Of a stretch of 64,000 bases of DNA, positions 1 to 64,000 are shown one piece after another. The stretch's first letter is position 1. Every line of letters begins with the position of its first letter. The DNA is from Dehalobacter sp. DCA (GTDB taxonomy: Bacteria > Bacillota > Desulfitobacteriia > Desulfitobacteriales > Syntrophobotulaceae), in assembly GCF_000305775.1 (NCBI RefSeq), contig NC_018866.1, positions 2,933,001 to 2,997,000 of the forward strand, written 5' to 3'. The notes under the pieces were generated by a model. The model saw only the letters and a list, made by a program, of their open reading frames with translations. It was not told the origin of the DNA and made no database searches. A program made the translations under genes and the position numbers.

Positions 1-410
1 TGCTCAATGTCAGCAAGGCTTGCTCCAAGCTGACTGATTTTAGGACCGTGTTCTTCCAGTCTGCTCTGGCGGCAGAAGGAAGAAAAATCAATTTCACGGT
101 GGTACGGGCCGCAAAAATTTATCTGCCAGTTAAATTCATCCTTATCGAGTAAGCATATTTTATGCTTGGGCAGATACAGACCGGCAACTGAATCGGCTTC
201 CCTGATCGACCTGATATAATCAACATCATTCCCACGGTCAATCATCTGGATGCCAATGAGCTTCATCATGGTTGATTTTCCTGTACCCGGGCCGCCCGTG
301 AGAAGATATGTATATTTAATTTCTTTTAGCAGTTCAGGCAGCAGCGATATGTAACCGTAAGGCGTGAATGCCTCAATATAATAATGCCGAATCCCACTTG
401 TGTTCCCCAT
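1..410 (-). CDS. P-loop ATPase of the PRK06851-like family, N-terminal part
   Basis: This gene runs off the left edge of the window, so only about 136 N-terminal codons are visible. The start ATG at 410 is preceded by a good GGAGGA ribosome site with six-base spacing. About 36 residues in there is a Walker A motif (TGGPGTGKST), followed by a stretch rich in charged and aromatic residues. The overall pattern resembles a Firmicute family of uncharacterised proteins with two tandem P-loops; the second would lie outside the window. The substrate is unknown. It is separated from ctpA by 350 bases and is probably its own transcription unit. Confidence 0.7.
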   Translation of the reverse strand, partial: MGNTSGIRHYYIEAFTPYGYISLLPELLKEIKYTYLLTGGPGTGKSTMMKLIGIQMIDRGNDVDYIRSIREADSVAGLYLPKHKICLLDKDEFNWQINFCGPYHREIDFSSFCRQSRLEEHGPKISQLGASLADIE

Positions 411-760
411 GATGATTCCTCCAGTTCAATAATGTCTGTGGGATATTCTATGCAAATAGAACAGCTGGCGTTCTCCCGCCAAATCAGAAATGCGATGTTC
501 ATTACAATGCTCCGCTCACAGCGAAACTGTGTCCCTCAGACTGATCATAGGGATAATAAGCAGCTCTGCATATCAGGAATTAACTATCTATGTGTATATT
601 TATTCTAAGAATGTATTACTAGAATGAGATTGCTCATTAATAAATCCGCAGCAGAACGGGTTTAATCATTCGTTCCGCTGCGGATTCTATTTTAGAGAAA
701 GACGCCTTCAAATTGACGTCTTCCATCTGACTGAATAAAGATACTGTATCCTTTTCTATC
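411..760. other. intergenic region, ctpA to P-loop ATPase gene
   Basis: No convincing gene is seen here. The interval should hold the promoter of the minus-strand ATPase gene and the transcription end of ctpA. The only strong structure is the hairpin at 643-686. A 74-codon plus-strand open frame starting at 384 overlaps the start of the ATPase gene and has no ribosome site or recognisable content. Confidence 0.5.
643..686 (-). terminator. hairpin, likely ctpA terminator
   Basis: Two 16-base arms (643-658 and 671-686) pair with one mismatch around a 12-base loop. On the minus strand the stem is followed by a weak T-rich run, and on the plus strand by CTATTTT. It lies 75 bases downstream of the ctpA stop codon, so it most likely ends that transcript. 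Confidence 0.55.
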
Positions 761-1942
761 CTACCGGATTTTCTGCAGCAGGACTTCAACCGCCTTGCTC
801 AGCTGACTGTCGAAGACAGGCTCGGTCGGAAGGATGGTAGGCTTTTCTCCTTCTTTAAGTTCGACTTCAACATCAGGCTTGATTCCCAATTTATTAATAT
901 CATTTTTCTTCGGTGTAAGATATTTGTCCGTCGTCAGCTTTACGCTGGTGTTGCCATCAAGGGTAAACACGGTCTGCACGACACCCTTGCCATACGTCTT
1001 CGTCCCGACCAGGGTCCCGCTTCCGTAATCCTTGACTGCCCCCGATACGATTTCTGCTGCTGAGGCCGTATATTCGTTGGTTAAAATGACAATGGGCATA
1101 TTGATATATTCAGCAGTCGATTCTTTTGTATCTACGACGCCGTTCCTATTCACAATGTGAACGATCGACCCTTCCGGCACCAAAAAACTTGCTACTTTAA
1201 TCGCGGCATTGACTTCTCCTCCGTAATTATAACGAAGATCAATAATCAGGCCCTTATATTTGGTCAGATCCATCTCCCGTAAAACCTTCTCAAGTTCATC
1301 CCCGGTATTAATGTTAAAACTGGAGATATCAATCAACCCAATATCTGACCTTTCCGGCAGAGAGATCCCTTCAACCGTCGGAACATTGATATAGTCACGG
1401 ATAAGGCTTACGGTAAATTCTGTCTTCGTCTTCGGCCGGTAAATTTTAACCGTCACCTTGCTCCCGGGCTCTCCTCTTAAGATCGCGACTGCTTCATCCT
1501 GGCTGATCGTGGAGACATCGGTCTCGTCAATTTTTGTGATAATATCCCCCGCTTCGAGTCCTGCCCTATCAGCCGGAGAACCTTTGATTGGACGCATAAC
1601 AACCAATTTTTCCGGATCTGCCGTACTTAAATGTACACCGATCCCTCCAAAGGTGCCCTGAATCGAATTCATCAGCACTTTGTTTTCCTCAGCATCCTGG
1701 AAGGATGAATACGGGTCCAGCGAACCCACCATCCCGTCGATTGCCCCGTCAACGAGTCCAGCACGGGATGTTCCATTTAAATACTGGGTGTCAATAAGAT
1801 AGACCACCCGCATAAGTCTTCCAAGGTGATCATAATTGACCAGTACAAACCCGCCAACAACAAGTGCCAGCCCCAGACAAAATATCAGGCCGACTGCAGC
1901 GGCCTGTATAAAAGCTTTTTTCCAATTCACACGATTGAACAA
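761..1942 (-). CDS. ctpA: S41 family carboxy-terminal processing peptidase with PDZ domain
   Basis: A membrane-anchored serine protease that trims or degrades proteins on the outer face of the membrane. Residues 10-35 form one transmembrane helix. A PDZ domain follows at about 95-170 (GGIGVHLS, then SPADRAGLEAGDII), and then the S41 catalytic core. The nucleophile serine is in EYTASAAEIVSG and the catalytic lysine in TKTYGKG, as in CtpA/CtpB proteins. Length (393 aa) is normal for the family. It lies 72 bases downstream of an M23 peptidase gene, and the pair with ftsEX is a common Firmicute cell-envelope cluster. The link to spore signalling (CtpB of B. subtilis) is possible but not shown here. 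Confidence 0.92.
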   Translation of the reverse strand: MFNRVNWKKAFIQAAAVGLIFCLGLALVVGGFVLVNYDHLGRLMRVVYLIDTQYLNGTSRAGLVDGAIDGMVGSLDPYSSFQDAEENKVLMNSIQGTFGGIGVHLSTADPEKLVVMRPIKGSPADRAGLEAGDIITKIDETDVSTISQDEAVAILRGEPGSKVTVKIYRPKTKTEFTVSLIRDYINVPTVEGISLPERSDIGLIDISSFNINTGDELEKVLREMDLTKYKGLIIDLRYNYGGEVNAAIKVASFLVPEGSIVHIVNRNGVVDTKESTAEYINMPIVILTNEYTASAAEIVSGAVKDYGSGTLVGTKTYGKGVVQTVFTLDGNTSVKLTTDKYLTPKKNDINKLGIKPDVEVELKEGEKPTILPTEPVFDSQLSKAVEVLLQKIR

Positions 1943-2014
1943 ACGTCCACTTCCCTATCAAACTCATTATTCTCTGTTAGTATATGCAGACTTGTACAAG
2001 TTAAGTCCAATTGA

Positions 2015-3148
2015 TTAAAAATAGGCCATCGGGTTCGTCGGGGTGCCGTCTTTACGTACTTCAAAGTGCAGGTGAGCCCCAGTACTCCATCCCGTTGATC
2101 CAACATAACCGATTGTTTGGCCGGCTACCACTGTTGTCTTGACTGCAACCGCCCTTGAAGACATATGGCCGTAAAGTGTTGAAATTCCATTGCCGTGGTC
2201 GATAATAATGGCATTTCCATAGGCGCCGTACCAACCGGAAAAGATCACCGTACCGGATCCTGCTGCTACAATCTTCGCCCCGTATGGTGCACCGATATCG
2301 ACTCCGGTGTGCAGTTTATACTGTTTTGTTATCGGATGAACCCTGTATCCGAAAGTACTGGTAATATACTTGTATCCTGGAGCAGGCCAGACACTAACTG
2401 TCCCAGTAACTCCTCCGGTGTTGTTCTTCTGCAATTCACGGATTTTTGACTCAAGTGCTTTAGAGTCTCTCTCCAGCTTGTCAATTTGTTCGAGCAGCGC
2501 TTCCTGATCCTCTTTATTCTCAGCGAGTGCTACTTCTTTTTTTGACTTGCTGCTGTCCAAATAACTCTTAGCTGCTTCCGCCTGTTGTTTTAAGCTCTCC
2601 GCCTCATCCATTTTAGCGACTAGGAGTTCCTTCTTTTCATCTAAATCCTGTTTTTGAACACGGATATCACTTAAAATGGTTTGATCATTTTCAACTAGGC
2701 AGCTTAGATATTCTACTCTGGAAATGAAGTCGGATAAATCTGTGGATTGGAATAGGACTTCCAGATAGTTTACCTGACCTTCTTCATAGATCGCGCGTAC
2801 CCGACTGCGCAGAGTATCCTGTCTCCCTTTCAGTTCCTGCTGCTTGGCTGTCACTTCCGTTTGAATCGCCGTTACTTCTTCCTGGGCCTTCGCATGGGCG
2901 TTTTCTTTATGATCCAGATCCACTTCAGCGTCAGAAATTTGCGTCGTCAGTTGCCGAATCTGTTTCTCCATCTGTTGCGCTTTTGTCGTTAGGCTATTCA
3001 GGTTCCCTTCCGCGTTCTTCTGCTGATTCAGGATCTTTTCCTGCTGCTTAAGCGCATCAGACAGTTCATCCGCGGTCACAGGAAAATTGAAAGTAACCAT
3101 TAGAGTTAGAACAATCAGCAAAACAACCGGTCTTGTCATTTTAATCAT
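2015..3148 (-). CDS. murein hydrolase activator / M23 family peptidase with coiled coil
   Basis: Secreted cell-wall factor of 377 residues. An N-terminal hydrophobic signal sequence (to about residue 26) is followed by a long charged coiled coil (about 27-245) and a C-terminal LytM/M23 domain. The zinc-ligand signatures are HTGVDIGAPYG and GAHLHFEV. This layout matches EnvC/PcsB/CwlO-type partners of FtsEX, and ftsX-ftsE lie directly upstream in the same direction. It is therefore likely the hydrolase, or hydrolase activator, controlled by FtsEX. The G-rich ribosome site lies about 14 bases from the first ATG, which is longer than usual. No other in-frame start fits better. Confidence 0.88.
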   Translation of the reverse strand: MIKMTRPVVLLIVLTLMVTFNFPVTADELSDALKQQEKILNQQKNAEGNLNSLTTKAQQMEKQIRQLTTQISDAEVDLDHKENAHAKAQEEVTAIQTEVTAKQQELKGRQDTLRSRVRAIYEEGQVNYLEVLFQSTDLSDFISRVEYLSCLVENDQTILSDIRVQKQDLDEKKELLVAKMDEAESLKQQAEAAKSYLDSSKSKKEVALAENKEDQEALLEQIDKLERDSKALESKIRELQKNNTGGVTGTVSVWPAPGYKYITSTFGYRVHPITKQYKLHTGVDIGAPYGAKIVAAGSGTVIFSGWYGAYGNAIIIDHGNGISTLYGHMSSRAVAVKTTVVAGQTIGYVGSTGWSTGAHLHFEVRKDGTPTNPMAYF

Positions 3149-3221
3149 ATTTTACGCCATTCCCCCCCAATAAAACTCAAAGTTCGTTAACCTCGACGTC
3201 TAAAATCATGAAAAACTGATT

Positions 3222-4106
3222 TTAAAGGTTCAAAAATTTTCGTACAGAGAACGCACTTGCCAGAAATCCTATGGCAACACCGCCCAGAACCATCAGCAGA
3301 AGCACATTGATAATGAACTGTTGACTGCTGACAACAGGCAGGAAACTCAGGGTCGAGATAATATACTGCAGGAGCCAGGTATAGGTAGCCCCAACCAGCG
3401 CAACAGCCAGGATTGCCCCGACCATACCAATGACGATCCCTTCGATGATAAAAGGCCAACGAACAAAGGATTTGCTGGCGCCAACCAGGCGCATGATTTG
3501 AATCTCTTTCTCTCTGGAATTTACATTGGTTTTAATATTTAAAACAATTAAGAGGAAAGAGGCACAAGCAAATGTGGCAACAACGCCAATCCCGACCCAG
3601 CGAAGCCACTGAGTAAAGACAATCAGTTTCTCAACAAAGCCCTGCCCATAACGGACTTTCTCGACTCCGGTCAGCCCGCTTACCTGGGAAGTAATCTCTT
3701 CGACGAGACGGGCATCGGTCGTTGTAATTGTAATCTTATCCGGAAATGGGTTCACTCCGCCCAAATCCTCCAGAAGAGAGTCGGAACCCATGGATTCCTG
3801 AAACTCTATAATAGCCTGATCTTTAGTGGTAACGGCAACGGTTGCGACACCTTCAAGTTTTTGAATCTGACTTTTTAAATCGGTAATTTGTGATGTCTCC
3901 AGATGATCATTTAAAAACACAGCAATTTCTACCTGGGATTCAAAGGTCTCGGCAATGTTCGATGTGTTGACTAAAAAGAAAACCGAATAACCAACGATTG
4001 TTAAAGAAATCATCACTGTTAAAATGGATGCGGCACTGAGCCAGAAGTTTCTTTTCAATGATACCAGAGACTGGGTTAGAACATATTTTACTGAGTTAAG
4101 TGACAA
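3222..4106 (-). CDS. ftsX: cell division ABC transporter permease FtsX
   Basis: Membrane subunit of the FtsEX complex, which passes ATP hydrolysis by FtsE to cell-wall hydrolases outside. Residues 20-45 form the first membrane helix. An extracytoplasmic domain of about 120 residues follows, then three more helices near 170-195, 220-245 and 260-285. This is the standard four-helix FtsX topology, and 294 aa is the usual length. The start overlaps the end of ftsE by 11 bases, so the two are translationally coupled. Confidence 0.93.
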   Translation of the reverse strand: MSLNSVKYVLTQSLVSLKRNFWLSAASILTVMISLTIVGYSVFFLVNTSNIAETFESQVEIAVFLNDHLETSQITDLKSQIQKLEGVATVAVTTKDQAIIEFQESMGSDSLLEDLGGVNPFPDKITITTTDARLVEEITSQVSGLTGVEKVRYGQGFVEKLIVFTQWLRWVGIGVVATFACASFLLIVLNIKTNVNSREKEIQIMRLVGASKSFVRWPFIIEGIVIGMVGAILAVALVGATYTWLLQYIISTLSFLPVVSSQQFIINVLLLMVLGGVAIGFLASAFSVRKFLNL

Positions 4107-4782
4107 TTCTGTATGCCCCCTCTATGCTGTCATCAACAATCTTACCTTCTTCAATCCTTATTACCCTCTTATTCATTTGTTCAATAATGTACCTGGCATG
4201 TGTTGCCATCACGACCGTGGTACCCAGCTTGTTGACATGGTTAAGCAGTTCCATGATACTCCAGGAAGTATCGACATCAAGATTCCCTGTAGGTTCGTCC
4301 GCAACCAGCAAAGCGGGTTTGTTAACCAGCGCTCTGGCAATGCAGGTGCGCTGTTGTTCGCCTCCTGAAAGCTCGGAAGGAAAGGCATTCTTTTTCTTAG
4401 CAAGGCCAACCAAATCCAAAATCGTATCCGTATTCTCTCTAGTTTCTTTCATACTTTTACCAATAACCTGCTGGGCAAAAGCGACGTTTTCAAACACGGT
4501 CTTTGCCGGAAGCAGCTTGAAATCCTGAAAAATAACACCTATTTTTCTTCTGACCAATGGCACATGGCTGGAAGACATTCTGACAAGATTGACATTATCG
4601 ATGAGTACCTGTCCCCTCGTAGCAATTTCTTCCCGGTAGAGCAGTTTGATCAGTGTCGATTTGCCGGCCCCGCTGGCCCCAACCAGAAATACAAAATCTC
4701 CCTTAGCGACGTCAAGGTTGACGCCGAACAGAGCGCGGGCACCATTCGGATAGATTTTAGAAACATTCTTTAGCTTAATCAT
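4096..4782 (-). CDS. ftsE: cell division ATP-binding protein FtsE
   Basis: ATPase of FtsEX. Walker A is GASGAGKS (residues 36-43), the ABC signature is LSGGEQQR, and Walker B is LLVADEPTGNLD with the switch histidine in MATHA. These are typical of FtsE, and 228 aa is the normal length. The start has a GGAGGAC site just upstream. It is the first gene of the ftsE-ftsX-M23-ctpA run, so the 319 bases upstream should hold the promoter. Confidence 0.95.
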   Translation of the reverse strand: MIKLKNVSKIYPNGARALFGVNLDVAKGDFVFLVGASGAGKSTLIKLLYREEIATRGQVLIDNVNLVRMSSSHVPLVRRKIGVIFQDFKLLPAKTVFENVAFAQQVIGKSMKETRENTDTILDLVGLAKKKNAFPSELSGGEQQRTCIARALVNKPALLVADEPTGNLDVDTSWSIMELLNHVNKLGTTVVMATHARYIIEQMNKRVIRIEEGKIVDDSIEGAYRIVT

Positions 4783-5101
4783 TCATTGTCCTCCGGAAGA
4801 CCTATTAACATTTATCTCTTCGACATTTTGTGTTATTTTCCTGTCTAAGAAAGCTAAAAAAATTAAACATTTCCTGAAAAATGGCAATATCTCAGGAATG
4901 CACTCCACAATTATTAAATGATAGTGTAAAAAATAAATATATTGACAAATAACAACAGAAATATATTTGATTTCTTTAGGCTATTTTCTGATCCAAATCT
5001 TCTTACTATTTTCATCTGCAATTAAAAGAACAAATTGAGCAAAAGTAAAAAGCAGAATACCCTTTTGGGGAATATCCTGCTTTTATTTGTCCTGCAGCTC
5101 T
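4783..5101. other. AT-rich intergenic region upstream of ftsE
   Basis: No gene is seen. The part near 5047-5084 is the transketolase terminator. The rest is very AT-rich and probably carries the ftsE promoter, but I could not pick one convincing -35/-10 pair. A nine-base string, AAATATATT, occurs twice around 4936-4970. Confidence 0.4.
5047..5084 (-). terminator. terminator of the transketolase operon
   Basis: A stem built from AAAAGCAG and CTGCTTTT, extended by an inner ATA/TAT and CC/GG pairing, closes on a small loop. On the minus strand it is followed by TTTTTAC. It lies 17 bases after the transketolase C-subunit stop. T-rich flanks on both sides mean it could work in both directions. 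Confidence 0.8.
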
Positions 5102-6067
5102 TTATTTTTTGGCAATCACTCGTCTTACAGCTTCAACAATGTCTTTCGCTGTAAGATGATACTTCACCAGCAGTTCATCCGGGCGTCCGGACTCTCCGAA
5201 AACATCATTGACCCCAACCCGGCAGAGCGGGACAGGACAATTTTCGCTTAGTACTTCTGCCACTGCACTTCCGAGTCCGCCGATAATGCTGTGTTCCTCC
5301 GCAGTGACAACTGCTCCTGTTTGTTGCGCGATCTGAATAATGGTCTGTTTGTCCAGTGGTTTAACAGAGGCACAATTGACAACCGCGACATCGCAGCCCT
5401 GCCCGCTGAGTTCACTCACAGCCTTCAGCGCTTCCGCTACCATGAGCCCGTTTGCGATAATGACAGCATCTTTGCCGTCTTTCAGGACATTGGCCTTGCC
5501 AATCTCGAACTGATAGGAAGATGAATCAAAGAGCACGGGCAGCGCCAGTCTTCCGAGCCGGATATAGACAGGTCCCTGGTATGCTGCAGCAGCTTTGATG
5601 ACCTGACTTGTTTCCTCCGCATCAGCAGGAACCAGTACCGTCATATTCGGCACCGAACGCATCAGTGCCACATCTTCCACAGCCTGGTGGGAGGCACCGT
5701 CTTCACCTACACTGATCCCCGCATGGGTAGCCGCAATCTTCACATTGAGCTTCGGATATGCAATGGAATTCCGGATCTGTTCAAAAGCCCTTCCTGTTGC
5801 AAAGATTGCAAAAGTGCTCGCAAAGGGAATTTTGCCCGCCGCTGCCAGTCCGGCCGAGACTCCCATTAAATTTTGTTCGGCAATGCCTATATTGATGAAA
5901 CGTTTCGGAAATACCTTGGCAAAATCGGCTGTTTTGGTTGACTTGGACAAGTCGGCATCCAGAACCACAATATCCTTGTTTTCTCCGCCAAGTTGCACAA
6001 GTGTTTTGCCATAGGCATCCCTCGTCGCTATTTTTTCCGCTTTAATCAGATCAAACATCTCAGCCAT
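5102..6067 (-). CDS. transketolase, C-terminal subunit
   Basis: Carries the pyrimidine-binding and C-terminal domains of a split transketolase, which moves two-carbon ketol units in the pentose phosphate pathway. The glutamate in GIAEQNLMGVSAGLAA activates thiamine diphosphate, and the HAGISVGEDGASHQ segment is the usual substrate-binding loop. Its ATG overlaps the TAA of the N-terminal subunit gene (TAATG), so the two are coupled. At 321 aa it is typical for the separate C-terminal chain. Confidence 0.92.
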   Translation of the reverse strand: MAEMFDLIKAEKIATRDAYGKTLVQLGGENKDIVVLDADLSKSTKTADFAKVFPKRFINIGIAEQNLMGVSAGLAAAGKIPFASTFAIFATGRAFEQIRNSIAYPKLNVKIAATHAGISVGEDGASHQAVEDVALMRSVPNMTVLVPADAEETSQVIKAAAAYQGPVYIRLGRLALPVLFDSSSYQFEIGKANVLKDGKDAVIIANGLMVAEALKAVSELSGQGCDVAVVNCASVKPLDKQTIIQIAQQTGAVVTAEEHSIIGGLGSAVAEVLSENCPVPLCRVGVNDVFGESGRPDELLVKYHLTAKDIVEAVRRVIAKK

Positions 6068-6879
6068 TAGTTTTCACCTCTCAGTTCAGCCAGGGCAGCT
6101 TCCGCTTGTTCAGGGCTGGGTGCATTTCCATGCCACCCCGCCTGGTTTTCCATAAAAGATACCCCTTTCCCTTTAATGGTTTTGGCGATAATCATCGTCG
6201 GTTTGCCCTGGACCTGCTTCGCTGCTTCCAGGGTATCCGTCAATGCTGAAATGTCGTGGCCGTCAACCTCCAGGACATTCCATCCAAAGGCTCCCCATTT
6301 GTCGGAGAGCGGAGAAGAATTCATGACTTTTTCCGTCTCCCCGTCAATTTGAAGACCGTTAAAGTCCAGGATGCCAATCAGATTATCGAGCTTATAATGG
6401 GCTGCTGCCATTGCCGCTTCCCAAACCAGGCCCTCATTCATTTCCCCATCACCTACGAGACAATATACTTTGTATGTTTTTTGATCAATCTTGCCGGCGA
6501 GCGCCATCCCAACTGCAGCTGAAATGCCCTGTCCCAAAGAACCGGTGGACATATCGACTCCCGGAACCTTTTTCATATCCGGATGCCCCTGGAGAAAGTG
6601 TCCGGTCTGCCGTAAGTGCTGCAGCTCCTCGCGCGGGAAATATCCCTTTTCAGCCAGAGCTGCATAAAGTACAGGGGCAGCATGCCCCTTACTGAGCACA
6701 AAGCGGTCCCGCTCAGGCCATCCAGGATTGGCCGGATCAATATTCATGATCCGGAAGTATAAGACGGCAAGGATATCTGCGGCCGAAAGGCTGCCGCCTG
6801 GATGCCCTGATTTAGCTTTTTCCAGCATTTCGATGATGTCCTGACGTATCCTGCAGGCGATTTCTTTTAAATCTGACAT
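6067..6879 (-). CDS. transketolase, N-terminal subunit
   Basis: Carries the thiamine-diphosphate-binding domain. The motif GDGEMNEGLVWEA near residue 145, with a downstream asparagine (LDFNGLQIDG), holds the cofactor magnesium, and the early KSGHPGGSLS segment is typical of transketolase. A longer reading from GTG at 6909 exists. I chose ATG 6879 because an AAAGGAGG ribosome site lies upstream of it and inside the longer reading. The N- and C-terminal genes together equal one full transketolase. Confidence 0.92.
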   Translation of the reverse strand: MSDLKEIACRIRQDIIEMLEKAKSGHPGGSLSAADILAVLYFRIMNIDPANPGWPERDRFVLSKGHAAPVLYAALAEKGYFPREELQHLRQTGHFLQGHPDMKKVPGVDMSTGSLGQGISAAVGMALAGKIDQKTYKVYCLVGDGEMNEGLVWEAAMAAAHYKLDNLIGILDFNGLQIDGETEKVMNSSPLSDKWGAFGWNVLEVDGHDISALTDTLEAAKQVQGKPTMIIAKTIKGKGVSFMENQAGWHGNAPSPEQAEAALAELRGEN

Positions 6880-6912
6880 GGTATAAAGCTTCCTCCTTTG
6901 CTTGGTCACAAT

Positions 6913-8020
6913 TTATTTATTCTGTCCGACAATTTGCTGAAGATAAGCCGTAACATACGGATCAATTTCCCCATCCATCACTGCATTAACATTCCCTGTT
7001 TCATAGCTGGTCCGATGGTCTTTGACCATGCTGTAAGGATGAAAGACATAGGACCGAATCTGGCTCCCCCAGGCAATATCATTTTGCTCCCCACGAACCT
7101 CAGATATTTCCTCTTCCTGTTGTTTTCGCTTTAATTCCAAAAGCTTGGCCTGAAGAACCCGCATGCAATAAGCCCTGTTCTGAATCTGTGAGCGCTCGCT
7201 CTGACATTGAACAATAATTCCGGTAGGCAGGTGTGTGATCCGTACAGCAGAATCCGTCTTATTGACATGCTGTCCGCCGGCTCCGCCTGAACGGTACGTG
7301 TCAACCTTTAAATCTTCCGCATCAATGGTTATCTCTGCATCATCAGTGACTTCAGGAATCACATCGACGGAGGCAAAGGAAGTATGCCGCCGTCCGGAGG
7401 CATCAAAAGGAGAGATACGAACCAGACGGTGTACCCCTTTCTCACATTTGGCGTAGCCGTAGGCATTCTCCCCGGCCAAGGAAAATGTTACACTTTTAAT
7501 TCCTGCTTCTTCTCCCGGGAGAAGATCGAGTGTCTCGACTTTAAATCCCCGGCGTTCACCCCAGCGTACATACATCCTGTACAACATCTGCACCCAATCC
7601 TGGGATTCGGTTCCGCCTGCGCCGGAGTGCAGGGTAATGATCGCATTATTACTGTCATAAGGTCCGCTGAGCAAAATCTCTAGTTCCAAATCAGCAAACT
7701 GGTTTTTCAATTTAACAATGGTGTTTTCAATTTCCGATTCCAAAGAAATATCGTCTTCCTCCACAGCCAGCTCCCAAAGTGCAGCGATGTCCTCGATCTG
7801 ATCCTGGAGCTGTTGATGGACTGTCACCTTATCCTTCTCACGGGTCAATTCCTGCATGACTTTTTGCGCTGAAGAAGGATCATCCCAGAAACCGGGTTTG
7901 TTGAGTTCGTCCTCAAGCTTGGCAATCTTTATCTGACGGCCAGCAACGTCAAAGGGAAACCCTCAAATCTGCTAAACGCATTTTTAGATTCTCAATTTCT
8001 TTTTTCCAATCGGCAAGCAT
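6913..8020 (-). CDS. prfB: peptide chain release factor 2, with programmed +1 frameshift
   Basis: Releases finished proteins at UGA and UAA. The gene starts at ATG 8020 behind TAGGGGTGG. It reads 23 codons and then meets an in-frame UGA at 7951-7949 in the context CTT-TGA-C. Shifting +1 there joins the remaining frame, which runs to 6913. The shifted part carries the GGQ motif (GGAGGQHVNKTDSAVR) and the SPF tripeptide (RISPFDASGR) expected of RF2. This is the classic self-regulating RF2 arrangement. Automatic annotation may report only the shorter frame beginning at 7857. Confidence 0.96.
7948..7962 (-). promoter_or_regulatory. prfB +1 frameshift site
   Basis: On the minus strand the slippery codon CTT is followed by the UGA stop and a C. 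An SD-like GAGGG stands a few bases upstream. This matches the conserved RF2 autoregulation signal: when RF2 is scarce, ribosomes pause at UGA and slip forward one base. Confidence 0.93.
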
Positions 8021-8053
8021 TTTTCCACCCCTAGATTATTTTTTCCACTGCTT

Positions 8054-8082
8054 ATTAAAGTAAAACAAATCTGTTTTGTCAA
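8054..8082 (-). promoter_or_regulatory. SigA-type promoter of prfB
   Basis: On the minus strand a perfect -35 TTGACA (8082-8077) is separated by 17 bases from the -10 TTTAAT (8059-8054). Transcription would begin near 8047, giving a leader of under 30 bases before the prfB ATG at 8020. It lies just after the secA stop codon, so prfB can be expressed separately from secA. Confidence 0.7.
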
Positions 8083-8090
8083 CATTTTAT

Positions 8091-10601
8091 TTAGCTATTG
8101 ATTCCGCAACATTTCTTATATTTCTTCCCACTTCCGCACGGGCAGGGATCATTGCGGCCAATATGTTCCCCAATTTTGCGGGGCTTCTTGACCTGCTCCT
8201 GTTCTTCCTCATAACGGTTCTCGGAGACTTTTTGCGCCTGTTCCGGAACTTGCGTCGTAATCCGAGGTGTTACTCTTAAGATATAAGTCGAAACGTCCTC
8301 CTGGATGGATTCTACCATACCCTGGAACATATCAAAGGCTTCATTCTTGTATTCAAGGAGCGGATCGCGCTGTCCGTAAGCTCTTAAGCCAATCCCTTCC
8401 CGGAGGCTGTCCATCGCGTCAAGATGTTCCTTCCAGCGGGTATCTACAACCTGCAGAGCCACTGCTCTTTCAATCTGGCGCATCAGGTCCGAACCGAACT
8501 GGGATTCCCTGATCTCGTACAATTCATGCACCCTGTCGGTCAATAGTTCTTCAACTTCTTCTTTGGCTAAATTGCTAATCTGTTCGGGGGTAAAGTCATG
8601 ATCAGGAAGAATGACATTGTCGACATAGTCCAGAAAACTGACCAGATCCCATTCTTCCGGATACGGGCTATTTCCACTGTAACGTGCTGTGGTGTCGGCA
8701 ATGACTTTTTCGATCATATCCATTACCTGTTCTTTCAGGTTTTCTCCTGTCAGAACGGATCTGCGCTGCGAGTAAATAATCTCACGCTGCTTGTTCATAA
8801 CATCGTCATAATTCAGCACGTGTTTGCGGATGTCAAAGTTTCTGCCCTCGACTCTCTTCTGGGCTGTTTCAATACTGCGGCTGACAATTTTGGATTCGAC
8901 AGGAACACTGTCGTCCATACCCAGTTTGTCCATTAGCCCGGCAATATTGTCACCGCCGAAGAGCCGCATCAAATCATCGTCAAGCGAAATATAGAACTGG
9001 GAAGACCCCGGGTCACCTTGACGGCCGGAACGTCCTCTCAGCTGGTTGTCAATCCGGCGGGATTCATGTCTTTCCGTGCCAATGATATGCAGTCCGCCAA
9101 GTTCCTTTACTCCTTCCCCAAGAACAATATCTGTTCCTCTGCCTGCCATATTGGTTGCAATGGTTACCATACCCTGTTCCCCCGCCTTGGCGACGATCTG
9201 GGCTTCAAGTTCATGAAACTTAGCGTTCAGCACCTGATGCGGAACACCTTTCTTTTTCAGCATGTCGCTGAGCTTCTCGGATTTTTCAATCGAAATCGTT
9301 CCGACAAGTACTGGCTGGCCTTTGGCATTCTTTTCCGAAATATCGTTGACTACGGCGTTAAACTTGCCTTCTTCCGTCCTATAGATAACATCAGGCAGAT
9401 CCTGTCTGACCATCGGAAGATTCGTGGGGACTTCTACGACGTCCAACCTGTAAATATTAATAAATTCCTGTTCTTCCGTCTTCGCGGTACCGGTCATGCC
9501 ACCAAGTTTCTTAAACATCCGAAAAAAGTTTTGAAACGTAATTGTTGCCAGCGTCTGAGATTCCCGCTCAATCTTGACATTTTCCTTGGCTTCAATCGCC
9601 TGGTGGAGTCCTTCGCTGTACCTGCGCCCGAACATTAAGCGGCCCGTAAATTCATCGACAATAATGACCTGACCGTCTTTCACCACATAGTCACGGTCAA
9701 GCTTGAACAGGGTATGCGCTTTCAAAGCCTGATTGACGTGATGCGCAACTTCATTGTGTAGGTCATCGTATAAGTTATCCACCCCGAGCATTGTTTCAAC
9801 CCTAGATACCCCATTCTCCGTCAGCGTTACAACTCTGTCCTTTTCATTGACATGATAGTCTTCCTCCGGCTTAAGGCGGGGGACAACCTTCGCAACCCGG
9901 AAGTACAGTTCAGTGGGCTTATCAGCTTCTCCGGAAATGATTAATGGCGTCCTCGCTTCATCGATCAGAATCGAGTCTACTTCGTCCACGATGGCATAAT
10001 GGAGCTCCCGCTGGACGACAGCGGCAGGATTGACGGACATATTGTCTCTCAGATAGTCAAATCCGAATTCATTGTTCGTGCCGTATGTAATGTCGGCGTT
10101 ATAGCTTGTCCGCCGCTGTTCGTGTGTCAGACCATGAACAATCAGCCCGACGGACAAACCGAGAAAATCATACACCTGGCCCATCCAGTTGGCGTCACGG
10201 GTGGCAAGATAATCGTTAACCGTCACAACATGGACGCCCAAGCCGGTTAAGGCATTTAAATACGTAGGCAAGGTTGCAACCAGCGTTTTGCCTTCCCCGG
10301 TCTTCATTTCGGCGATCCTTCCATCGTGAAGGACCATTCCGCCTATAAGCTGAACATCATAGTGCCGCTGTCCGAGAACTCTTTTCGAAGCCTCCCTGAC
10401 GACAGCAAAGGCTTCCGGCAAAAGATCATCCAGCATCTCACCCTGTTCCAGTCTTTCTTTGAATTCCACTGTCTTTGCTCTGAGTTCGTCATCAGAGAGT
10501 ACCTGTATGGAAGGTTCCAACTGATTAATTTTTTCAACTTTCTTTTGGTACTTTTTTATATCTCTGGCGTTGTCATCAATCAAATCCTTTAAAAAACCCA
10601 T
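8091..10601 (-). CDS. secA: preprotein translocase subunit SecA
   Basis: Motor ATPase that drives preproteins through SecYEG. Walker A is [11 protein letters not shown] (about residue 100), the DEAD-like box is [17 protein letters not shown], and the second nucleotide-binding fold holds [10 protein letters not shown] and the arginine-finger region [11 protein letters not shown]. The C-terminus ends in the zinc-binding SEC-C motif ([13 protein letters not shown]), which binds SecB or ribosomes. The 836-residue length is standard. It lies downstream of hpf but is separated from it by a terminator. Confidence 0.97.
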
Positions 10602-10679
10602 TTTGGTCCACCTTTCACCTTGCGCGGTGTGCTTAATATGATTATTTTATCACTGTCTTACCGAAGGTTCAATCTAAGC

Positions 10680-10713
10680 AAAAAGATGTCCCGCTTAGGC
10701 GGGACACTTTTTT
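10680..10713 (-). terminator. terminator after hpf
   Basis: GTCCCGC and GCGGGAC pair around a four-base TTAG loop. A-rich and T-rich flanks on either side make it a bidirectional-looking rho-independent terminator. On the minus strand it closes the hpf transcript before secA. Confidence 0.88.
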
Positions 10714-10755
10714 GCTCAGGATATGCGATTAATAAACCTGAGTCGTTCAGCCGTT

Positions 10756-11286
10756 TTAGTATTCTGGCTCTAGTAGGCCGTAGCCGCCGTGTTTACGCCG
10801 GTAAACAACATTTATCTGTCCCGTATCTGCATTGGCAAATACAAAAAAATTATGCCCGATCAGGTCCATCTGCATCGCTGCCTCGTCAACCGACATAAGC
10901 TTAGCTGAAAACTTTTTTGTTTTAACGATGCTGTTATTGTCAAAGATTTCTTCATCATCCTCGAGGATATAGCTCGGCTCCTCCTTCGTGGATTTTATTC
11001 TCTTTTTCCCAATACGCTTGCGGTATTTTTCCATTTGACGTTCCAGTTTATCCACTACCAGGTCGATGGAGGAATACATATCATCTGTTTCTTCCTCACC
11101 TCTGAGAAGAAATCCGTTTAGCGGGGCAGTAACTTCAACTCTCTGACGTTCTTTTTCTACGGACAGCATGACTTGAATATCGAGAAAATCATCGGAGTAC
11201 TTCTCCAGCTTACGGACTCTTTTTTCTACATAATCCTTTAACGCGTCCGTCATTTTCATTTGTTTGCCTCGAACATTGATATTCAT
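10756..11286 (-). CDS. hpf: long-form ribosome hibernation promoting factor
   Basis: Binds 30S subunits and dimerises 70S ribosomes into inactive 100S particles in slow-growing cells. The N-terminal HPF/RaiA domain (about residues 1-100, beginning MNINVRGKQMKMTDALKDYV) is joined by a charged linker to the C-terminal dimerisation domain (about 120-176, KTKKFSAKLMSVDEAAMQ). A 176-residue protein with both domains is the long form. The start is preceded by AAAGGGG. A SigH-type promoter sits 33-61 bases upstream of the start codon, in line with SigH control of the B. subtilis homologue yvyD. Confidence 0.95.
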   Translation of the reverse strand: MNINVRGKQMKMTDALKDYVEKRVRKLEKYSDDFLDIQVMLSVEKERQRVEVTAPLNGFLLRGEEETDDMYSSIDLVVDKLERQMEKYRKRIGKKRIKSTKEEPSYILEDDEEIFDNNSIVKTKKFSAKLMSVDEAAMQMDLIGHNFFVFANADTGQINVVYRRKHGGYGLLEPEY

Positions 11287-11318
11287 AGTCTCAACCCCTT
11301 TCGCCTGATATAGTATTA

Positions 11319-11347
11319 TAATTCATCTTTTCTTATTAAATTCCTGC
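11319..11347 (-). promoter_or_regulatory. SigH-type promoter of hpf
   Basis: Read on the minus strand, the -35 GCAGGAATT (11347-11339), an 11-base spacer and the -10 GATGAATTA (11327-11319) match the B. subtilis SigH consensus RNAGGAWWW-N11/12-RNNGAATWW at every defined position. Transcription would start about 25 bases before the hpf start codon. The recognition is from the consensus only; no expression data are available. Confidence 0.75.
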
Positions 11348-11408
11348 CATATTTTATCTTTGTTTAGTGATATTATTACCTCAACGAACTGAAAACATCC
11401 TGAGAAGC

Positions 11409-11524
11409 AGTATCTTGTTAACCTTAAAATTTTATATGATGGCGAGCAGATTTTCTGCAAGACAACGCAGTATTGCGAAAAATCTGCTGTCAGGATATAT
11501 GAGATTTAGGGTTAACATGATACT
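11409..11524. repeat. 116-bp imperfect palindrome
   Basis: The ends AGTATCTTGTTAACCTT and AGGGTTAACATGATACT are inverted repeats with two mismatches. Further in, AGCAGATTTT and AAAATCTGCT are a perfect 10-bp inverted pair, with partial pairing between. The whole can fold into one long hairpin. It lies in the 427-base gap between hpf and comFC and contains no open frame of note. It may be a small non-autonomous mobile element or a structured RNA. Confidence 0.6.
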
Positions 11525-11544
11525 AGCGTTTCGGTTTGTTGAAG

Positions 11545-11619
11545 TTATACACAACAAATTGTGGATAATGTTGATAACTTTACTTTTTGGCGTATATTTT
11601 CATTTTTATTGGTGGATAA
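11545..11619. promoter_or_regulatory. DnaA-box cluster
   Basis: Three DnaA-box-like nonamers lie within 75 bases: TTATACACA on the plus strand (11545-11553), a perfect TTATCCACA on the minus strand (11560-11568), and TTATCCACC on the minus strand (11611-11619). The first two face each other with a six-base gap. No dnaA or dnaN gene is nearby, so this is more likely a DnaA-titration or regulatory cluster than the origin. Confidence 0.55.
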
Positions 11620-11713
11620 AATTGTGAGCAGTCCATCGATTAGTACGAAGGTCCTATTTTTGTCTTCATTCTGCAATTTTCTGCAAAAAATGATTCTTCT
11701 GCGGCAAATTGTC

Positions 11714-12436
11714 TCATTCTTCTTTACCCGCGCCAAGACAAAAAGCATAGACTTTCTTTACCCCATTCTTTTTCAGTACCCCGGCACATTCTTCCAGCGT
11801 CGAGCCTGTCGTCACAACATCATCAACCAGCCAGACAATTTCCCTGAGATCACTGTAACCTGGTTTGACTGAGAAGGCATCCCGGAGATTCCGCAGCCTT
11901 TGCCTGCGTCCCAGGGTAGTCTGAGGAATTGTATCCTTCATTCGGTCCAGCAGATTCTGATAAGGAATTGCCAGCTGCCTGCTAATGATTGAGGCCAGCA
12001 CTTCTGCTTGATTGAATCCTCTTTGGGCCAGCCTGTCCGGATGCATCGGCACCGGAACTACTGCGTCAGGAGGAGGCAAGCAGCGGATAACCCATGGTAT
12101 GATCACTTCTGCCAGAGACGCTAGCAAATATGGCTGTCCCTTATATTTAATTTGCTGAACCAATTCTTTCCAGGCACCTTTGTAATAACCCAGACAGGTT
12201 ACCATATCCAATCCTTCCGGCCCCTTTCCTGTTTCACAATTTCGGCAACGTGTTTTGGTCCCTGCAAGAATTTTGCCGCAGGAACCACAGCGAGGCAAAT
12301 TCGGAAAGAAATACGCCTGCTGACAAATCAGACAGACCGATTCTTCTGATACATTGCCACAAAGCAGACAATACGTTGTCTTCTCATACCACAAAAGCGC
12401 TGCGTTTTCTTTAAGTTTCAAGAATAAATCAACCAT
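11714..12436 (-). CDS. comFC: ComF family phosphoribosyltransferase-like competence protein
   Basis: Protein of the DNA-uptake machinery. The N-terminal third has cysteine pairs of a zinc-binding region (CLLCG, CLICQ, CGSCGK, CRNC). The C-terminal part has the phosphoribosyltransferase fold with the PRPP loop VWLVDDVVTTGSTLEE. In Gram-positive bacteria ComFC works with the ComFA helicase to bring in single-stranded DNA. Its start overlaps the end of comFA by eight bases, so the two are coupled. Confidence 0.9.
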   Translation of the reverse strand: MVDLFLKLKENAALLWYEKTTYCLLCGNVSEESVCLICQQAYFFPNLPRCGSCGKILAGTKTRCRNCETGKGPEGLDMVTCLGYYKGAWKELVQQIKYKGQPYLLASLAEVIIPWVIRCLPPPDAVVPVPMHPDRLAQRGFNQAEVLASIISRQLAIPYQNLLDRMKDTIPQTTLGRRQRLRNLRDAFSVKPGYSDLREIVWLVDDVVTTGSTLEECAGVLKKNGVKKVYAFCLGAGKEE

Positions 12437-14213
12437 TCAAACATCCCCATTCTTCAGCCAGCCTGTTCTGGTCCTGAATCCAGCGGTTGGCCTGGATCAT
12501 GGCCTGGGTTTGTTCGGCATAAATAAAGACGGCTCTTCCAACCGGACATTCTGCGCTCCGACCTGTTCTGCCGGCCATCTGGACCAAAGCCCTCGCATCA
12601 TAGAGCGTATGATCCGCAAATAAAACTGCAACCTGTACACCTTTGATGGTTATGCCTCTTTCTAAAATGGATGTACAGACAAAAATATTAATATCGCCCT
12701 GCCTGAAAAGTACGGTCTTTTCTCTCCTCGCAGCATCCGAGCTCCAGCTTCCCTCCACGCGCAGATCACCAAAAACCATTTTCAGCACACCCGTCCATTC
12801 TTTAACCAACGCAACGGTGGGGACAAAGACCAGAATCGGACCGTCCGCAATCAATTTCAGCAATACTTTTTTCAATTCAACCAGTGAACGATCCCTGGTC
12901 AGTTTATTTTTTTGCCATTCGGGGACCGGAACAGGAAAGCCATGATGTCTTACAGGGAGTCTGACGATCGCACATTTCTGGCTCTTGACCCGTAACAGGA
13001 TTTCTGCTGACGGTGTCGCTGTAAGACAGATAATTTGTCCATCTGGTCTTAAAGCCTGTCTGATCCCATATTCTAGGACGCTGCTTCCTTCATACGGATA
13101 GGCGTCAGTCTCATCAAGGATAATCAGGTGAAAAGCCCGATAAAATCTCAAAACTTGATGCGTTGTTGCGACGGTTAGCTTTGAGGGCTCCATATCCTGC
13201 GGCAGCGCTCCGCTTAAAATTTTGATATTGTATTCCGGAAAATTTTTCTGCAAACGAGGCTGAACATCGTGCACAACGTCCTGTCTGGGCGCCGCAAAAA
13301 GAACCTTTTTATTCTGACGCAAAAAACTGTCGATCAAAGGGAAACAAACCTCTGTTTTTCCAGCACCGCAGGCAGCCCAAAGCAGCGTTTCTTGTGCTTT
13401 TTGCCGGTGCACCTGCTGCCAAAGCTCTTCGGCTGCCTTTTCCTGCGCAAAAGTAAATTCCAGGCTATAACTCCGGACAGTTTGATCTGGTTTACACTTA
13501 TCCGTATCCACCCGTGTTTGACCCGGAACATCGACGGAATGGAGCCTAAAAAGAATTTGCAGAGAATTGAGCGGTCCAATTTCCCGACAGTCAAGGCAGG
13601 TATATGTATCGCCATACAGTGATGGCCATTCTTCATAATGACTGCTTCCGCAGCGCCGGCAGAAATACCTGGATCGAACCTGTTCAAAAATCGGCAGCCA
13701 CTCTGCATTTCCGCTCTGCACAGCTTTTTGCATGAAGCCCAGAAGTTCCTTCGTACTAACGCCGAGCTCTTTCTCCACAATCCGAAACTCATTTTCGGCG
13801 AGTTGTCTGCCCTCCGCTATTCTAAGGAATTTTTGGTACATGGTTTCATTCTGCAGTACTTCGATATTGAATGCCTCCGGCAAGGCCTCCCGGCTGGTAT
13901 CCTGCCACTGAACCTTTTCTTGAACGCCCATATTTTCTTTTTTCATACAATTTGTTAGCTTTTGGGCAAGCCTGTTTTCAAAGTCCCCGTCTATAACTGG
14001 TGCTGATGGCAGAGCTGGTGAAAATGGCTGCGTGGCTGGTTCTGGTTGTGTTGTTGGTTTTTTATCAGGCAGCCCTGCAGTGACGGCCAGCAGCTTTCCT
14101 AGCGGTAACCCCGGGCTCAAATACCTCGTCCACCCTCCCAGGATTAGGCCCGCAGAAGGCAGCGGAGAAAAACAGAATTCTCCATTGTCTTTGGCTAAAA
14201 TGTAAAAAAGCAC
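12429..14213 (-). CDS. comFA: ComFA-like DNA helicase of the competence machinery
   Basis: Superfamily 2 helicase/translocase thought to pull transforming DNA inside. A four-cysteine zinc finger lies near residues 184-206 (CRRCG and CLDC). Walker A is AACGAGKTEV, the DEAD-like box is LDETDAYP, motif III is LTATPS, and the C-terminal helicase half has ERGITIKGVQVAV and QMAGRTGRSA. The N-terminal 150 residues are less conserved and proline/glutamine-rich. At 594 aa it is longer than B. subtilis ComFA (about 460) because of this N-terminal extension. Confidence 0.88.
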   Translation of the reverse strand: MLFYILAKDNGEFCFSPLPSAGLILGGWTRYLSPGLPLGKLLAVTAGLPDKKPTTQPEPATQPFSPALPSAPVIDGDFENRLAQKLTNCMKKENMGVQEKVQWQDTSREALPEAFNIEVLQNETMYQKFLRIAEGRQLAENEFRIVEKELGVSTKELLGFMQKAVQSGNAEWLPIFEQVRSRYFCRRCGSSHYEEWPSLYGDTYTCLDCREIGPLNSLQILFRLHSVDVPGQTRVDTDKCKPDQTVRSYSLEFTFAQEKAAEELWQQVHRQKAQETLLWAACGAGKTEVCFPLIDSFLRQNKKVLFAAPRQDVVHDVQPRLQKNFPEYNIKILSGALPQDMEPSKLTVATTHQVLRFYRAFHLIILDETDAYPYEGSSVLEYGIRQALRPDGQIICLTATPSAEILLRVKSQKCAIVRLPVRHHGFPVPVPEWQKNKLTRDRSLVELKKVLLKLIADGPILVFVPTVALVKEWTGVLKMVFGDLRVEGSWSSDAARREKTVLFRQGDINIFVCTSILERGITIKGVQVAVLFADHTLYDARALVQMAGRTGRSAECPVGRAVFIYAEQTQAMIQANRWIQDQNRLAEEWGCLNG

Positions 14214-14223
14214 GCTTTTGTCC

Positions 14224-14625
14224 TTATCCTTTCTGAGTATACTGAACCGTCAGGCCAGGAAAACGTCTTTCCAGACGGGTCTTGGTTCTTTCCTGCTCGT
14301 CTTTAGGAAGATTGGCATTCTCCTGCGACAGATCTATGCTGACAATTATTCCCTCCTGCCTGTTTCGCGTTTTTCTGACCATATAAATTTCTTTTTCAAT
14401 ATCCTCATAGTCAAATTCCCTGGCCTCTATAGCCAAAACCGCATTGTCAGTGATTGTCTTCACCTGCCGCGTGTTGTTTGTTCCAAAGGCCTCAATCCGT
14501 TCAGACAGGGCATCCGGAAGCTCCCACTCATATTGTCCTACCCATAACCAAAGAATAATCAAACCTACCGCCAATACACCATAAATAAGCATCATGTGCC
14601 TGACCTGCCTTTGCCGTATAATCAT
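14224..14625 (-). CDS. small membrane-anchored protein of unknown function
   Basis: I do not recognise this 133-residue protein. It has one transmembrane helix near residues 11-30, after a short basic N-terminus (MIIRQRQVRHMM). A charged extracytoplasmic or cytoplasmic domain of about 100 residues follows, with no cysteines. It ends ten bases before comFA begins and is very probably co-transcribed with comFA-comFC. That makes a role next to DNA uptake conceivable, but nothing in the protein itself shows one. The ribosome site is weak (AGAAG). Confidence 0.7.
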   Translation of the reverse strand: MIIRQRQVRHMMLIYGVLAVGLIILWLWVGQYEWELPDALSERIEAFGTNNTRQVKTITDNAVLAIEAREFDYEDIEKEIYMVRKTRNRQEGIIVSIDLSQENANLPKDEQERTKTRLERRFPGLTVQYTQKG

Positions 14626-14655
14626 TAATTCTTCTGATTATTTCTATCATATGCT

Positions 14656-15882
14656 TCAGCTAAGCAAGGCGGTTCTGATCTTTTCCTGATTTTCTGCTTT
14701 TTCCCCGGTATTCAGCCCGACCAGCAGCCAGAATAAGATGCCGACAATCCCAAAAGACATATCCACATCAATCAGGCTGTGCAGTCCCAAAAATAGAGCT
14801 GCTGCTTTCGTACAGATCGTTCCAAGGTCATCTCCATTCCGAAGGTCCTGGACAAAACTCCTGAGTCCTTGCCGTGCCCAAATCATTAATAACAAAAGAG
14901 CAATGATCCCCTGATTTAAAAGCACCCGGCAAAATGAAGAATGGGTATCCAATGTCCAATAAGGGGTGGTCTGAATAAAGGAGAAACCGAGCCACCCTCC
15001 CGCCCGCGGCAGAAAATATGCATCCCTGGCAAGCTGGATGCTGTCAGCGTAATACGCAATTCTTTCCGCCATGCTGGTATCCGTCCAGGAACATAAATGA
15101 CTGAATGGCACCTGTATACTCGAAACTGCAGGGTATAGGACAATGATCAAACAAGCAAGAAGTATTATTCTGACTGACGCCTGAGAACGCTTTTCGGTTA
15201 CAGTTCTGATGCTATCCATATTTATTATATTCTTTTGAGTTAAAGCTCTCTTTTTTAGCAATAGAATCGGGATAAACAACAAAAGCAGCAGCATTGAAGC
15301 CCTTGATCCAGTAGATAGGATACTTATTCCCAGCAGCAGCAAGAAAAATGGGTTAAATCTCCTTTTTATCAATATTACCATTAATTGGCACCCAAGAAAA
15401 GCTGCAGCAGAATTCGGATATCCGAAACAGAAGGCATAGCGCCCTTCTTCCGGCGGGCCAGGCGGCAGCCAGATATTTTCACTTCCGGGCAGCCAGGACA
15501 GTACCACCGCCAAAATTGTCAACCATATCATTCTGTTTAAAAACCTATTTGCCCCCCCGGCAGCCGCCAGCTGTATTCCCCACAAATAGGCAGATAAATA
15601 TACCAGCCAGCGGAACGCTTCCAGCCAGCCATCAATTGCCCTGACTGGACTGAATAGTCCCGCCAGCGAAAAAAGGCTCAGCAGCAAAAAAATGCTCACC
15701 GGATTCCGAAATTTTTTTTTGGCGGCGATAGTTGTAAGACAAACTTGTTTCCAGTGAGCAATCGTGTAGAATATCAAGACAGCACCCAGGACAAGCCACT
15801 CTCGGATAAAAAAAATCCCGTGGCATATCATACCCAAAAACATAAACACACTCAGGAAATTTTCTGTCCTCCCATAATTCAC
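14656..15882 (-). CDS. O-antigen ligase / polymerase-like membrane protein
   Basis: Polytopic membrane protein with about ten hydrophobic helices and a longer extracytoplasmic loop near residues 240-320, as in the Wzy/WaaL (O-antigen ligase) superfamily. Such proteins join or polymerise surface glycans. The GTG at 15882 is chosen as start because GGAGG stands six bases upstream; an upstream TTG at 15912 would include that ribosome site. It faces a glycosyltransferase gene across a short divergent promoter region. Substrate unknown. Confidence 0.78.
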   Translation of the reverse strand: MNYGRTENFLSVFMFLGMICHGIFFIREWLVLGAVLIFYTIAHWKQVCLTTIAAKKKFRNPVSIFLLLSLFSLAGLFSPVRAIDGWLEAFRWLVYLSAYLWGIQLAAAGGANRFLNRMIWLTILAVVLSWLPGSENIWLPPGPPEEGRYAFCFGYPNSAAAFLGCQLMVILIKRRFNPFFLLLLGISILSTGSRASMLLLLLFIPILLLKKRALTQKNIINMDSIRTVTEKRSQASVRIILLACLIIVLYPAVSSIQVPFSHLCSWTDTSMAERIAYYADSIQLARDAYFLPRAGGWLGFSFIQTTPYWTLDTHSSFCRVLLNQGIIALLLLMIWARQGLRSFVQDLRNGDDLGTICTKAAALFLGLHSLIDVDMSFGIVGILFWLLVGLNTGEKAENQEKIRTALLS

Positions 15883-15914
15883 CTTAATCCTCCGCAGGAC
15901 TTGCAAGTCCAATC

Positions 15915-15951
15915 ATATTTCTCTATCATATTTATAACAGCAGAGAAATAT
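15915..15951. promoter_or_regulatory. 10-bp inverted repeat between divergent glycan genes
   Basis: ATATTTCTCT (15915-15924) and AGAGAAATAT (15942-15951) are perfect inverted repeats separated by 17 bases, in the 98-base gap between the divergently transcribed ligase-like gene and the glycosyltransferase gene. The position and symmetry suit an operator serving both genes. A chance AT-rich palindrome cannot be excluded. Confidence 0.4.
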
Positions 15952-15980
15952 TATGCCAAAGGCTTTGGAGGAGGCAATCT

Positions 15981-17102
15981 ATGTCGATTAATGTTCTTCA
16001 TCTGATTGGAGGCGGCGAGATCGGAGGGGCTGAGCAGAACGTTCTGAATCTCCTGAAAAATCTGGACAGGCAAAGCGTAAATCCTTTTCTGGGTTGTCTG
16101 GCCAAGGGCTCCGCGCTGGCACCATGCGCACAGTCTTTCGGCATCCCGTCTGAAATATTCCCCATGCAGTTCCCTTTTGACCTCTCCCCTTTGCCTACCA
16201 TTATTGCTTTTTGCCGCAAACATAAGATTGCGTTAATCCATGCCCATGGCACAAGGGCTAATCTTCTGGGGCGGACCGTCGCGAGACTCACCAAGATCCC
16301 CTGCATTTCAACCATCCACAGCCTGCCGGAATACGATTATCCGTGTTCCCTCAAAGGCAGGATTTCTCTCTGGGTCGATAACCTCACCCTGCACTGGTCT
16401 GCCGGCATTATTGCGGTATCCGTCAGTCTCAGCCAATCCGCTGCCATCCGACTGAACAGGAAAGGATTAACTTTGCCGGTGAACGTGATCTATAACGGTA
16501 GTGAAATATTTTCATTCACTCAACCAGACCAAATGCTCAAAGCCTTCCGTGAACAATGGTCAATCCCGGATCATTGTCTTGTCATCGGGACGATTGGCCG
16601 TCTGCACCCGGTGAAAGGGCAGTTTTACCTGATTGAAGCGATGAAACTGCTGACTGCGGAAATCCCTGACCTTCATCTGCTCATCATCGGTGAAGGTCCT
16701 CTTCATAATCAACTGACCGAACAGCTGAAGCTTTCCGGACTTCCATTTACGCTGACCGGCTACCTGCCTTCAGCCTGGCAGGCCCTGCCGGCGATGGATT
16801 TGTTTGTATTTCCTTCTCTGAGCGAAGGAATGGGACTAGTTTTACTGGAAGCCGCTCAAGCCGGAATCCCAATTATAGCTTCCAAGGTCGGCGGGATCCC
16901 TGAACTTCTGGAAGACCACAAGGAAGCCCTGCTCGTTCCGCCGGCTGACCCTGCGGCGATGGCGCTGGCCTGCAGCAAGGTGCTCAAGGGCAGGGCTTTT
17001 TCTGCCGAAATGACTGCCCGGGCTAGGCAAAAGGTCAGCCTGTTTTCCATTGAAAAAATGGTTCAGGATACAATAACTTTTTATGAAAAAATAATAAGCT
17101 AA
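15981..17102 (+). CDS. glycosyltransferase family 4 protein
   Basis: GT-B fold enzyme that adds a sugar from a nucleotide donor. The N-terminal acceptor domain starts with HLIGGGEIGGAEQNVLNL. The C-terminal donor domain (from about 190) has IGRLHPVKGQ, and the EX7E region is FPSLSEGMGLVLLEAAQAG, followed by ASKVGGIPELL. A GGAGGAGG ribosome site precedes the ATG. It is one of the few plus-strand genes and shares a divergent promoter region with the ligase-like gene, so both probably build the same surface glycan. Confidence 0.88.
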   Translation: MSINVLHLIGGGEIGGAEQNVLNLLKNLDRQSVNPFLGCLAKGSALAPCAQSFGIPSEIFPMQFPFDLSPLPTIIAFCRKHKIALIHAHGTRANLLGRTVARLTKIPCISTIHSLPEYDYPCSLKGRISLWVDNLTLHWSAGIIAVSVSLSQSAAIRLNRKGLTLPVNVIYNGSEIFSFTQPDQMLKAFREQWSIPDHCLVIGTIGRLHPVKGQFYLIEAMKLLTAEIPDLHLLIIGEGPLHNQLTEQLKLSGLPFTLTGYLPSAWQALPAMDLFVFPSLSEGMGLVLLEAAQAGIPIIASKVGGIPELLEDHKEALLVPPADPAAMALACSKVLKGRAFSAEMTARARQKVSLFSIEKMVQDTITFYEKIIS

Positions 17103-17135
17103 GTGCGCTGTAAACGGTCACTTAGCTTTCGTTTA
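17096..17135 (+). terminator. terminator of the glycosyltransferase gene
   Basis: AAGCTAAGTG (17096-17105) pairs perfectly with CACTTAGCTT (17119-17128), followed by TCGTTTATT. The stop codon of the glycosyltransferase lies inside the left arm. Confidence 0.85.
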
Positions 17136-17228
17136 TTATCTGAGCAGGTTATTTTACTGATCGATTAGAATCGTATTTATTCCCTATTAGAATCATCCGG
17201 TCAAGATTAACCGATATGAACCGTTTTT

Positions 17229-17957
17229 TTAGTCAGATCCCGGAAAATATTTCTGTTTCAGAACCCTTAGAAGGTACATTGGAAGTACAACTTGCCTTTT
17301 TATCCGGCCCGGTTCGCTGATCAGCCGGTAAAGCCATTCCAGTCCGGATTCCCGAAATATCCCGGGGGCACGTTTCACTTCTCCGGACAGTACGTCGAAT
17401 GACCCCCCGATACCCATACTTACTTTAGCCAGCCCTGCGTGTTCATGATTCCAGTATTCCTGTTTGGGGGCACCCAAGCCAACCAAAAGAATATCCGGTG
17501 CAAAGTGACGGATCTGCCGGATGACCTCCGGCTCTTCTGCCTGCGTAAAAAAACCATGATGACACGCCAACGCTATCCCCGGGTACCTCAGGCTCTGCTG
17601 CCGAATAACTTTTTCTGCAATGCCCGGCTTCGCGCCCAACAGAAATATTCTCCATCCGTGACGGTTGCTTTCCCCTAAAATCCCTGCTGTCAGGTCGATG
17701 CCGGTTACTCTTTCTTTGACCGGACGGCCAAGTTTCCGGGCAGCCCAAACTACGCCGACCCCATCCGGTACGACAAGACCGGCTGAATTGATGACTGCTA
17801 GGAGATTGGCGTCATGTTCAGCTTTGTAAATTAATTCGGGATTTGCGGTCACAATCCGGAGTTGCTGCCCTAGCAAAATCGTATTTTTGATAGTTTCAAG
17901 GCAGTCCTGCAAACTAGCCGGATCAATACGCGTTCCCAATATTTCCAATTGTTTCAT
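17229..17957 (-). CDS. WecG/TagA/CpsF family glycosyltransferase
   Basis: Enzyme of the family that transfers N-acetylmannosamine(-uronate) onto undecaprenyl-linked N-acetylglucosamine for teichoic acid or exopolysaccharide linkage units. Family landmarks are VTANPELIYKA, PDGVGVVWAARKLG, ERVTGIDL, FLLGAKPG and LVGLGAPKQEYW. The GTG at 17978 overlaps the mbl stop codon (GTGA), but the ATG at 17957 has GGGGA before it and fits the family's N-terminus better. A UDP-GlcNAc 2-epimerase gene (wecB, near 37 kb) could supply its donor. Confidence 0.88.
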   Translation of the reverse strand: MKQLEILGTRIDPASLQDCLETIKNTILLGQQLRIVTANPELIYKAEHDANLLAVINSAGLVVPDGVGVVWAARKLGRPVKERVTGIDLTAGILGESNRHGWRIFLLGAKPGIAEKVIRQQSLRYPGIALACHHGFFTQAEEPEVIRQIRHFAPDILLVGLGAPKQEYWNHEHAGLAKVSMGIGGSFDVLSGEVKRAPGIFRESGLEWLYRLISEPGRIKRQVVLPMYLLRVLKQKYFPGSD

Positions 17958-17974
17958 TTTTGTCCCCGGGATTC

Positions 17975-18964
17975 TCACTTGAAACTGTTTTTAAGGACTT
18001 TACCTGTCCCTAAAGCGACACAGGAAATCGGATGATCGGCAAGGGTCACAATGAGTCCCGTCTCCTTGGAAATCCTCAGATCCAGGGAATTCACCATCGA
18101 TCCTCCGCCGGTAAGTACGATTCCCCTGTTCATAATATCCGCAGCAAGTTCCGGCGGTGTACGCTCTAGAACATCTTTAACTCCGGCTACAATCACTTCC
18201 AGCGATTCTTCCATCGCTTTATACGTCATTTTTGAATCTACCGTGATGGTCTTCGGGAGTCCGGTGATGAGATCTCTTCCTCTGACATCGATCTCCGCGT
18301 CGTCTGCTTTTCCTTCCTGAACGGCGCAGCCGACTTTGATCTTGATATCTTCCGCCGTTCTTTCTCCGATCATTAAATTGAATTCTCTGCGAATAAACCT
18401 GATAATCGATTCATCCAGTTTATTCCCGCCCATGCGGATGCTTTTTTTGGTTACGACCCCACCCAGGCTGATTACTGCAATATCTGTCGTTCCACCACCG
18501 ATATCGACGACCATGTTTCCTTCGGGTCCGTATATGTCCATACCGGCCCCCAGGGCAGCTGCATAAGGTTCCTCAATTACTTTGACCTGTCCGGCACCGG
18601 CTTTCATAGCGGCTTGTTTTACAGCCCTTTCTTCAACTTCGGTGACTCCGGACGGTATACAGACAACAACTCTATTTTTTAAAAAAGGCCAGTTTTTTAT
18701 TCCCGCTTTTTTGAGTAAATATTTCAGCATGATTTCGGTGGTCTGATAATCTGCAATGACGCCATCCCTCATCGGCCTGATGACCATAATGCTTCCGGGA
18801 GTCCTGCCAAGCATCATTCTGGCCTCTTCTCCGACCGCAATTCTTCTACCTGTGTTCTTATCAATCGCAACGACCGAAGGCTCGTGCAAAACGATACCCC
18901 TGCCTTGTGCATAGACCAGAACACTCGCCGTGCCTAAATCAATCCCAAGATCAGTCCCAAACAT
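17975..18964 (-). CDS. mbl: rod-shape-determining actin homologue Mbl/MreB
   Basis: Bacterial actin that guides side-wall synthesis. Nucleotide-binding motifs are DLGTASVLVY (phosphate 1), DIGGGTTDIAVIS (phosphate 2) and LTGGGSMVNSL (adenosine). At 329 residues it is a full-length MreB. I call it Mbl because spoIIID lies immediately upstream, which is the B. subtilis spoIIID-mbl order; by protein sequence alone mreB would be equally possible. AAAGGGG precedes the ATG. Confidence 0.93.
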   Translation of the reverse strand: MFGTDLGIDLGTASVLVYAQGRGIVLHEPSVVAIDKNTGRRIAVGEEARMMLGRTPGSIMVIRPMRDGVIADYQTTEIMLKYLLKKAGIKNWPFLKNRVVVCIPSGVTEVEERAVKQAAMKAGAGQVKVIEEPYAAALGAGMDIYGPEGNMVVDIGGGTTDIAVISLGGVVTKKSIRMGGNKLDESIIRFIRREFNLMIGERTAEDIKIKVGCAVQEGKADDAEIDVRGRDLITGLPKTITVDSKMTYKAMEESLEVIVAGVKDVLERTPPELAADIMNRGIVLTGGGSMVNSLDLRISKETGLIVTLADHPISCVALGTGKVLKNSFK

Positions 18965-19068
18965 CAGGTGCTGCCCCTTTCACTTCACGATTCTATTGGC
19001 TTGTCCCATGAAAATAAGAAAAACCTGGCAGACGCCAAGCTTTTACATGCAGGGCGGCAGCCAAAATT

Positions 19069-19095
19069 GAATCTCCCTGAGGGGAGATTCTTTTA
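19069..19095. terminator. hairpin between spoIIID and mbl
   Basis: GAATCTCC pairs with GGAGATTC around a short loop. The plus strand continues TTTTAT, and the minus strand ATTTTGG. It lies between the spoIIID stop and the mbl start and may end or attenuate spoIIID transcription before mbl. Confidence 0.6.
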
Positions 19096-19185
19096 TAGCT
19101 TTGCTCATATTATTCGATGTAATTTTATGTTTTCCTCTTTCTTTCCGTTTTTTACGACCTATATTTTCTGTCTGTCTTTTAGGAG

Positions 19186-19440
19186 CTAATCCTCCGTATG
19201 CATATATTTCTTCTTGGTTGCTTCTCCTCCCCGAATATGCCTCTCGGCTTTATTGCTTTCAAGGACATGCTTGACCTGAGAGGAAAGTCGTTTGTTAATC
19301 AACGGCAATCTTTCCGTTACATCTTTATGTACCGTCGACTTGGATACCCCAAATATTTGCGCGGTCTGCCGCACTGTACAGCTCGATTCTATAATATAGT
19401 TGCCAATATCCAAAGCTCTTCTTTTGATATGTTCCTGCAC
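19186..19440 (-). CDS. spoIIID: sporulation transcriptional regulator SpoIIID
   Basis: DNA-binding protein that switches mother-cell gene expression after engulfment. The 84 residues contain a helix-turn-helix at about 21-45 (TVRQTAQIFGVSKSTVHKDV) and a basic C-terminal end, as in B. subtilis SpoIIID. Translation starts at GTG 19440 behind GGGGAGAGGGAGA. It stands upstream of mbl and, apart from the rdhA relic, downstream of spoIID, the usual spore-former order. Confidence 0.96.
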   Translation of the reverse strand: MQEHIKRRALDIGNYIIESSCTVRQTAQIFGVSKSTVHKDVTERLPLINKRLSSQVKHVLESNKAERHIRGGEATKKKYMHTED

Positions 19441-19494
19441 TCTCCCTCTCCCCTTTGTACCTGCAATGTATTAGTTCATTTATATGCTGGTACA

Positions 19495-19523
19495 AATGAA
19501 AAAGACATCCTAAAGAGGATGTC
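19495..19523 (-). terminator. terminator upstream of spoIIID
   Basis: GACATCC and GGATGTC form a seven-base stem with a six-base loop. On the minus strand it is followed by TTTTTC. It would stop transcripts arriving from the rdhA-relic side before spoIIID. Confidence 0.65.
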
Positions 19524-19705
19524 CCTTACTGGTAAATAATGTACACTGATTTGCAGGCAGGCACGCCTTTTTCCTAAATCAAGCCCGCTATGGCCTTTCA
19601 GTATGGTCTTCCCCTGCTTCTGATCTTTGAGTAAAGCATTAAACAAGAAGGTATTTATGCCTTTGATATTGCTCCATTTACTAATTCTTTTTTTTAACAG
19701 TGTTC

Positions 19706-19747
19706 AATGAAAAAAGAATTCCAGCGGTAGAAATTTATTCACCGCTG
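19706..19747 (-). terminator. terminator retained at the end of the rdhA relic
   Basis: CAGCGGT and ACCGCTG pair around a 12-base loop. On the minus strand the stem is followed shortly by TTCTTTTTTC. The relic's stop codon lies inside the hairpin. Confidence 0.6.
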
Positions 19748-20343
19748 AAAATTGTTCCATATCCAAACATATCATCAATTGACTTAAGGAATTTGGCAGA
19801 AGCCTCGCCATGGCTTCCAATAAAATTCCTGCTTCGTGGAACCAGGAATCCTCTTTCGAGTTCCACGGACAGACCTTCATGCAACGCCCGCAGAAAACAC
19901 CATCTTCGTTGGTTGCCCTGAATATAGTACACTTCTTCATATCACTATTCCCACGAAGGTAACCGTTATGCTCGATTGGATCCGCGTCCAGGGTAATTGC
20001 TTGGCTTGGACAATTTTCAGCACATTTTTTGCAGACCCTGCAGAAGTCCAGAAGCCCGAGATCTATTGGTTTATCCGGAGCTAGCGGCAAATCGGTAGTG
20101 GCGGCAGCCACTTCGTGTCTGAATCCCAAACGTGGATGAACTGTGCAGTCTCCGGTCCGGGAAAGTTCGCCCATGCCGGCCGCTATGTGGTGGGTGGCAT
20201 AATCGCTGCATAATTATGGGCATGGTGTGCTCTGGCGTCATAGCCCCGGCTTCTTTTTGACACATAATTGTCTATAATCTCAAAAACAATTTCTACATCT
20301 TTTTTAAAGATTTCTGAAAGTTGTTGTCTGGTAAAGTATTTAT
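19735..20343 (-). pseudogene. reductive dehalogenase (rdhA) C-terminal remnant, frameshifted
   Basis: Reading the minus strand in three linked frames gives about 200 residues of a reductive dehalogenase C-terminus. The order is [20 protein letters not shown]; then, after a frameshift near 20185-20198, [25 protein letters not shown] and both iron-sulfur motifs ([13 protein letters not shown] and [10 protein letters not shown]); then, after a second frameshift near 19825, [19 protein letters not shown] and the stop. An in-frame stop cuts off the upstream side near 20345, and the signal peptide and most of the cobamide-binding domain are missing. Intact RdhA proteins are about 450-550 residues. 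No rdhB anchor gene is present. It lies where spore-formers often have spoIIQ-like genes. It is clearly non-functional. Confidence 0.87.
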
Positions 20344-20446
20344 ATGTTTAACAAGCTGCTGCTTTCGATTTTTCTTTGTGTCTCGTGCTTTATCAGCGAT
20401 CTGCATCTTTATGTGATCGGTATCATTGCAGTTATTCTTTAATTTA

Positions 20447-21382
20447 TCAGTAAGTCTTTTCAAGTTTTGTCCCTTGATAATAATGTCCCAGGATTTCCAT
20501 GTACGATTCGCCTTTTAGAGCCAGGTCATTGGCCCCGTATTGTGACATTCCGACTCCGTGTCCTTTGCCGTACGTAACAAACTCAATTTCTGTTCCGCGG
20601 GTCTCCCATTCAAAATCGGTTGAGGAAAGCTGAAGCTTGCTCCGCAGTTCCGTTCCCTTGAAAACTTTGTTTCTGACAGCCAGTGTCTTTACCCGACCGG
20701 CTTTCGTCCTTTCAATTAGGATAACATCACTGTCCGAAAACTTTTCCGGGATCTGGGTGAAACCAAGAAGCTGGTAAAATTCAGCACACTGAAAGATCTG
20801 ATGTTTGACGAACCGTAGCGAATCACTTTCGCCAGACGGCACATTTTTGAGATAATCCAGATCTGTACTCCAAACGTCTCCAGCCCGCTCAGTCTTTTTC
20901 CGGCCGCAGCTGCTGTAGAAAAACGCATTAATCATTTTTCCCTGATACGTAACAACCTTCCCCTGTGTAGCTTTAACCGCATCTGCAATTTTGCGCTGGT
21001 ATTTCCAGTAGTTGATGATTCCCCATTTTGTCCGCATTTCTTCATTGGTATTCCAGGCCTGCGTATTGACAGTGGTGTCCACATCAAAGTCGCTGCCCGC
21101 AGCGGATTCCATCCTTTTCAGTACATAGGTCCTGGCGGCAACAGCCTGGGCCTTTAACGCCTCTGCTTCAAACTCGGCAGGCATTTCGGCTGCAACTACC
21201 CCGACCAGGTATTCCTCTATGGGTATTGCTCTGATCTGGCCGTCTGCCAGTTTGACCCTTACCGTTATTCCCGGATCGTCCTGGTCTTCCCCCCCAAACC
21301 AACTGATAAGCACGGGCAGTATTCCTACAAAAAAGATAACGGCCATGACAGCGGCCGTTATTGTTTTCATTCTTTTACTCAC
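20447..21382 (-). CDS. spoIID: stage II sporulation protein D
   Basis: Lytic transglycosylase of the engulfment machinery (DMP), which cuts peptidoglycan as the mother-cell membrane moves round the forespore. After an N-terminal membrane anchor (about residues 5-25), the SpoIID domain shows EEYLVGVVAAEMPAEFEAEA with the catalytic glutamate, LKAQAVAARTY, and the terminal GKGHGVGMSQYGA. I start it at GTG 21382, where AGGAGG stands seven bases upstream. A longer frame to 21427 has no such site. Confidence 0.94.
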   Translation of the reverse strand: MSKRMKTITAAVMAVIFFVGILPVLISWFGGEDQDDPGITVRVKLADGQIRAIPIEEYLVGVVAAEMPAEFEAEALKAQAVAARTYVLKRMESAAGSDFDVDTTVNTQAWNTNEEMRTKWGIINYWKYQRKIADAVKATQGKVVTYQGKMINAFFYSSCGRKKTERAGDVWSTDLDYLKNVPSGESDSLRFVKHQIFQCAEFYQLLGFTQIPEKFSDSDVILIERTKAGRVKTLAVRNKVFKGTELRSKLQLSSTDFEWETRGTEIEFVTYGKGHGVGMSQYGANDLALKGESYMEILGHYYQGTKLEKTY

Positions 21383-21460
21383 GTTTTGGCCTCCTGTGCA
21401 GTACAAGCATATCCTATTTGTATGCACAGGAGGGCAGCGATATGATACAAACGAAGTCGG

Positions 21461-22711
21461 TTATTCTTCTTTCGTGATATTGGCACCAATACCCCTTAAT
21501 TTAACTTCAAGGTATTCATAACCTCTTTCAATATGATGAATCTCTCTGATTTCCGAGGTGCCATTGGCCGTCAGTGCTGCCAGAACAAGGCCCGCTCCGG
21601 CCCGCAAATCACTCGCACTTACGGTAGCGGGATGAAGGTTCTCCACTCCCTGGACAATCGCACTTCTGCCCTCAATCCGGATATCTGCGCCCATTCTTTT
21701 CAGTTCTTCGACATGCATGAATCTGTTTTCAAAAACGGTCTCTGTAACCATTGAAGTCCCATGGGCCCGTGTAAGCATCGCCATGATCGGAGCCTGCAGA
21801 TCGGTTGAAAACCCCGGATGCACTTGGGTCTTAATATCTACAGCATGATAGTTTCCTTTGCCAATGACTCTTATGCCGTCATCTTCCTCTTTATATACCA
21901 CGCCGGCTTCATCAAGTTTGGCCAAGAGCGAGGTCAAGTGAACTGGGATAACGTTCCGTACCAAGACTTCACCGCCGCAGGCCGCAGCCATCAAGATGTA
22001 TGTTCCTGCTTCAATCCGGTCCGGGATGATTGTATGTGTGGTCCCATGGAGTTCTTTGACCCCTTCAATGTTAATGATATTCGTGCCTGCGCCGCGAATT
22101 TTGCCGCCCATTTCGTTAATAAAATTGGCGAGGTCAACAATTTCGGGCTCCTGAGCAGCATTCTCAACAATGGTCGTGCCCTCCGCGTTTACTGCAGCCA
22201 TCATGATATTCTCGGTTGCTCCAACGCTCGGAAAATCCAGATATATTCTTGCCGCTTTCAGTCTGGAGGCTGAAACGTCCAAAAAACCATTATCCATACG
22301 GACCTGGGCTCCCAGTAGCTCCAAACCTTTAATATGCCAGTTGATCGGTCTGGACCCGATCGCGCATCCACCGGGATGAGAAATCCTGATTCTGCCCTTG
22401 CGGGCAAGCAAAGGGCCCATAATAAATATAGATGCTCTCATTTTGGAGATAAGATCGTAAGGAGCCTCTATGTTTTCGATATCCCTGGTTTCAATATGTA
22501 ATTTCTTGTTCTTTCTTTTAACCTTCCCCCCCAGAGATTCGATAACCTGCCCCATGACTTGAACGTCGAGCAGATCGGGGGCTTCCTCCAAAATAATCTT
22601 ATCTGAAGTCAGCAGACTTGCTGCGATGATCGGCAATATGGCGTTCTTCGCGCCGCTGACATCCACTTTCCCTTCCAGTTCTCTTCCGCCTGTCACAACA
22701 AATTTGCTCAA
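21461..22711 (-). CDS. murA: UDP-N-acetylglucosamine 1-carboxyvinyltransferase
   Basis: First committed step of peptidoglycan synthesis: transfers enolpyruvate from PEP to UDP-GlcNAc. The fold is an EPSP-synthase-like double barrel. The catalytic cysteine, the fosfomycin target, is in HPGGCAIGSRPIN, and the early SGAKNAILPIIAASLL segment is diagnostic. At 416 residues it is full length. It stands between ywmB and spoIID as in B. subtilis murAA. Confidence 0.96.
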   Translation of the reverse strand: MSKFVVTGGRELEGKVDVSGAKNAILPIIAASLLTSDKIILEEAPDLLDVQVMGQVIESLGGKVKRKNKKLHIETRDIENIEAPYDLISKMRASIFIMGPLLARKGRIRISHPGGCAIGSRPINWHIKGLELLGAQVRMDNGFLDVSASRLKAARIYLDFPSVGATENIMMAAVNAEGTTIVENAAQEPEIVDLANFINEMGGKIRGAGTNIINIEGVKELHGTTHTIIPDRIEAGTYILMAAACGGEVLVRNVIPVHLTSLLAKLDEAGVVYKEEDDGIRVIGKGNYHAVDIKTQVHPGFSTDLQAPIMAMLTRAHGTSMVTETVFENRFMHVEELKRMGADIRIEGRSAIVQGVENLHPATVSASDLRAGAGLVLAALTANGTSEIREIHHIERGYEYLEVKLRGIGANITKEE

Positions 22712-22899
22712 ATTATTGTCATCTCCTGACCTATTTCTAAACTACGATTATATCATGATTCGGTCCAAACAATCCAGTATTAATCATCCCATATCCGGTT
22801 TTCCATTTCAACAGTAATAGTTCTTTTCTTCCGGTCTTTTTTCCTGCAAGCAGGAAAGAAAACTTATTCGTACTATATCAACCTTAAAGTTATTATATC

Positions 22900-23532
22900 C
22901 TATACTTCCTCGAGGAGAGCCGGCAGCGCAAGTACAGTCTTTCCACGATTATCTCCGGATTTTCTGGTCACCGCCTGTATATTGATTGTATCCTTCCCGG
23001 CTTTAATGCCCTGGCCTGATCCCCAGGTATAACCGGACAGAGCATAGAGCGATGGAATATCTGTTTCTTGAATAATGCTGACAATGTTCATTTTAAAATA
23101 ACGTTGGATATCAATTTCTTGATCAACGCTTTCTTCAAGGTATACTTTTGTTTCCCGGCCGGATAATCGAAAGCTCAGTACTTCATACGTGTTGAGAACA
23201 TCGCTTTCTTGGTCCTGATCAACTTCCAGCTCTGCGCTGTACTGATAGGCCGTTCTGTTGGCAAAGTCGCTCAGGACAGCTTTATTCCATAGCAAGCCGC
23301 TTGACTGCAAAACATTTTCTATTTCCTTCTGACTGCTGCTATCTTCCGTCCAGATAATATATTTTACTCGGGCATTTTGGCAAGATACAAGTCCCGAATG
23401 AAGAAGCAGCACAAGATTCCTGTCAGGATTGCTTTGGGCTTTAATGCTACTGACAATCCCGGCTGCTGATCCTGATAAGACGATAATGGTCAGGGATATG
23501 AACAAACAAAGCAAGGTCTTTTTTCCAGACAC
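22900..23532 (-). CDS. ywmB: YwmB family protein
   Basis: Exported or membrane-anchored protein of unknown function. An N-terminal signal or anchor (about 5-28, LLCLFISLTIIVLSGSAAG) leads into a mixed alpha/beta domain of about 170 residues. Family identity rests on length, a general resemblance to YwmB and above all position directly upstream of murA-spoIID, as in B. subtilis. It is probably co-expressed with them. Confidence 0.72.
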   Translation of the reverse strand: MSGKKTLLCLFISLTIIVLSGSAAGIVSSIKAQSNPDRNLVLLLHSGLVSCQNARVKYIIWTEDSSSQKEIENVLQSSGLLWNKAVLSDFANRTAYQYSAELEVDQDQESDVLNTYEVLSFRLSGRETKVYLEESVDQEIDIQRYFKMNIVSIIQETDIPSLYALSGYTWGSGQGIKAGKDTINIQAVTRKSGDNRGKTVLALPALLEEV

Positions 23533-23741
23533 GTTCTCTCACTCCAGCTTACTGATTTTTAGTTGTCTTTAATTCAAATGTCATCAACTATTAATAGTTT
23601 GACCAAAGTGGAGATTCCCAAAACATAAGAGATTTTTTTAGATTTTTTAGATTCCTTTAGCTATGTCGCCAGAAGCCTTTTCATGGTAAAATGTTATATA
23701 TCAATTTTCTGACAGGTACTCAACAGAAGGGAGCCACTCCA

Positions 23742-24044
23742 ATGGAAAACAACAGCCTTGAGCATGAGCATCTCCATGCCCATTCCCATCCAAACAAGAA
23801 AAATGTCTTAAATCGCTTGGCCAGAGTAATCGGCCATCTGGAAGGTATAAAAAGAATGGTTGACGATGAAGTAGACTGCAGTGAAATACTGATACAACTG
23901 TCGGCTGTCCGCTCCGCACTTAACAATACCGGTAAAGTCATCTTGAGTGACCATATCAATCACTGTTTGGTCCATGCTTATGAGGAAAACAATACCGAAG
24001 TCATCGACAGACTGAATGATGCTATTGACAAATTTCTAAAATAA
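23742..24044 (+). CDS. CsoR/DUF156 family metal-sensing repressor
   Basis: Small all-helical repressor of the CsoR family (copper, nickel/cobalt, sulfide or formaldehyde sensors). The ATG at 23742 is chosen, with AGAAGGGAG upstream. The ligand set reads as cysteine in EVDCSEIL, histidine in SDHIN and cysteine in NHCLVHA, the Cys-His-Cys pattern of copper CsoR. Unusually, the N-terminus is histidine-rich (EHEHLHAHSHPNKK), more like nickel/cobalt sensors. No efflux pump or chaperone gene is adjacent to indicate the metal. Confidence 0.88.
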   Translation: MENNSLEHEHLHAHSHPNKKNVLNRLARVIGHLEGIKRMVDDEVDCSEILIQLSAVRSALNNTGKVILSDHINHCLVHAYEENNTEVIDRLNDAIDKFLK

Positions 24045-24119
24045 ATGCGGAATAGATTATGATCAGATAAGACCAATCGGGTAGGAGGCTACTCATTAAT
24101 TGGGTAGCCGACCTCCCAC

Positions 24120-24151
24120 AGCACCGTACGTACCGTTCGGTATACGGCGCT
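24120..24151 (-). ncRNA. group II intron domain V
   Basis: On the minus strand the 32 bases begin with AGCGCCGTATACC and end with GGTACGTACGGTGCT, forming the two-part hairpin of catalytic domain V with its AGC triad and a GAAC loop. The next stem, at about 24081-24113 (GGAGG...GGCTAC with GTAGCC...CC), is domain VI, holding the branch-point adenosine. Confidence 0.85.
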
Positions 24152-24166
24152 TCCAAAGTTTACACT

Positions 24167-24850
24167 TCACTTTGCAGAATAACATTCTTTGAAACTAAGA
24201 TATCCAATCCGCTTGAATCGCTCATTGGATAGGGCTTTCGTCAAAATCGGGCTATGGGCTATGCGCCAATAGCCTTTTCTTGTGTTTGCCCACATCCATG
24301 CTTGGGTTTCTTTTATACCCGCTTTCTTGAGGTTTTCATAACGTGTTCGAATTTTCTTCCATCGTTTCCAAGTCACCATTCTTATACGACTTCTTAGCCA
24401 TTCGTCTAAGTCCCCAAGCAAACTCCTTGCGTCTGCAAATTTGAAGTAATTTGTCCATCCTCGCACTACCTGATTGAGTTTTATTCGGCGTTCTTCGATT
24501 CCCATCCCGTTACTACGCCCAGTTACCTCTCGGATTTTGTCTTTGAGTTTCTGGATGCTCCTCGGATGGATTCTCAGCCGCCCTTCTCCCCGGTAGATAT
24601 AGAAGCTATATCCCAGATACTTGACATAGTTTACATGTGAGACCCTCGTTTTCTCCCTGTTGACCCTAAGAAATAGCTTTCCTTCGATGAACGGAAGAAT
24701 GTGGTCTAGCGTACGTCTTGCCGCTTTCTTACTTTTGCAGAAGATCATCATATCGTCTGCATAACGTACAAAGCGGTGTCCTCGCTGTTCTAACTCATGG
24801 TCACATTCGTTGAGCATAATATTGCCTAGCAATGGGCTTAAGGGGCCGCC
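24167..24850 (-). pseudogene. ltrA: group II intron maturase, C-terminal half
   Basis: Downstream half of the intron reverse transcriptase. It begins at the inserted element's edge with PLSPLLGNIMLNE, which completes the QGG-PLSP motif of the other half. It then shows the catalytic YADD motif (RYADDMMIF), the thumb/X domain (RGWTNYFKFAD) and a short terminal domain. No HNH endonuclease is present, in line with class C introns. It has no start signal of its own, so the encoded protein is split and presumably inactive unless the insert is removed. Confidence 0.9.
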
Positions 24851-24932
24851 TTATGCAAAGTAAATGATTATGCAAAGTAAATCCCTAAAGCTACCGTGTT
24901 TCGGGTGTTTCATCAAGATTTACTTTGCATAA
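24851..24932. repeat. RIT element left-end repeat array
   Basis: TTATGCAAAGTAAAT occurs as two direct copies (24851-24865 and 24868-24882, 17-base period). Its exact inverse lies at 24918-24932, 35 bases after the second copy. The inverted pair 24868/24918 has the same 35-base spacing as the pair at the other end, so it is probably the recombinase recognition site. Confidence 0.85.
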
Positions 24933-24940
24933 TATCTGGA

Positions 24941-25954
24941 CTACTTGAGATTCGAAAGCCAGACAAGTAATGCAGCATCTTTATTCCAATCAGGAAGATT
25001 ACTATCTACCAAATCTGGATAGGCATTCTCAATAGCCTTGCGTTTCAACTCAGAATCACACTTTGCATAAATTTCGGTGGTTTTGATATCCTCATGCCCA
25101 AGAAAGTCTCGGATATAGATAAGGTTGACACCGGCCTGCAGCAGGTGCATGCTTTTCGAATGTCGAAACATATGGGGCATCACTTTCTCCGGCACAATCG
25201 TGGATATCTTTCTTGCTAAACTAACGTACTGAGAAATAATGTAAGCTATGCCTTCCTTTGTGAGCTTGTTGTGCTGCTTATTAATAAAGAGAGGATAATC
25301 ACTTTTCCAGGGCTTATCAAGGGAATTCTCCTGAATATAATGCTCCAACAAAGTCATAGTGTTTTTCATCAGTGGAACCCTTCGTACCTTATTACCTTTT
25401 CCTGTAAGGATAAGTACTGCTGGATTATTGAGTACAACATCACGCACCTTGAGGTCGGCTAATTCCTGCACCCTGCATCCGGAGTCGTAAAGGACGCTTA
25501 ACAGTGTTAGATCTCGTCTGCCTTTTGATGTCATCTTGCCAGGCTGTGATAATAAAAGTTTCATTGCCTCAGGCGTCAGATGTGGTACCGATGGTTTGGA
25601 TGTCTTCTTAATTGGTATGGCTATTACCTTTTGGAAATGAAGTATTCCTGACGGTTCTTCGTACTGTGCATACCGGTAAAAGGAATGTATGGCTGCAAGC
25701 CTCTGATTCCGAGTTGCAATGCTGCACTTGCGACTTTTTTCAATCCATTCCAAGAAATCAGTAATCAGCCCATTTGTCAGCATACTCATCTTCAGCTTTT
25801 CGACAGGGATGTCCCTCTGTTCCTGACAATACCGGATTAATAATTTAAAGGTATCACGGTAGGACGCTATTGTATTTCTGCTTGCATTTTTCTGCCCGGG
25901 CAGATATATGGAAAGGAATTCTGTAAGGTAGGTAGCAAAATCAGTCGGTTTCAT
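24941..25954 (-). CDS. tyrosine recombinase, third gene of RIT element
   Basis: Phage-integrase-type recombinase that breaks and rejoins DNA through a tyrosine. Catalytic residues are arginine in SGCRVQELADL, HMFRH with the box II histidine and arginine, the histidine in LGHEDIKTTEIY, and the tyrosine of the same segment. An N-terminal SAM-like core-binding domain covers about residues 1-100. The ATG at 25954 is chosen, with GGAAGG nearby. The overlap with the preceding gene is then 14 bases. All four catalytic positions look intact. Confidence 0.86.
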   Translation of the reverse strand: MKPTDFATYLTEFLSIYLPGQKNASRNTIASYRDTFKLLIRYCQEQRDIPVEKLKMSMLTNGLITDFLEWIEKSRKCSIATRNQRLAAIHSFYRYAQYEEPSGILHFQKVIAIPIKKTSKPSVPHLTPEAMKLLLSQPGKMTSKGRRDLTLLSVLYDSGCRVQELADLKVRDVVLNNPAVLILTGKGNKVRRVPLMKNTMTLLEHYIQENSLDKPWKSDYPLFINKQHNKLTKEGIAYIISQYVSLARKISTIVPEKVMPHMFRHSKSMHLLQAGVNLIYIRDFLGHEDIKTTEIYAKCDSELKRKAIENAYPDLVDSNLPDWNKDAALLVWLSNLK

Positions 25955-26927
25955 CGGCACTACCTTCCAGTCTTGGAATGATGTCTGGATAACATCCTTC
26001 CAATTTGATAGATATGTCCGGAAAAACATCAGCAGTCAGCCTAAGGTAATACGCTGTTTCCTCAAAAGAATCATGCCCCATATATGTTTTCAGTACTGGA
26101 AGATATGCTGCAAGGTCTTTTCCTTGTATAACCCAATTTTTTAGGCAGTGACACGCGTATGCATGTCGAAAATCTTGGACTCTCGGTCCTTTTCCCCTCC
26201 CGCCGTGAGAAATGCCAACTCTCCATAAAAAACGCCTGAAATTGTGGTAAACGTTCCCTAAAGTCATTGGTTTTCCATTTAATCCTGGGAAGAACCAATC
26301 AGTTTCTTTTAAGAACATATGCACATTCGCAGAAAAATTCCGGCATCGTTCTGTAAGTTCGTCTGACATCGGAACCAATCGGCTGTTATCTTTCTTTGAA
26401 TGATGAATGGACAGTATGCCTGTTTCAAGATTCACATCTGATACTTTCAGGAGTCTTGCTTCTGAGGAACGAAGGCCACAGGAATAAACCATACGAAAGA
26501 ATACTGGCATGATGAGGTGGCGATATGGACATTCACTGACATAGTGGCATTGATCTGTCTCATGGAAGAAACGCTGCAGTTCATTTTCCGTATAGATATG
26601 AGGCACATATTGTTCTTCCGTGGGGTAATAGCCTTTCGGTAGGACGTATGCGCCAATCTCCACACTGTCCATATATATGGCAAGTTGCCGTAGGATCGAA
26701 GCCCTCGTACACTGATTGGCCTGTGCCTCATAACATTTTTTTGAGCACCAATCTAACACTATTTCCTTTGTAAGCATTGTTGCTTCAGGATATTTTTGTT
26801 CAGTAAAGGAAGAAAACCGCAATAGATGCCTTGCTTCTGCCTCATATTTGTAGCCGATTGCTTTCTTCAGGGAGACATGGTTTTCAATATGCTCTGCAAA
26901 TGGTCCTTTAAACAGGTAATTACTCAT
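25941..26927 (-). CDS. tyrosine recombinase, second gene of RIT element
   Basis: Second recombinase of the trio, about 328 residues. The box I arginine is in CGLRSSEARLL and the terminal histidine and tyrosine are in MGHDSFEETAYYL. Box II reads VQDFRH, so the usual histidine three residues before the arginine is glutamine here. The gene begins at ATG 26927 (or 26933), inside the end of the first recombinase gene and behind GGAGG, so translation is coupled. Its exact role within the trio is not known. Confidence 0.86.
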   Translation of the reverse strand: MSNYLFKGPFAEHIENHVSLKKAIGYKYEAEARHLLRFSSFTEQKYPEATMLTKEIVLDWCSKKCYEAQANQCTRASILRQLAIYMDSVEIGAYVLPKGYYPTEEQYVPHIYTENELQRFFHETDQCHYVSECPYRHLIMPVFFRMVYSCGLRSSEARLLKVSDVNLETGILSIHHSKKDNSRLVPMSDELTERCRNFSANVHMFLKETDWFFPGLNGKPMTLGNVYHNFRRFLWRVGISHGGRGKGPRVQDFRHAYACHCLKNWVIQGKDLAAYLPVLKTYMGHDSFEETAYYLRLTADVFPDISIKLEGCYPDIIPRLEGSADETD

Positions 26928-28155
26928 ACACATCCACCTCCGGAGTACCTAAACAGCATTCCTTCAGTTTATTGACATCCACTTTCAAATAAACAGCCGT
27001 GGAGTCCGTGTTGGTATGACCCAGTATATCTGATATAACAGCAAGAGGGGTGTCATGCTCAAGCATTCTTGAAGCCGCCGTATGGCGAAGCGAATGCATA
27101 CCCCGGTGCTTTTTCAAGGTCGGCAGATGGGCAATCCGCATATAATCTCGAATTAACTGATGCAGATGATCACTTTCTGAAAAAGGCAGAAATGGTGCCA
27201 AATGTCTCACAAATACAATCGGTGAATCAATTTTGGGCCTGCCATATTTCAGATAATCGATGACAGCCCATCCCACTTCAGAAGGAATTGGTAGGTTGAC
27301 TGTTTCCCTTGTTTTTGACTGGGCGAATATCAGTTTATTTTCTTCCCAGCGGAAACAACCAAAAGTAAGGTTTTTGATATCATTAACCCTAAGACCTAAC
27401 ACGCAAGCTAGAAGAATAATGGCATAGTCCCGTTTCCCCTTTGGATTTCCACGGTCAATGGCACCTATCAGTAAGTCCAATTCTTCTTTCGTCCAGACAG
27501 ATGGGATGCGTGTCTGTTTACGAGCCTGAACCATTGGTGTCTTGGATGCCAAGTCTGTTTTCAGGATGTCCTGCTCCTGTAAATATCTTAAAAATGAACG
27601 TATGGAACATATGATTTGTTCCACAGTTTTATAGGTATACCCAGCTAGTGTTCGGATATAGCTGTTGATAACAGGGAGCCTAATATCATAGCAGTGACTG
27701 ATTCCTTGAGAAATAAGATAATCCATGAAACGCTGCGATTGTTTCACGTAATGTTCAACCGTCACCTTGGAATAATCTTTGCGTTCGCAGTATTTTTTGA
27801 AATCGTTGCTGATATCTATGTAATACGAATCGGTAAGCAATTCTCGATGTTTATAATACCGTCTTAAAACAGTGCGGTGGAGCTGGAAGTCGCCTACTAT
27901 CCGGATGACACGCAGCTCCTGAGTATCGCGCTGAGAAAGAGTTTTTTCAAAATCCTTTTTCCAAATGTCGAAGTATTTTTCAATGAAGTCAATTCCAAGC
28001 TGCTCGCTGAAGTATACTTCAGCACGTGACTTGGCAAATTCCATAAGCATCTGCCAACGCCGGCGATAAAACTTTAATGTAGCTTCTGTATAGCCGAGGC
28101 GCTTCATTTCCTGCTCAAGTTCTTCTAGAAGTACTGGTAACGGTTTGTTATGCAT
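26920..28155 (-). CDS. tyrosine recombinase, first gene of RIT element
   Basis: First and longest recombinase of the trio (411 aa). The N-terminal half is a larger DNA-binding region. The catalytic half has LGLRVNDIKNL, the box lysine in AQSKTRETVNL, HSLRHTAASRM, and LGHTNTDSTAVYL with the nucleophilic tyrosine. All expected residues are present. It starts about 55 bases inside the right-end repeat array, so a promoter would overlap the recombination sites and might couple expression to the state of the element. Confidence 0.87.
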   Translation of the reverse strand: MHNKPLPVLLEELEQEMKRLGYTEATLKFYRRRWQMLMEFAKSRAEVYFSEQLGIDFIEKYFDIWKKDFEKTLSQRDTQELRVIRIVGDFQLHRTVLRRYYKHRELLTDSYYIDISNDFKKYCERKDYSKVTVEHYVKQSQRFMDYLISQGISHCYDIRLPVINSYIRTLAGYTYKTVEQIICSIRSFLRYLQEQDILKTDLASKTPMVQARKQTRIPSVWTKEELDLLIGAIDRGNPKGKRDYAIILLACVLGLRVNDIKNLTFGCFRWEENKLIFAQSKTRETVNLPIPSEVGWAVIDYLKYGRPKIDSPIVFVRHLAPFLPFSESDHLHQLIRDYMRIAHLPTLKKHRGMHSLRHTAASRMLEHDTPLAVISDILGHTNTDSTAVYLKVDVNKLKECCLGTPEVDVYE

Positions 28156-28209
28156 AAGAATCCCTCCAAAAAGATATTTTGAGTTAATTACTCATTATCA
28201 TTTTGGACA

Positions 28210-28318
28210 TTATGCAAAGTAAATTTAACATAACTTCAGATTCCATCAGTGTTTCACGACTTTACTTTGCATAACTACTTTCTTTGCATAAGGTGGATTA
28301 TGCAAAGCTTAGCATAAA
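28210..28318. repeat. RIT element right-end repeat array
   Basis: TTATGCAAAGTAAAT at 28210-28224 faces an inverse copy at 28260-28274 (first base mismatched) across 35 bases. Shorter copies follow: CTTTGCATAA at 28282-28291, TTATGCAAAG at 28298-28307, and GCATAA within 28311-28318 at the outer edge. The 35-base spacing equals that of the left end, while the outer short copies differ in number and orientation between ends. Confidence 0.85.
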
Positions 28319-29049
28319 CCCCCTTGCGGTACACCCTCCGGACTTTCTTCAAACAGTCCATCCACTAAAACTCCTGCTCTCAGGAATTTATGGATGAGCG
28401 AGATAACCCGTCCATCTTTTATCGTTTCGGATAAAATTTGGACCAACTTGCTCTGGTTGACCGTATCAAAATACTTTTCCAAATCCATGTCGACGACATA
28501 TTTATAGCCCTCTGTGATTTGTTTTTGGCATTTTCTCAATGCATCATGTGCGCTTCGATTTGGTCGAAATCCAAAACTGCTATTCGAAAACTGCTTCTCG
28601 AAGATTGGACTCAGGACTTGCGTAATCGCTTGTTGGATTAGCCTGTCAACGACGGTAGGTATTCCTAGTTTTCTTGTTTTTCCGTTATCTTTGGGTATTT
28701 CTACCCTCCGTACGGGTTGTGGACGGTACTTACCGTCCCAGAGGGATTCTATGAGTTCATCCCTGTGGTCTCTTAGGAAGGGTAGAAGTTCATCCACCTG
28801 CATGCCATCGATTCCACCTGCGCCTTTATTTCTCTTCACCTGCTTGTACGCTCGGTTTAGATTTTCGGCGCTAAGAATTTGCTCGAGTAATCCTTCTTTC
28901 TGCTCATCTGTGTTGGTGCTATCGGGTTCAGTCATCTTGGGCGGCGCGCACTCTTCTGCATACTCTTTCTGTTCCGCAGATACCCTTTGCAGATAGTCTT
29001 CAATTTGAAGTTGTCTGTGTTTTGAATTGCCACTTTCAGTAACTTTCAT
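28309..29049 (-). pseudogene. ltrA: group II intron maturase, N-terminal half
   Basis: Upstream half of the intron reverse transcriptase (RT0 to RT4). It starts at ATG 29049 and shows NKGAGGIDGM, the RT2 region (GKTRKLGIPTVVDRLIQQAI), SSFGFRPNRSAHDAL and the RT3 aspartate region (VVDMDLEKYFDTVN). It reaches GVPQGG and is then cut off by the RIT insertion, adding only Leu-Cys before a stop. The catalytic YADD is in the other half, so this fragment alone cannot be active. Confidence 0.9.
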
Positions 29050-29450
29050 TGACCCACACCTCCTTTGATTCGGCCCTTCCGTCGGTGCCTAGAACACCTC
29101 TGTACTATAGCTTCAGCTGACTCCTCACGACAAATCTTGTTTCAACCGGGTTTCTTACTCTGTTTCCACCCGTCCGTGAGGCCTCCCACGGTAAGACGAT
29201 TCACTTTCATTCCATGTCCCGCAACATTTACGCTGACGTGTCCGTGTAGCTTTAGGGCTTTGACTTGTATCGCAGTCTTACCCCACGTTTTGCGCCTGAT
29301 ATTGTTCGTGTTCCTCGGGGCGGAACTTTGCCGCTGGCTTCCTTCAGATTCCACCTCGCGGTGGACACCCTTGCCTTAAGCTAATGGCTGGTCGCTACAT
29401 ACCCCCATAACGGACTTTCACCGTCAAGTTAATCGCCATGCGTGGCGCAC
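29050..29450 (-). ncRNA. group II intron 5' ribozyme region (domains I-III)
   Basis: About 400 bases between the GTGCGCC intron start (29450-29444) and the maturase start. The leader GACGGTGAAAGTCCGT and the GC-rich helices that follow are typical of domain I. No open frame is convincing here. I did not fold it, so individual domain limits and the exon-binding sequences are not assigned. Confidence 0.75.
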
Positions 29451-29456
29451 GATAAG

Positions 29457-29491
29457 AAAAGGATGCAGCAATATGATCGCTGCATCCTTTT
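29457..29491 (-). terminator. atp operon terminator
   Basis: AAAAGGATGCAGC and GCTGCATCCTTTT pair perfectly over 13 bases with a nine-base loop, and the minus strand continues with CTTATC. It lies 18 bases beyond the atpC stop. It is the 5' exon of the group II intron. Confidence 0.92.
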
Positions 29492-29509
29492 TTACTTTTG
29501 AACCTAAGG

Positions 29510-29911
29510 CTATTTTTCTATTGCTCTAAGCCTAGCGACAGCTCTTTTCAAGGCAACCTCCGCTCGGATCATGTCCGTCTCGGCCTGTTTTTCACCGAGG
29601 CGTTTTTCAGCGCGCTCTTTGGCCGCCTCTGCTCTCGCGACGTCGATAGATTCCGCAAGCTCGGCGGTGTTGGCCAGGATCGTTGCCTTGTTCTGGGCAA
29701 CTTCCAAAAATCCGCCGCCAATTGCCATTTTCTCCACTTTGCCGTTTTGCGTATAGCGAACGACCCCGATTACCAGGTTGGCAATGAGTGGAGAGTGGTT
29801 GGCTAAGATGCCGAGTTCTCCCTCCGCTCCAGGTGCCAGGACAAATTCGACTTCCGTATTCAGAACTTCGCCGGCAGGTGCCACGACAACAAAGTTAAAC
29901 GTTCCAGCCAT
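29510..29911 (-). CDS. atpC: ATP synthase F1 epsilon subunit
   Basis: Rotor-stalk subunit that couples and restrains the F1 motor. The N-terminal beta-sandwich (about 1-85; FVLAPGAEGELGILANHSPL) and the C-terminal helical hairpin (about 90-133, rich in Ala, Glu, Arg) are both present. Its length of 133 residues is normal. It starts two bases after atpD ends and is the last gene of the operon, followed by the terminator. Confidence 0.96.
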   Translation of the reverse strand: MAGTFNFVVVAPAGEVLNTEVEFVLAPGAEGELGILANHSPLIANLVIGVVRYTQNGKVEKMAIGGGFLEVAQNKATILANTAELAESIDVARAEAAKERAEKRLGEKQAETDMIRAEVALKRAVARLRAIEK

Positions 29912-29913
29912 GG

Positions 29914-32212
<2,299 letters not shown>

Positions 32213-32221
32213 CTACTCTTT

Positions 32222-34294
<2,073 letters not shown>

Positions 34295-34301
<7 letters not shown>

Positions 34302-34855
34302 GGCCGATCCCCTACCTCTTGAATAAATTGTTCAATGAGAGCTTCCTGACCCGTGATATCCAGTTTGTGCCGAATAATTTTTTCAGCAACGGCTATGGAC
34401 ATATCGGCTACCTGGGCTTTAACATCGGCAATTGCCCTGTCGCGTTCCCGTCCAATGTCGGCCAGGGCCGACTGTTTGATTTTTTCGGTTTCCTTACGGG
34501 CTTCCAGGATAATTTCTTCCGCACGCAGTTCGCTGCTCTTGGTAGCCTTCTCAATAATTTCCTGAGCTTGCTGACGGGCTTGACGCATTTCTTGTTGGTA
34601 TTCCAGCCGGATTCTTTCAGCTTCTTTTCTTTCCTGTTCGGCTTGGGCCAGGTTATTTTCAATACCCTGACGGCGTTTTTCCATCATATTCATAATGGGT
34701 GTCCAAGCAAACTTTTTCAGGATCCAAACTAAAAGCAAAAATGAAAGGAGCTGAACAAAATATGTGTAGTCAAAATGTAACGGGCTATTTGTCGTAGGAC
34801 CAGCAGGAGCCGCTGAGGCAATCGAATTGGTAAAACCTATTACGAAGGGATTCAA
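34295..34855 (-). CDS. atpF: ATP synthase Fo b subunit
   Basis: Membrane-anchored stator. A single transmembrane helix (about 30-48, LLSFLLLVWILKKFAW) is followed by a long, highly charged coiled coil of about 130 residues. It has a somewhat extended N-terminus before the helix, so the true start might be a little downstream. Coupled to atpH by overlap. Confidence 0.94.
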
Positions 34856-34938
34856 GCGATATTCCCCCTCCTCTCTATTTTGAGTAGTAGATTAATACAG
34901 TAACGTCATTCAATTGTTGCATTTTACTGAAGTACACC

Positions 34939-35211
<273 letters not shown>

Positions 35212-35258
35212 TTATTGATTTCAGATTGCTTCTTTTTAGCTCTGAAATAATACCGTTG

Positions 35259-36020
35259 TTAGTGAGACTCTTCGATAGCTTGGCCAACATAGGCCACCGT
35301 TAATATTGTAAAAACATAGGATTGGATGACTGCGATAAATACGCAGAAAATGAGCCAGAATGGCATCGGAATAACTCCACCGAAGGCAAATATACCCGGG
35401 ATCATGAGAATGACTGCAATCAGGATTTCTCCGGCATAAATATTGCCGAATAGCCGGAAAGCTAAGGTCAAAGGCTTGGCGACAAAATCAATAATGTGAA
35501 GGATCGCAAAAGGCGGATAGGGTTCAAGAAAGTGTTTGAAATAGTGCGCGCCTTTATATTTAAGTCCATAGACCAATACTAAAACAATCGTTATTGTCGA
35601 TAAGGCAAAGGTCGTATTAACATCTGCTGTCGGCGACGAAAACGTTGTTGTTCGCGCACTGAAAATTGCTCCGCCAAACATCTCATTGATTCTAGCAAAG
35701 TGTACGTGATCGAGTAAGGGTGCAAATATATTGGGAATCAAGCCAATCATGTTCGCAAAAAATACAAACAAAATAAGGGAAAGAAGATACCCGAGCAATG
35801 ACGATCCTTTTTTATAGTTCATATTATCAGAGATAAGGCCCCTGACAAAATCAATGATCCATTCCAAAAGATTTTGAAGTTTTCCGGGCGTCCCACTTGT
35901 CAGTTTGCGCTTACAAAGAAAGACAAAACCCAGAAGAAGTATCATCGTGACCCAAGTCATAATCAGAGTCTTCGCATGCACAGTGCCATTTCCCAATACC
36001 CATAGTACGGTATCATGCAT
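35259..36020 (-). CDS. atpB: ATP synthase Fo a subunit
   Basis: Stator channel subunit with about six membrane helices. The essential arginine lies in LAFRLFGNIYAGE, and the loop before it has the usual PLTLAFRLF form. Length is 253 aa. It begins one base after atpI ends. Confidence 0.96.
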   Translation of the reverse strand: MHDTVLWVLGNGTVHAKTLIMTWVTMILLLGFVFLCKRKLTSGTPGKLQNLLEWIIDFVRGLISDNMNYKKGSSLLGYLLSLILFVFFANMIGLIPNIFAPLLDHVHFARINEMFGGAIFSARTTTFSSPTADVNTTFALSTITIVLVLVYGLKYKGAHYFKHFLEPYPPFAILHIIDFVAKPLTLAFRLFGNIYAGEILIAVILMIPGIFAFGGVIPMPFWLIFCVFIAVIQSYVFTILTVAYVGQAIEESH

Positions 36021-36389
36021 TTAATTTTCACCACCTTTCATTTTTCTTAGTTGATGTCTTGCTACAATTATAGGGATAACAATACCAATCATCATTCCTA
36101 TAGCTACATAATAAAGCCATTCCGGTTGGAACTTTGCGACAACAGCAAATACCAACGTAATGATTACCAACCTGAATACTAAGCTTTTGTAGTATGTTTT
36201 TAGGGCTGCTTTCTTATCTTTGTCCATTGCTTTTCGAGCGTCCCTAAGTAGCCACTTAACATTAATTATGCCCGTATAATAGCCGATCAATAAACCGACA
36301 AGGGGATAAAAGTCTGCTCGCCATATCACGACTAAAACAGTGATGCAGAGAATAACCGTCAATATCTGAATAAATCTGCTATTTTCCAT
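36021..36389 (-). CDS. atpI: ATP synthase subunit I
   Basis: Small membrane protein thought to help assemble the c ring. It has four hydrophobic helices in 122 residues, with a basic loop (RDARKAMDKDKKAALK) between helices two and three. It directly precedes atpB and overlaps the small upstream gene by 11 bases. Identity rests on topology and place in the operon. Confidence 0.82.
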   Translation of the reverse strand: MENSRFIQILTVILCITVLVVIWRADFYPLVGLLIGYYTGIINVKWLLRDARKAMDKDKKAALKTYYKSLVFRLVIITLVFAVVAKFQPEWLYYVAIGMMIGIVIPIIVARHQLRKMKGGEN

Positions 36390-36609
36390 CTGTTTTACCT
36401 AACTTTAAATAAATTAATATTAGAGATAGTATACTGAACAAAATGCCTAAAATCATCAAAGCTGCCTTAAATAAAGGGTCAGTACCAAAACAAGTATCCA
36501 AATAATTTCCTAAAAAATATCCTCCTACTTCCAAGCCAACAAGAGCAGAAGCACTTGATGATCCCCAAAGCATATACTTGACAACGTCACTCGTAAATTT
36601 GTCAGCCAT
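36379..36609 (-). CDS. atpZ: AtpZ/AtpI-type small ATP synthase accessory protein
   Basis: A 76-residue protein with two membrane helices (about 13-35 and 44-68), the second ending in LIYLKLGK. The pattern fits the AtpZ (F1Fo-associated, DUF-type) family, which is often the first gene of atp operons. The ATG has GAGGGAG eight to ten bases upstream. It is the first gene of the ten-gene operon; a promoter should lie between 36610 and 36790. Confidence 0.8.
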   Translation of the reverse strand: MADKFTSDVVKYMLWGSSSASALVGLEVGGYFLGNYLDTCFGTDPLFKAALMILGILFSILSLILIYLKLGKTDGK

Positions 36610-36791
36610 CTGGCTCCCTCAAATCTCATGGTTTTTCGTTGACAACATAATATATAATGCAAGATTTATACCAACTGCACTTGCCGTCAAATGCCGCGTA
36701 GAATCAGGATTGATCGTTCATTCACATAATCATCAGTTTTCATTTTGCAATTTTTTGAGGTTATTTTTGTTTTATTAAGAAATTCTTGTGA

Positions 36792-37949
36792 TCAGATGCA
36801 GAAAATCTTATGATCAAAAAATTTTTCAACAATAATTTGGGTGATTCTTGCGCTTGATCTGCCGTCTCCGTATGGATTTGTCGCTTGAGACATTTTTCCA
36901 TAAGCATCCTGGTCGGTTAATAGCTGCTGAATGCTTTCAACGACCTTATTGTATTGTGTCCCAACCAGTAATACGGTTCCTGAATCGACAGCTTCAGGCC
37001 GTTCAGTCGTATCCCTGACCACCAGAACGGGCTTGCCCAGTGAAGGGGCCTCTTCTTGGATCCCCCCGGAGTCTGACAGGATCAAATAGGCCTTTGCCAT
37101 TAGATTTACAAAGGGTTCGTAATCCAAAGGTTCAATTAAATGGACCTTTTCATTGCCTCCTAAGACCTCCGTGACTACTTTCCTGACCGTAGGGTTCTTA
37201 TGCATCGGGAATATAACATAGGTATCCGGAAATTCCCGCAGGACTGTTTCCAGCGCCTGATAGATCTGCCGCATGGGTTCTCCCCAATTCTCTCGGCGGT
37301 GCGTTGTCATTAGGATCATTCGTTTATCTTTATTTGCTTCTAAAATCCTGTTTAAGTCTATATCCGCAAACTGATATTCCGGCTTAACGGTACTTAATAA
37401 GGCATCGATTACTGTGTTGCCTGTAACAAATATATTCTCCGGGTCGACCCCTTCGCGCAGCAGATTACTTCTCGATACTTCGGTAGGTGCAAAATGCAGG
37501 TCTGCTAAACCGCTGGTAAGTTTCCGATTGATTTCCTCCGGCCAGGGAGAATATTTCTGGCCAGTTCGCAAACCAGCCTCGATATGGCCGATCGGGATCT
37601 TATGATAAAAAGCTGTTAGGGCTGATGCAAAAGTAGTTGTAGTATCCCCTTGTACCAAGATCAAATTCGGTTTTTCCTTGATCAATATCTCATCCATTCC
37701 TGTCAGCACTCCAGTGGTAAGGGTGGCAAGAGTCTGTCCATGCTTCATTAAATCAAGATCATAATCAGGTACAATATCAAAGAGTTTAACAACCTGATCC
37801 AGCATCTCACGATGCTGGGCAGTAACAACAACCAGGCTATCAACGTCGCCCCGCTTTTCTAATGCTTTTACGACAGGTGCCATCTTAATAGCCTCAGGTC
37901 TGGTTCCAAATACAGTCATGACCTTATATTTTCTTTGCTTCAATTCCAC
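36792..37949 (-). CDS. wecB: UDP-N-acetylglucosamine 2-epimerase
   Basis: Interconverts UDP-GlcNAc and UDP-ManNAc, supplying ManNAc for wall polysaccharide or teichoic acid linkage units. Family marks are FGTRPEAIKMAPV at the N-terminus, VQGDTTTTFA, HIEAGLRTG, and the C-terminal SDSGGIQEEAPSLGKPVL. I start it at GTG 37949, which has GGGGG seven bases upstream and gives the usual family N-terminus. The frame extends further to 38042 without a ribosome site. A WecG/TagA-type transferase near 17 kb could use its product. Confidence 0.94.
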   Translation of the reverse strand: MELKQRKYKVMTVFGTRPEAIKMAPVVKALEKRGDVDSLVVVTAQHREMLDQVVKLFDIVPDYDLDLMKHGQTLATLTTGVLTGMDEILIKEKPNLILVQGDTTTTFASALTAFYHKIPIGHIEAGLRTGQKYSPWPEEINRKLTSGLADLHFAPTEVSRSNLLREGVDPENIFVTGNTVIDALLSTVKPEYQFADIDLNRILEANKDKRMILMTTHRRENWGEPMRQIYQALETVLREFPDTYVIFPMHKNPTVRKVVTEVLGGNEKVHLIEPLDYEPFVNLMAKAYLILSDSGGIQEEAPSLGKPVLVVRDTTERPEAVDSGTVLLVGTQYNKVVESIQQLLTDQDAYGKMSQATNPYGDGRSSARITQIIVEKFFDHKIFCI

Positions 37950-38128
37950 AATATTTCCCCCACTGTTGGGCAATGCCTGAAGGCGTTGACCGCAAAGACC
38001 TTTAATCTTAAATATTATACACGCCCAAGGCATTTTTCGCAAATATATACAATTATATATATGATTGTCCTTATTTTGTTGATTACTAGGGATATTTCTA
38101 CTTATTTTTCAGAATGCTCCAAGCTACT

Positions 38129-38170
38129 CATGGCACCACGGCACTAGGCCATCCTTGGCCGTCGTGAGCC
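38129..38170. repeat. intergenic repeat, copy 1 of 3
   Basis: Plus-strand CATGGCACCACGG, then CACTAGG, then TTGGCCGTC and AGCC. It matches copies at 49501 and 49661 in the same orientation. ACGG near one end can pair with CCGT near the other. Confidence 0.6.
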
Positions 38171-38319
38171 GCGTTCCTTGTCAACTTGCCATGTCATCCA
38201 GGATTATTTAACCCCGTAAAGGCTATCTAAACGCCTTCACGCCTCCTGCCCGTCGCCATGCTCCGCTTGATGCTGGAATCGTGGCAGGGATACCTAATAT
38301 GGAGTAAATAACTGAGAGT

Positions 38320-38356
38320 AAAAAAATGATGCAAATAGTTTGTGTGAACTATTCGC
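38320..38356 (-). terminator. terminator of the dCMP deaminase gene
   Basis: GCAAATAGTT and AACTATTCGC pair around a six-base loop with one mismatch. On the minus strand the stem is followed by ATCATTTTTTTAC. It lies 27 bases past the deaminase stop. Confidence 0.8.
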
Positions 38357-38382
38357 ATACAGCTCCATCATCCTATGGTTTA

Positions 38383-38838
38383 TTACTCGCTTGTTTCGAA
38401 GCGAATATTCTTTTTTTTACCGTTTTCATCAAGATAAGCAACCCGTTTGATCATCGCATTTTTAATCATTCTCCGGCACAGCAGACAGGGTTCCCCCGAT
38501 GCTTTTTCTCCATCAAATTCATAGCCGGATATGTAGATTGTGGCTCCCTGCATTTTTACGGGATCACCGGCAATAATCGCATTTTGTTCAGCGTGAACCG
38601 CCATACACAACTCATATCTTTCCCCTTTGGGAACATTATACCGTTCCCTGACACATTCCCCGATGTCAATGCAGTTGGGTTCCCCTCTGGCAGCGCCGTT
38701 GTAACCTGTGCTAACAATAATATTGTCTTTGACAATCACTGCGCCATAATTGCGCCTTAAGCAGGTCGACCGCCTGGCCACCAGCTGGGCAAGATCAAGG
38801 AAATATTCGTCCCACGCTGGCCTGGTTTGATTTTTCAT
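38383..38838 (-). CDS. deoxycytidylate (dCMP) deaminase family protein
   Basis: Converts dCMP to dUMP for thymidylate synthesis. The zinc-dependent deaminase motif is HAEQNAI (histidine ligand and catalytic glutamate) followed by PCLLCRRM (two cysteine ligands). Upstream TGYNGAARGEPNC is typical of the dCMP branch. The ATG at 38838 is chosen because GGGGAG stands seven bases upstream. A longer frame reaches 39072, but its extra codons overlap the upp relic and lack homology. In related genomes it follows upp. ComEB is the B. subtilis name for a relative. Confidence 0.9.
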   Translation of the reverse strand: MKNQTRPAWDEYFLDLAQLVARRSTCLRRNYGAVIVKDNIIVSTGYNGAARGEPNCIDIGECVRERYNVPKGERYELCMAVHAEQNAIIAGDPVKMQGATIYISGYEFDGEKASGEPCLLCRRMIKNAMIKRVAYLDENGKKKNIRFETSE

Positions 38839-38996
38839 CACACTACTCCCCGCATTCCGCTTTCCTTTGCCAAAAAGTACATTGAATTTTTGTCTGCTAT
38901 GATAATTCTCTATTTTTAGTATACTCGTGCCAGACGCTGCTGTCATTATATCTGTTAGGATCTTTTTCTGTTCATTTTCTGCTTCTTCTCTGTTGT

Positions 38997-40347
<1,351 letters not shown>

Positions 40348-40456
40348 CTTAATATCCACCTCTATCATAAATAACTAGGATACCGTTTCCTTTTCTGGTA
40401 TCTTGTCAACCTTAGAATTATTCTGTTTAGCATATGCTGCCTCTGTCCTGGCCGCC

Positions 40457-41020
40457 TCAGTCGCAGGGATAAGAAGCTCTCGGGCCGCCGACATATTTCG
40501 GCCGCGTTTTGGCAAGGTTAAGATGAGCCGCACCGAGGTTTCGGACATCAATCCTTAGCGGAACGGCGACCGGACGAAGATGCATACCAATCAACGTGTC
40601 TCCGATATCGATCCCGGCATCAGCCCTAACCTGTTCAACAGCAACGGGATCGGAAAAATTCCCCCAGGCAGTCAGGGACATTGCCCCGCCTGCTGAAAGC
40701 GACGGTATCACCACGACGGGTTCAAAATTCAGCCTGTCCGCCGCCTTTCTTTCCACGATAAGCACCCGGTTTAAATGCTCACAGCATTGAATCGCCAGAA
40801 AAATCCCAAGCTTGTCCGCCCATCTCCGAAGTGGTTCGAACAGAATATCAGCCACTTCTTTGCTACCGGCTTTGCCAATCTTCTCCCCGATAATCTCACT
40901 CGTGCTGCAGCCGACAACCAGCAGCTGCCCAGGCGTTAGTCCAGCTGTATCCTCGAATGCCTGAAGAATATGCTCCCACTCATCTTTGATTTGCCGAAGC
41001 ATTTCCTTCTTATCTGTCAT
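40457..41020 (-). CDS. ywlG: UPF0340 / TIGR01440 family protein
   Basis: Conserved Firmicute protein of unknown function, 187 residues. Distinctive segments are VVGCSTSEIIGEKIGK, QCCEHLNRVLIVER, GGAMSLTAWGNF and GADAGIDIGDTLIGMHL-like ADAGIDIGDTLIGMHL. It sits between rpiB and glyA exactly as in B. subtilis. GAGGG four bases before the ATG supports the start. Confidence 0.9.
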   Translation of the reverse strand: MTDKKEMLRQIKDEWEHILQAFEDTAGLTPGQLLVVGCSTSEIIGEKIGKAGSKEVADILFEPLRRWADKLGIFLAIQCCEHLNRVLIVERKAADRLNFEPVVVIPSLSAGGAMSLTAWGNFSDPVAVEQVRADAGIDIGDTLIGMHLRPVAVPLRIDVRNLGAAHLNLAKTRPKYVGGPRASYPCD

Positions 41021-41072
41021 AGTACCCTCACGCCTTTCTTATTTTTCGGGCCAGTATCCTCAGCCTAAAAAA

Positions 41073-41516
41073 TTAAGATCGCTGTTCAAAATCGCTGATC
41101 ATATCTACTCTTCTGGCATGTTTCCACCCGCTGAAGGATGTCGTCAAAAAAGTCTCGACAATATCCAGCGCAACGCCCTGACCAATTACTCTTGCTCCGA
41201 GTGCTAAGATATTGGCGTTATTATGCTGCCTCGCCATCTTGGCCATATAACTGTCGGTACAAAGGGCAGCCCGGATTCCCTTGACTTTATTGGCTGCGAT
41301 GGAAATCCCTATTCCGGTGCCGCAGACCACGATTCCAGAATCCGCTTTATTTTCGATCACTGCTTTCCCGACATTGAAGCCATACTCCGGATAATCAACG
41401 GAAATGTCGCTGTCTGTACCGCAATCTAGAATCTCGTGGCCTTTTTCCGCAAGAAATTCTTTGATGCACTCCTTAAGCTGATATCCTGCATGATCTGCAC
41501 CCAATGCAATTTTCAT
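41073..41516 (-). CDS. rpiB: ribose-5-phosphate isomerase B
   Basis: Interconverts ribose 5-phosphate and ribulose 5-phosphate. The signature ALGADHAGYQLK opens the protein. The catalytic cysteine is in GIVVCGTGIGISIAANK and the general-base region is near RQHNNANILALGARVIG. Length 147 aa. A LacA/RpiB name conflict with galactose isomerase is possible but unlikely in this context. Confidence 0.95.
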   Translation of the reverse strand: MKIALGADHAGYQLKECIKEFLAEKGHEILDCGTDSDISVDYPEYGFNVGKAVIENKADSGIVVCGTGIGISIAANKVKGIRAALCTDSYMAKMARQHNNANILALGARVIGQGVALDIVETFLTTSFSGWKHARRVDMISDFEQRS

Positions 41517-41576
41517 TTCTGCCTCCTGAACTCCGTAGTTTTTATCATCATTTTTTTAATCTAGCATTTACAGGCG

Positions 41577-42026
41577 CTAACTATTCCCTCGATACCGCCG
41601 TACTCCGGCTTTGATCATTTCTTCAATTTCTTCCGCACAGAACCTGTATGTTTCCAGAGATCCCAGCCATGGGTCGGAAATTTCTTTATCCAAACCAGCC
41701 CATTCTCCGAGTTGCATGATTTTATCCTGATATTCCGGATAAATACCGAACAATACTTTTTTCTGAGCTTTGGTCATTGTCAGGATCAGATCAGCAGTAG
41801 CGAGCGTATCTTTTTGCAGCCTGACCGCCCGATACCGCCGGGCATCAATTCCCTTTTCCTGAAGAATTTCCCCTGCATACGGACTGACGGGATCGCCATC
41901 CAAAGCCTGAATACCGGCCGAAAAAAGCTCATACCCTTCCGGAAAATATAAGCGGGCAAGACCTTCTGCCATCGGACTGCGGCATGTATTTCCTGTACAA
42001 ACAAACAAGATTTTCATAGATATCAT
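41577..42026 (-). CDS. ywlE: low-molecular-weight protein phosphatase, arginine-phosphatase type
   Basis: The P-loop is CTGNTCRSPMAE. The threonine after the asparagine, where tyrosine phosphatases usually have isoleucine, is the residue that makes B. subtilis YwlE specific for phospho-arginine. The C-terminal aspartate region reads ISDPWLGSLETY. Position between mntP and rpiB matches ywlE. It would reverse McsB protein-arginine phosphorylation. The start ATG at 42026 has GAGGG four bases upstream. Confidence 0.9.
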   Translation of the reverse strand: MISMKILFVCTGNTCRSPMAEGLARLYFPEGYELFSAGIQALDGDPVSPYAGEILQEKGIDARRYRAVRLQKDTLATADLILTMTKAQKKVLFGIYPEYQDKIMQLGEWAGLDKEISDPWLGSLETYRFCAEEIEEMIKAGVRRYRGNS

Positions 42027-42068
42027 TATACCCTCTTTTCCGGACTAGTAAATTAAAATTCGATTAAC

Positions 42069-42617
42069 TTAGAAAACAAGACCGAAGGCCATTCTCAGGC
42101 CAATCAGAAACAAGATGCCGCCACCGACGGCTTCCGCTTTGCTGCCGGCCCAGGTGCCGATTCTTCGACCAAGAAGAATGCCTCCTCCTGTCATGATGCC
42201 TGCGGTAAAACCCATGATCAGGGTTGCCGGCAGGATCATACTGACAAACGTACCCAGAGAAAATCCGACACTCAGCGCGTCAAGGCTGACGCTTCCTGCC
42301 AAAACGAAAATTCCGAATCCTTTTAAACTCGGGATGTTTTTTTCTCCCGATCCCCGAATGGCTCCCAGAATCATTTTACTGCCAAGCCAGAGCAAAATGA
42401 CAGCTCCGATCCCAACTGCAACATTGCCAAATAGCAATCCAAGTTTCTGTCCAATCCACAAACCCAAAAGCGGCATGAAAACATGAAATACTGCCACGAC
42501 AGCACTCAACCGCAGCGCTATTTTATTGTCGATCCCAATCATTCCTAAAGCAAGCGAGAAGGAAAAGGCATCCATCCCTAGTGCTATCGATACCGCTATG
42601 ATCCATATTAATTCCAA
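42069..42617 (-). CDS. mntP: manganese efflux pump MntP family protein
   Basis: Six-helix membrane exporter for Mn(II). The two repeats carry acidic motifs, ALGMDAFSFSLALGM in the first helix and SLDALSVGFSLGTF in the fourth, with the family's paired aspartates. Length 182 aa. It overlaps tsaC by ten bases and corresponds to ywlD in B. subtilis. Confidence 0.92.
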   Translation of the reverse strand: MELIWIIAVSIALGMDAFSFSLALGMIGIDNKIALRLSAVVAVFHVFMPLLGLWIGQKLGLLFGNVAVGIGAVILLWLGSKMILGAIRGSGEKNIPSLKGFGIFVLAGSVSLDALSVGFSLGTFVSMILPATLIMGFTAGIMTGGGILLGRRIGTWAGSKAEAVGGGILFLIGLRMAFGLVF

Positions 42618-43726
42618 GTGTTTTCCTCCTTAGTTTCGGTCAGATTGGGATACCTGCTCCCTGGACCAAAATTTTTTTTGCCAGCTGCTTTCTTCAAACG
42701 GTTCATAAAAGCAAGCCCTATTCCTTCTTCTGCAATCTCCTCCGCCAGAATGGTGTCGATGTTTTGCTCGTCACACAGTCTCAGTCCTTCAAACAGACGG
42801 CTGGCAGCTGAATCAAGATTATTCCTGGAACCAAGTGCAAATATCATATCGGCCTTGCCGGTCGTATCTCCGGTCAGTCTGGCGACCGTTTCGTCCAAAC
42901 ACAGTACTGCAGTCCTTGCCGCGTTGTTTTTGTTCCTCAGATATTTTGTCATCTTTTCAGCTTTTTCAGAGGTACTACCACTGAATAAAATGATTTCACC
43001 TTCCGGTGCGTAATGTCTATATTTCATACCAGGCGACCTGGGCTCTACGGTCGGCTGTCCGTGATCAGCACTGCGGTCCAGTTCGACCTTCCCCAGCACT
43101 GCCCGAAGCTGTTCAAGCGTAATTCCTCCCGGGCGCAAAATTGTTGGTAGTTCCCCGGTCAAATCGAGCACAGTCGATTCAAGACCCACTGTACAAGATC
43201 CGGCATCAATCAGCAACGGAATCTTCCCTTTCAAATCCCGCCAAACATGCTCCGCATTGGTCGGACTGGGCTTTCCCGATATATTCGCACTCGGCGCGGC
43301 CAACGGACAACCCGCTGCTTCAATCAGGGCCAGGGCAACAGGGTGACTCGGCATTCTGACCGCCACCGTGTCCAGTCCTCCGCTGACGATTTCCGGAATA
43401 TGCGCTCCCTTGGGCAGTACCAGCGTTAAAGGTCCTGGCCAGAAATTCCGCGCGCAGACTTCAGCCTGCGGCGGCCAAACACGGACAAGCTGCTGTGCTT
43501 CGTCCAAGGCAGCAACATGAACAATCAGCGGATTATCCGAAGGTCGTCCTTTTACCGCATATATTTTGGCACAGGCTTCGCTGTCCAGCGCATTGGCGCC
43601 AAGCCCATAAACGGTCTCGGTAGGAAATGCCACGACTTCACCCTGTCGGAGCAAAGCTGCTGCTTCCTGCAATTCTTTATCCTGTATGATGCTGTCCGAC
43701 CTCAGCCGAATTCTTTTTGTCTCCAT
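42608..43726 (-). CDS. tsaC: L-threonylcarbamoyladenylate synthase
   Basis: Makes threonylcarbamoyl-AMP for the t6A37 tRNA modification. The YrdC core (about 20-210) has FPTETVYGLGANA, KGRPSDNPL, and the SANISGKPSPTNAEHV loop. A C-terminal Sua5 domain (about 240-350) follows, so this is the longer Sua5/YwlC form (372 aa). AAGGAG stands before the ATG. Confidence 0.94.
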   Translation of the reverse strand: METKRIRLRSDSIIQDKELQEAAALLRQGEVVAFPTETVYGLGANALDSEACAKIYAVKGRPSDNPLIVHVAALDEAQQLVRVWPPQAEVCARNFWPGPLTLVLPKGAHIPEIVSGGLDTVAVRMPSHPVALALIEAAGCPLAAPSANISGKPSPTNAEHVWRDLKGKIPLLIDAGSCTVGLESTVLDLTGELPTILRPGGITLEQLRAVLGKVELDRSADHGQPTVEPRSPGMKYRHYAPEGEIILFSGSTSEKAEKMTKYLRNKNNAARTAVLCLDETVARLTGDTTGKADMIFALGSRNNLDSAASRLFEGLRLCDEQNIDTILAEEIAEEGIGLAFMNRLKKAAGKKNFGPGSRYPNLTETKEENTWN

Positions 43727-43784
43727 GACAGCTCCTTCGTGCCCCTATCCAAACGGCGGTTTCCAACCGGTTATTAACGAAATA

Positions 43785-44696
43785 CTATTCCTTGCGGGCC
43801 AGCACTATTCTATCCAGACCAGCGTAATCAGAAAATAATTCGGTTTGATATCCGGCGGCCTTAAATAATTCCCGAACCTGGGTTCCCTGGGAATACCCGA
43901 TTTCCACCAAAATTATTCCCCCATTGCTCAAGAATTCTGTTGCTTTCATAGCAATCCTCCGGTAAAAATCCAGGCCATCTTTCCCAGCCAGCAGGGCTAA
44001 GACAGGCTCTTTCCTGACTTCGGGCGGACACTCCAGAATTTCCTGTTCTGAGATGTACGGAGGATTGGAAACAATCAGGCTGAATTTTTCTCCCTGTACC
44101 GGTGCAAAAAGATCTCCCAGACGAAAGTCAATATTCACATTCATCTTGGCCGCATTGATTTTAGCGACAGTCAACGCTTCAGAAGACATATCAACAGCGA
44201 CAACGGACGCCTGATTCCAATAATAGGCCACAGCAACGGCAATTGCCCCGCTGCCTGTGCAAAGATCAAGAACCTTTGTAGAAACTTCCTTATTTTCTCG
44301 TTCTCTACCTATATTCTTGCCCAATTTCAGGACTTTCTCAACTAGAAGTTCCGTTTCTGGCCTCGGGATCAGAACGCTTGGGTCCACAAAGAAATCAAGA
44401 CCCATAAATTCACGGGTCTTAAGCAGATAAGCAAGTGGTTCCCTCTGACCACGTCGTTTCAGGAAATCATTATAGATCTCTTTTTCCGGGGAAGCGATTA
44501 CCCTGTCACGCTCGGCATATAGTTTGTCTCTCGTCGTTTTAAGCACAAAGGCCAGAATAAGATCCGCCTCCACCCGGGCGTCAGCTACCCCGCACTGCCC
44601 TAAATACTGTGTGCCTTGCCGAAGCAGCTCCATTGGCCGATGAGCATCAAGTCTGTCTGTCATACCCGGTAAACTCCTGCTTTCATCTTTGTCCAT
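43785..44696 (-). CDS. prmC: peptide chain release factor N5-glutamine methyltransferase
   Basis: Methylates the GGQ glutamine of release factors. The SAM-binding fold opens with VLDLCTGSGAIAVAVA, and the catalytic NPPY motif is in IVSNPPYISEQE. The N-terminal helical domain is normal. Its ATG overlaps the prfA stop (TAATG), so it is coupled to its substrate's gene. A second ATG at 44663 with GCAGGAG upstream could be used. Confidence 0.95.
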   Translation of the reverse strand: MDKDESRSLPGMTDRLDAHRPMELLRQGTQYLGQCGVADARVEADLILAFVLKTTRDKLYAERDRVIASPEKEIYNDFLKRRGQREPLAYLLKTREFMGLDFFVDPSVLIPRPETELLVEKVLKLGKNIGRERENKEVSTKVLDLCTGSGAIAVAVAYYWNQASVVAVDMSSEALTVAKINAAKMNVNIDFRLGDLFAPVQGEKFSLIVSNPPYISEQEILECPPEVRKEPVLALLAGKDGLDFYRRIAMKATEFLSNGGIILVEIGYSQGTQVRELFKAAGYQTELFSDYAGLDRIVLARKE

Positions 44697-45763
44697 TAGA
44701 CCGAAGCTTTGAGCCTTTCGGCATGATCTGCCGAAATCAATGCCGTAATGATTTCTTCGATGTCACCCATCAAAATGCTATCCAGTTTATGCAGTGTAAG
44801 GCCGATACGATGATCGGAAACCCTGCCCTGCGGATAGTTGTACGTTCGAATGCGCTCACTGCGGTCACCTGTCCCTACCTGGCTTTTACGTTCCTGGGCA
44901 ATCTCGCCGGCTGCTTCTTCCTGAGCTTTTTCCAACAGCCTGGCTCTGAGTACTTTTAAGGCTTTATCCTTATTCTTGTGCTGGGATTTTTCATCCTGGC
45001 AAGAGACCACGATCCCCGTCGGCAAGTGGGTAATGCGGACTGCCGACTGTGTCGTATTTACAGACTGACCACCAGGGCCGCTGGAACAAAAAATATCGAT
45101 CCTGATATCGTTCGGGTTAATCGCAACATCGACTTCCTCGGCCTCAGGTAGTACGGCAACCGTCACGGTAGACGTATGAATCCTGCCGCCGGATTCGGTC
45201 GCAGGAATTCGCTGAACACGGTGAACACCGCTTTCATATTTCAGTCTGCTATAAGCACCCTGTCCTTCGATCATAAAAATAATCTCTTTAAAGCCGCCAA
45301 TATCCGTGAAACTGGCACTTAAGGGTTCGGTCTTCCAGTTCTGACTTTCGGCATATTTTGTATACATCTTGTATAAATCACCTGCGAACAAAGCCGCTTC
45401 ATCTCCGCCAGCGCCGGCTCTAATCTCCATAATGACGTTTTTCTCATCATTCGGATCCTTCGGCAGGAGCAGGATTTTCAAATCCCCTTCCAGCTTTTTT
45501 TTGCTCTTTGTTAATTCATCCTGTTCGGCCTCGGCCATTTCTCTCATTTCAGGATCGCGTTCCCCGTCAAGCATGCCTTTCAGATCTTCAATCTGCCGGT
45601 TTATTTCTTTATATTCTCGGAATACTGCGACTATATCTGTAAGCGCCGACTGGCTTCTGGCATATTTCTGAAAATCAGCCTGATTGGCGATGATCTCCGG
45701 CTTGGCCAGGAGTTCTGTCAAGTCGTCATATTTTTTTTCTATCTCTTCGAGCCTGTTTAGCAT
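44696..45763 (-). CDS. prfA: peptide chain release factor 1
   Basis: Ends translation at UAA and UAG. GGQ motif [15 protein letters not shown] and codon-reading tripeptide region around [12 protein letters not shown] (PAT) identify RF1 rather than RF2. Length 355 aa, no frameshift. Followed by prmC. Confidence 0.97.
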
Positions 45764-45791
45764 GTTTTAACCTCTCCCAAATGAATTTTAT

Positions 45792-46670
45792 CTATGAAAG
45801 TTCCTGTCCGGTCGCGAGTACCCCGTTAAGCGCAGCAATCGCAACCTCAAGTTGGGAGTCGTCCGGTTCCCTGGTCGTAAGCTTCTGCAGCAGAAGGCCG
45901 GGAACTATGATCCACTTTAAAAACATCGATTTGGAAAATCTCCCTGACAGCTTCAAAAGCTCGTACGAAATTCCAGCTACTAGCGGCATCAGGATGATTC
46001 GGGAAACGATACGCCACCACAGAGGATCCACGCCCAAAAAGGCAAAAACAAAGATACTGACGACAACAACAATAAGCAAGAAGCTCGTCCCGCACCGGGG
46101 ATGCAGTCTGGAGTATTTCCGGATGTTCTCCGGATTCAGTTCCACGCCAGCTTCATGCGCAAATATTGCTTTATGTTCTGCCCCATGGTATTGAAACACC
46201 CTCTGAATATCCTTTAATCTGGATATCAGAAGGATATATAGAAATAACACAATAAGACGAATGAGGCCTTCGACAATATTTTGCAGTACGGTACCCGGAA
46301 AAATATCTGTCAATAAATGAGCGGAAGCTGTCGGTATTCCGACAAATAACAGGAGTCCGGCAGCAAAGGCAATAACGATCGTTAACACCATCGCCCAAAA
46401 GCCAAGCTCCTCTCCTTCTTCTTCGCCGACAGCGCGGTCGGCGGAAAACATCAAAGCTTTGGTTCCGATTACCAAAGATTCAAGCAGTGCAACAAAACCC
46501 CGAATGATCGGCAATTTAAGAACTGGCTTCTGAGACCAGGGATGAATATCTTGGGTCGTTACTTCAATCTCTCCGTTGGGTAGACGAACAGCCATCGCAA
46601 TCGCCCGTGGCCCGCGCATCATTACGCCTTCAATCAGCGCTTGCCCTCCATATTGAACAGGTTTTTCCAT
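45792..46670 (-). CDS. yqhQ: DUF1385 membrane protein
   Basis: Conserved membrane protein, 292 residues, of unknown function. The N-terminus YGGQALIEGVMMRGP and the central FQYHGAEHKAIFA segment are diagnostic. Four or five hydrophobic helices lie between residues 90 and 250. It stands between rpmE and prfA, a frequent Clostridia arrangement. Confidence 0.9.
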   Translation of the reverse strand: MEKPVQYGGQALIEGVMMRGPRAIAMAVRLPNGEIEVTTQDIHPWSQKPVLKLPIIRGFVALLESLVIGTKALMFSADRAVGEEEGEELGFWAMVLTIVIAFAAGLLLFVGIPTASAHLLTDIFPGTVLQNIVEGLIRLIVLFLYILLISRLKDIQRVFQYHGAEHKAIFAHEAGVELNPENIRKYSRLHPRCGTSFLLIVVVVSIFVFAFLGVDPLWWRIVSRIILMPLVAGISYELLKLSGRFSKSMFLKWIIVPGLLLQKLTTREPDDSQLEVAIAALNGVLATGQELS

Positions 46671-46698
46671 AAATTTAAACCTCCAGGCCTAATAACCG

Positions 46699-46724
46699 AA
46701 AAGCAGAGCTTACGCTCTGCTCCT
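46699..46724 (-). terminator. terminator after rpmE
   Basis: AGCAGAGC and GCTCTGCT pair around a four-base loop. On the minus strand the stem is followed by TTTTCGG. It lies 36 bases beyond the rpmE stop and before yqhQ. A second small stem (CAACGG/CCGTTG) lies nearer the stop. Confidence 0.75.
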
Positions 46725-46756
46725 TGTTTTTTACAGGCAACGGCTTCAGACCGTTG

Positions 46757-46957
46757 TTATTGCAAACCGTATTTCTTTTTGAAACGATCGACTCGTCCAC
46801 CAGCGTCAACAAATCGCTGAACTCCAGTGTAAAAAGGATGACACTTGGAACAAATTTCGACCTTGATATCCTTCTTCGTACTACCTGTTTCTATAATATT
46901 GCCGCAAGCGCAGCTAATGGTAGTTTGTTCATATTTCGGATGAATTTTCTCTTTCAT
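46757..46957 (-). CDS. rpmE: 50S ribosomal protein L31
   Basis: Short (66 aa) zinc-binding form of L31. Cysteines at SCACGN and [10 protein letters not shown] are the metal ligands. The sequence starts [10 protein letters not shown], as usual. It has its own terminator downstream. Confidence 0.97.
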
Positions 46958-47083
46958 GACCCGTCACCTTCCTTCCCAATCAGATCCGTCTCAATCAAAT
47001 ACAGTCAACTCTAAATATTTTAGCACATTCTTTGCCTTTCGGTCAAGAAAAAAACAATTCAGAAGGCTTCTTTTCGCAGCGTT

Positions 47084-48058
47084 TTAGCAGGCACCTTTAA
47101 TTGCATATTTGGGCTTTTTGGCAAAACAATGTTTGGCTTCAATAAAACGGACCGTACCGGTCTTGCCCCTCATCACCACAGTGTGCGTCGTGGCACCCTC
47201 ACTGCTGTATATCACGCCTTTAAGCAGCGGTCCTTCTGTAATTCCGGTTGCCGCAAAAAAGATGTCATCCGTATTGACCAGATCATCGAGTGTCAGCAGT
47301 TTATTGATATCCATTATACCCAGTTTCCGGGCTCTTTCAACATCTTCTTCATTCTCCGGCCAAAGTCTCCCCTGCATTTCCCCGCCCATACAGCGCAGGG
47401 CAGCAGCGGCAAGCACTCCCTCAGGAGCTCCACCGACCCCCATCATCACATCAACTCCGCTGCCTTCCAGCCCGCAGGCGACAGCCGGAGCGACATCACC
47501 GTCGGTAATCAGGCGTATTCTGGAGCCGCATTCTCTTACCTGACGGATGATCTCACTGTGGCGGGGCCTGTCGAGAATAACCACCGTAAGTTCCTGAATT
47601 TTCTTATTGAGTCCCTTGGCTATGTTCTCGAGATTTTCGGCAACCGGAGCATCCAGATGGATACGTCCTGCAGCCTTGGGACCAACAGCAATTTTATCCA
47701 TATACATATCCGGGGCATGCAGAAGTCCGTATCTTTTGGTCACAGCTAAAACCGCTATGGCTCCCGGCATTCCTTTGGCAACAAGATTTGTTCCCTCGAG
47801 GGGATCAACGGCAACATCAACCTCGGGCCTTTCGCCCGTGCCAAGTTTCTCCCCAATGTAAAGCATCGGGGCTTCGTCCATTTCTCCTTCGCCGATCACG
47901 ACCGTCCCATCCATGTGTACGGTATCAAACAAAGATCTCATAGCTTCCACTGCCGCATCATCGGCTTCATTCTTCTGTCCCATTCCTACCCAGCGCGCTG
48001 AAGCGAGTGCTGCCGCTTCCGTCACCCGGGCAAATTCCATGGTTAATTCTCTTTCCAT
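47084..48058 (-). CDS. glpX: class II fructose-1,6-bisphosphatase
   Basis: Gluconeogenic phosphatase of the GlpX type. Metal and phosphate motifs: VVIGEGEMDEAPML, DVAVDPLEGTNLVA, and MGVGGAPEGVLAAAAL. Length 324 aa. It follows the transaldolase gene by 16 bases, so both sit in one sugar-phosphate operon. Confidence 0.95.
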   Translation of the reverse strand: MERELTMEFARVTEAAALASARWVGMGQKNEADDAAVEAMRSLFDTVHMDGTVVIGEGEMDEAPMLYIGEKLGTGERPEVDVAVDPLEGTNLVAKGMPGAIAVLAVTKRYGLLHAPDMYMDKIAVGPKAAGRIHLDAPVAENLENIAKGLNKKIQELTVVILDRPRHSEIIRQVRECGSRIRLITDGDVAPAVACGLEGSGVDVMMGVGGAPEGVLAAAALRCMGGEMQGRLWPENEEDVERARKLGIMDINKLLTLDDLVNTDDIFFAATGITEGPLLKGVIYSSEGATTHTVVMRGKTGTVRFIEAKHCFAKKPKYAIKGAC

Positions 48059-48074
48059 CTCTTTTTCACCCTTC

Positions 48075-48716
48075 TTAACTTAACTTCTTCCAGTCATTCA
48101 AAAATTTATTAATTCCTGCACTTGTCAAGGGATGCTCGGATAATTTGCTCAAAACGCCAAAAGGTATTGTCGCAAAATCCGCGCCGATCTTAGCCGCTTC
48201 AAGGACGTGAACAGGATGACGGATACTGGCGGCAATCACCCCGCAGTCCAGATCATGGACCTCAAAAATTTCGCAGATATCGGCCAGGACATTCATGCCA
48301 ACCTCCCCAATATCGTCAAGTCTTCCTAAAAAAGGGCTGACATAAGCGGCTCCCGCCCTTGCTGCCATCAGTGCCTGAACAGGACTGAACACCAATGTAA
48401 CGTTCGTCTGGATATCTTCTTCCCGCAGCGTCTTGACGGCTTTCAAACCGTCAAGCGTCATTGGAATTTTGACGACAATATTTGGATGGATATCTGCGAG
48501 CTGCCGGGCTTCCTGGAGCATACCCTCATAATCGAGCGCTATGACTTCCGCACTGATCGGGCCATCGACAATCCCGGCAATTTTATGGATCAGGGTATGA
48601 AAGTCCTCTTTTTCTCTGGCTACCAAAGAAGGATTCGTCGTAACACCGGCGATGACTCCCATGTCCCATGCCCGGGTAATCTCTTCTGTATTGGCTGAAT
48701 CAAGAAAAAAACGCAT
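48075..48716 (-). CDS. small transaldolase / fructose-6-phosphate aldolase
   Basis: Class I aldolase of the TalC/FSA group. The Schiff-base lysine is in [24 protein letters not shown] and [10 protein letters not shown] mark the N-terminus. Length 213 aa suits the short family; activity could be transaldolase or F6P aldolase, which cannot be told apart here. The neighbourhood with glpX and spo0F mirrors the B. subtilis fba-tal region. Confidence 0.92.
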
Positions 48717-48760
48717 AGGTCAAATTCCTCCTTCAATAATATCCGGCCATAGTAAAAAAC

Positions 48761-49453
48761 CTACTCGACCTCCGTAATGATATTCTTTCTATGATTCCCC
48801 TTCAGAGAATCGTTGATGATCCGCATCTCGTTTTCCTCTAAAGTAATTGCTCCCATTTGTTCTAGTATGCGCAAAATGTCTTTATTATCCGTATAAATAA
48901 TACCCATTGCCTTGCATAAATCGCAAATCAATTCTACACTTTCAGGTAATATTTCTACAGTTAGGTTATGATTTCCGCATTTGCAGCCAAGCTTTTTCCG
49001 TTCAACCAGCCTGCCAAGTATCTCTATAACGCCATAGACAACAAAAAAATCATCTGTCATTACATCAAGATCTTCCTGATCGCTTGTTAACTCCGAAGCC
49101 AGTCGAACAAAGTTCTTTTTAATTTCTGTGCACAATTCCATGACACGTGATTCAGGCCCGATATAGCCTACTGGTAGTTCCTTGTCGCTGCATCCCAGAC
49201 GCAAAGGTTGTTCTCCCCAGATCAACTCCCTTCTGGTAACCAAGTGATGCGGCGTCCCGCAGTAAATACAAGAATATTCTATGCCGATTTTCTTGCTCTC
49301 AAAACTGATGAGCGTCAACAATGGAGTACCACACGTACAAATGAAACTGTTCTTTCCCAAGTGAACAAAAGAAAACACTGATAATGTTTTAAGCTGAAGT
49401 TTCCCGCAGTGGGAACAAAGCATCCCAATGGTTGAGACTGCCTGAATAATCAT
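48761..49453 (-). CDS. cysteine-rich protein of unknown function
   Basis: I do not recognise a named family. The 230 residues have several cysteine pairs in zinc-ribbon style: CSHCG near residue 13, CTCG near 40, CIYCG near 62, CKCG near 159 and CDLC near 181. The middle is helical and acidic (LTSDQEDLDVMTDDFF). It lies between spo0F and the transaldolase gene, 44 bases before the latter. It could be a metal-dependent regulator or sensor, but nothing shows DNA binding directly. Confidence 0.75.
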   Translation of the reverse strand: MIIQAVSTIGMLCSHCGKLQLKTLSVFSFVHLGKNSFICTCGTPLLTLISFESKKIGIEYSCIYCGTPHHLVTRRELIWGEQPLRLGCSDKELPVGYIGPESRVMELCTEIKKNFVRLASELTSDQEDLDVMTDDFFVVYGVIEILGRLVERKKLGCKCGNHNLTVEILPESVELICDLCKAMGIIYTDNKDILRILEQMGAITLEENEMRIINDSLKGNHRKNIITEVE

Positions 49454-49500
49454 TCTTTAGGCTCACCTCCCACACTGTCAGCTATTGGGTCTTTCCGCTC

Positions 49501-49540
49501 CATGAAATCACGGTATTAGGCTCCGTGGCCGTCTCAAGCC
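49501..49540. repeat. intergenic repeat, copy 2 of 3
   Basis: Plus-strand CATGAAATCACGG, TATTAGG, then GTGGCCGTC and AAGCC. It is two bases shorter inside than the other copies. ACGG can pair with CCGT. Confidence 0.6.
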
Positions 49541-49660
49541 AGCGGACAAGCCAGCGGATCACATCGGCTTACGTATGCCGTATAGCTTATAGTTCTCCAA
49601 GTAAAATATTATTCCTGCCTTAGATTTTTTAGAATATTAGAATTGCCGCTTCTTACCATT

Positions 49661-49703
49661 CATGGCACCGCGGAATTAGATCCTACATGGCCGCCAAAAA
49701 GCC
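49661..49703. repeat. intergenic repeat, copy 3 of 3
   Basis: Plus-strand CATGGCACCGCGG, AATTAG, then ATGGCCGCC and AAGCC. GCGG pairs with CCGC, a compensatory change relative to the ACGG/CCGT of the other two copies. Its right edge runs into the spo0F terminator. Confidence 0.6.
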
Positions 49704-49724
49704 AGACTTTCGTTAAAGTCTGGC
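49694..49724 (-). terminator. spo0F terminator
   Basis: GCCAGACTTT and AAAGTCTGGC pair perfectly over ten bases with a four-base loop. On the minus strand it is followed by TTTTTGG. It lies 46 bases past the spo0F stop. Confidence 0.9.
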
Positions 49725-49769
49725 CGGTTAATCTGTTGATCATTCAAGCCATTATTTTAAACCACCGTT

Positions 49770-50147
49770 TCAATCCTCAGAAACATGATCCGCACTTATA
49801 ATTTCTCCAACCTGCTTTTTTAGTTCATTTAAATCAAAAGGTTTAACAACAAAGCCGGATACTCCTAATTCCTCAGCCTGTTTATAAAAAATCTGATCGC
49901 CATATGCTGTCATCATGATGACCCGGCTTTTACAATTTGTCTCCCTGAGTTTGGTTAGAACCTCAATTCCACTCATTCCAGGCATCTTAACATCCATGAT
50001 TATCAGATCCGGCTGAAATTCCGGAATAATCTCAAGCGCTTTTATTCCGCTGCCGCACGATTCAATCTCATAACCATATTCTAAAAAAACTTCGGTTAGA
50101 AGTCTTCTGATCCCATTTTGGTCATCCACAATCAACATCTTCAGCAT
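49770..50147 (-). CDS. spo0F: Spo0F-like response regulator
   Basis: Single receiver domain with no output domain, as in Spo0F, the phosphorelay carrier between sporulation kinases and Spo0B/Spo0A. Acidic pocket VDDQNGIRRL, phospho-acceptor aspartate in DLIIMDVKMPG, switch threonine in MMTAYG, lysine in VVKPFD. Length about 125 aa. GGGGGG five bases before the ATG at 50147. The name rests on domain layout and the neighbouring transaldolase gene; other single-domain regulators such as CheY look alike. Confidence 0.87.
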   Translation of the reverse strand: MLKMLIVDDQNGIRRLLTEVFLEYGYEIESCGSGIKALEIIPEFQPDLIIMDVKMPGMSGIEVLTKLRETNCKSRVIMMTAYGDQIFYKQAEELGVSGFVVKPFDLNELKKQVGEIISADHVSED

Positions 50148-50245
50148 CAAAGCCCCCCTTTTTTATAGCTAGATTTGCAGTTGTCAATAGATTTTAAAAA
50201 CATCCATCGCGCTAAAAGCAATATGATTTTACAAAGATCGCCATA

Positions 50246-51442
50246 CTACCTTTTATTTGACAATTGTTCTTCGCTGGGAGACAAAAATCCTTCATTAATT
50301 ATCCTTATTCTCATTATTTCTCCATTTTTTTTATACATCCGCAGAATCCTGGGATTGGCCTGAGTCCTTCGTAAGGGAATCACAATCTCGTCACCGGCTG
50401 AGCAAGACGCGCTGCCGACATCGAGTACCGTAAGCTGCATCCCAATTTTCCCTGCAATCCTGACGGTTTGCCCGTTGCAAAGCAGTTTTTCCCGGCCCAG
50501 CTGAATGCCCATAAGAGCTGCCATATTTTTGACAATTATTTTCGCGAGATCCACAATGTTTTGAGGCACAAGTCTGGGCTCAATCCCAAATCCATCGGCA
50601 TAACCTACCGGCACCACTGCCAGAGTCGTGTCTTTTTTAGCCTTGTAAACACTCTGGTAGCCGACAAAGGTACCTTTTGCCGCCTTTTGCAGGTGAACAA
50701 TTCTTGCTTTGGCCAGCCAAGGGTCTTTTAACCGCAGCCTGCCTTCGAATGCCGGCGCAGGACAATGACCAATCAGGAGTGTCCCGACTCTGACCATATT
50801 GTAATGATACTCCGGAAAATCCAAATAGGCAGCGCTGTTGCAGACGTGCTTCAGCGGGATCCGAATGCCTGCTTGTTCCAACGTTTGAACATAAGCCAGA
50901 TATTTTTCATTCTGCGCTCTGGTATAGGCACGATCACGCTGAGCTCCCCGGGCAAAGTGCGTGTACACCCCGGTTATTTCCAGCTGAGGAGCTTCTCGCA
51001 ACGCTGCAGCTAATTCCTGCAGCTGATCGCCCGTAAAACCGGTACGTCCCATACCCGTTTCCAGCTTCAGCTGAATCCCGGCTTTAGTTCCCAACGTTTC
51101 GGCGAGTTTGTTCAGTGTCGGTATCCAGTCCAGCTGTGATACCGTTAGTTCAATATGGGCCTGGATTGCCGCCTGCCAGTATTCCCGGCTCGACGGGCCG
51201 AGCACCAGGATTGTACCGTCAACACCTTGGTTTCGCAGCAGCAACGCTTCAGAGATGGTGGTGACAGCAAAGGCCGTACATCCTTCTCCCTGCAAAGCTC
51301 CTGCTACTTCCGCAGCCCCGAGGCCGTAGGCATCTGCCTTAACGACTGCCATGAGCCGACATCCGGCAGAAAGCCCGGCCATGATTTGTCGGTAATTATG
51401 GATAATGGCATCCATATCTACTTCGATCCATAGATCTGACAT
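50246..51442 (-). CDS. alr: alanine racemase
   Basis: PLP enzyme that makes D-alanine for peptidoglycan. The PLP lysine is in AVVKADAYGLGA. The catalytic tyrosine lies in the C-terminal domain in the MVRVGTLLIG/VGYADGFGIEP region. Length 398 aa, with a slightly extended, basic C-terminus beyond the usual end (IINEGFLSPSEEQLSNKR). GAGGGGC precedes the ATG. Confidence 0.94.
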   Translation of the reverse strand: MSDLWIEVDMDAIIHNYRQIMAGLSAGCRLMAVVKADAYGLGAAEVAGALQGEGCTAFAVTTISEALLLRNQGVDGTILVLGPSSREYWQAAIQAHIELTVSQLDWIPTLNKLAETLGTKAGIQLKLETGMGRTGFTGDQLQELAAALREAPQLEITGVYTHFARGAQRDRAYTRAQNEKYLAYVQTLEQAGIRIPLKHVCNSAAYLDFPEYHYNMVRVGTLLIGHCPAPAFEGRLRLKDPWLAKARIVHLQKAAKGTFVGYQSVYKAKKDTTLAVVPVGYADGFGIEPRLVPQNIVDLAKIIVKNMAALMGIQLGREKLLCNGQTVRIAGKIGMQLTVLDVGSASCSAGDEIVIPLRRTQANPRILRMYKKNGEIMRIRIINEGFLSPSEEQLSNKR

Positions 51443-51509
51443 GACAAGCCCCTCTTTAACAAATGATATTAAAAATTATTTAAGAGATCATTTAAGAAAT
51501 TACATGGAA

Positions 51510-52592
51510 TTATTTATTCCGCGGCCTGCGCATCCGGGCAAGCATTCCTTTCAGTTTCCCGGAGTAAGCTTTTTCAGCAATCTGCCAAATCACATACAGG
51601 ACAGGCCTGTAAACATAGTCCCATTCCCCGATGAATTCTGTAAACTCGCCATTAAAACCTTTTTTAAATTTATACAGTCCATACAGCGGGTTACTCTCGT
51701 CCAAATCCCCGGATACTCCTCTGAAATCATAGAGCGTACAACCATTGGCTTTGGCCCAGCAAATCATTTCCCACTGAATCAAATAGTTGGGCATGACATT
51801 GCGATAAGAATTTGATGATGCCCCATAGATATACCAGGCTTTTTCCCCTGTAATGAAGGCCAGCGTTCCTGCAACAATCTTTCCTTCATATTCGGCAACA
51901 AAAAGTTCGGCAAAACCTGCCGGCACCAACGTATCATACAGATCTTCAAAATAGGTATAAGACCTTACCAGGAAATTATCCCGCTCGGTCGTTTCCTTGA
52001 GCACACGGAAAAATTCCGGTAGATCCTCTCTTAATCCTTTCCGGATCACGACACCTTTTTTAGAGGAAAGGCGGATATTATAGCGGGTTTTTTGATGCAT
52101 ATTCGCGAGCAAGGTCTCTTCATCCGGCGAAATGTCCAGACGGAATACAAACTTCGGCTGAACACCTTCAAAATTCTTTCCTGTATCCATTTTATTAAAG
52201 CCCTGGGCTTTCAAAATACCTGCCAGAACCTGATCGGTTGAAGATACATCAGGATCAATCTTTAAGAGAATCGCCTTGCGTTTTTGCGCCAGCTTCCTGA
52301 TTGCTTCCAGGACGGCTGCCATTTTTTCGCTGTCGTGCATATCAACGACCGGACCGCGCGGACAGTAAAAAATGGGGGTCCCCAGCAACGGCAGTTTCCT
52401 TTCGAGAATTGTTGCAGCAGCAAAAATCTCACCATCTTTTTCCACTGCAAGCCTCCAGGGTTTCCAGCCCGTTCTTCCTTTAATGTCTCCCCATTCCCAT
52501 AATTGCATCGCATGCCCTTTGGGATGCTTACAAATAAAGGAATTAAACTTTGCTTTATCTTCAATTGTGAGCCACCTTGCCGTAAATTCCAT
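51510..52592 (-). CDS. FemX/FemAB-type peptidoglycan bridge aminoacyltransferase
   Basis: Adds the first amino acid of an interpeptide bridge to lipid II, or acts as a related GNAT-like transferase. FemAB marks: HAMQLWEWGDIKGRTGWKP, the MHQKTRYNIRLSSKKGV helix, and near the C-terminus YDFRGVSGDLDESNPLYGLY with KFKKGF. The ATG at 52592 has GGGAGGAG seven bases upstream and is preferred to 52628. Next to alr, in keeping with cell-wall synthesis. Whether it adds Gly, Ala or Ser is unknown. Confidence 0.9.
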   Translation of the reverse strand: MEFTARWLTIEDKAKFNSFICKHPKGHAMQLWEWGDIKGRTGWKPWRLAVEKDGEIFAAATILERKLPLLGTPIFYCPRGPVVDMHDSEKMAAVLEAIRKLAQKRKAILLKIDPDVSSTDQVLAGILKAQGFNKMDTGKNFEGVQPKFVFRLDISPDEETLLANMHQKTRYNIRLSSKKGVVIRKGLREDLPEFFRVLKETTERDNFLVRSYTYFEDLYDTLVPAGFAELFVAEYEGKIVAGTLAFITGEKAWYIYGASSNSYRNVMPNYLIQWEMICWAKANGCTLYDFRGVSGDLDESNPLYGLYKFKKGFNGEFTEFIGEWDYVYRPVLYVIWQIAEKAYSGKLKGMLARMRRPRNK

Positions 52593-52770
52593 TTTTTCAC
52601 TCCTCCCAAAGACATTCCATTCTATCATCTTCGGAAATACAATTCATAGAAATACCAATCACCCAGTTCGACGTGAACCGGTTGACTGGCAAAAAACGTT
52701 TTTCTTCATCCTGTTATCCTATTAATTTTAAACGTAATCATATGATCTTAAACATCTGTTGTTTGCTGTC

Positions 52771-54381
<1,611 letters not shown>

Positions 54382-54467
54382 CTACCCTTTCCTTATCTCA
54401 TAAAATTCTAAAGTCTAGAGTCCTGTGCTACGTTGTATGTCAAATTAATTAACTTCCAAAGATAAGT

Positions 54468-56153
54468 TTACATTCTTTCCGGGGCCGATACACCCAGTAT
54501 CTTCAAGACATTCGCCAATACCTGTCTGGTTGAGCGAATCAGTCCCAGCCGGGCTGTCCGCAAATCGGGATCCTCAATCAGAACACGCTGACTATTGTAA
54601 AAAGTATGGAATAGCGCCGCCAAGTCAAGCACATACCTTGCAAGCCTGTGCGGTTCGGTTAGCTTTGCTGCCAGCACAATTTCCCCAGGCAGATCCGCCA
54701 ATTTCTTCAATAGATCTCTTTCCTCCGCAGAAACAAGAAGCGCCAGCTGATATTCACCAGGAATCAGCTGCGATTCGAAACCCTGTTCTTCCGCCTGTCT
54801 TAAGATACTGCACAACCGAGCATGCGCATACTGCACATAGTAAACCGGGTTATCGGCGGACTGGGATTTGGCCAGGTCAAGGTCAAACTCAACCGTAGAA
54901 TCCGGGTCACGCAGCAGGAAGAAGAACCTGGCTGCATCTTTGCCAACTTCATCAATCAGTTCCCTCAGCGTGATATACTGACCGGAACGCTTTGACATCT
55001 TGACGATATCTCCGTCCTGAATCAGCCTTACGAGCTGCATGAGGATGACCTGAAGAGAATCAGGGCTGTATCCCAGAGCCTGCATTGCGCCTTTCATGCG
55101 GGCGACATGTCCATGGTGGTCTGCTCCCCAGATATTGATAACCTTTTTAAAACCCCGTTCGAACTTATTGCGGTGATACGCAATATCCGCTGCAAAATAG
55201 GTCGGAACCCCATTGCCGCGCACAATGACTTCGTCTTTTTCATCTCCCGGAAGGATTGCTTTCAGCCAGAGAGCACCTTCCTTTTCATAAATATATTCTT
55301 TGTCTTCCAGCCGCTTCATCGTCTCACGAATATAGCCGGACTCATGCAAAGACTTTTCACTGAACCATACATCATAGAAAACGCCAAAATCCGCCAACGT
55401 TTCTTTGATATCATTAATTTTTTCTTTAAGAGCATAACTGACAAGAATATCCCGGCGGATCTGTTCTTTCATTCGGACATATTGATCTCCGTCTTTTTCA
55501 ATGATATTTTTGACAGTATCAATCAAATCTTCACCATGATACCCGGCCTCCGGGAAAGGTACTTCAACCCCCATAAGCTGGAGATATCTGGCTTCCAGCG
55601 ATAGCGCAAAATTATGAATCTGATTGCCTGCATCATTGATATAAAATTCCCTGCTGACCTCGTACCCGGCCATCGCCAGCAGTGAGGCCAAACTGTCCCC
55701 CAAAGCAGCTCCTCTGGCATTCCCCATATGCAAAAGGCCTGTCGGATTCGCACTGACAAACTCAACCTGAATTTTTTCACCCTGGCCGATGTTGACAAAC
55801 CCGTATTTTTCACCCTGGGCAGATATTTCAGGAATTACGCCTGTCAGCCAGGCAGGATCCAGGCGGAAATTAATAAATCCGGGTCCGGCTATTTCACTTG
55901 AGGTAATCCAGGTATCTGCCGTATCCAGATTATCAATAATGATTGCTGCTATATCCCGCGGAGCTCTTTTTGCCTGTTTGGTTAAAAGCATAGCAAGGTT
56001 AGTCGCCAAATCACCATGCTCACGTTCTCTTGGTTCTTCTAAAACGTAAGAAGGTATTTCCTGAAAAGCCAACGCTCCTTTTTCGCGTGCACAGAGGATC
56101 GCCTGTTCTAATTTTTTACTGATATTTTCCCTGATTTTCTCATAAACGCTCAA
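54468..56153 (-). CDS. argS: arginyl-tRNA synthetase
   Basis: Charges tRNA-Arg. The HIGH-type motif reads HMGNARGAALG, and the KMSKS loop is KMSKRSGQYITL. An N-terminal ArgRS domain and a C-terminal DALR anticodon-binding domain are present. Length 561 aa. No T-box leader could be identified upstream. Confidence 0.96.
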   Translation of the reverse strand: MSVYEKIRENISKKLEQAILCAREKGALAFQEIPSYVLEEPREREHGDLATNLAMLLTKQAKRAPRDIAAIIIDNLDTADTWITSSEIAGPGFINFRLDPAWLTGVIPEISAQGEKYGFVNIGQGEKIQVEFVSANPTGLLHMGNARGAALGDSLASLLAMAGYEVSREFYINDAGNQIHNFALSLEARYLQLMGVEVPFPEAGYHGEDLIDTVKNIIEKDGDQYVRMKEQIRRDILVSYALKEKINDIKETLADFGVFYDVWFSEKSLHESGYIRETMKRLEDKEYIYEKEGALWLKAILPGDEKDEVIVRGNGVPTYFAADIAYHRNKFERGFKKVINIWGADHHGHVARMKGAMQALGYSPDSLQVILMQLVRLIQDGDIVKMSKRSGQYITLRELIDEVGKDAARFFFLLRDPDSTVEFDLDLAKSQSADNPVYYVQYAHARLCSILRQAEEQGFESQLIPGEYQLALLVSAEERDLLKKLADLPGEIVLAAKLTEPHRLARYVLDLAALFHTFYNSQRVLIEDPDLRTARLGLIRSTRQVLANVLKILGVSAPERM

Positions 56154-56243
56154 ACCTGAAGCTCCTCCTTCATAGGACCGCTGGAAATGTACATAACTAA
56201 AATAAATTTTAATACATTTTCAGTAAAAATACCAGCGCCCAAA

Positions 56244-56282
56244 TAATTAAGCAGAAAAAGAAGGTCTTTCTCTGCTTAATTA
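56244..56282 (-). terminator. terminator after ypeB
   Basis: TAATTAAGCAGA and TCTGCTTAATTA pair perfectly over 12 bases around a 15-base loop. Both flanks are AT-rich, with TTTTAC on the plus side and TTTGGG on the minus side. It lies about 75 bases past the ypeB stop and separates it from argS. Confidence 0.75.
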
Positions 56283-56354
56283 TTTTACATTTACCAATTA
56301 TATTGGAAATGCATTTTTTTTCAATACTTATTTTGTTAATTCTTATCTTAATCC

Positions 56355-57776
56355 TTACTGGATTAATTTTCCGGCAGGCGTATTGACAACCCTGCTAATT
56401 TTTTCTTCCGTTCCATTCAGCGCATTGATATAAACCATATACTCCTCCCCAAATGCCGTCCCTCTGAATTCATAACAAAAGGCTTCATTTGTCCCTAATT
56501 TTGAGATCACCGCCATTTTTGTTTCGATGATCTTAAATTCTTTCTTGAGTTTTGCCTTGGCCTGCTCCAGTGTAAGCACGCGATTCAGATTTCGTTGATG
56601 ATGATACGCATAGTAGGGGTTAGCGTCAAAGCCAATGATCTGACCGTTATCTGTTGCTATGGTCAGCCTGATCTTGTCAGGATACAGCAGTGTCCCGTTC
56701 TCCCGCGGAACTGCATCAACCAAAACATAGGACCCGAGATCCTCGGAAGAAGTTACGACCAGATCCCATCCTATCCTGGCCAGAGAGGCATAGGCACTAT
56801 CCAAGGTTTTTTTGACATCGAGCTGGCGATCGTTTAATTCACGCTGGTCCCGGTAAAACGTGACGACACCGCCTTTTTTGCTGACCTCCAAATAGCTGTC
56901 CTTATACGTAAGATTAAATCCTCCGAGGAGGTTGTCGCTTAAACCGCTTAACTGTGGAGCCGCACCTGTCTGCCCCAAATCTTCAAGAAAACGCTTGCCA
57001 ACCTCCACGGCTTTGCTTTCATTAATTTCTCCTTCCGGTAAACCAAGCGGCTTATCCACATAATGCTTGTCCAGTTCTCCCTGATATGTGAATGGAGGAT
57101 ATTTCTGAAGGCTGACATCAAGCTGCTTCAACCCGCCTCTGACAGAAGTTGGCGTTTGGGCAGCTGCCTGTTGATTTTGCTGATTGGTCTTTCCGCTGTT
57201 TTCATCACCCTGAGCGGCGGTCTGAATGGATTTTCCGAGACCGATTTTTTGCAGCAATCCTTTGGGTTTGTCCACCCAGGCGAGGTTCTCGGAATTAAAC
57301 TGATTGTAAACTTGCTGAACTGAGCGGTTGATTTCTATCACTCTTTCATGCATTTTGTTCAATGTGGCCTGCTCCTCAGCACTCATCACGGCGGCAGCAG
57401 CCATCTTGCGGGTCATGGCCTTGCTGAAATCGCTGACCTGGTTGATAAACGTGTCAACATAGCTAATCCCGACCTCGTCTGCCGGCAGCTGGCCAAGGCG
57501 GCTGACCGCACTTTCGCTTCCCTTCCAGGTTTCTCCGAGATAAAGCACCCTTTGGGCCGTGCTACCCGCAACCTTTGCTTTGGCTATACTTGTTTCCACT
57601 TCGTTTAACGACGCCACAAGATCCGTAAAAGCCCTCGAATACTGGTTTTCTGTTTCCGTCTTATACTCTTTGAGTTCCCTGAACTCATAATAACCCCAGC
57701 CCAGAGAGAAGATCAGCGCAATCCCTAACGTCAAGGACAGCCAGGAAAGCAGCTTTTTTTTTGATTCAGCGTTCAT
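56355..57776 (-). CDS. ypeB: germination protein YpeB
   Basis: Spore protein needed to place and stabilise the cortex-lytic enzyme SleB. One N-terminal membrane helix (about 8-28), a helical central domain of about 200 residues, a Gln-rich linker (KTNQQNQQAAAQTP near 190-205), then tandem PepSY domains. Length 473 aa. The gene lies 11 bases downstream of sleB in one operon, the reverse of random expectation and the usual sleB-ypeB order. Confidence 0.95.
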   Translation of the reverse strand: MNAESKKKLLSWLSLTLGIALIFSLGWGYYEFRELKEYKTETENQYSRAFTDLVASLNEVETSIAKAKVAGSTAQRVLYLGETWKGSESAVSRLGQLPADEVGISYVDTFINQVSDFSKAMTRKMAAAAVMSAEEQATLNKMHERVIEINRSVQQVYNQFNSENLAWVDKPKGLLQKIGLGKSIQTAAQGDENSGKTNQQNQQAAAQTPTSVRGGLKQLDVSLQKYPPFTYQGELDKHYVDKPLGLPEGEINESKAVEVGKRFLEDLGQTGAAPQLSGLSDNLLGGFNLTYKDSYLEVSKKGGVVTFYRDQRELNDRQLDVKKTLDSAYASLARIGWDLVVTSSEDLGSYVLVDAVPRENGTLLYPDKIRLTIATDNGQIIGFDANPYYAYHHQRNLNRVLTLEQAKAKLKKEFKIIETKMAVISKLGTNEAFCYEFRGTAFGEEYMVYINALNGTEEKISRVVNTPAGKLIQ

Positions 57777-57787
57777 CGGTACCCCCC

Positions 57788-58495
57788 CTAACGTGTAAAA
57801 ATATGTTTGCCAATTTTTTTGATCTGCGGTCTTGACCAGACAAATTTATTGGTGGTCTTGTCGGGATTAAAATAATAGACCGCTCCATTGGTCGGATCAG
57901 ATCCGTTCATCGCTTCCCTGGCTGCCTTAATGGCGGTTTCATCAGGTTGAAGGTTGATCTGACCGTCATCTACTGCCGAAAAGGCCTTTGGCTCGTAAAT
58001 GACACCGGCGATGGTTTTCGGGAAGGAGGAACTTTTAATCCTATTCATGATACAGGCCCCGATCGCGACCTGACCAATATACGGTTCCCCGCGGCCTTCC
58101 GCATAAACACACCGAGCAAGCAGCTGAAAATCGGCGTTCTTAAAACCTACCTGTTTCCCGGAAGAGGTAGTACTTTCACCTGTCAGTCTTTTTAACTCCC
58201 GAATCGTTTTGTCTCCGGCTATGCCGTCAGCTTTTAATCCTCTGCTTTTTTGAAATCTTTTGACGGCAGCCAGGGTTGACTTTCCATAAATACCGTCAAC
58301 TTTTCCGACCTGATACCCGAGTTGGACCAGTTTGCTCTGCAAGGCTTTGACTTCAGAACCTCTGGAACCCTTGGACAGTGTCCGGTCTCCAAGAGCAGCC
58401 TGACTGGCAGCAGAAAGAACCAGACATAGAATAAGACTTACCGTTATAATACTGAATATTTTTTTTTGTTTTTTTTCATTGAAATTCTGATCCAT
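57788..58495 (-). CDS. sleB: spore cortex-lytic enzyme SleB
   Basis: Lytic transglycosylase that breaks spore cortex during germination. A signal peptide (about 13-33) is followed by a peptidoglycan-binding domain (about 38-100, GSRGSEVKALQSKLVQLGY) and the SleB hydrolase domain with the catalytic glutamate in ARCVYAEGRGEPYIG and IGACIMNRI. Length 235 aa. GAGGTG precedes the ATG. It would be expected to be forespore-expressed (SigG), but I could not confirm a SigG promoter by eye. Confidence 0.95.
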   Translation of the reverse strand: MDQNFNEKKQKKIFSIITVSLILCLVLSAASQAALGDRTLSKGSRGSEVKALQSKLVQLGYQVGKVDGIYGKSTLAAVKRFQKSRGLKADGIAGDKTIRELKRLTGESTTSSGKQVGFKNADFQLLARCVYAEGRGEPYIGQVAIGACIMNRIKSSSFPKTIAGVIYEPKAFSAVDDGQINLQPDETAIKAAREAMNGSDPTNGAVYYFNPDKTTNKFVWSRPQIKKIGKHIFTR

Positions 58496-58847
58496 ACTTT
58501 CACCTCACCCGAAGTTATTTCTATTGCACCGCATTTCTTTGCTGTTTTTCATGCCAGCTCCGATTCAGCTTTCTTCTTATTCTGGCTTGGTTAGGAGTGG
58601 TTTATCCGCCAAAAATCATCTGTTCTGTCAGTCCAAATTTTTACAGCCAACTTAATTATAAATTTCTATGATTATTACAAAGAATATAAGGATATTACTT
58701 TGCCAAACTCTTATAAATATTTCTATATTTGGCTTGTTTAGAGAGAGGTAAATCTCTAAAAATGAAGAATATTCTGACACAGTGGGATATTATTTGACTT
58801 TTTTATCTCTGATTTCGCATTGTTAATCAATGATCCGAAAGGAGTGT
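58496..58847. other. divergent intergenic region, sleB and oxidoreductase genes
   Basis: No gene is seen in 352 bases. The AT-rich part holds a possible promoter and dyad for the plus-strand oxidoreductase (58700-58760). The sleB promoter should lie near 58500-58560. Confidence 0.5.
58700..58760 (+). promoter_or_regulatory. putative SigA promoter with downstream operator dyad
   Basis: TTGCCA (58700-58705), an 18-base spacer and TATATT (58724-58729) form a plausible promoter for the plus-strand oxidoreductase. TTTAGAGA (58737-58744) and TCTCTAAA (58753-58760) are perfect inverted repeats with an eight-base spacer, placed at about +1 to +24. GCCAAA and TTTGGC bracket the spacer of the promoter as a second dyad. 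The layout suits a repressor site; the regulator is unknown. Confidence 0.45.
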
Positions 58848-61800
58848 ATGGCCTTGACCATTCAGAAAGAAGTCATTGAAGATTTGAAGTCAATCTGGGG
58901 GGACCGGATAAACTTCAACGCCCTGGAAAGAAAAATTTATGCCCACGATATGGGAGTAATGCCCTCCATGATTAAACCCTTTGCCGGTAATCCTATTCCG
59001 GACGGTATTGTTCAACCGTCATCCGAAGATGAACTTGTTCACCTCGTGACCTATGCGAACCGGCATCAAATCAGCTTAATTCCAAGAGGGAAAGCAACAT
59101 CCGGTTATGGCGGCGTACTGCTGGTTGACGGTGGGCTAATCGTCGAATTTAACCGGATGAAAAAAATCCTCGATATCTCCGAACAGGAAAGCAGTGCAAC
59201 TATACAGCCGGGCGTTGTCTGGAATGAACTCGAGTATCACCTGAACCAAAAGAACCTGACGCTGGCGTTATACCCGACAAGTGCTCCTTCTTCGACGGTC
59301 GGCGGATGGCTTGCGCAGGGCGGTGCTGGAATCGGCAGTTATGAATTTGGCTACTTCCGAGACAATGTACTGTCTGCCAGAGTTGTCTTGCCAGATGGCT
59401 CTGTCAAATTCATGCAGGGTTCGGGTCTGGATCTGGTTTCGGACGTTAATGGAATCACTGGTTTAATCAGCGAGATCAGCATCCGGGTTAAAATGCTGAA
59501 ACCAATGCATGTCAAAGCCATCGCTTTTGGCAATCCGGACCATCTTGCAGGATTCATGAAAGATTTGTTTTCCCGCAAAGTGCCTTTATGGTCGGTATCG
59601 TTTATCAACCCGGACGCTGCGAGATTAAAGAATAATCTACCGCCGCATTATCATCACGGGGAGCGAGTCACGGATGAGCACAGACCGATTCTGCCCGAAA
59701 AATATATAGCGATTCTGTCTTGTACCAACGACCATTGCGATCTTGTTCAGGCCGATGTGATGGAAATCGCCCAAAAAAACAACGGAGAATTTCTCTCCGC
59801 CGAAATCGCCCGACATGAATGGGATGCCCGTTTTGAACCCGTCAGGGCCAAGAGAATTGCCCCTTCCCTGATTCCAAGCGAGGTTATTATCCCGCTGGAA
59901 AACCTCGATAAAGTCATTCAAGAGATTACGGCCGAGGTTAAGCACCCATTTATTCTGGAGGGCTTCGCGACAAATTCCCAGGAATTTGTTCTGCTGGGTT
60001 TCATCCTGCATGATGAAAGGCAGTTTAACTTCAATCTTGCTTATGCGCTTTCTCTGTCTATTCTGAACACCGCTCAGAAATACCAGGGCAGACCGTATGC
60101 GTCCGGCTTATATTTTATCGGGTTCGTCGAAAAGATCTTAGGCAAGGACAGGGTCAAAAAACTGACCGCATTCAAAAAGCAGGTTGACCCGAATAAAATG
60201 ATGAATCCGGGCAAAGTCCTGGACAACAGTTTTTTGTCCAGGGGAATTGAACTTGCAGGTACGCTTGACCCGATCCTCAAAATATTCGGCAATTTGGCCA
60301 AAGCCAAAGATCCCGGTGAAGTATTCAAGGAGAGAAAAGGCATTCCGGGTGACATTGTCTGGTATGCCTACGCCTGTTCGCAATGTGGCTACTGTGTCGA
60401 TCAATGTGATCAATATTACGGCCGGGGTTGGGAGTCCCAATCCCCGCGCGGCAAATGGACGTTTTTAAAACTTCTTCTGGAAGGGGAAGTCGAATTTACC
60501 CAGCGTGCTGTTGACACTTTCTTGGCCTGCACGACGTGTGAATTATGCAACAGGACCTGTCAGCTGGATTTGCCGAATGAATCTTCCTGGCTAAAACTGC
60601 GGGGGCTGCTGGTAGACGGACTCGGGTACAGGACATTTCCTCCTTTTGAAATCATGGCCAATACGATGCGCCAGCAGGGCAATATTTGGGGCGGATACGC
60701 TAAGGACAGGGATAAATGGATCATTGACGAGGTTCGGGACAGTGTCCAGGAAAAAGCCGAATACGCCTTTTTCCCTGGCTGTACCTCATCCTTCGTCGAA
60801 CAGGATATTGCCCAGTCTACTGCTTTGCTGTTAAAGGAAGCAGGGATCAAATATGCTTATCTCGGCAACAAAGAACAGTGCTGCGGCATACCGATGCTCG
60901 TATCCGGACGCTGGGAAGTCTTCAATGAAACAGCAGCTAAAAATATTGCCGCGATGAAACAGACCGGGGCCAAGACCGTTATTACAACCTGTCCGGCCTG
61001 CTGGCTGGTCTGGGAAATCTATTACCGCCATTGGGCCAAAGACAACAATATTGAATATGATCTGCATGCCAAACATTATGCGGATGTTTTGGCCGAAAAG
61101 ATTGAAGCGGGAGAGTTTAAGCTTGCCAAAGAACTTAACCTTCAGGCAACCTACCATGATCCTTGTCATATGGGACGGGCCGGAGCCAGATTTGAAGGTC
61201 CACGTACGCTGATCAACGCAATCCCCGGCTCAAACTTCAGGGAAATGCGTTTTCACCATTATGATGCGCACTGCTGCGGCGCCGTGATCTCCCTAGTGGC
61301 TGATCCGAAGGTCGCCTCTGAGATTGGTGCTTCCCGGATTGAGGAAGCGATAGAGTGCGGTGCAGATACGATTATTACCGCCTGTCCCTGCTGCAGGGTC
61401 CAGTTAAAAATCTCGGCCGAGGATAATCATCTGCCAATTAAGATCCGCGATTTATCTACGCTGGCCGCCGAAAGCCTTGGCTATGACATTCCGTGCTCAG
61501 ATCCGGTCATCGATGAGAAATGGGCTGTCTTTGACGGAATGATCCGAATGATGACCCCCTGGGGAATGGCCGATATGATGGCCGGTCTAATTCCGGAGAT
61601 GATTGAAGCCATGCCGGACACATACAGGAACATGATGAAAATGGTGATGAACGCGCCGGAAGTGTTCAAAGAGCCGATGATCTCCATGATGAAAAGCGTG
61701 ATGCCTTCCTTATTCCCCGGATTGCTCCCGGACATCATGGATAAAGTCATGCCGCGAATGCTTGAGAAAGTAAGCGAAGCCATCCCGATGCCGGAGTACC

Positions 61801-61919
61801 TCGAAGAACAGATGCCAAACCTGATGCCCAAAACGATGGAGGTACTCATGCCTAAAATGCTAGACGAGATCATCCCGTATTTCATGCCGAAAATGGCGGA
61901 TTATTTGAGAGGGAAATAA
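58848..61919 (+). CDS. FAD-linked oxidase fused to iron-sulfur CCG-domain protein, with Met-rich tail
   Basis: Large (about 1,024 aa) single-chain oxidoreductase of the glycolate oxidase / D-lactate dehydrogenase type. Domains: FAD-binding PCMH half (about 40-240; IPRGKATSGYGGVLLV), FAD-oxidase C-terminal domain (about 260-470), two [4Fe-4S] motifs (CSQCGYCVDQC and CTTCELCNRTC near 520-580), then two CCG domains (CCGIPMLVSG, CPACW; HCCGAVISL, CPCCRVQ). It ends with 126 residues containing 27 methionines. The substrate is probably a 2-hydroxy acid; the electron acceptor is unknown. AAAGGAG precedes three candidate starts (ATG 58848, TTG 58854, ATG 58830). TTG 58854 has the best spacing. Confidence 0.85.
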   Translation: MALTIQKEVIEDLKSIWGDRINFNALERKIYAHDMGVMPSMIKPFAGNPIPDGIVQPSSEDELVHLVTYANRHQISLIPRGKATSGYGGVLLVDGGLIVEFNRMKKILDISEQESSATIQPGVVWNELEYHLNQKNLTLALYPTSAPSSTVGGWLAQGGAGIGSYEFGYFRDNVLSARVVLPDGSVKFMQGSGLDLVSDVNGITGLISEISIRVKMLKPMHVKAIAFGNPDHLAGFMKDLFSRKVPLWSVSFINPDAARLKNNLPPHYHHGERVTDEHRPILPEKYIAILSCTNDHCDLVQADVMEIAQKNNGEFLSAEIARHEWDARFEPVRAKRIAPSLIPSEVIIPLENLDKVIQEITAEVKHPFILEGFATNSQEFVLLGFILHDERQFNFNLAYALSLSILNTAQKYQGRPYASGLYFIGFVEKILGKDRVKKLTAFKKQVDPNKMMNPGKVLDNSFLSRGIELAGTLDPILKIFGNLAKAKDPGEVFKERKGIPGDIVWYAYACSQCGYCVDQCDQYYGRGWESQSPRGKWTFLKLLLEGEVEFTQRAVDTFLACTTCELCNRTCQLDLPNESSWLKLRGLLVDGLGYRTFPPFEIMANTMRQQGNIWGGYAKDRDKWIIDEVRDSVQEKAEYAFFPGCTSSFVEQDIAQSTALLLKEAGIKYAYLGNKEQCCGIPMLVSGRWEVFNETAAKNIAAMKQTGAKTVITTCPACWLVWEIYYRHWAKDNNIEYDLHAKHYADVLAEKIEAGEFKLAKELNLQATYHDPCHMGRAGARFEGPRTLINAIPGSNFREMRFHHYDAHCCGAVISLVADPKVASEIGASRIEEAIECGADTIITACPCCRVQLKISAEDNHLPIKIRDLSTLAAESLGYDIPCSDPVIDEKWAVFDGMIRMMTPWGMADMMAGLIPEMIEAMPDTYRNMMKMVMNAPEVFKEPMISMMKSVMPSLFPGLLPDIMDKVMPRMLEKVSEAIPMPEYLEEQMPNLMPKTMEVLMPKMLDEIIPYFMPKMADYLRGK

Positions 61920-61976
61920 AGCCTGGGTAACCTTAATCCAAGAAAAAGCGGATTGCCTTGTAACTTATTCTCTGAG

Positions 61977-62007
61977 GGACGTCTCAAATCATTTAAGACG
62001 TCTTTTT
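61977..62007 (+). terminator. terminator of the oxidoreductase gene
   Basis: GACGTCT and AGACGTC pair around an 11-base loop and are followed by TTTTT on the plus strand. It lies 58 bases past the stop codon. Confidence 0.8.
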
Positions 62008-62047
62008 CTTATTCTTATTCTTATTCTTATTCTTATTCTTATTCTTA
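62008..62047 (+). repeat. CTTATT hexanucleotide tandem repeat
   Basis: Six complete copies of CTTATT plus CTTA follow the terminator T-run without interruption. Such a short-unit array is expected to vary in copy number between strains. It is outside any gene. Confidence 0.9.
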
Positions 62048-62051
62048 GGCA

Positions 62052-62214
62052 ATTGTAGCCTTACACAGATATTCCGCTCGCACGTTTTCGTGGCTACTCG
62101 CTCAAATCCTTGCTAACATGCTAGAACCACTGGGCTTTTCAGCATGTGAACCATTAGCATGTCTTGACGCTGCGGTTTTCGCTCGCTTTACCGCATTCTG
62201 TGCAAGTCTACAAT
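62052..62214. repeat. 163-bp element with 18-bp terminal inverted repeats
   Basis: ATTGTAGCCTTACACAGA (62052-62069) and TCTGTGCAAGTCTACAAT (62197-62214) are inverted repeats with two mismatches. Inside are further short stems (GCGGT/ACCGC region; AACATGCT/AGCATGT). No coding frame is evident. The form suits a small non-autonomous element or a structured RNA. Confidence 0.55.
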
Positions 62215-62284
62215 ATTTTGGGCATTCAGTAGAATAAACAGCCGAAAAGCGGATGGCACCATGTCGTCAACCTTAGCTTAGCTC

Positions 62285-62323
62285 AAAAAAAATGCTGATA
62301 ACAGTCAAAAACTATTATCAGCA
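62285..62323 (-). terminator. terminator of the aminotransferase gene
   Basis: TGCTGATA and TATCAGCA pair, extended by inner bases, around a loop of about 15. On the minus strand the stem is followed by eight T residues. It lies about 90 bases past the aminotransferase stop. Confidence 0.88.
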
Positions 62324-62414
62324 TCATATCGGTTTAGAGTTACTCTTGTTTAGGGGTTCACCCCAACCTTTTACATAGAGCCTCAAATCTCTTACTTTTG
62401 AGCAATTTAGTGGT

Positions 62415-63584
62415 TTATTTATTATTCTCAGCAAAAACGTCCTTGAACACCTGGACGGCTTTCGCGCTGTCCACCGGGAATCCCATTTCTCCGAGTGTTT
62501 CACCAATGATTTCGAGCGCTTTGCAGAAAATATCATTCGTGGTGTTCCCCATATGTCCCAATCTGAAGCCTTTTCCGGCCAGAGAAGCGAGTAATCCGGC
62601 TACGATCAGCCCTTTCTTCGCGAGTACGGCTCTGAATTCGGCATCGTTGATTCCTTCTGGATAAAGAATGCAGCTTAAAGTCGGAGCAGCGACTTCTTCC
62701 GCAGCAAAAATATTCATGCCCATGGATCTGACCGCCGCACGGATTGCTTTGCCAATCGCTGTATGCCGACGATAACGTGCTGCCGTTCCTTCGGCCGCAA
62801 TGATTTTCATAGCTTCTGCATAGCCATAGATCATATTGATCGGGTGGGTCGCAAAATATTTCTGGGGCTCTTTCATGACCGGGCTCCAGTTGCTGATATC
62901 CATATAGTAACTGTTGACACCATCCATTTTCGCTCTGGATTCTAGGGCTTTCGGTCCAAAGGCCACAATCGCAAGTCCAGGAGGAACCCCAATCGCTTTC
63001 TGAGATGCGGTCAAAACAACGTCAATCTTATAATCGTCAGTACCATAGGCTTTGCCCATATCTTCTTCAAGTCCGCCGGAAGCACATACACCGTCTAAAA
63101 TAAAGAGCGCGCCATACTTTTTGACTGTCGGAACAACTTTGTCCAGATTAGCAGCTACTCCCGTTGATGTATCCGCGTGGGTTACCGTAACAGCTTTAAA
63201 TCCGCCTTGCTGCAGCTTTTCTTCGATCTGAGCCGGTTCAATTTGTTTGCCCCACTCAGCAGCCAGTACTTCAGCTTCAATCCCTAAAGCTTTCGCAACT
63301 CCGATAAAGCGGTCTCCAAAATAGCCATGGCTTACGATGAGCAGCTTCTCACCGCGGGCAACCGTATTGGCCAGTGCCATTTCCATGGCTAGTGTTCCGG
63401 ATCCGGCGATAACAAAAACTTCGCCATCCGTATTGAACATTTTTCTGGTCTGAGCGAGAGCTTCGCTGAAAATACCTGCAAAACGCATATCCGTATGGGA
63501 CATTGTTTCCCGGGAAAGCGCCTCATAAATTTCGTCGACTACAGGTGTCGGGCCGGGAATTAAGAGCATTTCTTTATTGGGCAT
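62415..63584 (-). CDS. class V aminotransferase, alanine-glyoxylate / serine-pyruvate type
   Basis: PLP enzyme of the AGXT / SPT family. N-terminus LLIPGPTPVVDEI, the GSGTLAMEMALANTV binding loop, and the PLP lysine in VVLTASQKAIGVPPGLA. ATG 63584 is used, with AAGGAGG nine bases upstream; a longer frame to 63632 includes that site. Length 389 aa. It is convergent with the large 2-hydroxy-acid oxidoreductase. If that enzyme makes glyoxylate, this one could turn it into glycine, but this is only a suggestion. Confidence 0.9.
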   Translation of the reverse strand: MPNKEMLLIPGPTPVVDEIYEALSRETMSHTDMRFAGIFSEALAQTRKMFNTDGEVFVIAGSGTLAMEMALANTVARGEKLLIVSHGYFGDRFIGVAKALGIEAEVLAAEWGKQIEPAQIEEKLQQGGFKAVTVTHADTSTGVAANLDKVVPTVKKYGALFILDGVCASGGLEEDMGKAYGTDDYKIDVVLTASQKAIGVPPGLAIVAFGPKALESRAKMDGVNSYYMDISNWSPVMKEPQKYFATHPINMIYGYAEAMKIIAAEGTAARYRRHTAIGKAIRAAVRSMGMNIFAAEEVAAPTLSCILYPEGINDAEFRAVLAKKGLIVAGLLASLAGKGFRLGHMGNTTNDIFCKALEIIGETLGEMGFPVDSAKAVQVFKDVFAENNK

Positions 63585-63768
63585 TGGGAATTTCCTCCTT
63601 GAAAATAGAACATTAAAAAAATTGTACTCCAATTAGGGATTATATCATTAATTTAGTCTCTGCGGCTAATTCTGTCAGAATATTTTCCATTAATGCCGCA
63701 ATAATTATTATTTTAGGACTAGTAAATCTGTATGTCTCATTTGGGTAAATATTTAAAAATAATTTTTG

Positions 63769-64000
63769 CTAGAAATCTGCGGACTTCACGGTTCTCGGGA
63801 ACGGGATGACATCACGGATATTGGAAATCCCGCTTAAATACATGATCAGGCGCTCAAAGCCGAGGCCGAAGCCTGCATGTTTTACCCCACCATATTTTCT
63901 GAGTTCAAGGTACCAGCCATAATGCTCCGCACTCATTCCAAGCTGAGCAATTCGTTTTGTCAGCAAATCTGTTCTTTCTTCTCTCTGACTGCCGCCAATG
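63769..64000 (-). CDS. asnS: asparaginyl-tRNA synthetase, C-terminal end
   Basis: Only about 77 C-terminal residues are in the window; the gene continues past the right edge. The class II motif 3 region reads [15 protein letters not shown], preceded by [10 protein letters not shown]-like [10 protein letters not shown] and followed by the end [12 protein letters not shown], typical of AsnRS. AspRS would differ in this last segment. Confidence 0.9.

Follow-up and report, generated by a model that had tools for sequence, protein, structure and literature searches.

An rdhA remnant between spoIID and spoIIID

Between two intact sporulation genes of Dehalobacter sp. DCA, spoIID (20447-21427, minus strand) and spoIIID (19186-19440, minus strand), lies the remnant of an rdhA rather than an rdhA (19753-20254, minus strand). 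It keeps both C-terminal 4Fe-4S motifs, is interrupted by two frameshifts and is truncated at both ends. Unless they lie beyond it, positions refer to the window, namely the whole stretch of 64,000 nucleotides that we analysed, which belongs to a single-contig genome of 3,069,953 bp. The longest frame still open in the relic (19704-20174, minus strand) encodes 156 amino acids, holds both Fe-S motifs and is RdhA-like over its first ~120 residues only. It matched the reductive dehalogenase model TIGR02486 with E = 3e-43 and 148.9 bits, just short of the full-length cut-off (160.35), in keeping with a fragment, and the second-best family, QueG, came far behind (8e-7). A TIGR02486 scan of the whole genome also recovered the locus (1.9e-44); PF13486 alone was far less sensitive and yielded no more than three weak matches genome-wide. 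A previous sequence-only reading of this DNA had proposed a broken rdhA with both motifs, two frameshifts and a truncated N-terminal side, and had suggested checking for a better match in another iron-sulfur protein family. These proposals agree with our results, and RdhA remained the best match.

Intact RdhA proteins aligned to neighbouring parts of the relic in three separate frames (20290-20189, 20186-19797, and 19827-19753), which implies two frameshifts. As seen in the alignment of the relic copies, the first of these one-base frameshifts (20187-20193, minus strand) is shared with another Dehalobacter genome, G003, and the second (19821-19828, minus strand) is private to the window genome, being absent from both G003 and a further genome, G001. 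The Fe-S motifs are found at 20042-20010 and 19892-19869, the latter reading CGRCMKVCP. The homology to RdhA amounts to roughly 167 codons; the ~200 codons estimated previously had good coordinates but included about 30 that belong to a CprK-type regulator. Likewise, the C-terminus had been described as retained, which is correct for the C-terminal part with its two motifs but not for the 3′ end of the gene itself: homology breaks off at GYGT without reaching the WWLEWPE found in close intact paralogs. On the N-terminal side more than 200 codons are missing, corresponding to the N-terminal half of RdhA (the Tat signal and the beginning of the catalytic domain), and a scrap of the regulator gene stands upstream instead.

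Our genome scan with TIGR02486 revealed 17 further rdhA with long open frames elsewhere in the genome, confirming the earlier deduction that this lineage has organohalide respiration genes; the published description of strain DCA lists 17 rdhA in 3.06 Mb (PMC4751268). As had been recommended, we looked among them for the nearest match to the relic, which showed about 74% identity in DNA, and the nearest intact relatives reached about 82% protein identity over 120 residues. In phylogenetic analysis the relic branched near a group containing L045, L046, and L011, with weak support (86/52), so that no living ortholog was identified. An intact Dehalobacter RdhA (L009, with its orthologs L040, L042, and L043) resembles the relic in sequence (~82% protein identity) and has the same Fe-S motifs. 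However, its genes are intact and change almost only at third codon positions, and it is a paralog, not an ortholog. Elsewhere in the window (24167-29049, minus strand), three recombinase-like ORFs in tandem apparently interrupt a gene for a group II intron reverse transcriptase/maturase, leaving it in two parts (28309-29049 and 24167-24832). Two of these ORFs (24941-26029 and 25941-26933) match Phage_integrase and the third (26920-28155) was judged by eye; together they appear to resemble a recombinase-in-trio element that has entered the ORF of an intron.

Scraps of a CprK-type regulator and of an ECF transporter gene

The scrap that shares its reading frame with the first segment of the rdhA relic (about 20258-20347, minus strand) is a fossil of a CprK-type Crp/Fnr regulator gene. 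Its reading frame, YFTRQQLSEIFKKDVEIVFEIIDNYVSK, matches the middle of these regulators, its 34 residues corresponding to about residues 113-146 of the ~243 of a CprK-like protein. It was first noticed through 52 bp of DNA that match a regulator gene in G003. When the DCA genome was searched at the protein level with a CprK relative, a match appeared at 20246-20347 (E = 3.8e-4). Five CprK relatives, including three encoded by the same genome, aligned at one internal segment and scored up to 37 bits, compared with 21.9 bits for the highest of 200 shuffled controls. In contrast with the CprK-type Crp/Fnr regulators encoded beside rdhA genes, only a fragment of about 30 residues survives here, without a full effector domain and with the DNA-binding domain gone. 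A cprK upstream of rdhA on the same strand is a normal layout in this genome (e.g., at genome positions 2436324-2436983 and 2434280-2435104, both on the minus strand), so the fusion is accounted for by a deletion within an ordinary cluster. In the Dehalobacter papers that we consulted, we found no description of a regulator scrap or an ECF operon between spoIID and spoIIID, and a regulator scrap putatively fused to rdhA by internal deletion would be new with the present analysis.

On the strand opposite to spoIID, 77 bp (20352-20428, plus strand) are a fossil of ecfT, the gene for the transmembrane component of an ECF transporter, and show 81-84% identity to the inside of the intact ecfT of two other Dehalobacter genomes, G004 and G002. 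In the latter two, the spoIID-spoIIID interval measures about 3.8 kb and contains a full four-gene ECF operon comprising ecfT (PF02361), two ECF ATPase genes and a TrpP-like S component (PF17099), whereas only the 77 bp of ecfT are left in the window. The operon occupies positions 3941-6940 of L075 in G002 and 2666-5654 of L077 in G004. The S component was searched for in the window genome, G001, and G003 and was absent from each of them. The ecfT scrap, together with the intact operon of G002 and G004, indicates that the transporter operon stood at this locus before the rdh DNA.

The earlier reading had held that a spoIIQ-like gene is often found in this place. Our comparison did not support this: none was present in 11 genomes from other genera of the family, in which spoIID and spoIIID are 110-198 bp apart with nothing between them. 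A more distant family member (L118 in G023, 538-3877) has a 3.3 kb gap there with two long ORFs (431 and 422 aa) of similar start, possibly a tandem duplication.

Beyond the rdhA homology, a terminator-like hairpin (CAGCGGT..ACCGCTG) followed by a T run is found at 19722-19747 (minus strand). It folds strongly, with z = -4.0 in the window and -5.3 in G003, where it also occurs, and the locus itself was the sole match to the exact hairpin in the genome. The relic had been said to end in a terminator hairpin; the fold is strong, but no native rdhA end precedes it and it was not among the predictions of the terminator scan. The hairpin may still end transcription coming from spoIID, and its deletion in G001 shows that it is dispensable there. 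The adjacent DNA of the replaced interval (19560-19709, without assigned strand) is common to G001 and G003, the window copy lacking ~35 bp that both of these keep. It matched no Pfam family, and no relative of it turned up elsewhere in the genus; it covers ~150 bp beyond the hairpin, which blurs the 3′ boundary of the insert. Rfam searches of this locus in four relatives returned nothing at gathering score; in the window they gave a single weak match, well under the threshold.

Shared ancestry and neutral decay of the relic

We also compared the spoIID-spoIIID interval in relatives, as had been proposed. The same relic occurs at the same place in G001 and G003, each with private indels: that of G003 is collinear over all 777 bp with 96% identity, and that of G001 has a further 284-bp deletion. 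The identity of spoIID to that of the window is 98-99% in G001 and G003, 92% in G002, and 67% in G004, in agreement with one event in the branch uniting the window genome, G001, and G003. Our genus-level comparison covered five Dehalobacter genomes, a sample that does not fix the order of ECF operon loss and rdh arrival, and none of the five had an intact rdhA between spoIID and spoIIID.

Differences among the relic copies were spread over the three codon positions (3/6/3, 9/3/5, and 9/7/4), and those of an intact orthologous rdhA control were concentrated in the third (7/2/45 and similar). Moreover, the codon for the final cysteine in the second Fe-S motif, TGT in the window, is TAT in G001 and has been lost to a deletion in G003. 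Substitutions even across codon positions and the loss of a ligand cysteine point to neutral decay and, together with a frame disrupted by frameshifts and private indels, characterize the locus as a pseudogene.

The relic is most likely already on record in a sister strain. In D. restrictus PER-K23, Dehre_2792 is listed as a partial rdhA (PMC3910700, Table 5), with a footnote stating that the sequence is conserved in strain E1, where the gene is not annotated (PMC3910700). Only one of the papers searched names this locus tag. The relic of G001 is located at 2.830 Mb, close to the position expected for locus number 2792 among 2908, and this genome position suggests that Dehre_2792 is most likely the orthologous locus and thus already known as a partial gene. 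It differs from the window copy in lacking the 284 bp, with the regulator and ecfT scraps, that are kept in the window. Other truncated Dehalobacter rdhA, Dehre_0808, Dehre_0815, Dehre_2012, and Dehre_2058 (PMC3910700), are similarly broken copies in an rdhA-rich genus; however, they sit inside the two rdh clusters, whereas the window relic is isolated in a block of sporulation genes.

Origin of the locus

We consider it about 90% probable that the locus is a dead gene remnant without function of its own, left by rdh DNA that replaced an ECF operon and then decayed. The earlier reading had described an rdhA lost within a sporulation block; the decay was seen correctly, and the arrival of the gene, the replacement of the ECF operon and the fusion with the regulator were missed. 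In the simplest history compatible with the identity and order of the pieces, their common place in three genomes and the neutral pattern of their changes, the spoIID-spoIIID interval would have been short at first and an ECF operon would have arrived in Dehalobacter. In the ancestor of three Dehalobacter lineages, DNA with a CprK-type regulator and an rdhA would then have entered the interval, by illegitimate recombination or on mobile DNA, and the ECF operon would have been lost there except for the 77 bp of ecfT. We infer that the regulator scrap and the rdhA piece arrived together. A deletion reaching from the middle of the regulator into that of rdhA would have fused the two and removed all that lay between, the 3′ end of rdhA would have been lost as well, and decay without selection would have followed, with separate indels in each lineage.

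Alternatively, only a fragment of an rdh cluster might have been inserted, already dead on arrival, and an intact cluster would never have stood at the locus. The absence of an intact rdhA here in the five genomes and the only ~80% protein identity of the nearest intact relatives are in line with such an insertion, and nothing decisive speaks against it; nevertheless, the scraps of cprK and rdhA in their usual order and strand are equally compatible with a deletion inside a complete cluster, and we regard the arrival of a mere fragment as possible but rather unlikely. Taken alone, the window copy, with all its Fe-S cysteines, its open 156-aa frame and both 4Fe-4S motifs, could even suggest function, namely as a small ferredoxin-like protein that arose from the Fe-S domain of an RdhA and is maintained by selection. 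However, orthologous copies carry indels inside this frame, and promoter-like sites do not exceed the shuffled background. The codon-position pattern and the cysteine loss led us to reject this reading, which appears very improbable. Finally, an error in the sequence or assembly of an intact rdhA, conceivable for a genome assembled from an enrichment-culture metagenome (PMC4751268), can be dismissed almost with certainty because separate assemblies share the structure, with the same truncated piece, regulator fusion and identical frameshift near 20190 in G003 and a shorter form in G001, and because no base error explains the loss of the >200 N-terminal codons.

The dead remnant is an ordinary pseudogene, most likely known already from a sister strain, with a somewhat richer history than previously perceived. 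Dehalobacter genomes contain 10-40 rdhA genes each (PMC11578063), so broken copies are expected and mean little alone; pseudogenes and truncated genes were excluded from the pangenome study of this genus (PMC11578063). As a marker, the relic allows one gain and loss of rdh DNA to be dated to the ancestor of three Dehalobacter lineages, and it shows that sites outside the two known rdh regions are also visited by rdh clusters. We tentatively propose that the spoIID-spoIIID interval might be a recurrent landing site in Dehalobacter, where an ECF operon with a TrpP-like component was replaced by an organohalide respiration cluster that has since died. If so, it would record a datable move of an rdh cluster outside the two known regions, at a site where a nutrient uptake system was lost. 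This rdh event is also tied to the disappearance of an ECF transporter whose S component is TrpP-like, which may bear on the nutrient needs of these bacteria.
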